Shown: positions 1 to 40,878 of the stretch, piece by piece
Position numbering within the stretch: position 1 is the first letter of the stretch
How the letters are laid out: each line of letters starts with the position of its first letter
Origin: an uncultured Eubacteriales bacterium
Lineage (GTDB): Bacteria > Bacillota > Clostridia > Peptostreptococcales > Anaerovoracaceae
Length of the DNA stretch: 40,878 bases
NCBI GenBank assembly: GCA_902786855.1
Contig: CADAEH010000020.1
Coordinates: forward strand, 1-40,878
Direction: 5' to 3'
The notes under the pieces: generated by a model
Told to the model about the DNA's origin: nothing
Databases searched by the model: none
The model's input: only the letters and a program-made list of their open reading frames with translations
Position numbers and translations under genes: made by a program

Positions 1-2679
1 CTTAGCTCTTCTTGTCTTAACAGCCATTCTCATACCGAGACCGTGCTCAGCATTGTCCTCGAACAGGGAGTTGCACCATGCAGGTCCGTGTCCTTCTTCA
101 TTGACTGTATAAGGAGCTGTTGCGCCAGGGCCGCCCCAGATGGAGGAGCATCCTGTAGCGTTGGAGATAAATGTATGATCTCCGCAAAGCTGTGTGATCA
201 GTCTTGCATATGATGTCTCAGCACATCCTGCGCAGGAGCCCGAGAACTCGAGGAGAGGAGTCTTGAACTGCGACTTGATTACGTTGCTGTTGTCTGCGAA
301 TTCCTTCTTGACGGATACGTTCTTTACAGCATAGTCGAAGTTCTTCTGCTCTGGGAGCTGCTCCTCAAGCGGCTTCATTGTCAGTGACTTGGTTGGGCAT
401 ACTGTTACGCATACTCCGCATCCCATACAATCGAGTGGGGATACAGCGAGACCATACTTATATGCGCCCTTGCTCAGCTTGTGATCAACAGCCTTGAATC
501 CTTCAGGAGCGGCTGCCATCTCAGCTCCGTTGAGCAGATATGGTCTGATAGTAGCATGTGGGCATACGAATGCGCATCTGTTGCACTGTGCGCACTTTGT
601 GCTATCCCATTCAGGAACGCTTACTGCAACGCCTCTCTTCTCATAAGCGGAAGCTCCGAGTTCCCACTCACCGTCAACGTGTGGCAGGAATGCGGATACA
701 GGCAGGCTGTCTCCATCCATGTTGTCGATAGGCAGCAGGATGTTCTTGACCTGATTAACGAGAGCTGCAGGACCTTCAAGAGCAGCCTTCTCAGCATCTG
801 GTGCTGGGTTAGCCCACTCAGCAGGAACATCGATCTTGACCAGAGCGTCAGCACCGGCATCGATAGCCTTGTGGTTCATGTCTACTACATCCTGACCCTT
901 CTTGAGGTAGGACTTGGTAGCAGCGTCCTTCATGTACTTGATTGCGTCAGCCTTTGGCAGAACCTCAGCGAGTGAGAAGAATGCGGACTGGAGAGTTGTA
1001 TTAGTTCTCTTGCCCATTCCGATCTTAGCGCAGAGGTCGATAGCGTCGATGATGTACAGCTGGATGTCGTTCTCAGCGATGTACTTCTTAGCTGCAGCAT
1101 TGAGGTGGTTGCCGACTTCTTCAGGCTTCCACTGGCAGTTGATGAGGAAGATCCCGCCCGGCTTTACGTCCTGAACGATCTTGAATCCCTTATCAATGTA
1201 TGATGGGTTGTGGCATGCTACGAAGTCAGCCTTGTTGATGTAGTATGAGCTCTTGATTGGCTTGTCACCGAATCTCAGGTGAGAAATAGTAACGCCGCCT
1301 GTCTTCTTGGAGTCATACTGGAAGTATGCCTGTACGTACTTGTCTGTGTGGTCTCCGATGATCTTGATGGAGTTCTTGTTAGCACCAACAGTTCCGTCTC
1401 CGCCGAGGCCCCAGAACTTGCACTCGATTGTTCCGGAAGGAGCTGTGATAGGAGCAGCCTTCTCTTCGAGTGACAGGTTGGTAACGTCATCTACGATACC
1501 GATGGTGAACTTTCTCTTAGGCTCATCCTTTGCAAGTTCATCATAAACTGCAAATACTGATGCAGGAGGAGTATCTTTCGAACCAAGTCCGTAACGTCCG
1601 CCGATAACCTTGACATCGTTCATGCCGGCTTCTGCGAATGCTGTCATTACATCGAGGTACAGAGGCTCACCGAGAGCACCAGGTTCCTTAGTTCTGTCAA
1701 GTACTGCAACCTTCTTAGCTGTCTTAGGCAGTGCAGCGATCAGCTTGTCTGCTCTGAACGGTCTGTAGAGTCTTACCTTGATGAGACCGACCTTCTGGCC
1801 GTTTGCGTTGAGGTAGTCGATAACTTCCTCTGCTACGTCGCAGATGGAACCCATAGCGATGATGACTCTGTCAGCATCCTCAGCACCATAGTAATTGAAG
1901 AGTGCATAGTCTGTTCCGAGTTTCTCGTTGATCTTGCCCATGTACTTCTCAACAACATCAGGAACTGCATCATAGAACTTGTTGCAAGCTTCTCTGTGCT
2001 GGAAGAATACGTCGCCGTTCTCGTGGGATCCTCTCAGATGAGGATGATCAGGGTTCAGGCAGGCATCACGGAATGCGTTAACAGCGTCCATGTTGCACAT
2101 TTCCTTAAGATCTTCATAATCCCATACAGCAACCTTCTGGATCTCGTGGGATGTTCTGAATCCATCGAAGAAGTTCAGGAAAGGTACTCTGCCCTCGATA
2201 GCAGCCAGGTGAGCTACAGGACCGAGGTCCATAACTTCCTGTACATTGCTCTCTGCGAGCATTGCGAAACCAGTCTGACGGCATGCATATACGTCGGAGT
2301 GGTCACCGAAGATGTTCAGTGCATGAGTGGAAACAGTACGTGCCGATACATGGAATACTGCAGGAAGCAGTTCTCCGGCGATCTTGTACATATTAGGGAT
2401 CATCAGGAGAAGTCCCTGGGAAGCTGTGTAAGTAGTGGTGAGAGCACCAGCTCCGAGTGAGCCGTGAACTGCACCAGCTGCACCAGCCTCAGACTCCATC
2501 TCGACAACCTGTACAGTTGATCCGAAGATGTTCTTTCTTCCGGCAGCAGACCACTGGTCTACATAGTCAGCCATAGGCGAGGACGGAGTGATCGGATAGA
2601 TTCCGGATACCTCTGTGAACGCATAGGAGACATGAGCGGCAGCAGTGTTACCATCCATTGTCTTGAATTGTCTCTTCAT
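1..2679 (-). CDS. nifJ: Pyruvate:ferredoxin (flavodoxin) oxidoreductase, C-terminus cut by window edge
   Basis: This enzyme oxidises pyruvate with CoA to acetyl-CoA, CO2 and reduced ferredoxin in the cytoplasm. The first 893 codons are in the window; the family is usually about 1170-1180 residues, so the last part of the TPP-binding domain is missing. The N-terminus has the classic MDGNTAAAHVSYAFTEV and YPITPSSPMADYVDQW segments. A central ferredoxin-type domain carries two cluster motifs, CAQCNRCAFVCPH and CMGCGVCVTVCP, followed by the GSCAGCAETSY motif of the TPP half. The ATG at 2679 is preceded by an AAAGGGAG ribosome site seven bases away. It lies directly upstream of... on the same strand as ackA (ackA is transcribed first, 104 bp upstream), so pyruvate oxidation and ATP-forming acetate production are neighbours. 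The family call is very secure; nifJ is the usual symbol, although por would also be used. Confidence 0.97.
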   Translation of the reverse strand, partial: MKRQFKTMDGNTAAAHVSYAFTEVSGIYPITPSSPMADYVDQWSAAGRKNIFGSTVQVVEMESEAGAAGAVHGSLGAGALTTTYTASQGLLLMIPNMYKIAGELLPAVFHVSARTVSTHALNIFGDHSDVYACRQTGFAMLAESNVQEVMDLGPVAHLAAIEGRVPFLNFFDGFRTSHEIQKVAVWDYEDLKEMCNMDAVNAFRDACLNPDHPHLRGSHENGDVFFQHREACNKFYDAVPDVVEKYMGKINEKLGTDYALFNYYGAEDADRVIIAMGSICDVAEEVIDYLNANGQKVGLIKVRLYRPFRADKLIAALPKTAKKVAVLDRTKEPGALGEPLYLDVMTAFAEAGMNDVKVIGGRYGLGSKDTPPASVFAVYDELAKDEPKRKFTIGIVDDVTNLSLEEKAAPITAPSGTIECKFWGLGGDGTVGANKNSIKIIGDHTDKYVQAYFQYDSKKTGGVTISHLRFGDKPIKSSYYINKADFVACHNPSYIDKGFKIVQDVKPGGIFLINCQWKPEEVGNHLNAAAKKYIAENDIQLYIIDAIDLCAKIGMGKRTNTTLQSAFFSLAEVLPKADAIKYMKDAATKSYLKKGQDVVDMNHKAIDAGADALVKIDVPAEWANPAPDAEKAALEGPAALVNQVKNILLPIDNMDGDSLPVSAFLPHVDGEWELGASAYEKRGVAVSVPEWDSTKCAQCNRCAFVCPHATIRPYLLNGAEMAAAPEGFKAVDHKLSKGAYKYGLAVSPLDCMGCGVCVTVCPTKSLTMKPLEEQLPEQKNFDYAVKNVSVKKEFADNSNVIKSQFKTPLLEFSGSCAGCAETSYARLITQLCGDHTFISNATGCSSIWGGPGATAPYTVNEEGHGPAWCNSLFEDNAEHGLGMRMAVKTRRAK

Positions 2680-2783
2680 TTTTTCATCTCCCTTTACAAT
2701 AAAGATTTAAATAAAGCGTTGGGTTAAAAAGTACTTTTATAGAATAAATATATGGTGAAATAATTATTCCCTTAAGTTAGTTG

Positions 2784-3980
2784 CTACAGAGCCTCTACGA
2801 TAGCCTGAGTATCCTTGGCGATCATCAGCTCTTCGTTGGTAGGAATGATGAATACTCTTACCTTAGAGCCTTCGCCTGTGATCTCTACTTCTTTACCTCT
2901 GCAATCGTTCTTTTCCTTATCGATGCAGATGCCCATGAAGCCGAAGTTGTCCATGACTTTCTCTCTCAGCTCGATGTCGTTCTCACCGATTCCGGCTGTG
3001 AATACGATCGCATCTACGTGACCGAGCTCTGCAATGTAAGCTCCGATAAAGCGCTTGACTGATCTGAGCAGCATCTCTCTTGCGATATGAGCCTTCTTGT
3101 TGCCGTTAGCCTCAGCGACGCATACGTCTCTGACATCGCCGGAAACCTCAGAAACAGCGAGGAGTCCTGACTTCTTGGTCATCATATCGGTGATTTCTTT
3201 TACAGGCATACCTGTCTGCTCATAGATAAAGCTGACAACGGTAGGGTCGATAGAACCGCAGCGTGTTCCCATTACGAGTCCTTCAAGCGGCGTAAGACCC
3301 ATTGATGTGTCGTAGCACTTTCCGCCCTTTACTGCGGTGATGGATGAGCCGTTACCGAGGTGGCATGTGATGATGTTGAGGTCTGCCGGGTCTTTACCCA
3401 TGATCTCTGCGCATCTTTCAGCTACATAGCGGTGGCTGGTTCCGTGAGCACCGTATCTCTGAACATGATATTTCTCTGCATATACCCAAGGAATAGCATA
3501 GTACTTGCACTCATCAGCCATAGTTCTGTGGAATGTGGTGTCGAATACTACTACTCCAGGAGTGTTAGGCAGAACCTTCTTGCAGGCTCTGATACCTACG
3601 AGTGCAGGTGGGTTGTGGAGAGGTCCGAGTGTGCAGAGCTCTTCGATGCCTGCTTCTACTTCGTCAGTGATGAGTTCGGACTTGTCAAAAATGTATCCGC
3701 CCTGTACGATTCTGTGGCCTACAGCGCCGATCTCGTCCATGCTGGAGATAACTCCGTGCTCTTTATCTGTAAGAGCATCGATTACGAGCTGCATAGCGAC
3801 TCCGTGATCAGGAAGCGCGATGTCCTTGTCAAATACAGTGCCGGCAGCGGTCTTGTAATTCATATGACCGTCTTCGCCGATCCTCTCGCAGAGACCCTTA
3901 GCGAGCACGGACTCATCGTCCATGTTGATAAGCTGATACTTCAGGGATGAACTGCCTGTGTTAACTACCAGAATGATCAT
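2784..3980 (-). CDS. ackA: Acetate kinase
   Basis: The 398-residue protein interconverts acetyl phosphate plus ADP with acetate plus ATP, the substrate-level phosphorylation step of acetate fermentation. The length is standard. It starts with MIILVVNTGSSSLKYQL (ASKHA phosphate-1 motif with the N-G-S-S-L signature) and contains FDTTFHRTM, HGTSHRYVAERC, ITCHLGNGSSITA and GIGEND, all family hallmarks. The ATG at 3980 follows an AAAGGAAA site. An extended -10 promoter sits about 60 bp upstream, and nifJ follows 104 bp downstream on the same strand without an obvious terminator between them, so co-transcription is possible. No phosphotransacetylase gene is present in the window; it would have to be elsewhere. 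Confidence 0.98.
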   Translation of the reverse strand: MIILVVNTGSSSLKYQLINMDDESVLAKGLCERIGEDGHMNYKTAAGTVFDKDIALPDHGVAMQLVIDALTDKEHGVISSMDEIGAVGHRIVQGGYIFDKSELITDEVEAGIEELCTLGPLHNPPALVGIRACKKVLPNTPGVVVFDTTFHRTMADECKYYAIPWVYAEKYHVQRYGAHGTSHRYVAERCAEIMGKDPADLNIITCHLGNGSSITAVKGGKCYDTSMGLTPLEGLVMGTRCGSIDPTVVSFIYEQTGMPVKEITDMMTKKSGLLAVSEVSGDVRDVCVAEANGNKKAHIAREMLLRSVKRFIGAYIAELGHVDAIVFTAGIGENDIELREKVMDNFGFMGICIDKEKNDCRGKEVEITGEGSKVRVFIIPTNEELMIAKDTQAIVEAL

Positions 3981-4040
3981 GTTTACAGTTTCCTTTCGTT
4001 ATTGGTTGATAATTGTAAAACTCCGCAATAATGCCCATAT

Positions 4041-4049
4041 ATTATAACA
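4041..4049 (-). promoter_or_regulatory. Extended -10 promoter of ackA
   Basis: Read on the minus strand the bases are TGTTATAAT, a perfect extended -10 box (TGn plus TATAAT), about 60 bp before the ackA start. No good -35 box is seen at 17 bp, which fits an extended -10 promoter. The surrounding 4010-4110 stretch is AT-rich. Confidence 0.6.
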
Positions 4050-4122
4050 CAACAGCATTGTTTTTTCTTGTAAATAGTCAATAAATAAGCAAAAATACAA
4101 AAGAGTTTCGTGCTTGATTCCA

Positions 4123-6021
4123 CTATTCTTCTGAAGGTCTGTCAAGACGCTCCCTTATTTCTGCTCCGTTGATGACCTTGGTCGTAGCTTTACCCGTGGT
4201 TTCTGCTTCAGCCATCGGGAATATTATCCTGAATTCAGTGCCGACCCCCGGTTCAGAATCCACATATACTTTTGCCCCATGAGTATCGCAGATCTGATGT
4301 ACTATTGCGAGTCCGAGACCCGTACCCTTTCCGGACTCTTTGGTAGTATAGAAAGGATCGAATATCCTTGACAGTGTCTCTGCATCCATGCCGGTGCCGG
4401 TGTCATTGAACCTCATAGCAACTCCGCCGTTCTCTATCCTCGTCGATACAGTCAGAGTTCCTCCTTTGTCTCTCATAGCATCATATGCATTAAGCACGAT
4501 ATTGATGATAAGCTGAGATATCTGTGTGGAATCTCCTTTGATCCTGGCCTGTCCGGAACTGAACCTGCCCCTGACTTCAACATTTTTCGGCTTTGCCGGC
4601 AGTGTCACTTTGAGTGAGTTGCGTATTAACTCTACAGGATCAAGAACCTTGTAGCTCTCTTCTTTTCCTTTTTTGGAGAGGTCAGCAAGTCTCTGAACTA
4701 TATCCTTCGCCTTGACGGATGCATTGTAGACTTCCATCATATAATCCTGGATCTCCGCCTGATCGTCCGGGAGCATCTCAGCAGCCATGATGCTGTAACC
4801 CATTATCGGGGTAAGCAGATTGTTGAAATCATGAGCAATGCTCGCTGTCATCGTGCCGATGGTCTCAAGTCTCTGGTGATGAGCAAGAGCCTGCATATTC
4901 TGGTTGAGCTCTTCCATGGCAGAATTCTTCTTCTTGAGGATCTCGAGGTCTCTTTCATTGGCAGTGTTGATATGCCTCATTAAAATGAGCATGAATATGA
5001 GGACTAAAATGCCTCCGATAGCCATTCCTCCGAAAATCAGGATGTTTTCCGCGGCACGTCTCGACGGCTTAAGCGCTTCATCAAAATCTGCTACGATACC
5101 TATAGCAAATTCTCCGTTGGTTGTCTTACCGCTCGGCTGAACAACTATCCTTGCAGTATACGTACCGCCTGCAGCATCTTCAAGTTCAAGCGAACTGCCT
5201 CCGGATGTCTGGGTCCCCTGACACTCTATCATATAGTTTCTGATCTCGGCAGTACTGCCTTCGGGCTCGGCCGAAGGTGAACATATCATGACATTGTTGC
5301 CGGAAAGGTACATCATGACCGTGGATGTACTGTCGAGAAGCATCACCCTTCTTGACGCGCTGCTGCCCAGTACGTTGTTATAAAGCTGTTCAAGGCTGAT
5401 GATCGCCTCGTATTTTATGTCTTTTGGCGCTGTGACCTCATAAGCCATATAATAGTGTCCTTTTTCATCTGTACAGATGCGTATGCCTCTTCCGTCCGCC
5501 TCTGTAATAAACGAATAACCGGTCCCGCCCGAAGCCGATACGACTATCCCTTCGTTTTTTATCATGAGCATGTCAGCGTATATCGGATTGGATGTCAGGG
5601 TATTGGTCCTGAAATAAGCTCCGAGATCTGCCGTTCCGCCCTTTGATTTGCTCCACTCTTCCACGAGCTGGCTGAGTCTCTTTCTGGCGAAGAAGGTTTC
5701 TGATTCTCTGCAGAACGAGTCAAGAGAGTTCTCGATGTTGATGTCCTCTGAATTGATCAGGCTGTAAAACTGAGTGTCTTTTTCTTTTAATATCGTTTCA
5801 TCGAACTCACGGAATGATTCCCATGCTTTATAAATACCGAAACATATGCAGAACACCGCGATAAGGAACACCACAACAAAAGCCACCCTTCCCGATGGCC
5901 TGCTTTCCGCAGGAGTCTGAGTATCATCGCCCTTGCCGAAGATCTTTACCTCTCCTGAATTATCACGGGCACGTTCTTCTTTTTCGTCTGTTCTGCCTGC
6001 CTTGTTCATCTTCGCTTCCAT
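4123..6021 (-). CDS. Membrane sensor histidine kinase (NtrB-like H-box)
   Basis: A cytoplasmic-facing kinase with an extracytoplasmic sensor. Numbering from the ATG at 6021: charged N-tail, membrane helix about 46-65, an external domain of about 260 residues, second helix about 326-349, a coiled-coil linker, then the H-box ASIAHDFNNLLTPIMGYS with the phospho-acceptor His near residue 397. The ATPase domain shows the N-box NIVLNAYDAM, DTGTGMD and GKGTGLGLAIVHQI. The DFNNLLTP form of the H-box is typical of kinases that often feed NtrC- or Spo0F-like receivers. The reading frame is open back to a GTG at 6102, but that codon lies inside the terminator hairpin of the preceding gene, so I start at ATG 6021 (ATG 6009, with GGAAG before it, is the alternative). 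No receiver gene is adjacent; the response regulator at 7717 is the nearest candidate partner. Confidence 0.9.
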   Translation of the reverse strand: MEAKMNKAGRTDEKEERARDNSGEVKIFGKGDDTQTPAESRPSGRVAFVVVFLIAVFCICFGIYKAWESFREFDETILKEKDTQFYSLINSEDINIENSLDSFCRESETFFARKRLSQLVEEWSKSKGGTADLGAYFRTNTLTSNPIYADMLMIKNEGIVVSASGGTGYSFITEADGRGIRICTDEKGHYYMAYEVTAPKDIKYEAIISLEQLYNNVLGSSASRRVMLLDSTSTVMMYLSGNNVMICSPSAEPEGSTAEIRNYMIECQGTQTSGGSSLELEDAAGGTYTARIVVQPSGKTTNGEFAIGIVADFDEALKPSRRAAENILIFGGMAIGGILVLIFMLILMRHINTANERDLEILKKKNSAMEELNQNMQALAHHQRLETIGTMTASIAHDFNNLLTPIMGYSIMAAEMLPDDQAEIQDYMMEVYNASVKAKDIVQRLADLSKKGKEESYKVLDPVELIRNSLKVTLPAKPKNVEVRGRFSSGQARIKGDSTQISQLIINIVLNAYDAMRDKGGTLTVSTRIENGGVAMRFNDTGTGMDAETLSRIFDPFYTTKESGKGTGLGLAIVHQICDTHGAKVYVDSEPGVGTEFRIIFPMAEAETTGKATTKVINGAEIRERLDRPSEE

Positions 6022-6065
6022 TCTTCTAAGCCTGTTTATATCCGAAAATTCGATGTCAGTAAAAA

Positions 6066-6103
6066 ACAAAGTGCTTTCAAAGCAATTATTCTTCAAAAGC
6101 ACT
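6066..6103 (-). terminator. Intrinsic terminator after the repeat-rich membrane protein gene
   Basis: On the minus strand AGTGCTTT and AAAGCACT form a stem with an AT-rich loop and are followed by TTGTTTTTT. It starts about 20 bp after the stop codon of the 6123-7055 gene and separates it from the sensor kinase. Confidence 0.7.
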
Positions 6104-6122
6104 TATTTTCTATATGTGAATA

Positions 6123-7055
6123 CTATTCGTTTTCAGCAGAGTCCCCGGCTTCATCTGCCGTATCGTCAGCGGCGTCTTCTGCTGCATCGGCTGTATCATC
6201 AGCTGTGTCTTCCGCTGCATCGGCTGTATCATCAGCTGCGTCTTCTGCTGCATCAGCGGCTTCATCTGCCGCGTCATCAGCATCGTCGGCAGCTTCTTTC
6301 TCTGCCTCCTTCTCAAGGTCCTCAAGGTATTTCTTGGCGTCCTTATATGTCATCTCGACGGACTGAAGTTCTTCATCTCCGACTGAAAGTGTTGCTTTAA
6401 CATCAGCTGAAAAAGCTCTTGTCTGCGGTTTGATGTTAGTAAGGAAATATGCAGCGATCTGCTTCACCTGTTCTTCGCCGTCTTCCCCTTCATAATACTC
6501 TTTTACCATCTTCGCTATGTTCTCATCGCTTCCGTCAACCGTCATTACGATACTCATGGAGTTGCCGTCAGCAGTGATATTTGCTGTGGTATATGCATCC
6601 AGCTGCATGTTTCCGTAGGCTTCCTCGCCTCCGTTCTTTTCGATGTACTTTGCAATTGTTGCCGGTTTTGAAAAATAATTATAGCCAATAACAAAGGCAA
6701 ACATCGCGACCACTACTCCGAAAATAAGAAGTGCGATCAGTGCATTATTCGGCCTTGATTTTTTTTCTTCTATTTTGTTAGCAGCTTTACGCGCTGCCTT
6801 GGCTTCTCTTCTTTCAGCCTTTTTTATACGCTTGCTGCTTACCTTAACAGGAGCTGTCTCAATTTGCTCTGTTTCTTCTGTTTCTTCTGTTTCTTCTGTT
6901 TCTTCTGTTTCTTCTGTTTCTTCTTCAGACACAGTCAGTTCTGCATCATCGCTCTCTGTTGCATCTGTTTCTTCAGTCTCTGCCGTTTCAGTTATTTTTT
7001 CCAGTTCTTCTGCTTCTGTTTCTTCTATGATCGTTTTCTTTTCGTTTTCCATCAA
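6123..7055 (-). CDS. One-pass membrane protein with acidic repeat tails, function unknown
   Basis: I do not recognise a family. The 310-residue protein has an N-terminal cytoplasmic tail (about 1-100) rich in Glu and Thr, including a run of EET triplets, then a basic Lys/Arg/Ala stretch (KAERREAKAARKAANK), one membrane helix at about 105-125 (ALIALLIFGVVVAMFAFVIGY), and an external domain of about 130 residues with the feel of a small lipoprotein-like fold. The C-terminus (about 260-310) is a low-complexity Ala/Asp/Glu tail with an 11-residue period (ADAAEDAADDT and variants), consistent with an extended amphipathic or hendecad coil. Both tails are encoded by tandem DNA repeats. The terminator follows immediately. 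It may be a cell-envelope protein; this is inference. Confidence 0.8.
   Translation of the reverse strand: MMENEKKTIIEETEAEELEKITETAETEETDATESDDAELTVSEEETEETEETEETEETEETEQIETAPVKVSSKRIKKAERREAKAARKAANKIEEKKSRPNNALIALLIFGVVVAMFAFVIGYNYFSKPATIAKYIEKNGGEEAYGNMQLDAYTTANITADGNSMSIVMTVDGSDENIAKMVKEYYEGEDGEEQVKQIAAYFLTNIKPQTRAFSADVKATLSVGDEELQSVEMTYKDAKKYLEDLEKEAEKEAADDADDAADEAADAAEDAADDTADAAEDTADDTADAAEDAADDTADEAGDSAENE
6131..6290. repeat. Imperfect 33-bp tandem repeat coding the Ala/Asp tail
   Basis: Copies of a roughly 33-bp unit (plus strand starts GTCTTCTGCTGCATCGGCTG) repeat about three times in near-identical form, with degenerate flanking copies. They code for an 11-residue period in the C-terminal tail of the 6123-7055 protein. 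Unit length is a multiple of three, so copy changes keep the frame. Confidence 0.75.
6871..6924. repeat. Six perfect copies of a 9-bp tandem repeat
   Basis: GTTTCTTCT is repeated six times head to tail on the plus strand. On the coding minus strand this gives the Glu-Glu-Thr repeat in the N-terminal tail of the 6123-7055 protein. It is a likely site of slipped-strand length change without loss of frame. Confidence 0.95.
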
Positions 7056-7077
7056 TAGACCCTCTTCTGTCTTTTAA

Positions 7078-7548
7078 TTATATTTCTGCTCCGCAGTCAA
7101 GGCAGTACATGCTCCCTGACGGATTCAGCATGCCGCACTCAGGACATTTTACCATATCTGCATCATTGACTGCATCAGTTATCCGCAATTTTATGCCCAA
7201 TGATAGTTTTTCCGCAACTGCTTCTGCATAACGATTGAGTTTCTTATTCTGCGGAGAAAACCGGACCGCCACCGCTTTGCGCAATTCTTCGATCCCCCGG
7301 AAGTATTCCCCGTCAGTGCGCCACAAAACAGTTATCACATCCGCACCGCCGGGTCTGCAGGTCACAAAAGTGACATTCCTCACCTCATCACAGTACAGAA
7401 CAGCATATACACCCTGCCCCAGCTGCAGCACGCCGTAATCAAGCACCTTCCCGTCGCTGCCCATAAATACCGCAGTCCGTCCTGCTATGCGCATTTCAGA
7501 GAATCTCTGCGCTTTTCTGTTTATTATGTAGTAATTACTGTCTATCAT
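7078..7548 (-). CDS. Zinc-ribbon protein, function unknown
   Basis: The 156-residue protein ends in a clear zinc ribbon, CPECGMLNPSGSMYCLDCG, with four Cys in two CxxC knuckles. The first 120 residues look like a compact alpha/beta domain, with a beta-rich start (AVFMGSDGKVLDYGVLQLG, then VYAVLYCDEVRNVTFVTC), and I do not recognise it. No membrane helix or signal peptide is visible, so a cytoplasmic role is likely. It precedes the repeat-rich membrane protein by 22 bp on the same strand, which suggests an operon. The ATG at 7548 has only a weak upstream ribosome site. Confidence 0.8.
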   Translation of the reverse strand: MIDSNYYIINRKAQRFSEMRIAGRTAVFMGSDGKVLDYGVLQLGQGVYAVLYCDEVRNVTFVTCRPGGADVITVLWRTDGEYFRGIEELRKAVAVRFSPQNKKLNRYAEAVAEKLSLGIKLRITDAVNDADMVKCPECGMLNPSGSMYCLDCGAEI

Positions 7549-7716
7549 CGGTTGTTTATGGTTTCTTCTTTTACATCACTGACACATCATTAAAACAGAC
7601 ATAAGTCGTGCACCACCCTCGCGGCTTATGGTTTATCTGCCTGCTGAAGTATGGTGCACATTTCCACATGATCATATCTGCGACTCACGGTACAGCGCAT
7701 GCTGCTTTTTCAGCTG

Positions 7717-8403
7717 CTAAACAGTGAATCTGTAACCGAGACCTCTCACTGTGATCAGATACTTAGGAGTGGAAGGGTCGTCCTCGATCTTCTGACGAAG
7801 CCGGTTGACGTATACCATAATGGCATTTTCGTCTATAATCGTCTCACCCCAGATAACGGAATAGATCATATCCTTGGAAAATATGTGGTCGACATTATCG
7901 ATGAAAAGTTTGATCATCGAGTTCTCCTTGGATGAAAGAGGGATCTCCACATCGTTCTTATAGAATCTCAGAGTAGATGTATTATAGGTGAACGGACCTG
8001 CTGTAATTATATTATTAGTTCCCTGCGGGGATGTGCTGCGGCTGCGTCTTATCAGAGCCTTGGCCTTTGCAACCAGTGTTACAGGATTGAATGGTTTTGT
8101 GATGTAATCATCCGCACCTATCTCAAGACCGTATAGAGCGTCCTGGTCTTCCTTGCGGCCGCTTACAACCATGACAGGGGTGCTGAGTCCGCTTCCTCTC
8201 AGCTTCTGTATCACTTCAAAGCCATTGATGCCCCTCATATTGATATCAAGGAGTATCAGATCATACTTGTTCTGCTTGACCAGCTCAAGAGCTGCTTCCC
8301 CGCTGATGGCCAGATCAGCCTCGATGCCGTTATTCTTGAGCGCCTTGAACAGCATAGTGAGTATCGTCTTATCATCATCTACGACCAGAACCTTATCAGA
8401 CAT
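7717..8403 (-). CDS. OmpR/PhoB-family response regulator
   Basis: A 228-residue DNA-binding response regulator. The receiver domain (1-115) has the acidic pair VVDDD at 8-11, the phospho-acceptor Asp at about 53 (LILLDINMRG) and the conserved Lys at about 103 (DDYITKPFNP). The C-terminal winged helix (about 130-228) ends in YVNRLRQKIEDDPSTPKYL and RGLGYRF, typical of the OmpR class. The start at 8403 is chosen because GGAGG lies eight bases before it; a longer open frame to 8457 has no ribosome site. No kinase is directly adjacent; the sensor kinase at 4123-6021 on the same strand is a possible partner, but its H-box type makes this uncertain. Confidence 0.95.
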   Translation of the reverse strand: MSDKVLVVDDDKTILTMLFKALKNNGIEADLAISGEAALELVKQNKYDLILLDINMRGINGFEVIQKLRGSGLSTPVMVVSGRKEDQDALYGLEIGADDYITKPFNPVTLVAKAKALIRRSRSTSPQGTNNIITAGPFTYNTSTLRFYKNDVEIPLSSKENSMIKLFIDNVDHIFSKDMIYSVIWGETIIDENAIMVYVNRLRQKIEDDPSTPKYLITVRGLGYRFTV

Positions 8404-8474
8404 TTCAGCCTCCTGTAAGAAATAATACTCGTATAAACACCGGTCCGAACCGCGCAATTCATAAAATCTAATCT

Positions 8475-8503
8475 ATTTTAGCACATCAGAACGACATTTG
8501 TAA
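8475..8503 (-). promoter_or_regulatory. Promoter of the 7717-8403 response regulator
   Basis: On the minus strand TTACAA and TAAAAT are separated by exactly 17 bp, with TGC directly before the -10 box (extended -10). It lies about 70 bp upstream of the start codon. Confidence 0.65.
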
Positions 8504-8761
8504 AAACAACTTTACATTGACCGGACTCAGAGGATTTGAAAACCTGCAAAGGTTAACAATTGTTTTACCTCCCGATCACGAAAAAAAACGTACTCCTTGC
8601 ACCGCATATCATTCAGCGTTCACTGGTTGACAATCGGTCATTTCTCCCCTGAAAATGGTTGAATGTTTCCTGATTTGCTCATATCATGCAATTTTATTGT
8701 TATTTTCTTTAAAGAAATAGCCAATTGTCCAGTTAACTCACCAAAACTTTATGCAAAACTG

Positions 8762-8770
8762 TGCTATACT
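8762..8770 (+). promoter_or_regulatory. Extended -10 promoter of the WYL regulator
   Basis: TGCTATACT matches the extended -10 form (TGn plus TATACT) 34 bp before the ATG at 8804. A convincing -35 box is not seen. The 400-bp gap between the two divergent genes (8404-8803) otherwise holds the promoter of the response regulator and AT-rich sequence, with no further gene. Confidence 0.55.
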
Positions 8771-8803
8771 CAAATTGATTCAAGCAAGGAGGACCCCATA
8801 AAA

Positions 8804-9772
8804 ATGAACGATAACAGGCGAAAGCTGACCGGTATACTCAAGTTGCTTTACGAGAATACCGATGCTGACCACAGTATGAACACCTATCAGATCATGGATG
8901 CACTTGAGAGCATGGATCATGGCAGACCTGACAGGAAGACTATTGACGCCAACATCAAGTTCATCATCGAAGATCTGGGCTTTGGTATTCAGAAGGAAAA
9001 AGGCAAACCTAACAGATATCGCTGGGCAGACAGAGAATTTGATCTATCCGAGCTTAAAATGCTCGTGGATGCTGTCCACTCATCAAGATTCATCACCAGA
9101 AGAAAGAGTCGCGAGATCATCGCCAAGCTCAAAGATCTCACGAGTGTTTATCAGGCTGCAGCGTTGAACAGGGAATTATATACCAATGATCTCTTTAAGC
9201 GTGACGGGAGTGTCGCCCTTCTTTCTGCCGACGTGATCAACGAGGCAATCAAGAGTCAGAGCAGGATAACATTCCGCATGGCAGACTATGACATGGATAA
9301 AAAAGAAGTCCTGCGCCATGGTGGCAAGGTGTATGAGGTCAGTCCATATGCTTTGATGTGGAATAATGACTATTACTATATGCTCGGGCTCCCTTCCGAT
9401 TCCGACGAGGTCAGATCATACAGAGTTGACAGAATGAAAGATACCGCACTCAGTCAGTTTCCTGCCAAGCAGGCACCTGCGGATTTCGATCTGAGCAATT
9501 ATTCCAGTCGGGTATTCGATATGTTCACAGGCAAGACAACAGATGTCATACTGAGCTGCAAAGATTACACTATGAACTATCTGATCGACCGATTCGGAAA
9601 GGACTTTTATTCTCAGAAGACTGCACCGGACAGATTCACCGCAAAAGTCAAAGTCGATACCAGTCCAACGTTCTATGCATGGATATTCCAGTTCGGCGGA
9701 GACATACAGATCGTTGAGCCGGCATGGGTCAGAGACGAGTTCAATGAACTGATTACCCGGCAGTCACTCTGA
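8804..9772 (+). CDS. WYL-domain transcriptional regulator
   Basis: A 322-residue one-component regulator. The N-terminal 60 residues form a winged helix (LTGILKLLYENTDADHSMN, then MDHGRPDRKTIDANIKFI). The WYL domain follows from about 140 (VINEAIKSQSRITFRM, YEVSPYALMWNNDYYYMLG, RSYRVDRM), and a C-terminal extension ends in the usual FQFGGDIQIVEPAWVRDEF segment. WYL domains bind nucleic acids or nucleotides and control stress or defence genes in many bacteria. The ATG at 8804 is chosen because AAGGAGG lies nine bases upstream; the frame is open further back without a ribosome site. It stands alone between a divergent response regulator and a convergent queT-like gene, so its target is not evident. 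Confidence 0.93.
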   Translation: MNDNRRKLTGILKLLYENTDADHSMNTYQIMDALESMDHGRPDRKTIDANIKFIIEDLGFGIQKEKGKPNRYRWADREFDLSELKMLVDAVHSSRFITRRKSREIIAKLKDLTSVYQAAALNRELYTNDLFKRDGSVALLSADVINEAIKSQSRITFRMADYDMDKKEVLRHGGKVYEVSPYALMWNNDYYYMLGLPSDSDEVRSYRVDRMKDTALSQFPAKQAPADFDLSNYSSRVFDMFTGKTTDVILSCKDYTMNYLIDRFGKDFYSQKTAPDRFTAKVKVDTSPTFYAWIFQFGGDIQIVEPAWVRDEFNELITRQSL

Positions 9773-9790
9773 TATTGTTTTAGAAATAAC

Positions 9791-9824
9791 AGCCCTTCAG
9801 TTTTGAAAACCGAAGGGCTTTTTT
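9791..9824 (+). terminator. Terminator of the WYL regulator gene
   Basis: AGCCCTTCAGTTTTGAAAAC and its near-complement ending GAAGGGCT form a long stem followed by TTTTTTA. It lies 18 bp after the stop codon and just before the convergent queT-like gene end, so it may act for both strands. Confidence 0.85.
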
Positions 9825-9833
9825 ATGGAATTT

Positions 9834-10331
9834 TTATTCATCAGAATCGAATATCGACAGCCGATTCCTCAGCAGGAGACTTCCCAGGATCTCACCAAGC
9901 ACAAAGCATCCAAGAAACTCGCCAGCAGCTATATATACAGTCATAAGTGGTATCGGTATCTCCTGAAGACCGTACCCATAACTCAGTACGAACGGTATGA
10001 TAAGGGCATTGGCTGCTATTTCCGGTAACGGGACCAGCCATCTGTTTGCCCTGAGCTTATATCCGAGCCACGCTCCTATCAGAGTGGCAAGGCTCCCGAA
10101 TATCACATCCCATATCACGGCACCTCCGAGAATATTGGCTAAAAGGCAGCCGACAAACAGTCCCGGTACAGCTGCAGAAGTAAACATGGGCAGTATGATA
10201 AGTGCTTCAGATACTCTGAGCTGGAGTGGTCCGAACGATATCGGCGCAAAAGCCACTGTCAGAACTACATAAAGGGCTGCTATCAATGCGCCCTGAGTAA
10301 TTTTAAGCACCCTTCTGTGATTTTCCTTCAT
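9834..10331 (-). CDS. queT: QueT-like queuosine-precursor ECF transporter S component
   Basis: A 165-residue integral membrane protein with about five to six helices. The start (VLKITQGALIAALYVVLTVAFAPISFGPLQLRVSEALIILP) and the GGAVIWDVIFGSLATLIGAWLGY segment are characteristic of the QueT/DUF988 family, the substrate-binding subunit of an energy-coupling-factor importer for queuosine precursors such as preQ1. The energising EcfA/EcfT subunits are not in the window, as is usual for group II ECF systems that share them. The ATG at 10331 is preceded by GGGGA at seven bases; upstream in-frame starts to 10424 lack a ribosome site. I looked for a preQ1 riboswitch in the leader and did not see a convincing one. 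Confidence 0.88.
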   Translation of the reverse strand: MKENHRRVLKITQGALIAALYVVLTVAFAPISFGPLQLRVSEALIILPMFTSAAVPGLFVGCLLANILGGAVIWDVIFGSLATLIGAWLGYKLRANRWLVPLPEIAANALIIPFVLSYGYGLQEIPIPLMTVYIAAGEFLGCFVLGEILGSLLLRNRLSIFDSDE

Positions 10332-10490
10332 AAACATTCCCCGTTTCGCATTACTTACCGGCAATCCGGCCTTTTCTTGCATAAACTGCAGCGATCCGAT
10401 GCACAGTATATCGAATTTTAACATATTTCCTAAGAAAAAGGCTGCTGATTCCTGTTCTCTGCTCCGCCGGATCTGAATACGGGTATCTGA

Positions 10491-10519
10491 TTGATTTATA
10501 AGCGGGAAATTGATTTAAT
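10491..10519 (+). promoter_or_regulatory. Promoter of the chromate-transporter pair
   Basis: TTGATT (10491-10496) and TTTAAT (10514-10519) are 17 bp apart. The -10 box lies within an inverted repeat (next entry), about 40 bp before the first start codon. Confidence 0.55.
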
Positions 10520-10536
10520 TGTATGTGTTAAATCAA
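10510..10536. promoter_or_regulatory. Operator-like inverted repeat
   Basis: TTGATTTAA and TTAAATCAA form perfect 9-bp arms separated by 9 bp, overlapping the -10 box and the likely start of transcription of the chromate-transporter pair. An extra half-site-like TTGATTTA occurs at 10491. The layout suggests a repressor site; the regulator is not identified. Confidence 0.55.
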
Positions 10537-10560
10537 AAAGCATGAAAGGCCTTGTTATAT

Positions 10561-11169
10561 ATGAGCAATAACAGATCCATCCCGTTGCTGGCAGATCTCT
10601 TCCTGACTTTTGCCAGGGTCGGTGTAATGATGTTTGGCGGCGGCTATGCTATGCTGCCGATCCTTCAGAGAGAAATAGTTGAGAATAAAGGCTGGTCGAC
10701 GGAAGAACAGCTGGCGGATTACTATGCGATCGGACAGTGTACTCCGGGAGTCATCGCTGTCAATACTGCTACTTTTGTCGGCTCGGAAACTGCAGGTATC
10801 GCCGGCGGTGTCGTTGCAACGCTCGGAGTAGTTTTCGGACCATTAGTCATAATCACTGTGATAGCCGCTTTTCTCAGCGGATATATGGATCTCCCTGTCA
10901 TAACTCATGCATTCAGCGGCATCAGAGCATGCGTTGTGGCACTGATCCTCTCAAGTGTGATCAAACTGTTCAAGGGTGCAGTCAAAGATTGGCCGACACG
11001 TATGATCTACCTGATCGTCCTTGCACTTGCAGCAGCCGGCGCTTTCCTCGCCACACCTGCAAACCTTGCAGGCGTGTGGAATATTATCACATCCCCGGTA
11101 TTTCTTGTACTGATGGCCGGAGTGCTCGGACTGGTCATACGCAGTACGAAAGGAGGTCTCGGGAAATGA
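10561..11169 (+). CDS. chrA: Chromate transporter half-protein, first subunit
   Basis: A 202-residue membrane protein of the CHR (chromate ion transporter) family, short form with a single CHR domain. The N-terminus LFLTFARVGVMMFGGGYAMLPILQRE and the segment YYAIGQCTPGVIAVNTATFVG are hallmarks of the domain; five to six hydrophobic helices follow. Short CHR proteins usually occur as adjacent pairs that work together as a heterodimer, and the second half overlaps this gene by four bases. In anaerobes the true substrate may not be chromate (sulfate or another anion). I use ATG 10561; a TTG at 10552 is possible but close to the GAAAGG site. Confidence 0.9.
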   Translation: MSNNRSIPLLADLFLTFARVGVMMFGGGYAMLPILQREIVENKGWSTEEQLADYYAIGQCTPGVIAVNTATFVGSETAGIAGGVVATLGVVFGPLVIITVIAAFLSGYMDLPVITHAFSGIRACVVALILSSVIKLFKGAVKDWPTRMIYLIVLALAAAGAFLATPANLAGVWNIITSPVFLVLMAGVLGLVIRSTKGGLGK

Positions 11170-11729
11170 TTTTATTGAGACTCTTTTTCGAATTCTGCAA
11201 AGTTGGACTGTTTTCCGTTGGCGGCGGGCTTGCTACCATTCCTTTTCTCACGGATATGGGCATCCGTACCGGTTGGTTTACCCCTGCACAGCTCACAGAT
11301 ATGATCGCCATCTCGGAGTCGACTCCGGGACCTATCGGAATAAACATGGCCACATATGCCGGGTATACCACCGCGGGTATACCGGGTGGTATCGTAGCTA
11401 CTCTGGGACTTATATTTCCATCAATAATCATAATTCTGCTGATTTCCGGATTTCTGCAGAAGTATCGTGAATCCTGGATCGTAGATGCTGTATTCTATGG
11501 CCTCAGGGCTGCATCTGTCGCTCTCATCACAGAAGCCCTGCTCCAGGTCGCAAGCATAGCGCTTATGGATCACACGGCTGCAGACGGCACAGTGCAGACA
11601 TTCTACTGGCCGGCTATCATACTTTGCACAGCTGTATTCATATGTGCGAGATACACACCTCTTAAGAAAATGCATCCTATAGTTTTTATAGCGGTTTCCG
11701 CTGTGATCGGTATCGCACTGAACATGTAG
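11166..11729 (+). CDS. chrA: Chromate transporter half-protein, second subunit
   Basis: A 187-residue partner of the preceding protein, also with a single CHR domain: FFEFCKVGLFSVGGGLATIPFL followed by MIAISESTPGPIGINMATYAG and several membrane helices. The ATG overlaps the upstream stop in an ATGA arrangement and has a strong AAAGGAGG ribosome site within the upstream gene, so the two are translated together. Paired half-CHR proteins have opposite membrane topology in studied cases, which suggests the same here. Confidence 0.9.
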   Translation: MILLRLFFEFCKVGLFSVGGGLATIPFLTDMGIRTGWFTPAQLTDMIAISESTPGPIGINMATYAGYTTAGIPGGIVATLGLIFPSIIIILLISGFLQKYRESWIVDAVFYGLRAASVALITEALLQVASIALMDHTAADGTVQTFYWPAIILCTAVFICARYTPLKKMHPIVFIAVSAVIGIALNM

Positions 11730-11749
11730 AAAATTTGTGCATACAGAAA

Positions 11750-11790
11750 AGCCGGGATCTTCATCCATTGAAGATCCCGGCTCTTGTTTT
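11750..11790. terminator. Bidirectional terminator between chrA pair and oppA
   Basis: AGCCGGGATCTTC and GAAGATCCCGGCT form a perfect 13-bp stem with a 7-base loop, followed on the plus strand by CTTGTTTT and on the minus strand by TTTTCTG. It sits between convergent transcripts and can serve both. Confidence 0.9.
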
Positions 11791-11849
11791 GTCTCTATAC
11801 AGGCAGCATCATGATCTGTGAAGCCTGCCGTTTGGAATTTTTTCTCAGA

Positions 11850-13541
11850 CTATTCTACAGGCTGTGCGTACTGGAAGAAGTAGTATCCCATCGAAGTATA
11901 TCCGATGTTCTTTATTGTCTTGTTGCAGTACATGTTGGTGTAGTAATAGATCGGGCATACAGGGAATCCGCCTTCGCCGAACAGAGTTTCCTCTGCCGTG
12001 TAGAGAGCCTTGTCACGATCAGGGCCGGCTGCTGTAGCCTTAGCTGTCTTGATGGCTTCGTCGAACGCAGGATTGCTGAAGAGACCGTAGTTGTAGGAGT
12101 TTCCAGTTACCATCAGCTCGAGATAAGTGATAGGGTCGTTGTAGTCAGCGATCCAGCCGAGACGCGCAACGCCGAACTTATGCTCGCCGAGTCCATTGGT
12201 GTATGTGTTCCACTCCTGGTTAGCCAGCGTGATCTTGAGACCGAGCACGTTGCTCCAGTCCTGCCCGCAGGCCTCTGCGATAGCCTTGTGAGTATCATCA
12301 GTGTTGAAGTTGTAAACGACAGTGGTGTTGGTATCCCAGGCACCAGCGTCTACTGCTTCCTGATAGAGCTGCTTAGCAAGGTCGCATCTGCCCTCGTAGG
12401 TCTCGAGGTCAGCATCAGGATATGCTGTTGCAAGCCATGCGTACATTGCTCCAAGATCGGATGAACCGAACGCGAAATCTGCGCCTGTGGAGTCAAGGAT
12501 GCCGGAAGCTACGAATCCTGTAGCAGGAGTCTGTCCGCCCTGTGCAACGTTGTCGACGATATTGTCTCTGTCAACACTCAGCACCATAGCGGCTCTTACT
12601 CTCCAATCCTTGATCTGATCGCAGTTGAGGTAGAGGAAGTATGTTCCTACATAAGGGTCGATGAAGCAGTCACCGGAATCCTGGAGCGATGTGATCATAT
12701 CAGTCGGGAACGACTCAACGAATGCCCACTCGCCGGACTGATAAGCGGAGAGGATAGCTGTCTCGTCAGCGGACAGGTACCAGTCGATCTCAGCCGGTCC
12801 AAGGTTAGCTGCATCATAGTACTGATCATTAGGAACCATCTTGATAACGGAGTCATGTGTCCACTCTGAAAGCTTGTAAGGTCCGTTGCAGACCATCTTG
12901 TCAGGTGTTGCCCAATCATCATTACCATCAACAACGTCCTGTCTCAGCGGCATAAGGGAAGCAAATGCGCACATCTCTGTGAAGTACGGAGTATCCTGGC
13001 AAAGAGTGATCTCAAGTGTCGAATCATCAACAGCCTTGATACCGAGTTCGCTAGGATCCTTCTCACCAGCCTGGATCTCAGCAGCATTTACAACGATACC
13101 GTCGAGGAAGTATCCATAGTCAGATGCTGTTTCAGGGTTAACCAGTCTCTGCCATGAATAGACCCAATCCTGAGCCTTTACAGGCTCACCGTCAGACCAC
13201 TTAGCATCAGATCTGATCTTGAACGTATAAACGAGTCCGTCATCAGATACTTCATAGCTCTCGGCCTGGCCTAAGTCGACCTTGGTCATCATAACGTTTC
13301 CGCTCTCGTCAGCCTTCTCGTCTGTCGGGACGTACTTCATGAGGTTCTCAAACATGTGATTAACATATGTGGAACCATCAACGGAACTGATAAGACCCGG
13401 GTCGAGGGTTTCCGGCTCAGATGCGATACAAGCTGTTGCTACGAACGGGCCATCGCTGCTTTCGCCGCCACCACTTCCTCCGCAGGCTGTAAATGCAAAC
13501 ACTACAGTCAGACAGAGGATCAGAGCAATAAACTTCTTCAT
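11850..13541 (-). CDS. oppA: Oligopeptide ABC transporter substrate-binding lipoprotein
   Basis: The 563-residue protein is the family 5 extracellular solute-binding component of the Opp importer. It has a lipoprotein signal peptide (MKKFIALILCLTVVFAFTAC, lipidated Cys at 20) and a Gly/Ser linker, so it is anchored to the outer face of the membrane. Family segments include SEPETLDPGLISSVDG near the start, YTFKIRSDAKWSDGEPVKAQDW and VRAAMVLSVDRDNIV. The ATG at 13541 follows AAGGAGGAAA. It is the last gene of the oppBCDFA cluster, after a 116-bp gap with palindromes that may hold its own promoter or an RNA processing site, which would fit the need for excess binding protein. Substrate (oligo- or dipeptide) cannot be settled from sequence. 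Confidence 0.93.
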   Translation of the reverse strand: MKKFIALILCLTVVFAFTACGGSGGGESSDGPFVATACIASEPETLDPGLISSVDGSTYVNHMFENLMKYVPTDEKADESGNVMMTKVDLGQAESYEVSDDGLVYTFKIRSDAKWSDGEPVKAQDWVYSWQRLVNPETASDYGYFLDGIVVNAAEIQAGEKDPSELGIKAVDDSTLEITLCQDTPYFTEMCAFASLMPLRQDVVDGNDDWATPDKMVCNGPYKLSEWTHDSVIKMVPNDQYYDAANLGPAEIDWYLSADETAILSAYQSGEWAFVESFPTDMITSLQDSGDCFIDPYVGTYFLYLNCDQIKDWRVRAAMVLSVDRDNIVDNVAQGGQTPATGFVASGILDSTGADFAFGSSDLGAMYAWLATAYPDADLETYEGRCDLAKQLYQEAVDAGAWDTNTTVVYNFNTDDTHKAIAEACGQDWSNVLGLKITLANQEWNTYTNGLGEHKFGVARLGWIADYNDPITYLELMVTGNSYNYGLFSNPAFDEAIKTAKATAAGPDRDKALYTAEETLFGEGGFPVCPIYYYTNMYCNKTIKNIGYTSMGYYFFQYAQPVE

Positions 13542-13565
13542 AAAATTTCCTCCTTCAATAACTTA

Positions 13566-13602
13566 TACAGTACTGTATTTTATTTAGGTAACTCAGTGTT
13601 AC
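13566..13602. promoter_or_regulatory. Palindromes in the oppF-oppA gap
   Basis: TACAGTACTGTA (13566-13577) is a perfect 12-bp palindrome, and GTAACTCAGTGTTAC (13588-13602) is a short hairpin. Both lie within 65 bp upstream of oppA. They could be an operator, or stem-loops that stabilise an oppA transcript; neither is proven. Confidence 0.4.
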
Positions 13603-13657
13603 GTAAATAACATGTTTAAGCGGATCCGTTTCAGGATCTGTCCGATCATATGCAGCA

Positions 13658-14650
13658 CTACTTTTCCAGCATGTGGCATGCTGCATAATGTCCGCCGCCG
13701 TAATCTCTGAAGGCCGGTATCTCCTGTCTGCAGCGATCTGTCGCATACGGGCATCTGGTGTGGAACTTGCATCCTTCAGGCGGGTTGATCGGGCTAGGGA
13801 TATCTCCTTCAAGGATCAGCCTCTCTCTTGAACGCGTTACGATAGGATCCGGAATAGGAACAGCGCTCATCAGTGTTTTAGTATACGGATGTATAGGATT
13901 TTTGTAAAGCTCATAAGACTCAGCCAGTTCTACAAGATTGCCAAGATACATTACACCGATACGATTGGAGATATGACGTACTACTGAAATATCGTGAGCG
14001 ATAAACAGGTATGTCAGCCCCAGCTCTTCCTGAAGGTCTTCCAGCATATTGACGACCTGTGACTGGATCGACACATCAAGAGCCGATATCGGTTCATCGC
14101 ATACGATGAACTCAGGTTCTACTGCCAGAGCTCTGGCTATCCCTATCCTCTGCTGCTGTCCGCCAGAAAACTCATGTGGGAAGCGGTTAGAATGCTCAGT
14201 ATTGAGTCCGACGGCTTCGAGCAGCTGATTGATCCGCGCTGCTCTTTCAACCTTTCCTGTGCAAAGCTTATGAATATCCAGTGCCTCACCTACGATCTCA
14301 CCTACCGTCATACGAGGGTCGAGTGATGCTGAAGGATCCTGAAAGATTATCTGCATCTTGCGTCTGTAAGGAAGCATTTTCTCAGCAATCTTCTTTTCAG
14401 AATCGTAGATAGGTTTTCCGTCATATATAATTGTTCCGGACGTCGGCTCGTAGAGCCTAATGATGGTACGTCCGAGTGTTGTCTTACCGCACCCGGATTC
14501 TCCTACAAGTCCAAGCGTCTCACCCTTGAAGATGTCCAATGTAACTCCATCAACAGCCTTGACAGTCTGATGTTTGTTAAATCCGGACTTCTTTACAGTG
14601 AAGTGTTTTTTCAGGTCCTTTATTTCCAGGAGTTTTGTCTGCTCAGCCAT
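13658..14650 (-). CDS. oppF: Oligopeptide ABC transporter ATPase
   Basis: A 330-residue cytoplasmic ATPase. It has Walker [10 protein letters not shown], the ABC signature [15 protein letters not shown], Walker [13 protein letters not shown] and the C-terminal oligopeptide/dipeptide domain with a Cys cluster ([14 protein letters not shown], later ACHM) typical of OppF/DppF. The start overlaps the oppD stop (TAATG), so translation is coupled. It pairs with OppD to power the OppBC channel. Confidence 0.95.
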
Positions 14651-15663
14651 TATTTGCTTACCTCCTGTTTATTCTTTTTTCCCATGAAATGCAGCCAGCA
14701 TGCAGAAATATGTCCATTGCCCAGGTCAGCATACGGAGGCTCCTTGGTGAGGCATATCTTCATGCAGTGTGAGCATCTCGGTCCGAAGTGGCAGCCCTGA
14801 GGCGGATTCAGCAGGTCGACCGGTGTTCCCTCGATTGGTATCAGTCTCTCATGCTCATCCGCATCGAGTCTCGGCATCGACTCGAGCAATCCAAGTGTAT
14901 AAGGGTGACCCGGTCTGTAGAAGATGTCTTCATCGGTTCCCTGCTCGACGATCTTTCCTGCGTACATTACAGATACTCTGTCGCACATCTCGGCTACTAC
15001 ACCGAGGTTGTGAGTGATGAATATGATAGCAGTTCCGACCTTTTTCTGGATGCTTTTCATCAGGTCCAGGATCTGTGCCTGGATGGTAACGTCAAGAGCT
15101 GTCGTAGGCTCATCAGCGATCAGCAGTTTAGGATCACAGATGAGAGCCATAGCGATCATCGCGCGCTGACGCATTCCGCCTGAGAATTCATGCGGATACT
15201 GATCCACACGCTTCTCTGCATTGTTGATACCTACCAGTTCAAGCATCTCGATGGCACGGGCTCTGGCTTTTTCCTTTGGATAATTCTTATCGTGGCATGT
15301 AAGGGCTTCCATCAGCTGATTCCCGATAGTATATACAGGATTCAGACATGTCATAGGATTCTGGAAGATCATGCTTGCCTTATTGCCTCTGAAGTTTCTC
15401 ATCTGCTCTTCGTCGTAAGCCAGGATGTCTTCTCCGTCAAAGGTGATAGATCCGCCCACGACCTTGCCCGGGCTCTGCAGCAGTCCCATGATCGAATAAG
15501 CCTCTACCGACTTCCCCGAACCGGACTCGCCGACGATACCCATTACTTCGTGTTCCTTAAGTGAATAAGTGATACCGTCAACAGCTTTCACTTCACCGGC
15601 AGGAGTGAAGAATGATACCTTCAGGTCTTTTACTTCAAGTAGTGTTTTTCTTTCTTCTGACAT
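14650..15663 (-). CDS. oppD: Oligopeptide ABC transporter ATPase
   Basis: A 337-residue ATPase with Walker A GESGSGKS at about 45-52, signature [15 protein letters not shown], Walker [13 protein letters not shown] and the C-terminal Cys cluster ([14 protein letters not shown]) that in some homologues binds an iron-sulfur cluster. The start ATG is 13 bp after oppC with a good GGAGGTAG site. It forms the nucleotide-binding pair with OppF. Confidence 0.95.
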
Positions 15664-15675
15664 CGCTCTACCTCC

Positions 15676-17031
15676 CTACTTCTTAAGACGTGGGTCGAGA
15701 GCGTCTCTCAGTCCGTCGCCGACCAGATTCAGGGTAAGAACTATTATTGTAAGTATAAAGCCCGGGAACAACAGTCTATACGGGAATATAGTGATCGTCC
15801 CGAGTGCGTCAGAGCATAAAGATCCGAGTGATGCCATCGGTGCCGAAACTCCGAGCCCGAGGAAGGACAGGAAAGATTCGAGGAAGATAGCAGACGGGAT
15901 CTGAAGGCAGGTTGTGATAACGAGCTGTCCAACACAGTTAGGCAGCAGATGCCTTCTGATGATCCTTCCGTTCGAAGCTCCGAGAGCCGTAGCAGCAGTA
16001 ACATATTCCTGCTTCTTAAGCATGAGCACCTGGCCGCGGACTATACGCGACATGGTTACCCAGTACAGAAGAGCAAATGTTATGAATATACTGACGATAC
16101 CGGCGCCGAGTGTGGACAGAGCATTGGCAAACCACGAATTGGAAGAATCGAACCATTTCTGCAGAGGATCTTTCAGAACTACCTGAAGCAGCAGAACGAG
16201 CAGTATTTCAGGTATAGAGTAAATGAGCTCCACGATTCTCATCATTACGAAGTCTACAGCGCCGCCGCAGAGTCCGGATATGGCTCCGTAAATGGAACCT
16301 ATTACAAGTACTATGAGAGCTGCAACGATACCGATGATGATAGATACTCTTGCACCGTACATCGTTCTTGCGAGAAGGTCACGTCCCTGTGAATCTGTTC
16401 CCACCATATGCGGGAAGACCTTGGATGTGACTTCGATCTCTTTGGCTCCTTCTGTTACCTCATTTGTGAAAGCAAGCGGAGTTGATCTTTTGATCTCGCC
16501 ATTCCGAATGTGAGACTGTTTTGCTATCGACAGCTCACCGTCCTTGAGTATGATTATCGATTCCGCAAGTTTTTTCTCCAGATTGAAGCAGTATGTGGTC
16601 CCTTTGTATTTGAAGTAATAGTTGCCCGGATCGAGCGCAGTTGAAGATCCCGGCTGCAGTGCTGTGGCGAACATGCAGTCGACATCGTCCTCGATGCTTT
16701 TGACAAGCTCTTCCTGCCTTGAATACTCGAAAGGTCCGAGCTTCTGAGAACTTCTGTACTGATTCGCATAGTCATAAGGTATGAAAGAAGGTCCCAGGAA
16801 AGCGAAGATCAGCACAAGAATGAATATAGCAAGGGCGACCATCGAAACTGTATTGCTCTTGAATCTTCTTGCCGCATCTCTCCAATAGGAAACGCTCTTT
16901 CTTATCTCTACCATGCTCTCCTTCTCTGAATCCGTTGCCGGTTCAAAGTCGGATGCGTTGATGTTATAGTCAGCCCAGACCTTATCGGGATCAACCTGGA
17001 ACGGGCTGAATTCTTTGAATGCCTGTTTCAT
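15676..17031 (-). CDS. oppC: Oligopeptide ABC transporter permease with enlarged extracytoplasmic loop
   Basis: A 451-residue permease; typical OppC is about 300 residues. There is a cytoplasmic tail of about 60 residues, helix 1 at about 61-80, then about 110 extra residues (about 95-205, including FEYSRQEELVKSIEDDVDCM and a beta-rich part) before the standard FPHMVGTDSQGRDLLARTMYGARVS motif and the remaining five helices with the permease EAA loop (TAATALGASNGRIIRRHLLPN). The loop faces outside, where the OppA protein docks. The gene is 9 bp downstream of oppB, consistent with one operon. The insertion appears in-frame and well coded, so it is not a sequencing artefact. Confidence 0.94.
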   Translation of the reverse strand: MKQAFKEFSPFQVDPDKVWADYNINASDFEPATDSEKESMVEIRKSVSYWRDAARRFKSNTVSMVALAIFILVLIFAFLGPSFIPYDYANQYRSSQKLGPFEYSRQEELVKSIEDDVDCMFATALQPGSSTALDPGNYYFKYKGTTYCFNLEKKLAESIIILKDGELSIAKQSHIRNGEIKRSTPLAFTNEVTEGAKEIEVTSKVFPHMVGTDSQGRDLLARTMYGARVSIIIGIVAALIVLVIGSIYGAISGLCGGAVDFVMMRIVELIYSIPEILLVLLLQVVLKDPLQKWFDSSNSWFANALSTLGAGIVSIFITFALLYWVTMSRIVRGQVLMLKKQEYVTAATALGASNGRIIRRHLLPNCVGQLVITTCLQIPSAIFLESFLSFLGLGVSAPMASLGSLCSDALGTITIFPYRLLFPGFILTIIVLTLNLVGDGLRDALDPRLKK

Positions 17032-17040
17032 GTTTCCTCC

Positions 17041-17982
17041 TTATTCGTCTGATGAGCTGAGAGTGATACGCGGATCGATCACCTTATATACGATATCCAC
17101 GACCAGATTCATTACAATAACCAATATCGATACAACAAATGTAGTCGCCATGATGACTGTGTAGTCACGATTGATGACACTCTCTACGAAATACTTGCCG
17201 AGTCCCGGGATGGAGAATGTAGTTTCAACCACGAAGGAACCGGTGATAATGAAAGCGATCAGCGGTCCGAGGAATGTAACTACAGGGATCAGTGAATTCC
17301 TGAGCGCATGCTTGAGCACGATCCACTTGTTCTTGACACCCTTCGCCCTGGCGGTACGTATGTAATCCTGATTGATGGCGTCGAGCATTGACGTCCTTGT
17401 CAGCTTAGCAATATAGCAGACATCATAAAATGAGAGCGATATTACCGGCATGATATAGGCTTTCCAGTTTGTCAGGCTGCCTGAGAGAACCGGGAGCAGC
17501 TGTGCCTTGACTCCTAAATAGATCAGCAGTGTCGCAGCAAGCACGAAGGTCGGTATGGCGACACCGACAGTAGTCAATACCCTGAGAAGTCCATCTATCC
17601 AGGTGCCTCGTTTGTACGCAGCGATACATCCGAGCGGTATGCCCAGAACAACTGCGACAAGAACGGCAAGCAAACCCAGTCTCATGGACAGTCCGAACTT
17701 GCCCTGTTTGAACAATATGTCCTTGACAGGTGTTCCTTCCTGCATCTTAAGAGAAACACCAAGATCCCCCTTCATATAGTTCACCAGATAATTCTTCAGC
17801 TGAACTATTAATGGTTTGTCGAGACCGTATTTCTGATTAGCCAGTTCTATCTGCTGAGGTGTAGACTTTTCAGTCAGGAACGGGCTGCCCGGAATAGTGT
17901 TCATCAGGAAGAAAGTAATTGTCATGATCAGTAGCAGCGTTGCAACCGCTGCTGCCAGTCGCTTAAGTATGTATATAAGCAA
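17041..17982 (-). CDS. oppB: Oligopeptide ABC transporter permease
   Basis: A 313-residue permease of normal length with six helices, the N-terminal ILKRLAAAVATLLLIMTITFFLMNTIPGSPF pattern of OppB, and the EAA motif in YIRTARAKGVKNKWIVLKHALRN. The start is a TTG at 17982, preceded by GGAAAGGA nine bases away; the resulting MLIYILKRLA matches OppB N-termini, and no ATG in frame does better. It is the first gene of oppBCDFA. Confidence 0.95.
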   Translation of the reverse strand: MLIYILKRLAAAVATLLLIMTITFFLMNTIPGSPFLTEKSTPQQIELANQKYGLDKPLIVQLKNYLVNYMKGDLGVSLKMQEGTPVKDILFKQGKFGLSMRLGLLAVLVAVVLGIPLGCIAAYKRGTWIDGLLRVLTTVGVAIPTFVLAATLLIYLGVKAQLLPVLSGSLTNWKAYIMPVISLSFYDVCYIAKLTRTSMLDAINQDYIRTARAKGVKNKWIVLKHALRNSLIPVVTFLGPLIAFIITGSFVVETTFSIPGLGKYFVESVINRDYTVIMATTFVVSILVIVMNLVVDIVYKVIDPRITLSSSDE

Positions 17983-18013
17983 ATCATCACGTCCTTTCCT
18001 GTGATTTTTTTAT

Positions 18014-18069
18014 GCCAACCAATAATTGGCGCTTAACCATTTTATCACATATTCATCACAATGGCGCAA
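18014..18069 (-). promoter_or_regulatory. Promoter and palindrome upstream of oppB
   Basis: On the minus strand TTGCGC and GATAAA are 17 bp apart (-35 at 18064-18069, -10 at 18041-18046). Just downstream lies GCCAACCAATAATTGGC (18014-18030), a short palindrome that could be an operator. The rest of 17983-18160 has no gene. Confidence 0.5.
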
Positions 18070-18164
18070 CTTTTGGGTTGTGAAATGCATAATTCTGAAT
18101 AAATATACAATCCCCGATAATAGTGAGACGCATATACATACCAATCATCTTCGTTAGGTTACGC

Positions 18165-18197
18165 AAAAGGTGGATGGCATGGCGCCATCCACCTTTT
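18165..18197 (-). terminator. Terminator after the aminotransferase gene
   Basis: AAAAGGTGGATGG and CCATCCACCTTTT form a perfect 13-bp stem with a 7-base loop; the terminal A/T tracts act as the run on either strand. It lies 25 bp downstream of the aminotransferase stop. Confidence 0.85.
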
Positions 18198-18221
18198 CCT
18201 CATTCATGTATTTCCTCGTAT

Positions 18222-19385
18222 TCAAAGTCTGTTGATATCTTCTATCGCGCTCAGCAGCACCGGGAATTCGCTGATCACAGGGAGCCTTACTCTGGCAGAA
18301 CTTGAGTCCAGACCTTTAAAGTCATTACCGTCGATCACCAGCACACCCCTGCTCAGAAATTCCCTGCTGAGATCGATATCCGGATCATCGTGATACAGTA
18401 GCATCAGGGAATTGGTGTCAAGCGTTTCAGCCAGATGCAGCCTCCCCTTATCACCACCCGGAAATTCTTCAGAGCACCCAAGAGCTTTTCTGATGCTGCA
18501 CTTCATGGCAGCAAAGTCTGCCATGCTCTTTTCTATATGATCTCTGTGCGATATTGCTTCAGCAGCTATTTCTCTCGTCAGCTCCCCCACCATGTAAGGA
18601 TTGACCATTTTCTTCATGCAGGCGATCATATTCTTGTGCGCTATGATATAGCCGACTCTCATTCCCGCAAGTCCGAATGCCTTCGAAAGCGTACGGACAA
18701 CGATCAGATTAGGGTATTTTGCAAAAAGCGTCACAGCTGAGTTTTCTTTAGGCATAAAATCTCCGTATGCCTCATCGATTATCACTGTGATATCGAATTT
18801 CACTGCCTCTTTTACTATCCTCTCAATATCTGAAATATCGATGCACTGTCCGGTAGGGTTATTCGGATTGTCTATATAGATGAAATTATACGACTTACCT
18901 ATGGCTGTATCCTCTTCAGCCTCCTCGTAATGCATCTCAAGGAAATCATCTGTTTCAAACTTATAGTTATTTTTCTTTTCAAGCTGATACGGAGCATATT
19001 CGATGCCTATCATCCCGGCGTGCATATAATAATCAGTAAACTGCGGCGACACGCCCAGCACAACAGCATTATGCGTATCGAAAATGTTGTTGACAATGTA
19101 AAGTGCACTTATACTGCCGTCTGTAAGAAGTATATTGCCGCGTTCAACATCTATCTGTTCCTTCCAGTAATCACTTATAGCATCGTAAAGAGCCGGACTG
19201 TGCGGATATGGTCCAAGTCTGGCCGGGTCAAAATTTCTGAGCACATCAATGCACGCCTGAGGGAATCCATATGGGTTGCAGCCCTCACTGCAGTCGACCC
19301 CGCCTTCAGGCAGCTCAATATGGTCCATCGCATAGCTGATCTTTTCCTGCTCAAGCAGTTCTTTTCTGATTTTGAGATTTTTCAT
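18222..19385 (-). CDS. Histidinol-phosphate aminotransferase-like PLP enzyme
   Basis: A 387-residue fold-type I, class I/II aminotransferase. Visible motifs are DNPNNPTG (172-179), DEAYGDF (204-210) and the PLP lysine in TLSKAFGLAGMRVGY (Lys about 235). Overall it resembles histidinol-phosphate aminotransferases and the related CobD threonine-phosphate decarboxylases. No histidine or cobalamin gene is nearby, so the substrate is open. It lies 31 bp downstream of a Lin0512-family gene on the same strand and ends in a strong terminator, so the two are likely a small operon. The ATG at 19385 has AGGAAA upstream. Confidence 0.88.
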   Translation of the reverse strand: MKNLKIRKELLEQEKISYAMDHIELPEGGVDCSEGCNPYGFPQACIDVLRNFDPARLGPYPHSPALYDAISDYWKEQIDVERGNILLTDGSISALYIVNNIFDTHNAVVLGVSPQFTDYYMHAGMIGIEYAPYQLEKKNNYKFETDDFLEMHYEEAEEDTAIGKSYNFIYIDNPNNPTGQCIDISDIERIVKEAVKFDITVIIDEAYGDFMPKENSAVTLFAKYPNLIVVRTLSKAFGLAGMRVGYIIAHKNMIACMKKMVNPYMVGELTREIAAEAISHRDHIEKSMADFAAMKCSIRKALGCSEEFPGGDKGRLHLAETLDTNSLMLLYHDDPDIDLSREFLSRGVLVIDGNDFKGLDSSSARVRLPVISEFPVLLSAIEDINRL

Positions 19386-19416
19386 TATGTTTTTTCCTAA
19401 TGGATGCTTTTATTTA

Positions 19417-19776
19417 TTACACGTCTACATATACTGTCAGAGCAACGATCGCTATCGTTATCTCAGTCTTAGGTTTTCCGTTCAGAGCTATGCCCTCCGG
19501 ATTAGCTCCGCCATGATGCACCTCGGCATCGACATTCCACCAGGCGAGATAATCTGTTACGACAGACGGATCCACCTCTTCAGGATGCGGCGCATAGATA
19601 TCCGCTTTGATATACGCCTGTGTCTTGCGGTCGGTGATCTCAAAGATCTCTGAGATCCCTGCCATACAACAGTGATGGATAGCATCCTTTGTAGCTTTGA
19701 GCACTGCATTGTTCTGGTCGCCGCCATGCATATCCACACCTTGACCGAATTCAATAATCAACCTTTTCATAGCCAT
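19417..19776 (-). CDS. Lin0512-family protein
   Basis: A 119-residue protein matching the Lin0512 family by its start (MKRLIIEFGQGVDMHGGDQNNA), the DAIHHCCMAG segment and the C-terminal repeat of beta strands (ITIAIVALTVYVD). The family has no known function; members are cytoplasmic and probably oligomeric. ATG 19776 is chosen because GAGGAG is seven bases upstream; the ATG within GAGGAG itself (19791) is unlikely. Its tight spacing to an aminotransferase suggests a joint metabolic role. Confidence 0.82.
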   Translation of the reverse strand: MAMKRLIIEFGQGVDMHGGDQNNAVLKATKDAIHHCCMAGISEIFEITDRKTQAYIKADIYAPHPEEVDPSVVTDYLAWWNVDAEVHHGGANPEGIALNGKPKTEITIAIVALTVYVDV

Positions 19777-19881
19777 ATCATTTCTCCTCATTAAGTCCCT
19801 AACGCACCTTGATACAGTACAGCATATATAATTATGATATCACAACTGCGCTCCGTATATCGTATACGGTTCAAAGAATAT

Positions 19882-19907
19882 AAAAAAGAGGTAGTTTTCT
19901 ACCTCTT
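19882..19907 (-). terminator. Terminator after the marR-family gene
   Basis: On the minus strand AAGAGGTAG and CTACCTCTT form a perfect 9-bp stem with a 4-base loop, followed by TTTT. It is 49 bp downstream of the MarR-family stop. Confidence 0.88.
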
Positions 19908-19955
19908 ATACTCTCAGCAGGTTATTTCATATATACAGCAAGCCTGATGACCTGC

Positions 19956-20381
19956 TTAGACCCCAAGTTCTTCAGCAATGATAATATTTGCCCTTTCTAT
20001 TGTTTCAATGAAACTGTCGAATTCATCTTCGCCTATCATGTTTTTAAGCAGATCTGTTGTTTCTGCAAATGACTCTAGTACCGACCGGGCGATATCCCTT
20101 CCTTTATCATTCAGCTGCAGTTCAATGACCCTTGCGTCTGTCTCTGATCTCCTTTTGGATATAAGTCCTTTCTGCTCAAGAGAAGTAACTATTTTGGATA
20201 TCGCAGGCTTGCTTACCATGAAATATGAAGCTGCTTCAACAGACGTATGCACAGTTTTTTCACTAAAAAGATAAAGCAGTATAGCCGTCTCACCGGGACT
20301 GAGAGATTTGTTTAGCCGGCCTTTGATATTGAGTCTGCAGAAAAGCCCTATTGCTTTGGCTGCGCGTTCAGTATCGATCAT
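19956..20381 (-). CDS. MarR-family transcriptional regulator
   Basis: A 141-residue winged-helix regulator of normal MarR length. The DNA-binding part includes LSPGETAILLYLFSEKTVHTSVEAASYFMVSKPAISKIVTSLEQKGLI followed by the wing with RRSETDARVIELQLNDKGRD, and amphipathic helices at both ends for dimerisation. It has an AGGGGGAA ribosome site. It is flanked by terminators on both sides, so it is probably a single-gene unit; its target could be the neighbouring thioredoxin gene, but this is only by position. Confidence 0.92.
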   Translation of the reverse strand: MIDTERAAKAIGLFCRLNIKGRLNKSLSPGETAILLYLFSEKTVHTSVEAASYFMVSKPAISKIVTSLEQKGLISKRRSETDARVIELQLNDKGRDIARSVLESFAETTDLLKNMIGEDEFDSFIETIERANIIIAEELGV

Positions 20382-20482
20382 CTGTTCCCCCTTTTTTTCC
20401 CCCTTTTTTAAGGATCGATTCCATTCTATGAAAAAAGTATATCATATTCGTTAATAGAGTGCCTGCTTTTCCATGAAATTTC

Positions 20483-20514
20483 AAAGGCTTCCGGAAATCG
20501 AACCGAAAGCCTTT
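20483..20514 (-). terminator. Terminator after the thioredoxin-like gene
   Basis: On the minus strand AAAGGCTTTCGG pairs with CCGGAAGCCTTT (one G-T pair), 8-base loop, then a weak T-rich tail. It lies 28 bp past the stop. Confidence 0.7.
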
Positions 20515-20541
20515 ACATTGTCACCTGATATGGCTCATGAC

Positions 20542-21396
20542 CTAACTGACCGGCAAAGCAACGTATGTCGATCCTGTGCCGCTCTGTATCTCTCCGCTGC
20601 CGTCTATTTTATAACCTTCAGGTACACTGATGACTTTGACCTTCAGGTCTTCAGGCTTGTCGGTAAATACATCACATGTTCCCTTTTCTCCGGTAGTATA
20701 TGTCTCTGTTCCGGACTCTGAAGTGACAGTGAATTCAACACCCGGGATAACTTTTTTGCCTGAATATGCAGTGAATGTGTAGTAACCTAGCTGCCTTTCC
20801 TCATATCCATCGCCCATAAATGTCGTGATGATCTTTTCAAATGTCTCTGCATCAGGAATAGACCCTACGCGGTACATCCCGATCTTGCCGTTTCGGTCTA
20901 TGATCAGAGTAGTAGGGTAAGCATTCGTTTTGATATCTCCAAGGCTGTCATTTCCTTTGGCTAAAGGGAACGCAAAGCCGTGTGATTCAGCATATTCCTT
21001 TACGGATTTCTCATCATCAAGGACATCAATGTCGATAGCGATCATACCCAGCTTGTCCTGATATTTCTGGTACACAGTATCCATCTCAGGGAACTCTCTT
21101 TCACATGGTCCGCACCATGTCGCGAAAAGGACAACTGCCAGAGCTTCTTTGCCCTCGAGCAGTCCGCTCATCGTAACTGTCTGACCATCAGTAGTAGTCA
21201 CCTTAAAATCAGCCGCAGTCTGGCCTGTCAATGTATCTTTGTGAGCGCTTTCTTTGAATTCTTTGATATCTTTCTCGTGGGATTTATACCAGAAGAACGC
21301 TACTGCTGCTGCAGCCAGCACTATCACTAATAAGACTATAAGGCCCACTTTAAGGCATCCACCTTTATTCTTTTCCCCTTTTTCAGTATTGCTCAT
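20542..21396 (-). CDS. Membrane-tethered TlpA-like thioredoxin with C-terminal beta domain
   Basis: A 284-residue protein with a short cytoplasmic Lys-rich tail, one membrane helix at about 16-37 and an extracytoplasmic redoxin domain (about 55-195) holding FATWCGPCEREFPEMD, active Cys pair at 95 and 98, plus the cis-Pro segment AYPTTLIIDRNGKIGMYRVG. The last 80 residues (GYYTFTAYSGKKVIPGVEFTVTSESG, then TYTTGEKGTCDVFTD) resemble the Cna-B/SpaA prealbumin-like fold seen in Gram-positive surface proteins, an unusual addition. It probably reduces disulfides outside the membrane. No CcdA-type electron donor is adjacent. The ATG follows AAAGGATG. Confidence 0.9.
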   Translation of the reverse strand: MSNTEKGEKNKGGCLKVGLIVLLVIVLAAAAVAFFWYKSHEKDIKEFKESAHKDTLTGQTAADFKVTTTDGQTVTMSGLLEGKEALAVVLFATWCGPCEREFPEMDTVYQKYQDKLGMIAIDIDVLDDEKSVKEYAESHGFAFPLAKGNDSLGDIKTNAYPTTLIIDRNGKIGMYRVGSIPDAETFEKIITTFMGDGYEERQLGYYTFTAYSGKKVIPGVEFTVTSESGTETYTTGEKGTCDVFTDKPEDLKVKVISVPEGYKIDGSGEIQSGTGSTYVALPVS

Positions 21397-21545
21397 AACA
21401 CATCCTTTCTTTTTTATCCTACTGATTTTACAGTGATATTCACATCTGCATACGTTTCAGGAACATTGTGTCAGAGCTGAATTGCACCATAACACCCTAT
21501 ACAGGAGCACCTGATTCGTTAAGTTAAATTTTCGGATAATTTCAG

Positions 21546-22730
21546 TCAGATCCTTGCAACTCCGGTAGCCCTTGCGGCCTGTGCTACTGCCACGGCAACA
21601 GCATCCTTGACTCTTGGATCGAATGCTTTAGGGATGATGTAATCAGGCTTCAGCTCATCATCACTGATAACGCCCGCGATAGCTCTGGCTGCTGCGATCT
21701 TCATCTCTTCGTTGATGTCCCTGGCACGCACATCGAATGTTCCACGGAAGATACCAGGGAATGCAAGTACGTTGTTGATCTGATTAGGGTAGTCTGAACG
21801 TCCGGTAGCTACTACTGCTGCTCCGCCTGCCTTAGCGTCGTCCGGATAGATCTCCGGTGTAGGGTTAGCACATGCGAATACGATCGGATCTGGATTCATG
21901 GACCGGACCATCTCTGTCGTTACGAGACCGGGTGCGCTTACTCCCAGGAAAATATCTGCACCCTTCATAGCATCAGCAAGAGTTCCCCTGACCTTCTTCT
22001 TGTTGGTCATGCGGGCGATCTCTTCTTTATACGGGTTCATTCCCTCTTCTCTGCCCTCATATATGATCCCCTTACTATCGCAGAGAATAGCCTCGCCGAT
22101 GCCGTAGCTCAGGAGAAGCTTTGTGATCGTGATAGCGGCAGCTCCTGCACCGGAAACTGCGACCGTGCAGTCTTCCCACTTCTTACCTGTGACCTTCATC
22201 GCATTGATCAGCCCTGCAAGTGTTATAACAGCGGTTCCGTGCTGATCATCGTGAAAAATAGGAATATCACACTTTTCTTTGAGCTTTTTTTCGATCTCGA
22301 AGCAGCGCGGAGCTGAAATATCCTCGAGGTTGACCCCACCGAAGCTTCCGGAGATCAGGTAAACTGTATTAACGATATCATCTACATCTTTGCTTTTGAT
22401 ACAGAGCGGGAACGCATCAACATCTCCGAACGACTTGAAGAGTACACATTTTCCTTCCATTACAGGCATTCCTGCTTCCGGACCTATGTCTCCGAGTCCG
22501 AGGACAGCAGTACCATCTGTGACCACGAGGCACATGTTCCAGCGGCGTGTCAGCTCGTAAGAAAGATCTACGTTATCCCTGATCTCCAGGCATGGCTGAG
22601 CAACACCGGGTGTATATGCCAGAGACAGATCGACTTCGTTTTCTACAGGGACTGTAGTAACTACTTCGATCTTCCCCCTTTTTTCATAGTGCAATTTCAG
22701 ACTGTCTTCTGCGTAATTATGGTTAGCCAT
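21546..22730 (-). CDS. NAD(P)-dependent malic enzyme
   Basis: A 394-residue oxidoreductase that converts malate to pyruvate and CO2 with reduction of NAD(P). It is the short bacterial form. Motifs: YTPGVAQPCLEI, VTDGTAVLGLGDIGPEAGMPVMEGK, IFHDDQHGTAVI and the dinucleotide site VAVSGAGAAAITITKLLL. Cofactor preference cannot be decided. It has a good AGGAG site. It is 146 bp downstream of an FAD oxidoreductase gene on the same strand; the gap holds three inverted repeats. Confidence 0.96.
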   Translation of the reverse strand: MANHNYAEDSLKLHYEKRGKIEVVTTVPVENEVDLSLAYTPGVAQPCLEIRDNVDLSYELTRRWNMCLVVTDGTAVLGLGDIGPEAGMPVMEGKCVLFKSFGDVDAFPLCIKSKDVDDIVNTVYLISGSFGGVNLEDISAPRCFEIEKKLKEKCDIPIFHDDQHGTAVITLAGLINAMKVTGKKWEDCTVAVSGAGAAAITITKLLLSYGIGEAILCDSKGIIYEGREEGMNPYKEEIARMTNKKKVRGTLADAMKGADIFLGVSAPGLVTTEMVRSMNPDPIVFACANPTPEIYPDDAKAGGAAVVATGRSDYPNQINNVLAFPGIFRGTFDVRARDINEEMKIAAARAIAGVISDDELKPDYIIPKAFDPRVKDAVAVAVAQAARATGVARI

Positions 22731-22756
22731 TTTGGTCTCCTATCTTTTGTTGTGAT

Positions 22757-22797
22757 CCGGAACTGTTCCGGGTTGATTCAACCGGGAGCGAAGCTCC
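22757..22797. repeat. Three adjacent inverted repeats before the malic enzyme gene
   Basis: CCGGAACTGTTCCGG (22757-22771), GGTTGATTCAACC (22771-22783) and GGAGCGAAGCTCC (22785-22797) follow one another with almost no spacer, 27-67 bp upstream of the malic enzyme start. No T-run follows, so a terminator is less likely than an operator array or a folded leader RNA. Confidence 0.6.
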
Positions 22798-22876
22798 GGC
22801 AAGTTCGCTTTACGGGGATGTCAGTATATTCCCGGTATTTTGAATATCAGCAAGGATTTCAGGCAATCCTGTCTTT

Positions 22877-24403
22877 CTATTTCATCTTTGTAATGGCAGT
22901 GCCCATACCTGAAATATCCCCGATCAGGATCACACCGACAAGCTTTCCGTGATCATAGTAGTACTTTGAATACGTTTTTTTCACATCGTCCTTGATCTGT
23001 TCCGATCTGAATTTTCTTTCCGGATCCTTGCCATTGGTACCCAGCGCGAAGACACTGGTGTTCATCGCTTCGATCACCAGCGAGCTGCCGATAGGTTTGT
23101 ACTCAACATCATCACCTGCGGCATTCGCACCTGCTATCCTGCCTGTTTCAACAGCCTGAGCCCAGAATGCCTGTGCCTGACCATTGACACTGCAGCAGTC
23201 GCCCGCCGTATATACATCAGCGACATTTGTCCTCATGCTGCTGTCCGCCAGCACCCATTTATCCACTGCGATCCCGCTGTCTTCAGCGACTTTGGTATAA
23301 GGTCTCATTCCGGTCGACATAATGACAAGCTGAGCTTCGTATTCTGTACCATCATCAAGTACTACAGCATTTTCAGTGATCTCTGCGATCTTTACTCCGG
23401 TGACCACGTCAACACCTGCACCAATGCAGAGTTCCTTGAGCATTTCAGAGGCAGTATCATCAAGCTGTCTCGGCAGAAGCCCTGGCGCTGTTTCAAGAAC
23501 AGTCACTTCAAGTCCGCCTTCCTTCAGGCCCCATGCACCTTCGAGACCCATAACACCTCCGCCGATACAAACTGCCTTAGATGCGCTGCGGTCTGCTATT
23601 ATCTGCTTGACCCGGTCAGTATCGGAAATGCTTCTGACCGAAACAACGTGCCCGAGATCCGCTCCCTTGATCGGCGGTACGAAGCAGTAAGCTCCGAGAG
23701 CATATATCAGTTTGTCATATCCGAGCTGACCTTCACTTCCGTCAGAATAGCGAAGGCTGACAGTTTTCGCAGCAATATCGACTCCGAGAACTACTGTTTC
23801 AGGAACAAAGTTGATGTCATTCTTCTCATACCATTCAGGACCTTCCATTACGAGTCCATTATAGCCAAAATCTCTGACTATGCCTTTCGTAAGCATCGGC
23901 CTGTTATATGGCAGATGAGACTCCTGAGTAATGATTGTAACAGTCGCTGTGTGATTGCGTATCCTGATTGCTTCCGCTGCGCTCTTAGCTGCAGGTCCGC
24001 CGCCGAGGATCACGAATACCTCATCTGTATCTTTTCTGAATGAAGTCTCTTTTTTCTCTACAGATATAAAATTCTCAGGACCGACACCGCATACCGGACA
24101 AGCTACAGCACCCTCCTCGAATTCAGCTCCGCATACGAGGCATTTGACCAATTTACCTCCATCTCCGGTTGAAGCCGGCTGGATCCTCGAAGCCAGATCA
24201 TCTTCTGTAGCAGGTTCAAAATATTCCGGACCGACATTACATATCGGGCAGGTATCAATTCCTTCCTCAAATACAGCTCCGCAGAAGGTGCATTTCACCA
24301 TTCCGACAGGCTCAAAACATTCAGAGCTGACTCCGCATACAGGGCATTCTTCCGTGCCTTCAGGGAGATAAGCTCCGCAAATCGTACATTTTACTTTAGC
24401 CAT
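22877..24403 (-). CDS. FAD-dependent NAD(P)H oxidoreductase with three N-terminal rubredoxin-like domains
   Basis: A 508-residue fusion. Residues 1-118 hold three modules with the pattern C-x2-C-x10-C-x2-C (Cys 6/9/20/23, 38/41/52/55, 88/91/102/105), each of the form KCxxCGAxxEEGxxxCPxCxVGPExF, close to the rubredoxin-like domain of rubrerythrins. Residues 127-508 are a pyridine-nucleotide-disulfide oxidoreductase-like flavoprotein: FAD site VFVILGGGPAAKSAAEAIR, NAD(P)H site AVCIGGGVMGLEGAWGLKEGG and the FAD motif VYTAGDCC. It resembles NADH:rubredoxin oxidoreductases and probably moves electrons from NAD(P)H to its own iron sites and then to an oxygen- or peroxide-reducing partner. Ribosome site AGGAGG. 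No rubrerythrin gene lies in the window. Confidence 0.9.
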   Translation of the reverse strand: MAKVKCTICGAYLPEGTEECPVCGVSSECFEPVGMVKCTFCGAVFEEGIDTCPICNVGPEYFEPATEDDLASRIQPASTGDGGKLVKCLVCGAEFEEGAVACPVCGVGPENFISVEKKETSFRKDTDEVFVILGGGPAAKSAAEAIRIRNHTATVTIITQESHLPYNRPMLTKGIVRDFGYNGLVMEGPEWYEKNDINFVPETVVLGVDIAAKTVSLRYSDGSEGQLGYDKLIYALGAYCFVPPIKGADLGHVVSVRSISDTDRVKQIIADRSASKAVCIGGGVMGLEGAWGLKEGGLEVTVLETAPGLLPRQLDDTASEMLKELCIGAGVDVVTGVKIAEITENAVVLDDGTEYEAQLVIMSTGMRPYTKVAEDSGIAVDKWVLADSSMRTNVADVYTAGDCCSVNGQAQAFWAQAVETGRIAGANAAGDDVEYKPIGSSLVIEAMNTSVFALGTNGKDPERKFRSEQIKDDVKKTYSKYYYDHGKLVGVILIGDISGMGTAITKMK

Positions 24404-24426
24404 ATGTGCCTCCTGTATTTCACTAA

Positions 24427-24462
24427 GAGCATGTGATAATCTAGCTTGATTATCACATGCTC
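24427..24462. repeat. Perfect 15-bp inverted repeat in the oxidoreductase leader
   Basis: GAGCATGTGATAATC and GATTATCACATGCTC are separated by 6 bases, 24 bp before the oxidoreductase start. There is no T-run directly after it on the minus strand (TTAGTG follows), so it may be an operator or a leader hairpin rather than a terminator. Confidence 0.6.
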
Positions 24463-24590
24463 CGATTATTCGGTCAAGACGGTCAAGTGTTCTTTTGTGT
24501 CTTTTGATATAGCGATGCTTGTCAGAGTATAGGCCCGATCTTGCACCATCAGAGTCTGTCGAGTGACAGCATGCCCGTCATACATCAAAA

Positions 24591-24614
24591 GAGGACAGAC
24601 ATCGGCCTGTCCTC
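24591..24614 (-). terminator. Terminator after the SDR gene
   Basis: On the minus strand GAGGACAG and CTGTCCTC form a stem with an 8-base loop, followed by TTTTGATG. It lies 27 bp after the stop. The remaining 24463-24590 has no gene. Confidence 0.8.
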
Positions 24615-24640
24615 CTGAGAAAATGATGTAAAATGCATAA

Positions 24641-25429
24641 TCAGCTTGCTGCGGATACTTTTGAATCTACATGCATTCCCATACCGGCTGTATGAGCGGA
24701 AACCTCCGAAGCAAGATACAGTACTGCGTTAGCGACCTCTTCAGGCTTTGCATAACGCTTATCCATAGCATAGGTTCCTGCCAGCATTGCCATAGCTTCT
24801 TCGTGTGTCATGCTGTCGCCGAAGAAGTCTTTCTCTATTCTCAGCATCATCGGTGTGTCTACAGGGCCCGGGCATACATAGTTTACATGGATTCCCTGAG
24901 GACCGAGCTCCATTGCGATGCACTTGGTAAGACCTGCAACAGCATACTTGGAGGAAACATAAGCGCTGTTTCCTGCTGTAGGTTCATATGCGGCAGCTGA
25001 TGCAATTACTACTACAGAACCGGCGCCCTTCTCAATCAGAGTAGGAGCAGCATACTTCATCGTGAGCATTACTGCAAACACATTCAGCATATATGTCTGC
25101 TCGAACAGTTCAAGTGTCATGTCCTGTACAGGATGTGCTTTGCCTTCATAGCCTGCGTTAGGAACAAGAATATCGATAGTTCCGAAGTGAGCCTTAGCGC
25201 CTTCTACGAAATTCTTGATATCCTCCTCTTTGTTAAGATCTGCAACAAATCCTGCAACCTGACCTTCTGCTGCGCCCAGTGTAGGGAGCAGAGCATCGAT
25301 CTTCTCCTGTCTTGTGGAAGAAAATGCTACCTTAGCTCCCTCTGCGAGGAAACCTTTAACAATAGCAGTTCCGATTCCGCCTGTGCCTCCAGTGACCAAT
25401 ACGACTTTGTCTTTCAGTTTGAGATCCAT
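24641..25429 (-). CDS. Short-chain dehydrogenase/reductase
   Basis: A 262-residue classical SDR that reduces or oxidises a carbonyl/alcohol with NAD(P)(H). It has the TGGTGGIG cofactor motif, NAG at the end of the fourth strand (VPNAGYEG), catalytic Ser in VIASAAAYEPTAGNSAYVSSKYAVAG with Tyr-x3-Lys, and the PGPVDTPM segment. The substrate cannot be told from sequence. Start 25429 is chosen for the AAAGGAG site; an open frame extends to 25477 without one. It is a single-gene unit bounded by a terminator. Confidence 0.93.
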   Translation of the reverse strand: MDLKLKDKVVLVTGGTGGIGTAIVKGFLAEGAKVAFSSTRQEKIDALLPTLGAAEGQVAGFVADLNKEEDIKNFVEGAKAHFGTIDILVPNAGYEGKAHPVQDMTLELFEQTYMLNVFAVMLTMKYAAPTLIEKGAGSVVVIASAAAYEPTAGNSAYVSSKYAVAGLTKCIAMELGPQGIHVNYVCPGPVDTPMMLRIEKDFFGDSMTHEEAMAMLAGTYAMDKRYAKPEEVANAVLYLASEVSAHTAGMGMHVDSKVSAAS

Positions 25430-25598
25430 TTTTTCTCCTTTCTCTACATTACTATAATTCTCTGCATAACACCCCAAATATTTGCAGAGACAGTAACCGT
25501 ATATATAATACCACAGGATTGTGTAATTTCTGTATTTTTAAAACAAAAACAGCCTGTTTTACTGCAGTACAGGCGAGCGTGTTACCAAAAGGCAAAAC

Positions 25599-25635
25599 AG
25601 GACGATGCCCGGACTTCTGATCCGGGCACCGTCCT
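25599..25635 (-). terminator. Terminator after the XRE-family gene
   Basis: On the minus strand AGGACGGTGCCCGGA pairs with TCCGGGCATCGTCCT (one mismatch-like G/T pair), 7-base loop, followed by GTTTTGCCTTTT. It lies 26 bp after the stop and is GC-rich and strong. Confidence 0.88.
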
Positions 25636-25660
25636 GAAAGTGATCAGGAATTGTTCCACG

Positions 25661-26425
25661 CTATCTTTTCTTATACAAAACAAGTTCAGGATCAGCTCCG
25701 TCTGTTCCATACATACTGATCATTATGAAATCAACATTTGCAATGATCCCAAAGCATTTTCCGGAATCATTTTCCGATTCCAGCTGATTACCAAGGTAGG
25801 TTGTCTGATCATCAAGGAATCTCACACTTACACCACTTGGCAGAGGATATGCCAGATTGACATAATTACCAACCAAGGCATTCAACTTTTCCAGTTCCGG
25901 CATTCCCTCGATATGCAAGTCATTGATCTCTCCGATAAGCTGCTTTTTTAATGCTTCAAACTTTCCGCCATCACTTAGCTCATCGTGTCTCTTCCAGTAA
26001 TCAAGTTTTGGCAGCATATCTTTCATGTACTTACGCGCCTGCTCCTCAGTAAACCCTTCACCTGCCATATGCGGGATACAGACATCGATAAGATCGTCCA
26101 TATTGCTGTATGTATATGTTCCGTCAGCGTAGCACCATTTACAGTAATCCTCGTTGAATGAACCGTCCTTGTTTCTGCTGATCATCTCATCTTCGAGCGG
26201 CATGCCGCAGCACTGACAGACAAGATGCCGGGGAGATCCGAGAAGTGTATTGATCGAAACGCCGAAAAGCCCTGAGAGCAGTTTCAATGTATCAGTATTC
26301 GGTACGGTCTCGCCGTTCTCCCAGCGCGAGACAGCCTGTCTTGTCACAAATATCTTTTCGGCCAGCTCATCCTGTGACAATCCATTCCTTGTTCTGAGTT
26401 CATGTATTACTTCTTTTGTATTCAT
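25661..26425 (-). CDS. XRE-family regulator fused to a zinc-ribbon domain
   Basis: A 254-residue protein. Residues 1-65 are a Cro/XRE helix-turn-helix (ELRTRNGLSQDELAEKIFVTRQAVSRWENG). Residues 68-130 match the putative zinc-ribbon family with CQCCGMPLEDEM and EDYCKWCYADGTY and a downstream MDDLIDVCIPHM helix, found in Firmicutes as an independent or fused domain. The C-terminal 100 residues continue as a mixed alpha/beta part of unknown role (VSVRFLDDQTTYLGNQLE). Ribosome site GAGGAGG. It stands alone between an unknown membrane protein and a terminator. It is likely a regulator that senses a ligand or metal; the ligand is unknown. Confidence 0.9.
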   Translation of the reverse strand: MNTKEVIHELRTRNGLSQDELAEKIFVTRQAVSRWENGETVPNTDTLKLLSGLFGVSINTLLGSPRHLVCQCCGMPLEDEMISRNKDGSFNEDYCKWCYADGTYTYSNMDDLIDVCIPHMAGEGFTEEQARKYMKDMLPKLDYWKRHDELSDGGKFEALKKQLIGEINDLHIEGMPELEKLNALVGNYVNLAYPLPSGVSVRFLDDQTTYLGNQLESENDSGKCFGIIANVDFIMISMYGTDGADPELVLYKKR

Positions 26426-26584
26426 GCAGGCACCTCCTCATAGAATTCGTTCTCTTTGCTTTATTCTAATATGAAGATACATGTAATACACGCAACGTCC
26501 TGTTGCTTTTTTTCAGATCTGCCTCTTTTGCCATGATGATCACAGATAGTAAGGTAATGAAAATGATCGGCATTATCGCAATAC

Positions 26585-27067
26585 TTATTGCTCATTTTCC
26601 TCAATTTCAGGTCTCAGTTTTCTCTTTATGTATGGTCTTGCTCCAATGTATTTCATTGCAAGTTCATTCACACTGCTTAGCTCATCCATTTTATATTTAC
26701 GGGCATATCTGTAATATCTGATATCGAGAGCCAGCATATTCAGTGCAACGACCAGCAACACCAGCGTCATATTATAATAGTTTTCCGGCAAAACAAAATA
26801 CAGAGCAATTGCAGAACCAGCAAGTATAACGAATAATAATATCTGCCATATCGGGATTTTCCATATATTATGCCATATTCTGCATTTGCCCAGATCTTTT
26901 ATGACCTCAGCTGCACTGCATATGAATACCATAAGCACTAAAGACATGAGATACTTGCCAAAGCTTATCGGTTTATCGTTCCAAAAGAGAATATATGCAG
27001 CGAGAATCCAGATAAAGATCACGGCATCCGCCGCTATGCATATTTTAAGTCTGTTAGTGTATTTCAT
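26585..27067 (-). CDS. Integral membrane protein, function unknown
   Basis: I do not recognise a family. The 160-residue protein has four likely helices: 10-28 (ICIAADAVIFIWILAAYILFW), 37-55, 73-92 (WQILLFVILAGSAIALYFVL) and 97-115, with a charged cytoplasmic C-tail rich in Lys/Arg/Glu. The ribosome site upstream of ATG 27067 is poor. It lies 59 bp after ppk1 on the same strand, so it may be the last gene of the polyphosphate operon. Confidence 0.7.
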   Translation of the reverse strand: MKYTNRLKICIAADAVIFIWILAAYILFWNDKPISFGKYLMSLVLMVFICSAAEVIKDLGKCRIWHNIWKIPIWQILLFVILAGSAIALYFVLPENYYNMTLVLLVVALNMLALDIRYYRYARKYKMDELSSVNELAMKYIGARPYIKRKLRPEIEENEQ

Positions 27068-27126
27068 TTTATTATTTCAGTGTCATTCACAGGTATCGCT
27101 GTTCAGCCAGAAGCGACTCCACTCGA

Positions 27127-29268
27127 TTATTGAGCAAAAAGTTTTTTAAGCCAGTTGAAGAAACCTCTTTCGTTCGAATCAGCTGTTTCGGATCCGGGTT
27201 CTTCCGCCGATACCCTGAGAGAGCTGAAATAACGGTAGAGTGCCTCCTGAGAGGAAGTGCCTTCTCCTTCCGGATCACGCACATAACTGCCATCAGGGAG
27301 CATTCTGCGGGACTTCTCCCGATCCTCGCGCAGTGCATCGAGTACACGACACAGCTGCTCACGAGTGTCCGGTGTGACCGCTTCAATGAAGGCCTCCACA
27401 CGCCGTTCCAGATTGCGGTTGAGAAGATCGCCGGAGCCGATAAAGATCCTCTGCTCCTCGCCCGCTCCGAAGCTGTAGATGCGTGAGTGTTCCAGCCAGC
27501 GGCCAACAACGCTCTGCACCGTGATGTTTTCGGTCATTCCGGGCACGCCCGGACGCAGGCAGCAGATACCGCGGATAAAAAGCTCCACCTTTACCCCCGC
27601 CTGAGAGCATTCGATCAGCTTTTCCATAATATCCACGTTATTGAGTGAATTTACCTTTATGGCAACACGCCCGTTCTCCCCCTTGGCGATCTCATGGTCC
27701 AGCATCTCTATAACGCGGCTCTTGAAACTACACGGTGCGATCCAGAGACTTTTTGCTTCGGGCGGAAGTTCCCCGCTGATCAATGCAGCAAAGGCTGTCT
27801 CCCCATCACGTCCCACATCCTCCCGGGATGTTATGAGTGAGAGGTCTGTATACTGCTCGCCGGTGACTTCGTTGTAGTTACCGGTACCGACCTGAGTGAT
27901 ATATGATATATTGCCGTCATGCTGGCGGGTGATGACGCAGAGCTTGCTGTGTACCTTGAAATCAGGCAGGCCATATATCACACGGCAGCCCGCATCCTCG
28001 AGCATCTCGGAATAGTCAATGTTGTTTTGCTCGTCAAAGCGGGCACGCAGCTCAAGCAGACATAGCACGTCCTTGCCCCGGTCCGCAGCGTAAGCCAGCG
28101 CGGCAGCAACCTTGCTGCTGCCCGACATGCGGTAGAGTGTGATCTTGATCGAGAGCACCTCCGGATCGTCCGCCGCCTCATAGATGATGTCGACAAAGGG
28201 CAGCATGCTCTGGAACGGTGCGCTCAGCAAAAGGTCATTCTTCTCGATATATGAAAAATACTCTCCTTTTTTCAGTCCGATATCTCTTGCCGGGCGGCGT
28301 TCCTCATAGCGAAAACTGACCGGACCGCCTATGCAGGATCGGAAAGACAGATCAAATGGCACGTTCTGCACGAAAACCCGATTCTCAGGAACGCGCAATT
28401 TTTTGATCAAAACAGCACGGGCCGGATCAGTCAGCTTGCCGTAGAGGCGCACGCGCACAGGCATTTCTCTCCGTCGCTTAGTAAGCATGGCGGAGACCTT
28501 TTCACGCAGGTTCTCATCGGCATTGTTGACTGCGTCGGCAAGAAACACATCTGCGTTTCTTGTGACTTCCACGATAGCCGACTGAGTAATGTTCTCCTTT
28601 TTCAGCAGCAATGGCAGGAAATGACGCACTAACTGTGCCGTCAGTACGATCTTCTGGCATCCGTCGATCTCAAAGCTCATGTAAGCCGGTATACGGTGCA
28701 GAGGGATGATGCAAATCTTCTGCTCCGTACCACGGCGCAGAAATGCTATGACATTGGATTCACCGTCCCATAGAAACGGCAATGGCTGATCAAGGCTGAT
28801 GATCCTTGGATCGAGCATCCTGCGGATATCGCCGAAGAGTTTCTTGCTCATCAGCTCGTCCACTTTGCTGATCTTCCTGAAATCCAGCACATCGACCTTG
28901 TTGGCGCGCAGTTCCTCACGGATCGCCTTCCAGATGCTGCCCATCAGGATCTGCTGCTCACGCGTGACGTGCAAAACTTCATTGATCTGCGTCTCCGGAA
29001 GCATTCCGGAGACAGTATCCCTCTTGTCAGGGGTCAGCATGACCCTGTGTGTCAGTATCCCGATGCGCACACGGTAGAATTCCTCCAGATTGGATTGGTA
29101 TATCGAAAGGAAATTCAGCCGCTCCAACAGTGGCACCGACGGGTCGGCGGCTTCCTGCAAAACGCGCAGATTGAACGCCAGCCAGCTCAGTTCACGGTTG
29201 ATATATATACTCTCGGACTTGTTCTGGCTGTCGCTTTTGCTTTTTTTCTCTTTTTCTTTTCCTGCCAT
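27127..29268 (-). CDS. ppk1: Polyphosphate kinase 1
   Basis: A 713-residue enzyme that makes long-chain polyphosphate from ATP, and the reverse. It begins with a Lys-rich tail, then the PPK N-terminal domain (YINRELSWLAFNLRVLQEA, NLEEFYRVRIGIL). The catalytic domains follow, with the phospho-acceptor His in the segment GLPDFKVHSKLCVI and SGDLLNRNLERRVEAF near the end. Length is normal. It starts 16 bp after the PPK2 gene, so both are in one operon. The extra C-terminus (about 660-713) after the conserved part is not recognised. Confidence 0.95.
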   Translation of the reverse strand: MAGKEKEKKSKSDSQNKSESIYINRELSWLAFNLRVLQEAADPSVPLLERLNFLSIYQSNLEEFYRVRIGILTHRVMLTPDKRDTVSGMLPETQINEVLHVTREQQILMGSIWKAIREELRANKVDVLDFRKISKVDELMSKKLFGDIRRMLDPRIISLDQPLPFLWDGESNVIAFLRRGTEQKICIIPLHRIPAYMSFEIDGCQKIVLTAQLVRHFLPLLLKKENITQSAIVEVTRNADVFLADAVNNADENLREKVSAMLTKRRREMPVRVRLYGKLTDPARAVLIKKLRVPENRVFVQNVPFDLSFRSCIGGPVSFRYEERRPARDIGLKKGEYFSYIEKNDLLLSAPFQSMLPFVDIIYEAADDPEVLSIKITLYRMSGSSKVAAALAYAADRGKDVLCLLELRARFDEQNNIDYSEMLEDAGCRVIYGLPDFKVHSKLCVITRQHDGNISYITQVGTGNYNEVTGEQYTDLSLITSREDVGRDGETAFAALISGELPPEAKSLWIAPCSFKSRVIEMLDHEIAKGENGRVAIKVNSLNNVDIMEKLIECSQAGVKVELFIRGICCLRPGVPGMTENITVQSVVGRWLEHSRIYSFGAGEEQRIFIGSGDLLNRNLERRVEAFIEAVTPDTREQLCRVLDALREDREKSRRMLPDGSYVRDPEGEGTSSQEALYRYFSSLRVSAEEPGSETADSNERGFFNWLKKLFAQ

Positions 29269-29284
29269 AGCAGTTTCTTTCTTA

Positions 29285-30760
29285 CTACAGTCTGGCCTCT
29301 ATCGCTTTCTCAAGTGCGTCGATCACGATCGTCAGCGCTTTGATACGTGCGTACTTCTTGTCATTTGACTCGATGATGACCCAAGGGGCATTCTTGGTGC
29401 TGGTCTTCTGCAGCATCTCATCTATAGCCTCCTCATAGACCGGCCATTTTTCACGGTTGCGCCAATCCTCCTCGGTCAGCTTCCACTGCTTTTCCGGATT
29501 GCTCTGACGGTCGTTGAAGCGTGCGAGCTGTGTGTCCTGATCTATATGGATCCAGAATTTCAATACGACTGCACCCCATTCAGTGAGCTGGCGCTCAAAC
29601 TCGTTGATCTCGTTGTATGCGCGCTTCCAGTCATCTTCACTGCAGAAGCCCTCTATGCGTTCCACCATGACACGCCCGTACCAGGTGCGGTCAAAGATAC
29701 AGATGTGTCCCGTGCGAGGCAGCCTTGTCCAGAAGCGCCAGAGGTACTGTCTTGCCAGCTCATGCGGCTCAGGTGAAGCGATAGGCATCACATCGAATCC
29801 GCGCGGGTCAAGCGGCCTTGCTACACGGCGGATGTTTCCGCCCTTGCCGGCAGCATCCCAGCCCTCGTAGCAGAGGATGACAGGGATCTTCTTGCGGTAG
29901 ATGACGTTATGCAGCTTGGCAAGACGCTTCTGCAGCGGTTTGAGCTGCTCGCGGTATTCCTCGTCTGTCAGCTCCATAGAGAGGTCCACGTCGGCAAGCT
30001 TAGGCATTTTCAGCAATGGGAATTTCTCCTCAAATGGCTTGCCTACATAGCGGCCCTTATCCAGTGCTTTATCTATCATATCTGTGAGAAGCTTGAGCGC
30101 CTCACAGGCAGCGGCATTCTTCTTTTTCCCATCCAGCACATGCCAAGGGAGCTGCTTCCCGGTCTTTTCCATGAAGGTCTCATAGGTCTCGCGGAAAAGT
30201 TTGTACTCGCGGTGCTGCCACAGATCATTATCTTCGACACGCCACTCTGTCTCAATGTTTTCACGGATATCACGGATACGCTTCTCCTGCTCTTCTTCGT
30301 CAATATCAAGGAAGAGCTTGAGGATCAGATAGCCTCCGTCACGGAGCTGCCGCTCGAACTCATTGACGGAGCGGATACGGTTTTTGTATTCGTCCTTGGT
30401 GATCTCCCGGCCCATCAGTTTCTGCACACAATCCTCCATCCACCCGGAATCATAGATCATGATCTTGCCGTTTTCAGGGATATGTCTGAAGTATTGATAG
30501 AGGAAAGGATAACGCGACTTTGCTTCCGGATCGATCCTGTGAGTAGTTACGTTGTAAAAACGCGGGTCAAGCTCGCTTATGATCTGATTGATCAGGTTTC
30601 CTTTGCCGGCAGTGGCCCACCCCTCCACCAGCACAATGACAGGAAGGCCCTTATCGCGGATCTTCTGCTGCTGCGTCATAAGTTTTTCACGCAGAGCCTT
30701 GAGTTCAGCTTTACGGTTTCTTTTTTCTTCCTGCTTGTCTTTTTTCTCTTCCTTTGCCAT
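29285..30760 (-). CDS. Tandem-domain PPK2 (polyphosphate:AMP phosphotransferase type)
   Basis: A 491-residue protein with two PPK2 domains in tandem, the architecture of polyphosphate:AMP phosphotransferases, which make ADP from AMP with polyphosphate. Domain 1 (about 35-235) has Walker A GWATAGKG (47-54) but a degenerate second motif YDSGWMED. Domain 2 (about 285-491) has Walker A GWDAAGKG (300-307) and the intact DRTWYGR motif (about 357-363). In studied tandem enzymes only the second half is active, which fits. A Lys/Glu-rich N-tail precedes. Ribosome site AAGGAAGGAG. It is the first gene of the polyphosphate operon, upstream of ppk1. Confidence 0.94.
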   Translation of the reverse strand: MAKEEKKDKQEEKRNRKAELKALREKLMTQQQKIRDKGLPVIVLVEGWATAGKGNLINQIISELDPRFYNVTTHRIDPEAKSRYPFLYQYFRHIPENGKIMIYDSGWMEDCVQKLMGREITKDEYKNRIRSVNEFERQLRDGGYLILKLFLDIDEEEQEKRIRDIRENIETEWRVEDNDLWQHREYKLFRETYETFMEKTGKQLPWHVLDGKKKNAAACEALKLLTDMIDKALDKGRYVGKPFEEKFPLLKMPKLADVDLSMELTDEEYREQLKPLQKRLAKLHNVIYRKKIPVILCYEGWDAAGKGGNIRRVARPLDPRGFDVMPIASPEPHELARQYLWRFWTRLPRTGHICIFDRTWYGRVMVERIEGFCSEDDWKRAYNEINEFERQLTEWGAVVLKFWIHIDQDTQLARFNDRQSNPEKQWKLTEEDWRNREKWPVYEEAIDEMLQKTSTKNAPWVIIESNDKKYARIKALTIVIDALEKAIEARL

Positions 30761-30834
30761 ACGCAGCTCCTTCCTTTCGCAGTTTATATACGTCTTGCCT
30801 TTATGCTAAAAAGTTTTTCCCGCTTGTTTTTTTT

Positions 30835-30862
30835 ATTATACCTTATTCCCCACTGTTGGGGG
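30835..30862 (-). promoter_or_regulatory. Promoter region and palindrome of the polyphosphate operon
   Basis: A perfect TATAAT (minus strand, 30835-30840) lies 75 bp before the PPK2 start. At the -35 position there is no TTGACA; instead CCCCA and TGGGG form a palindrome (30848-30861). This suggests a promoter that needs an activator or is blocked by a repressor. Confidence 0.5.
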
Positions 30863-30867
30863 TAATT

Positions 30868-30898
30868 AAAAAAGGCTTTCGGTCATTATTCCGAAAAC
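30868..30898 (-). terminator. Terminator after the beta-helix protein gene
   Basis: On the minus strand GGTTTTCGG pairs with CCGAAAGCC (one G-T pair), 7-base loop, followed by TTTTTT. It lies 17 bp after the stop. Confidence 0.85.
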
Positions 30899-30914
30899 CA
30901 TTTGTGAAAAACAT

Positions 30915-32804
30915 TTATATCGCTGCAGATCCTTTTTCCAGATCTGCGAATGGCCCCGGCAATATATCACCTGTCCGCTCATCGCCGTAACAGTCCGTAT
31001 CAAAGACCAGATCCGAACCGTCCGGAGCCTCGAAGCGCTGCTCCGGCTCGAAAGCCTTGCCCAGTATATCTGTAGTTATCACACGGCACTTCCCATTCTT
31101 CTCCTGTCTGCAGGCCTGAGCTCCGTTAAGATAGATATTGCCCTCCGCCCATACCGGCAGCCTGCCGAAGTGAACTCTCTCCAGTTCTGACATGTTTGCC
31201 GGTCTTGAAAAGTCGAACTGCGAATACCATTCCTCATACGTCGGGAAATCATCGAACACCCAGGTCCCGACCCGGCGATTCTCATACTCACAGCCATCAT
31301 CGGTATCGTGAAGAATGATGGCATCATCCACAGGCCACTTCTGCATGAAAATGTTATTGTAGAACCTGTTGTCGCCATGCAGGATGGTCATGAATCCCAT
31401 GACCTCCGTGCGATGCGGTATGTGATACGGCGTGTATCTCCAGTCCGTACCTGCCCCCACGCAGGTAAAAGCTCCGCATATGAGATTATGCACCATTGCT
31501 ATCCCCTGCGCGGCAAAGCGCAGACTCACCTCTGACAGCAGAATGTTGTTATCGATAATAGTCGGTCCGTGGCTGACTTCAACGAACAGGTCCTGTGACA
31601 TCATGCCGCCTTTGAGCTGTTTGACTCCCCGCGGGCGCTGGTTGTCGTGCAGATAGTTGCAGCTTATTCTTGTGCCCTGAGCTTCCCAGTCGCACCATAT
31701 CCCCATCGTACAGTGGTGGATGTGATTCCTACGGATAATGACATCTATGGCCGCATGCAGTTTTATACCTGCGATCTCAGCCCCGCCAAGTTCCATCATA
31801 TTGTTTATATGGTGGATGTGGTTGTCCTCGATCACGCTGAAGACGGACCCCATGCGTCCTATGATGCCGCCCTGCTGGCAATGGTGTATGTCATTGCGCC
31901 TTATGATATGCCCGCCTATGTTTTCCTTGAGCCATCCATGATACTGCCCGCGGCACACAGCATCCCTTTCCATCTGCGTAGGGCTTTTGACATACTTTGT
32001 CGTAAAATAATTATCGTTTTCAGGATCATAATAACGACCCAGCGATATGCCCGCGCACTTGCTGTTAACTATTTCGCAGTCCTCTATTATCCAGCCCTTG
32101 CTCCAATGCGGTCCGATCATGCCATCCTGGAAAGCCGCAGGAGGCGCCCATGTCGTGGCTGCCTTTTCGATCCTGAATCCTCTGACAGTGATATAATCTA
32201 TCCCGGTTTCAGAAGGCCAGAAGCACTCCCTTCTGACGTTGATCTCTATATTTTCAGTATTCGGATCCTGCCCATGAAAGTTCGCATATATAACGGTCTC
32301 ACCGTGTTCTTCATCCTGCTCCGCATACCATTTCATATGGGAGTTTTCCGGGTCCCAGCTGACATCGCTGATCTCTCCTCTTATGCAATCCTCGAGACAG
32401 GATGTCTCATACATGGCTTCGCCGTTAAGATACACGCATCCTGTATGCTTGTCCGCCCGGGCAAAATACCAGTCGCCATACACGAGCGTCGTGTACGGAT
32501 TGTATTCGCCGAACAGGGAGTTCTTTACCCTTGTTACCCAGACATTTCCCGAATACCTTTCCCAGCCGGTGATTCGCTCCGCTCCGGTGATGACCGCTCC
32601 AAGAGGCTCAGTACTGACATAGGTGATCCTGCCGGTCTCTGTACCGGGATTTGCCGGATCGACCAGCTCACGATAGATCCCCGGCGCTACCCTGATAGTG
32701 TCGCCCGGTACAGCTATAGCAGCAGCCTCACTTATTTTTCTGAACGGTCTAGTCTGACTGCCATCTCCGTCGGTTTTAGTTTTTACATCTACATATATGT
32801 CCAT
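30915..32804 (-). CDS. Right-handed parallel beta-helix protein, likely carbohydrate-related
   Basis: A 629-residue protein. It starts with a DUF1565-like segment (IYVDVKTKTDGDGSQTRPFRKISEAAAIAVPGDTIRVAPGIY), then a central beta-helix with many N/H-rich turns (HIIRRNDIHHCQQGGIIGR, VIEDNHIHHINN, VIIRRNHIHHCTMGIWCDW). Such proteins are often polysaccharide lyases, epimerases or glycoside hydrolases. There is no signal peptide or membrane helix, so a cytoplasmic role or non-classical export must be assumed. Start: GTG 32807 and ATG 32804 are adjacent, with AGGAG before; I use the ATG. It is a single-gene unit with a terminator; no sugar transporter is nearby, so the substrate is unknown. Confidence 0.85.
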   Translation of the reverse strand: MDIYVDVKTKTDGDGSQTRPFRKISEAAAIAVPGDTIRVAPGIYRELVDPANPGTETGRITYVSTEPLGAVITGAERITGWERYSGNVWVTRVKNSLFGEYNPYTTLVYGDWYFARADKHTGCVYLNGEAMYETSCLEDCIRGEISDVSWDPENSHMKWYAEQDEEHGETVIYANFHGQDPNTENIEINVRRECFWPSETGIDYITVRGFRIEKAATTWAPPAAFQDGMIGPHWSKGWIIEDCEIVNSKCAGISLGRYYDPENDNYFTTKYVKSPTQMERDAVCRGQYHGWLKENIGGHIIRRNDIHHCQQGGIIGRMGSVFSVIEDNHIHHINNMMELGGAEIAGIKLHAAIDVIIRRNHIHHCTMGIWCDWEAQGTRISCNYLHDNQRPRGVKQLKGGMMSQDLFVEVSHGPTIIDNNILLSEVSLRFAAQGIAMVHNLICGAFTCVGAGTDWRYTPYHIPHRTEVMGFMTILHGDNRFYNNIFMQKWPVDDAIILHDTDDGCEYENRRVGTWVFDDFPTYEEWYSQFDFSRPANMSELERVHFGRLPVWAEGNIYLNGAQACRQEKNGKCRVITTDILGKAFEPEQRFEAPDGSDLVFDTDCYGDERTGDILPGPFADLEKGSAAI

Positions 32805-32918
32805 CACACCCGAGCTCCTCTTCCTTTCATTTCAGCCAGATATGTATTGTCACATAGATTGTACATCAGGAATCACCGCGCGAGGTAACATTTTGTGACC
32901 TCACCAGATTATCCAATC

Positions 32919-33009
32919 CCGTTTTACGGGTGTCGCTTTCAGCTTACACCCGGATTCGAACCCGCCTTGGTTCTTACGTCGAGGATTCGATCTCTATCAT
33001 GTCGCTCCA
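32919..33009. repeat. 91-bp repeat copy A with tRNA T-arm-like segments
   Basis: It is about 80% identical to 35779-35869 over the same length, starting CCGTTTT and ending ATGTCGCTCCA. It contains GGATTCGAACCC on one strand and GGATTCGATC on the other, both like tRNA T-loops. No full cloverleaf can be folded. The flanks in 32805-33047 hold nothing else that I can identify. Confidence 0.75.
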
Positions 33010-33047
33010 ATGAACGGTTCCAGAGCCTCTGTTCTGATTTACTCCAA

Positions 33048-34397
33048 TTATTTATCACTTTCCTCCATAGGGATGCGCAGTGAGAATGTGCTTCCCTTTC
33101 CCGGGGCACTCTCTACCGACACACTACCTCCATGTAACTCGGCGATCTCTTTTACCATGGCAAGGCCCAAGCCACTGCTGCCGTTCTCGCCCCGTGAAGG
33201 ATCTGCCTGCCAGAACCTCTGCCATATCTTGTCCTGATTTTCCGGAGAGATTCCTATGCCATTGTCCTTAACACTCAGAACAGCCATCTCCCCATCACGC
33301 CCAAGCGACAGCCTTACATACCCGTTTTCTCTGCCGTATTTATACGCGTTCTGCAGAAGGTTATATATGGCGCGTGAGATGAGTGACGCGTTGAAGCTGC
33401 ATGTGATCCCGTCTTCGATATAAGTCTCGAGCAGTATCCCTCTGTTGTCCTGCGGAACGAAACCCTCTGTTGTCAGGCCAATGAACTCGCTGAAGTCTCC
33501 TTTTCTCAGTGGATATTTCTCCGTACCCTGCTGCAGCCTTGTGATCCCTAGAAGATCCTCTATGAGAGCGGACATGCGCTGCCCTTGCTGCTCTATATGC
33601 CCGATTGACGCAAGGTATTCCTCTGCGGTCCTCTCCTTTCGCTTCGCGTGATCACACTCAGCGAGTATCACGGACGTAGGCGTCCTGAGCTCATGCGATG
33701 CATCAGAAGTGAACTGGCGCTCAGCTTCAAACAGCTTCTCAAGCCTCTCGAACATCCTGTCGAAGGATCCCGCAAGCTGCTTCATCTCCTTCGGCCCCTT
33801 CGTGAGGTTTATTCTGTCTGTCAGATCATCCGCGTCATTGATGGAATTTGCGGTTTCGACTATCTTTTCGATCGGCCTGAACGTGCGGGATGAGATCCAC
33901 AGCGCGCCAAGGAATGTGATGATCAGTATGATCGGAAGTATGATCACAGTCAGTCTGAGTATTATGTCGGTAATCCCCTGGTGGCTGTCAGTCAGTGTTA
34001 CGCCTCTTATCCAGAGCCCCGAAACCTCCATGTCCACATACGTGTCATACAGGTAGAATTCGCGGCCACCCGATGTGACTGTTCTTATCTGGTTTGCCAC
34101 GAAAGGCTCGCCGGAGAAGTCCATGTCATCCTTGTCCGCGGAGAGCAGCAGCTCCCCATTGGTGTTGTAGAAAGAGCAGTAAACGCCACGCTTATAGACC
34201 GACAGATCGTCCCATTCAAAAGTTCCACGGTCAAATTCGACATCGTTTGCATTGTCTATTACGACATCGACAAGATATGCTGCTGGGTCTTCAGGCAGAC
34301 TGTGCCTGTTTATGACCAGCACAAACACAAGCACCATAATCGATACCAGCAGCACCATGAATGTGACCCAAAGGGCAAGTCTTAGTTTCGCGGACAT
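33048..34397 (-). CDS. Two-component sensor histidine kinase
   Basis: A 449-residue membrane kinase. It has helix 1 at about 7-29, an extracytoplasmic domain of about 115 residues, helix 2 at about 148-170, a HAMP domain (RTFRPIEKIVETANSINDADDL), the dimerisation domain with FTSDASHELRTPTSVILAE (His about 235), and an ATPase domain with NLLQNAYKYG, DNGIGI and GSSGLGLAM. ATG 34397 is chosen because GGGAGG lies ten bases upstream; a TTG at 34403 would overlap the regulator stop. It is translated with the response regulator directly before it, its obvious partner. Confidence 0.95.
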   Translation of the reverse strand: MSAKLRLALWVTFMVLLVSIMVLVFVLVINRHSLPEDPAAYLVDVVIDNANDVEFDRGTFEWDDLSVYKRGVYCSFYNTNGELLLSADKDDMDFSGEPFVANQIRTVTSGGREFYLYDTYVDMEVSGLWIRGVTLTDSHQGITDIILRLTVIILPIILIITFLGALWISSRTFRPIEKIVETANSINDADDLTDRINLTKGPKEMKQLAGSFDRMFERLEKLFEAERQFTSDASHELRTPTSVILAECDHAKRKERTAEEYLASIGHIEQQGQRMSALIEDLLGITRLQQGTEKYPLRKGDFSEFIGLTTEGFVPQDNRGILLETYIEDGITCSFNASLISRAIYNLLQNAYKYGRENGYVRLSLGRDGEMAVLSVKDNGIGISPENQDKIWQRFWQADPSRGENGSSGLGLAMVKEIAELHGGSVSVESAPGKGSTFSLRIPMEESDK

Positions 34398-34399
34398 TC

Positions 34400-35074
34400 T
34401 CAATCATCCTCCCTGAGAACCCAGCCGGTTCCCCTCACCGTATGGATGAGCTTTTTGTCAAAGCCTTTATCTATTTTGCGGCGGAGATATCCGATGTATA
34501 CATCTACCACATTCGTCCCGCCTTCATAGTCGAAATTCCAGAGATTATCTTCTATCATCTCACGTGACAGCACAACCCCACGGTTGCGGATCATATACTC
34601 GAGCAGGGCGAATTCCTTTGATGTCAGCTCGATTGTCTCTCCCGCGCGGACTACCGTCCTCGCAGAAGTGTCTACAGTCAGGTCCGCAATAGAATACTCA
34701 TCGGTTTTGTTTCCGGTGTATTTGCGTGCCATCACCTTTACAACAGCACGGAGCTCATCAAAGCTGAACGGCTTGGTAAGATAGTAATCTCCACCGGCTC
34801 CGAGCCCGGCCACCTTGTCAGCTACACTGTCCCTTGCAGTAAGAAATAGTACCGGAGAAATACACCCCTCGGCCCTTAACTTCTCAACTACGGCAAAGCC
34901 GTCCATCTTAGGCAGGTTCACGTCGAGTATTATCACGTCGTAATCCACTGCAAGAGCGTAATCCAAAGCTTCACGCCCGTCAAAGCAGCTGTCGACGCTG
35001 TACTTTTCATCTTTCATAGCCTCGCTGATAAGGCGGTTCATGTTTTTCTCGTCTTCTACTACAAGGATCCTCAT
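34400..35074 (-). CDS. OmpR-family response regulator
   Basis: A 224-residue regulator. Receiver: VVEDE at 6-9, phospho-acceptor Asp about 51 (DVIILDVNLPKMDG), Lys in YLTKPFSFDE. Output domain: winged helix ending in YIGYLRRKIDKGFDKKLIHTVRGTGWVL. It is the first gene of the pair with the kinase and is divergent from a small gene at 35353. The 278-bp gap between them contains a promoter and repeated boxes. Confidence 0.96.
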   Translation of the reverse strand: MRILVVEDEKNMNRLISEAMKDEKYSVDSCFDGREALDYALAVDYDVIILDVNLPKMDGFAVVEKLRAEGCISPVLFLTARDSVADKVAGLGAGGDYYLTKPFSFDELRAVVKVMARKYTGNKTDEYSIADLTVDTSARTVVRAGETIELTSKEFALLEYMIRNRGVVLSREMIEDNLWNFDYEGGTNVVDVYIGYLRRKIDKGFDKKLIHTVRGTGWVLREDD

Positions 35075-35148
35075 TTTTTGTGGTCTTTCTTACGCATCGC
35101 ATGTGCTCCAGTGTGCAGGTGGCATCATGCCAGCCTTCGATTATAAAA

Positions 35149-35179
35149 ATAATTCTACCTTATAATTCTAAGAATTCAA
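35149..35179 (-). promoter_or_regulatory. Promoter of the two-component operon with repeated boxes
   Basis: On the minus strand TTGAAT (35174-35179) and TAGAAT (35152-35157) are 16 bp apart. The box ATAATTCTA (plus strand) occurs at 35149-35157 and 35162-35170, 13 bp apart, and a close form ATAATTCTC at 35236-35244. Direct repeats of this sort are common as binding sites for OmpR-type regulators, so self-regulation is plausible. Confidence 0.5.
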
Positions 35180-35352
35180 TTAGTCGAATGTTGTTTATGG
35201 AACTGCACAATTCTTCAATTTTTTACCAGTTTCTAATAATTCTCTTAATTTTGGGTTCTATACTACAACCATCAGATGAAATCAGAGCACCGTCAGCACA
35301 GGCCGGAGCTTAAAGGATAAAAAACAACTCAAAGATAAAGGAGGAAAATGAA

Positions 35353-35631
35353 ATGATGAACAGCTTTACAACAATCTATACAATCATCACAAAGGCAGCA
35401 GCTGAAGCAGGTATCAGGGATACCGAGGAGTACAAGATAAAAATCGTCGGCAGAGACAGTGACATGCTCGAGTTTGAGCTGGAAACCGAATGGACTGTGA
35501 CTACTTGCTACGCAGATATGGAGTCCACACAGATTCTCGGCCTCATGACAGAAAACAAGTCCCTCGAAAAACTTATCGATGGGACCGTCGAGGTAAGAAG
35601 AATTAACCACACGCCTTTTAAGGCAGCTTAA
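35353..35631 (+). CDS. Small protein, function unknown
   Basis: I do not recognise it. The 92-residue protein is soluble and mixed in charge, with a helical start (MNSFTTIYTIITKAAAEAG) and a beta-rich middle (EEYKIKIVGRDSDMLEFELETEWTVTTCY), and one Cys. It has a strong AAAGGAGG ribosome site eight bases before ATG 35353, so it is very likely real (a second ATG follows at once). A TATACT box at 35259-35264 may be its -10. It is divergent from the two-component system and could be its target or accessory protein. Confidence 0.75.
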   Translation: MMNSFTTIYTIITKAAAEAGIRDTEEYKIKIVGRDSDMLEFELETEWTVTTCYADMESTQILGLMTENKSLEKLIDGTVEVRRINHTPFKAA

Positions 35632-35655
35632 CAAGCCAACACCACAGTCACGCAT

Positions 35656-35703
35656 AATGGAAGATCCCTGCCGTGGGCAACAGCCCGGCAGGGATCTTCC
35701 ATT
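35656..35703 (+). terminator. Long perfect hairpin after the 92-residue protein gene
   Basis: Perfect 18-bp arms (35656-35673 and 35686-35703) with a 12-base loop, 25 bp after the stop. It lacks a long T-run, but its position and GC-rich stem suit transcription ending on either strand. The right arm touches a tRNA-3'-end-like piece. Confidence 0.6.
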
Positions 35704-35721
35704 GGAGCGGGTGAAGGGAAT
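35703..35721 (-). pseudogene. tRNA 3'-end-like fragment 1
   Basis: On the minus strand the fragment ends CTTCACCCGCTCCA, like the acceptor strand and CCA of a glycine-type tRNA. Only the last 19 bases are present; the sequence then diverges. It is followed on its own strand by the 18-bp hairpin. Confidence 0.55.
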
Positions 35722-35778
35722 ATCCGGCCGTCAAGGACGCCTTCGGCGCCGCTTGCAGCGGTCTTCGATCCTTGACTG

Positions 35779-35869
35779 CCGTTTTCCGGGTGTGGAAATC
35801 AGTATACACCCGGATGCGAACCCTCCCGGTTTCCTTACGTCTCGGGTTCGATCCTGTCATGTCGCTCCA
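35779..35869. repeat. 91-bp repeat copy B with tRNA T-arm-like segments
   Basis: This is the partner of the copy at 32919-33009, same length and orientation, ending in ATGTCGCTCCA. It contains GGGTTCGATCC, a T-arm-like segment on the plus strand. A separate inverted repeat, GTCAAGGA and TCCTTGAC, lies just upstream (about 35732-35776). Confidence 0.75.
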
Positions 35870-35908
35870 CGAAAAATGCCTCCCGTTGGGAGGCTTTTCG
35901 TGGAGCGG
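35861..35908. repeat. Large palindrome between two facing tRNA-like ends
   Basis: CGCTCCACGAAAA and TTTTCGTGGAGCG enclose GCCTCCC GTT GGGAGGC, giving a nearly perfect inverted repeat of about 45 bp. Each side ends a tRNA-like 3' piece (GCTCCA), and the hairpin has T-runs, so it resembles a shared terminator. Confidence 0.65.
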
Positions 35909-35930
35909 GTGAAGGGATTCGAACCTGTGA
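35901..35930 (-). pseudogene. tRNA 3'-end-like fragment 2
   Basis: On the minus strand TTCGAATCCCTTCACCCGCTCCA matches the T-loop, T-stem 3' half and acceptor strand of a tRNA. The 5' half of the T-stem does not pair well, and no GCGGGTG 5' acceptor strand is found upstream, so it is a remnant, not a gene. Confidence 0.6.
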
Positions 35931-36034
35931 CCCTCAGTGATTGCAACGGGTTGCGGGCTCACTGTTTTGAAAAACCCACGAAATAGCTCGAAAACCTCCA
36001 GACCGCTCATGTACTGCTTTTTAAAATCTCCAGA

Positions 36035-36098
36035 TATGGAAAACGGGATCCTGACTGAATGCCAGAATCCCGGTCTATGGAGCAGGTGAACAGAATCG
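36035..36098 (-). pseudogene. tRNA 3'-end-like fragment 3 with terminator
   Basis: On the minus strand a degenerate CGATTCTGTTCACCTGCTCC A end (36078-36098) is followed by a CGGGATTCTG / CAGGATCCCG hairpin and TTTT. It has the same order, tRNA end then terminator, as fragments 1 and 2. The rest of 36099-36284 is AT-rich with no gene. Confidence 0.5.
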
Positions 36099-36284
36099 TT
36101 TTTGTAGATGCTAGTATTTCCAACACCTACAGGGAACCTGATACGTTTTCCTCCAATTATTACTCTATTTCCTCCAACTGTTTATATCCTTTGCTTAGAA
36201 TATAACTGTTTACAAGGAAAAGTGACTAATGGTCTGTTTTTTCATTTGGATTTAGAAGATTGTGTGTATATTGGCCTGTGATGA

Positions 36285-36313
36285 TTGAAGCGTATTGGAT
36301 CGGGTGCTATCAT
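36285..36313 (+). promoter_or_regulatory. Promoter of ftsH
   Basis: TTGAAG (36285-36290) and TATCAT (36308-36313) are exactly 17 bp apart, with TGC before the -10 box. It lies 40 bp before the ftsH start. Confidence 0.65.
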
Positions 36314-36352
36314 TCACCTGTATTAATCAGATTATGAAAGAAAGGAATAACT

Positions 36353-38170
36353 ATGAACGAGGTTAACAGACCACGGAAACCGCTGCTTATCTTCTATATA
36401 GCAGTTCTCCTGATCCTGTTCCTGTGGAACTCCATGATCTTTCCGATGGTTGCAGAACAGGAAATCAAGGAAGTAGACTACGGCACCTTCATGACCATGA
36501 CTGAGAAGAATCAGATCGGTAAGGTGCAGATTGGGAGCAATAAGATCCTTTTTACAAACAAGGACGGATCGAAGACATACAAGACGGGCATCATGAATGA
36601 CCCTGATCTCGTCAACAGGCTCCATGCATCCGGAGCTGAGTTCACCAGCGAGATCGTTGAGGAGATGTCGCCGGCGGCAAGCTTCTTCCTGAACTGGATA
36701 CTGCCGATAATCATTTTCGTTGTGCTAGGTCAGTATCTGAGCAGAAGGATGATGGACAAGGCAGGCGGCGGCCCGGGATCGATGATGTTCAACCTGGGCA
36801 AGAGCAATGCCAAGGTGTATGTAAAATCATCTGACGGAATCAAATTCAGCGATGTCGAGGGTGTCGATGAGGCAGAGGAAAACCTTCAGGAGATCGTAGA
36901 CTACCTGCATAATCCGGAGAAGTACCGTGAGATCGGAGCTTCGATGCCTAAGGGCGTACTGCTCGTAGGCCCTCCGGGAACAGGTAAGACCATGCTCGCC
37001 AAGGCTGTAGCCGGCGAAGCTGACGTACCGTTCTTCTCGATGTCAGGCTCTGAGTTCGTTGAGATGTTCGTCGGCATGGGAGCATCAAAAGTGCGTGACC
37101 TGTTCAGGCAGGCCAAGGAGAAGGCTCCGTGTATCGTATTCATAGATGAGATCGATGCTATCGGTCAGAAGAGAAACAGCGGAAATCTCGGCGGCAATGA
37201 CGAGAGAGAACAGACTCTGAACCAGCTTCTGACTGAGATGGACGGATTCGAGGGCAACAGCGGAGTAATCATCCTCGCTGCGACCAACCGTCCGGAATCA
37301 CTCGACCCTGCGCTCACAAGACCGGGACGTTTTGACAGAAGAGTACCTGTCGAGCTGCCTGACCTGCAGGGAAGAGAAGCCATCCTAAAAGTACATGCCA
37401 AGAAGGTCAAGGTCGAGGACAACATCGACTACAGCGCTATCGCAAGAGTGGCATCCGGCGCATCCGGTGCTGAGCTTGCCAATATAGTAAATGAGGCAGC
37501 TCTCAAAGCTGTCCGCGACGGGCGCAAGGCTGCAAGCCAGACCGACTTCGAGGAGAGCATCGAGGTAGTCATCGCAGGATACCAGAAGAAGAATTCAATC
37601 CTTACTGACCAGGAGAAGAAGATAGTTGCCTATCACGAGATCGGCCATGCGCTGGTCGCTGCAAAGCAGACCAATTCAGCTCCTGTCCAGAAGATCACGA
37701 TCATCCCGCGTACTTCGGGAGCTCTCGGATATACTCTCCAGGTCGATGAAGGCAACCACTACCTCATGAACAAGGAAGAGCTCGAGAACAAGATCGCAAC
37801 TCTCACCGGCGGACGTGCCGCAGAGGAAGTTGTATTCGGCTCAGTGACGACAGGTGCTTCGAACGATATCGAGCAGGCTACCAAGCTGGCGAGAGCGATG
37901 ATCACCCGCTACGGCATGAGTGATGACTTCGACATGGTCGCTATGGAGACAGTTCAGAACCAGTATCTCGGCGGAGACACTTCGCTCGCATGCTCGGCAG
38001 AGACACAGGCTAAGATCGATGAGAAGGTCGTTGAACTTGTCAAGCAGCAGCATGAGAAGGCTGTACAGATCCTGACAGAGAACAGAGAGAAGCTCGACGA
38101 ACTTGCAGCTCACCTGTATGAGAAGGAGACGATCACAGGCGAGGAGTTCATGAACATTCTCAACAGCTGA
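36353..38170 (+). CDS. ftsH: ATP-dependent zinc metalloprotease FtsH
   Basis: A 605-residue membrane-anchored AAA+ protease that degrades misfolded and short-lived membrane and soluble proteins. It has helices at about 10-30 and 113-130 enclosing an external domain, Walker A GPPGTGKT (206-213), Walker B FIDEID (263-268), the second region of homology with [19 protein letters not shown] (311-329), the pore loop MFVGMGA, and the zinc site HEIGH (428-432) with the third ligand in [11 protein letters not shown]. Length is normal to slightly short because the variable C-tail is small. Ribosome site GAAAGGAA. A CmpB-type membrane protein follows by 24 bp. Confidence 0.98.
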
Positions 38171-38194
38171 TCAGAGATAGAAATTATTTGAAAG

Positions 38195-39100
38195 ATGACG
38201 CTACAGATTATTTATACGATTCTTGAATATTTTCTCGTATTCTCATTCCTCGGATGGTGTGTCGAGGTGGCATATCAGGCGGTGAGCAAGGGGCTGGTTG
38301 TCAACAGAGGATTTCTGAACGGCCCCGTATGCCCGATATACGGATTCGGAGTGCTGGCGGTGTTTTTCCTGCTTCAGATAACGGGTGAGGGAGAATTCTA
38401 TGAGCAGAACGCGCTCAAGGTGTTCCTCTTCGGAGTCGTCCTTGCGACGGCTGTTGAACTGTTCGGCGGGTGGATCCTGGATAAGGCATTCCACGCGAGA
38501 TGGTGGGACTATTCGGACAGGCCTTTCAATCTGAACGGGATGCTGAGCAGCGTTCTTGAACGCATCCCGCAGAATATAGGGTGGGCGCTTATAGGAATCT
38601 TCTCAGTAACATACATCGCGGACTTTGCTGTTTCAGTCAGTGTAATGATAGGACTCAACAAGCGTATGGCTGAGATCGATGAGATGCAGAGACGCATGCG
38701 CGTTGTCAGCAATGAACTTAGCAACCAAATCGGAACCAGGACCCTTGAGACCAAGCAGCGCGTTGATGACGCGAAGGTCCAGGCTTCGCTTGCGGGTGCT
38801 GAGGCAATAGAGCATATTTCAGCTGCCAGGACTGAAGCAAGAGAGGCGATCGAGACAAGCAAAGCTGAGACTCTGGCTCAGATGGCGGTATCACGTGCCG
38901 AACTTACGGTTAAGCGTAAAGCACTCGAAGAGCGCATTCTGAGCAGCAGGCATTTCGGAGCAGGGAGACTGCTGCGCGCTTTCCCGCAGATGAAGCACCA
39001 TAAGTACGCCCTTCCTTTGACTTGTGGAACTTGTCATCGTTCTGCTGTGACTCAAGAATTGCTGCGTATTCTTTTCTGGTCAGGAAGATATATGGTCTGA
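38195..39100 (+). CDS. Putative ABC transporter permease (CmpB type), 3' end replaced
   Basis: A 301-residue frame. Residues 1-150 are the conserved membrane part of the PF06541 family (EYFLVFSFLGWCVEVAYQAV, RGFLNGPVCPIYGFG, LFGGWILDKAFHARWWDYSD), with about five helices. Residues 150-245 form a long charged helix, probably coiled coil (MQRRMRVVSNELSNQIG; EAREAIETSKAETLAQM). Real family sequence seems to stop near FPQMKHHKYA (about base 39010). The final 30 residues (LPLTCGTCHRSAV...) lie antisense to another well-coded fragment and look like run-on past a break. True function of the family is unknown; transport is only inferred. Confidence 0.85.
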   Translation: MTLQIIYTILEYFLVFSFLGWCVEVAYQAVSKGLVVNRGFLNGPVCPIYGFGVLAVFFLLQITGEGEFYEQNALKVFLFGVVLATAVELFGGWILDKAFHARWWDYSDRPFNLNGMLSSVLERIPQNIGWALIGIFSVTYIADFAVSVSVMIGLNKRMAEIDEMQRRMRVVSNELSNQIGTRTLETKQRVDDAKVQASLAGAEAIEHISAARTEAREAIETSKAETLAQMAVSRAELTVKRKALEERILSSRHFGAGRLLRAFPQMKHHKYALPLTCGTCHRSAVTQELLRILFWSGRYMV

Positions 39101-39287
39101 ACTGGTCAAGGCTTTCTTCAAAGCGCTTTTCCATTTTCCACTGAGGGTGCTTTGAAGCTATGGCGTATTTACAGCCATGAAGTTTTGCCCCATATTCAGT
39201 GACCAGATTTACTGCCTGATATTGCATTCTTCCATTAACATAAAGTGATGCCTCGTTCTTAACGATCTTGATATCATTTGTGTTTTC
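39010..39287 (-). pseudogene. Fragment of an unknown protein, both ends lost
   Basis: The minus frame reads KIVKNEASLYVNGRMQYQ, AVNLVTEYGAKLHGCKYAIA, SKHPQWKMEKRFEESLDQFR and PYIFLTRKEYAAILESQQND, typical coding composition for about 92 residues. It enters from a different frame of the zinc-ribbon remnant (junction about 39285) and runs into the antisense of the membrane protein gene (junction about 39008). I do not recognise the family. Confidence 0.55.
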
Positions 39288-39868
39288 TTTCCTTGTCCGC
39301 GTGTAACTTCCGTAGGTTTGTATTCATTGAGCGTTGGATGCCATTCCGCCGCGAGCTCCGGATCTGTAGTAGCTAAATCATTTTTTCCTGGAACAACCAC
39401 TCTGTTAGCACAACATGGGCAGCCCTTTCCGTTTGCTCGGTTATATATTTGAGCGCTCCATATATGATCACACTTATGGCATTTCCATGACACTTCCACA
39501 TGACTTCCTCTACCAACTTTTGTCGGATCAACTCCAGTGTTACTGTCATAGTCCCAATCCTCCATTAGATCAGGTAGTATTGTAGGTAAATCATTGACAC
39601 CACTTACTATGACTTTTCCCGAACATAAGGGACATCCATTTCTATAATCTCTTGTCCGGTCACAAATTGCAGCGCTCCATTTATGACCGCATTTATGACA
39701 TTTCCAGCTTACTATTTCTCCGCTACCGTTGGTGTAGTATTCAGGTCCATGCTCATTTGCCTCATAGTCCCAATCAAGCAAACACCATTCTTTGTCTAAA
39801 GATCCACGCTTAGAAAGCAGCGTATCTTTCTTTGTAACCTTTCTTTTGCCAGTTGCGCATTTATCGCA
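39284..39868 (-). pseudogene. Zinc-ribbon repeat protein remnant
   Basis: The frame has two repeats of the type WKCHKCGHKWSAAICDRTR...GCPLCSGK and WKCHKCDHIWSAQIYNR...GCPCCANR, each with four Cys, separated by DLPTILPDLMEDWDYDSN linkers, and a third linker ending KPTEVTRGQGKK. These are the PF14311-like treble-clef repeats found in mobile-element and endonuclease-type proteins. The frame is open upstream of the first ATG (39781), reading CDKCATGKRKV, into the neighbouring VirB4 piece, and breaks near 39284. Start and end are therefore missing. Confidence 0.65.
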
Positions 39869-40500
39869 TCCATCAGACGATTGCTGGTGTCCACATTCGT
39901 CTGCTTGGCAAATGTGTTGAGAGAACCCCTGGTGAAGAGTTCGAGTTCAAGTGCCAGTGAGTGTGCCTCCGGTTCTGGCTGCTTCAGGAGTTCCTCTCTG
40001 AAATCCTGAAGCGTTGGCGGAGTACCCATATAGTTTCCCTGTTTGTAGTAGCGGTACACGTTCTCCGTGCAGCGGTCGATGATAGACTGCTGTCCCTTCT
40101 GGAATTTATGCCCCGCTACTATCTGCTCACAGAGCGACTGCAGGAACTGCGACTTCTCGATTATAGGATCCGTCTCGCCGTAGTCTCTCGACATATCCAT
40201 CGCATTTATGTGATTTGGTGATGTCGCAGATATCTCGATAACGGATCCTCCCATCGCCTTTACAAGCGGACTGTATTCACGCTCCGGATCGACTATAAGC
40301 TTTCCTTCTTCGTTACAGATGATTGCAACATCATCATATCTCGGATCGGTCTCAGAATGGAAAGGCATATACTCCTGTATCAGGCCACCTACCAGTTCCT
40401 GCATAGACTCAAGATCATCATCGATTTCGACCACTTCAGCTGTCTCGCCGGGCTTGCAAAGTATCACCCTGAGCATCTCTGTTTCATTATTTTCTGTCAT
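39796..40500 (-). CDS. Chimeric frame: DUF3846 start joined to an internal VirB4/TraE piece
   Basis: A 234-residue frame. Residues 1-68 (MLRVILCKPGETAEVVEIDD, LESMQELVGGLIQEYMPF, DDVAIICNEEGKL) match DUF3846, a small accessory protein of conjugative elements. From about 69 the sequence is VirB4-type conjugation ATPase (IVDPEREYSPLVKAMGG, SFLQSLCEQIV-like segment, QPEPEAHSLALELELFTRGSLN, TNVDTSNRL), but only the stretch between Walker A and Walker B is left. The last 25 residues belong to a wrong frame of the zinc-ribbon remnant. It has a good GGAGAG site, so it may be translated, but it should have no ATPase activity. Confidence 0.7.
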   Translation of the reverse strand: MTENNETEMLRVILCKPGETAEVVEIDDDLESMQELVGGLIQEYMPFHSETDPRYDDVAIICNEEGKLIVDPEREYSPLVKAMGGSVIEISATSPNHINAMDMSRDYGETDPIIEKSQFLQSLCEQIVAGHKFQKGQQSIIDRCTENVYRYYKQGNYMGTPPTLQDFREELLKQPEPEAHSLALELELFTRGSLNTFAKQTNVDTSNRLMDAINAQLAKERLQRKIRCFLSVDL

Positions 40501-40532
40501 TTAGATCACTCTCCTTCCGTATTTATTGCAAA

Positions 40533-40566
40533 GAAAAAGGCTCGACCTCTGACTGCAGATCAAGCC
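40533..40566 (-). terminator. Terminator-like hairpin upstream of the DUF3846 chimera
   Basis: On the minus strand GGCTTGATCT pairs with AGGTCGAGCC (two G-T pairs), followed by TTTTTCTTTG. It lies 33 bp before the start codon of the chimeric frame, so it either ends an upstream transcript or acts as an attenuator. The region 40567-40768 otherwise holds only a weaker CAGCTCTG/CAGAGCTG inverted repeat. Confidence 0.7.
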
Positions 40567-40768
40567 ATGTAAATATTCTTTTCTTACTTTAGTTTCACTT
40601 AAGGTGCAGGAGTTACTCTATGCTTGTCAAACGAAATACGACAAACTTCTTCATAAAAACCTTCCATATAAATACCTTAAATACCAACGGCATCAACAGC
40701 TCTGTCAGAGATTAGTTCTCGGCAGAGCTGCTGTCATTGTCAGTAATAAACTTTGATACTAGAGAAAC

Positions 40769-40878
40769 TTATTTCCATGTTTTGAGTTCACCTATGTAAT
40801 CGCCATTCACGTATATATATGGGCTGGCTTCTCCTTCGCTGCCATAGTATTCTTCCCTGCCTGCCAGTAACTTGAAGA
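40769..40878 (-). CDS. C-terminus of an unknown protein, cut by window edge
   Basis: The minus frame that ends at TAA 40769-40771 reads GREEYYGSEGEASPYIYV then NGDYIGELKTWK. The composition looks coding, but only about 36 codons are in the window and I do not recognise the family. Confidence 0.4.
   Translation of the reverse strand, partial: FKLLAGREEYYGSEGEASPYIYVNGDYIGELKTWK

Follow-up and report, generated by a model that had tools for sequence, protein, structure and literature searches.

The question raised by this locus is why a flavoprotein of a gut anaerobe should carry three rubredoxin (Rd) modules in a row, and what those modules might serve. The window, meaning the whole 40,878 bp stretch analysed (contig CADAEH010000020.1, from an uncultured Eubacteriales bacterium), contains a 508 aa open reading frame with an ATG start at 22877–24403 on the minus strand, which also bears the modules, motifs and sites located below. 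The frame matches exactly the interval singled out in a first-pass annotation, which had described three Rd-like Cys modules fused in front of an NAD(P)H flavoprotein. That description was borne out for the modules: a C-x2-C-x10-C-P-x-C motif occurs in module 1 (Cys 6-9-20-23; 24335–24388), module 2 (Cys 38-41-52-55, with Asn56 after the fourth Cys; 24239–24292) and module 3 (Cys 88-91-102-105; 24089–24142). The whole gene can be described as a triple short-spaced Rd array followed by an NAD(P)H:rubredoxin oxidoreductase (NROR)-like flavoprotein, and an RBS-like AGGAGG was read by eye upstream of the ATG (24409–24414).

Of 20,000 shuffles of the protein, 10 contained at least one such Cys motif, and no shuffle contained more than one. 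The Pfam model RUBY_RBDX scored 40.1 bits over the whole protein, above its cut-off of 26.5, and covered three stretches, in agreement with the short, rubrerythrin-type Cys spacing noted earlier; the single modules of two relatives, L033 (25.3) and L016 (21.5), fall below the same cut-off. The surroundings of the modules had been called near-identical, which overstated the case, as pairwise identity is 53–60% over 30 residues. The spacing of 10 between Cys pairs is found here and in some class F flavodiiron proteins (FDPs) of other genera, and is 12 in others. In an AlphaFold2 model (mean pLDDT 86.2) there are three small units of three strands each, and the linker between modules 2 and 3 is of low confidence at aa 72–82 (pLDDT <50). 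When the modules alone were used as a Foldseek query, no match was returned at E≤0.001; the top five matches were PolD chains, in regions that we take to be the PolD zinc motifs, and C. difficile rubrerythrin lay below them (1.3 Å over 37 columns, E 0.04). Several zinc-ribbon Pfam models also matched the protein weakly, every one listed being below its own cut-off.

The FAD and NAD(P)H sites of the earlier description are also present, as GGGPA (aa 134–138; 23990–24004) and GGGVMG (aa 281–286; 23546–23563), and lie within a Pyr_redox_2 match (aa 131–414; 23162–24013; E 3.9e-52) that spans both binding halves. It is followed by a Rubredoxin-NAD reductase C-terminal domain (PF18267; aa 446–498; 22910–23068) that passes its cut-off narrowly (27.2 versus 25.9 bits) and scores 34.4–36.8 in the relatives L033, L030 and L016. 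The best PDB sequence match to this half is 3klj, named C. acetobutylicum NADH:rubredoxin oxidoreductase in the Foldseek listing. With the whole model, 3klj ranked 20th (TMt 0.84, probability 1.00), below persulfide, ferredoxin and other flavoprotein reductases. In the alignment, the stretch after the FAD motif is LPYNRPML here and LPYYRPRL in 3klj, and no Cys is aligned with the one that 6pfz (deposited as NADH oxidase NoxA-3) has in RCGLPYY; nor is there a CxxxxC pair like that of lipoamide dehydrogenase. NADH oxidase families likewise match this domain. By its motifs and matches, then, the flavoprotein half is a NirB/NROR-type FAD/NAD(P)H domain, and NADH rather than NADPH would be its substrate by analogy with C. 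difficile FDP_F. In its own genome the protein had one further match, a lipoamide-dehydrogenase-like protein with GGTCLNRGCIP.

When the protein was searched against 100 genomes and the open reading frames were inspected, its closest relatives were found to have four architectures. Three modules plus NROR make up proteins of 507–523 aa as called, two modules plus NROR occur in one genome (G023), and one module plus NROR gives proteins of 424–471 aa, plus one cut fragment. The fourth form, of 777–890 aa, has an FDP core before one module and NROR and is a class F FDP; in one of these, L016, Pfam confirmed ODP, flavodoxin, Pyr_redox_2 and Rubredoxin_C. An array-profile search of 48 genomes of the genus matched 34, each once, with 10 triple, 1 double and 23 single forms, the last comprising 10 class F fusions and 13 core-less proteins (G040 being counted among these); 14 of the 48 were without any form, a soft figure because the assemblies are 59–99% complete. 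Over the shared part, the Rd+NROR unit is 67–71% identical to the C-terminal half of the ten class F FDPs of the genus. No Pfam match to ODP or flavodoxin was found in the window protein up to E 10, and no remnant of the diiron/flavodoxin core was seen by eye in the 58 open in-frame residues upstream of the ATG (frame 566). A class F-like protein elsewhere in the family (L120, 355–2757, plus strand) has no ODP match at E≤0.001 and is without an HxExDH diiron motif or a rubredoxin motif; it is apparently a fusion that has degenerated or been repurposed.

Among the genomes searched, the triple array before NROR occurs in this genus only: it was found in 9 of 394 order genomes (own included), and the own genome was alone in having it among 398 phylum and 391 class genomes, arrays with other spacings being under-counted in all three samples because the profile is tuned to the 10-residue spacing. 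The triple-Rd NROR is thus lineage-restricted in the genomes searched, and it is conserved. All 12 Cys are invariant in the ten triple forms, the window protein included. Nei–Gojobori dN/dS among triple forms was 0.045 for module 1, 0.041 for module 2, 0.020 for module 3 (34, 37 and 44 of 45 pairs used, respectively) and 0.182 for the linker (19 of 20 equal-length pairs), values that are rough because mean dS is 0.88–1.37.

The modules nevertheless differ. Compared with the single modules of relatives, module 3 is the most similar (mean identity 0.738), followed by module 2 (0.677) and module 1, the most diverged (0.581). Such an order would be expected had modules 1 and 2 arisen as the duplicates. 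The Gly that follows the fourth Cys is replaced in module 2 of all ten triple forms (N in two, M in one, T in two, S in four and C in one) and retained in every other module tallied, namely 14 core-less singles (including L046, a 3'-cut fragment from G040), 14 class F singles, the two modules of the G023 protein, and modules 1 and 3 throughout the triple forms. We take this position to be that of Gly43 in C. pasteurianum rubredoxin, where replacement shifts the redox potential; PDB entry titles include mutant rubredoxin structures G10A and G43A. Because of this correspondence, it is possible that the potential of module 2 has been retuned.

In an NROR tree of 42 rows, the triple forms make up one clade (support 100/100) and the two-module form is its sister (91/81). 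The first module of the latter is 0.62, 0.54 and 0.673 identical to modules 1, 2 and 3, respectively. The NROR trees were built without the fragment L046, the duplicate or truncated loci L050–L067 and the second open reading frame of L113 (588–1925). The genus FDPs are placed among the core-less forms (forks 87/93 and 90/95), and a single clean history of core loss was set aside because the tree mixes the two. However, a single clade of core-less forms was not rejected (p-AU 0.386, with four long rows, L119–L122, left out), so one loss of the core is not rejected and further losses are possible. In a tree of FDP cores, the class F cores of the genus group with those of the family's other genera (96/93), apart from the FDP of the own genome. 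As the genus cores group in this way, the class F fusion is likely to be the older state in the genus, which would make the core-less forms derivatives that lost the core. Loss of the core, then multiplication of the modules, is the order that the trees support. The statement that the modules are fused in front of a flavoprotein tells only half the story, as the array apparently arose after an O2-reducing core had been lost.

Tandem arrays of short Rds are also found outside the genus. A search of 391 class genomes with a two-Rd profile (E≤1e-12) and frame inspection found them in nine, the own genome making ten, which is a lower bound. They occur in the same class on two other flavoprotein families, flavin reductases and FAD_binding_2 proteins. 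Three Rds precede a flavin reductase in G891 (L212, 1012–1956, minus strand), and two do so in G1165 (L208, 1006–1743, minus strand), G995, G1081 and G975. Three Rds precede an FAD_binding_2 protein in G966, from another family (L214, 417–2453, plus strand; the second Cys pair of its third Rd is CARC), and a truncated frame in G1026 (L205) looks by eye like the same arrangement. In the phylum sample, two or three tandem short Rds precede an Hrb-like flavin-reductase domain (L204, 343–1152, minus strand). Two tandem N-terminal Rds are carried by a reverse rubrerythrin in G1112 (L247, 332–1039, minus strand). Domains were assigned by Pfam for L212, L208, L214, L246 and L247, and for L204 and L202 from the phylum sample, and by eye for G995, G1081, G975 and G1026. 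Two other candidates were rejected: G879 has one Rd on a rubrerythrin and its match crosses stops, and in G816 one full Rd is accompanied by half a motif. By eye, the genes adjoining those in L208 and L206 resemble acetolactate synthase.

A single example from another family of the class, G888, has a 660 aa frame with the order Rd-Rd-NROR-rubrerythrin-Rd (L246, 372–2354, minus strand). The stretch contains no N and the frame no stop. Identity of its product to the window protein is 32% over 472 residues, and to the own-genome rubrerythrin 37% over 183. It is possibly a self-sufficient NADH peroxidase.

Gene context was less informative. When 16 window genes were compared with 18 loci, and the ten triple-form loci were compared gene by gene within 5 kb, no conserved operon with oxygen-defence genes was found, and no neighbour within 5 kb was present in more than four of the ten. 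The commonest neighbour is an esterase-like gene (L004, L007, L010 and L011). The window shares a 124 aa frame with L005 and L006 and an HTH gene with L007, and the sensor-kinase/regulator pair that adjoins the gene in L009 is about 10 kb away in the window. Context was set aside as a clue to function. Two other genes of the window may be recorded here. Two genes downstream, 20542–21396 (minus strand) encodes a TlpA-like thioredoxin whose N-terminal part includes a hydrophobic stretch and whose C-terminal domain is SpaA-like. The product of 6123–7055 (minus strand), judged by eye, has a hydrophobic segment between a Glu/Thr-rich N-terminal and an Ala/Asp/Glu-rich C-terminal low-complexity stretch.

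Upstream of the gene, a promoter-like TTGACC-17-GATAAT with TG before the -10 (24449–24477) is a consensus match only, as the pattern occurs at five sites in the 5 kb scanned versus 7.4 expected by chance. It is overlapped by a 36 bp palindrome (24427–24462; GAGCATGTGATAATC...) consisting of a perfect 15 bp inverted repeat around a 6 bp centre. No comparable palindrome was found at the other 27 gene starts of relatives examined. Allowing up to two mismatches, the pattern occurs at 21 places in the own genome versus five for a reversed control; this one alone has no mismatch and one other has a single mismatch. By coordinates, the FDP, reverse rubrerythrin and rubrerythrin genes of that genome all lie more than 1 kb from every one of the 21 places. 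A regulator site shared with those genes was set aside; a small regulon is possible.

Candidate partners are encoded in the own assembly, which is 87% complete. An FDP of class A size (390 aa), with an ODP match and no flavodoxin model at E≤0.001, lies beside a desulfoferrodoxin (L123), and the genome also encodes a reverse rubrerythrin (L124), a rubrerythrin (L125) and a stand-alone rubredoxin. The 61 genomes searched for FDPs include nine of the triple-form ones, the own genus having ten in total, and each of these nine has an ODP match over the cut-off in a separate frame (partial in G026). A separate FDP does not single out the triple form, because class F genomes of the genus usually have one too. 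The idea that the array replaces a missing free rubredoxin was rejected, since the own genome has a PF00301 rubredoxin, as do 53 of the 61 genomes.

In published biochemistry, C. difficile FDP_F has a short FeCys4 Rd near −100 to −130 mV and an FAD at −250 mV, and its isolated Rd+NROR half reduces O2 at 0.03 per s versus 16 per s for the whole enzyme (PMC6033852). The T. vaginalis enzyme is likewise self-sufficient, and cryo-EM did not resolve its Rd and NROR; C. acetobutylicum NROR on its own forms H2O2 but, with rubredoxin and FDP, catalyses an H2O-forming reaction (PMC9364112). The E. coli Rd domain and its NROR, with NADH, can reduce C. difficile FdpA and both reverse rubrerythrins (PMC7482061), whose natural donors, like those of the class A FDP, are stated to be unknown in C. 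difficile (PMC7482061, PMC11481553). In trans, neither the Rd-NROR part nor full FdpF passed electrons to C. difficile FdpA in the experiments described there, and a model docks Rd 8.2 Å from FAD (PMC11481553). No published account of a core-less multi-Rd NROR was found in the literature searched, which was accessible in part and lies mostly outside subscription journals.

Taking these observations together, we think it probable, with considerable room for doubt, that the protein is an NADH-dependent rubredoxin reductase with a tethered three-site Fe(Cys)4 relay that feeds separate diiron enzymes, derived from a class F FDP without its core. Directly seen are the architecture, its conservation, the family history, the presence of partner genes and the rubrerythrin fusion elsewhere; the iron in the sites, the order of electron flow and the partners we infer. 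NADH would reduce the FAD of the NROR domain, and the FAD would in turn reduce its neighbour, module 3, which corresponds to the one Rd that relatives have. From there, modules 2 and 1 on the far side of the flexible linker would carry single electrons out to separate diiron enzymes, with reverse rubrerythrin, rubrerythrin, the class A-type FDP and perhaps superoxide reductase as recipients. A class F FDP would have lost its O2-reducing core, and multiplication of its Rd would have produced an arm reaching partners in place of that core. The first-pass annotation had offered an electron wire or a metal store; the wire fits descent from class F FDPs and the redox activity of the single Rd in C. 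difficile, and nothing supporting a store was found. Its suggested link to oxygen or peroxide defence, put forward there as inference, has gained two supports, class F descent and the Rd-Rd-NROR-rubrerythrin fusion.

Of the published results, the failure with FdpA in trans weighs most against this reading in its simplest form. It may be that one docked Rd is unable to supply a separate protein, and that further modules on the far side of a flexible linker could do so; the extra modules may be the answer to that failure. The failure also fits an unlikely alternative, in which the enzyme is the same but the array feeds another reductase (e.g. a flavin-dependent or Fe-S enzyme of fermentation) and not an enzyme acting on O2 or peroxide. 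Lack of linkage to oxygen-defence genes and the triple array on an FAD_binding_2 protein in another family of the class are consistent with this, but the ancestry of the protein in an O2 reductase and the naturally occurring chain that joins a double-Rd NROR to rubrerythrin point back to O2 or peroxide. Also against the tethered relay is the stand-alone rubredoxin of the own genome, with which a tethered array is not obviously needed. In another alternative, the Rd next to the flavin does the work, modules 1 and 2 mainly raising the local Rd concentration or being neutral duplicates, with no ordered relay. Module 2 may have drifted, given the loss of its Gly in all ten triple forms, and the one-module protein is the commonest core-less form (13 of 48 genomes). 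However, invariance of all Cys and dN/dS of about 0.04 in modules 1 and 2 argue against this, and we regard the absence of a relay as unlikely.

Two further explanations would remove the partner or the redox role. A zinc-ribbon or metal-storage array could account for the weak zinc-ribbon Pfam matches and for the PolD chains, matched in their presumed zinc motifs, at the top of the module-only search, but RUBY_RBDX passes its Pfam cut-off and the zinc-ribbon models listed do not, the modules are all part of one polypeptide with a rubredoxin-reductase domain, and in C. difficile the homologous domain holds an FeCys4 centre that is redox-active (PMC6033852). We regard such an array as very unlikely. 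About as unlikely is a self-sufficient NADH oxidase or peroxidase, forming H2O2 or H2O without a partner. The matches to NADH oxidase families and the H2O2-forming oxidase activity reported for C. acetobutylicum NROR alone (PMC9364112) would suit it; the absent diiron core, the lack of a Cys aligned with that of 6pfz and the slow O2 reduction by the C. difficile Rd-NROR piece (PMC6033852) weigh against it.

The tethered-relay reading can be extended, doubtfully, to a wider one. Tandem short-Rd arrays may be a recurrent relay arm of anaerobic O2 and peroxide defence that evolved independently on NROR, Hrb-type flavin reductases, FAD_binding_2 flavoproteins and reverse rubrerythrins. In the present lineage, the O2-reducing enzyme would have shed its core to become a general electron hub, with module 2 retuned through loss of its Gly to provide a potential step. 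If true, this would show, for certain anaerobes, which type of donor serves class A FDPs and reverse rubrerythrins. One genus holds the full NADH:O2 fusion, core-less relatives with one, two and three Rds, and separate FDPs and rubrerythrins, so that one can ask what the Rd does, why a single docked Rd failed to supply a separate protein and whether delivery returns with extra Rds. The rubrerythrin fusion in L246 predicts a partner. The architecture is uncommon, the evolutionary series makes the question of the electron donor testable, and as no membrane segment was noticed in these proteins, direct testing is feasible.

Among known systems, Moorella Hrb, which we take to have the PF01613 flavin-reductase fold, likewise has an Rd fused to an NAD(P)H flavoprotein, but of an unrelated fold. 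It consists of an FMN dehydrogenase and an Rd and is a donor to a flavodiiron protein (PMC12288474). AlkG of Pseudomonas putida GPo1 likewise has several rubredoxins per chain serving a rubredoxin reductase, but there are two, joined by a 70-residue linker, with a separate reductase, AlkT, and a membrane hydroxylase as partner (PMC3604635). C. acetobutylicum NROR (3klj) shares the fold, domains and YxRP motif with the window protein, and neither has an active-site Cys in the aligned stretch; it is described as using a separate rubredoxin (PMC9364112), whereas three are covalently attached here. Class F FDPs (C. difficile CD1623/FdpF and T. vaginalis FDPF1-3) likewise have a short-spaced Rd directly before a NirB/NROR FAD/NADH domain, but the window protein has neither their β-lactamase diiron core nor their flavodoxin, and has three Rds instead of one.

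Class H FDPs are defined by an FDP core with two Rds and NROR, and that of Syntrophomonas wolfei reportedly has five domains, with two short Rds on one chain. Like the window protein, it thus combines NROR with multiple short Rds, but it keeps the diiron core, which the window protein is without. A five-domain FDP from another member of the Bacillota (L202, 620–3238, plus strand) is class H-like, with the order core-Rd-NROR-Rd; its second Rd follows NROR, whereas all three Rds of the window protein precede it. Because of the S. wolfei protein, the attachment of several Rds to NROR in one chain is probably no novelty as such. What looks new here is the presence of three tandem Rds without the core, together with the series of forms in the genus.
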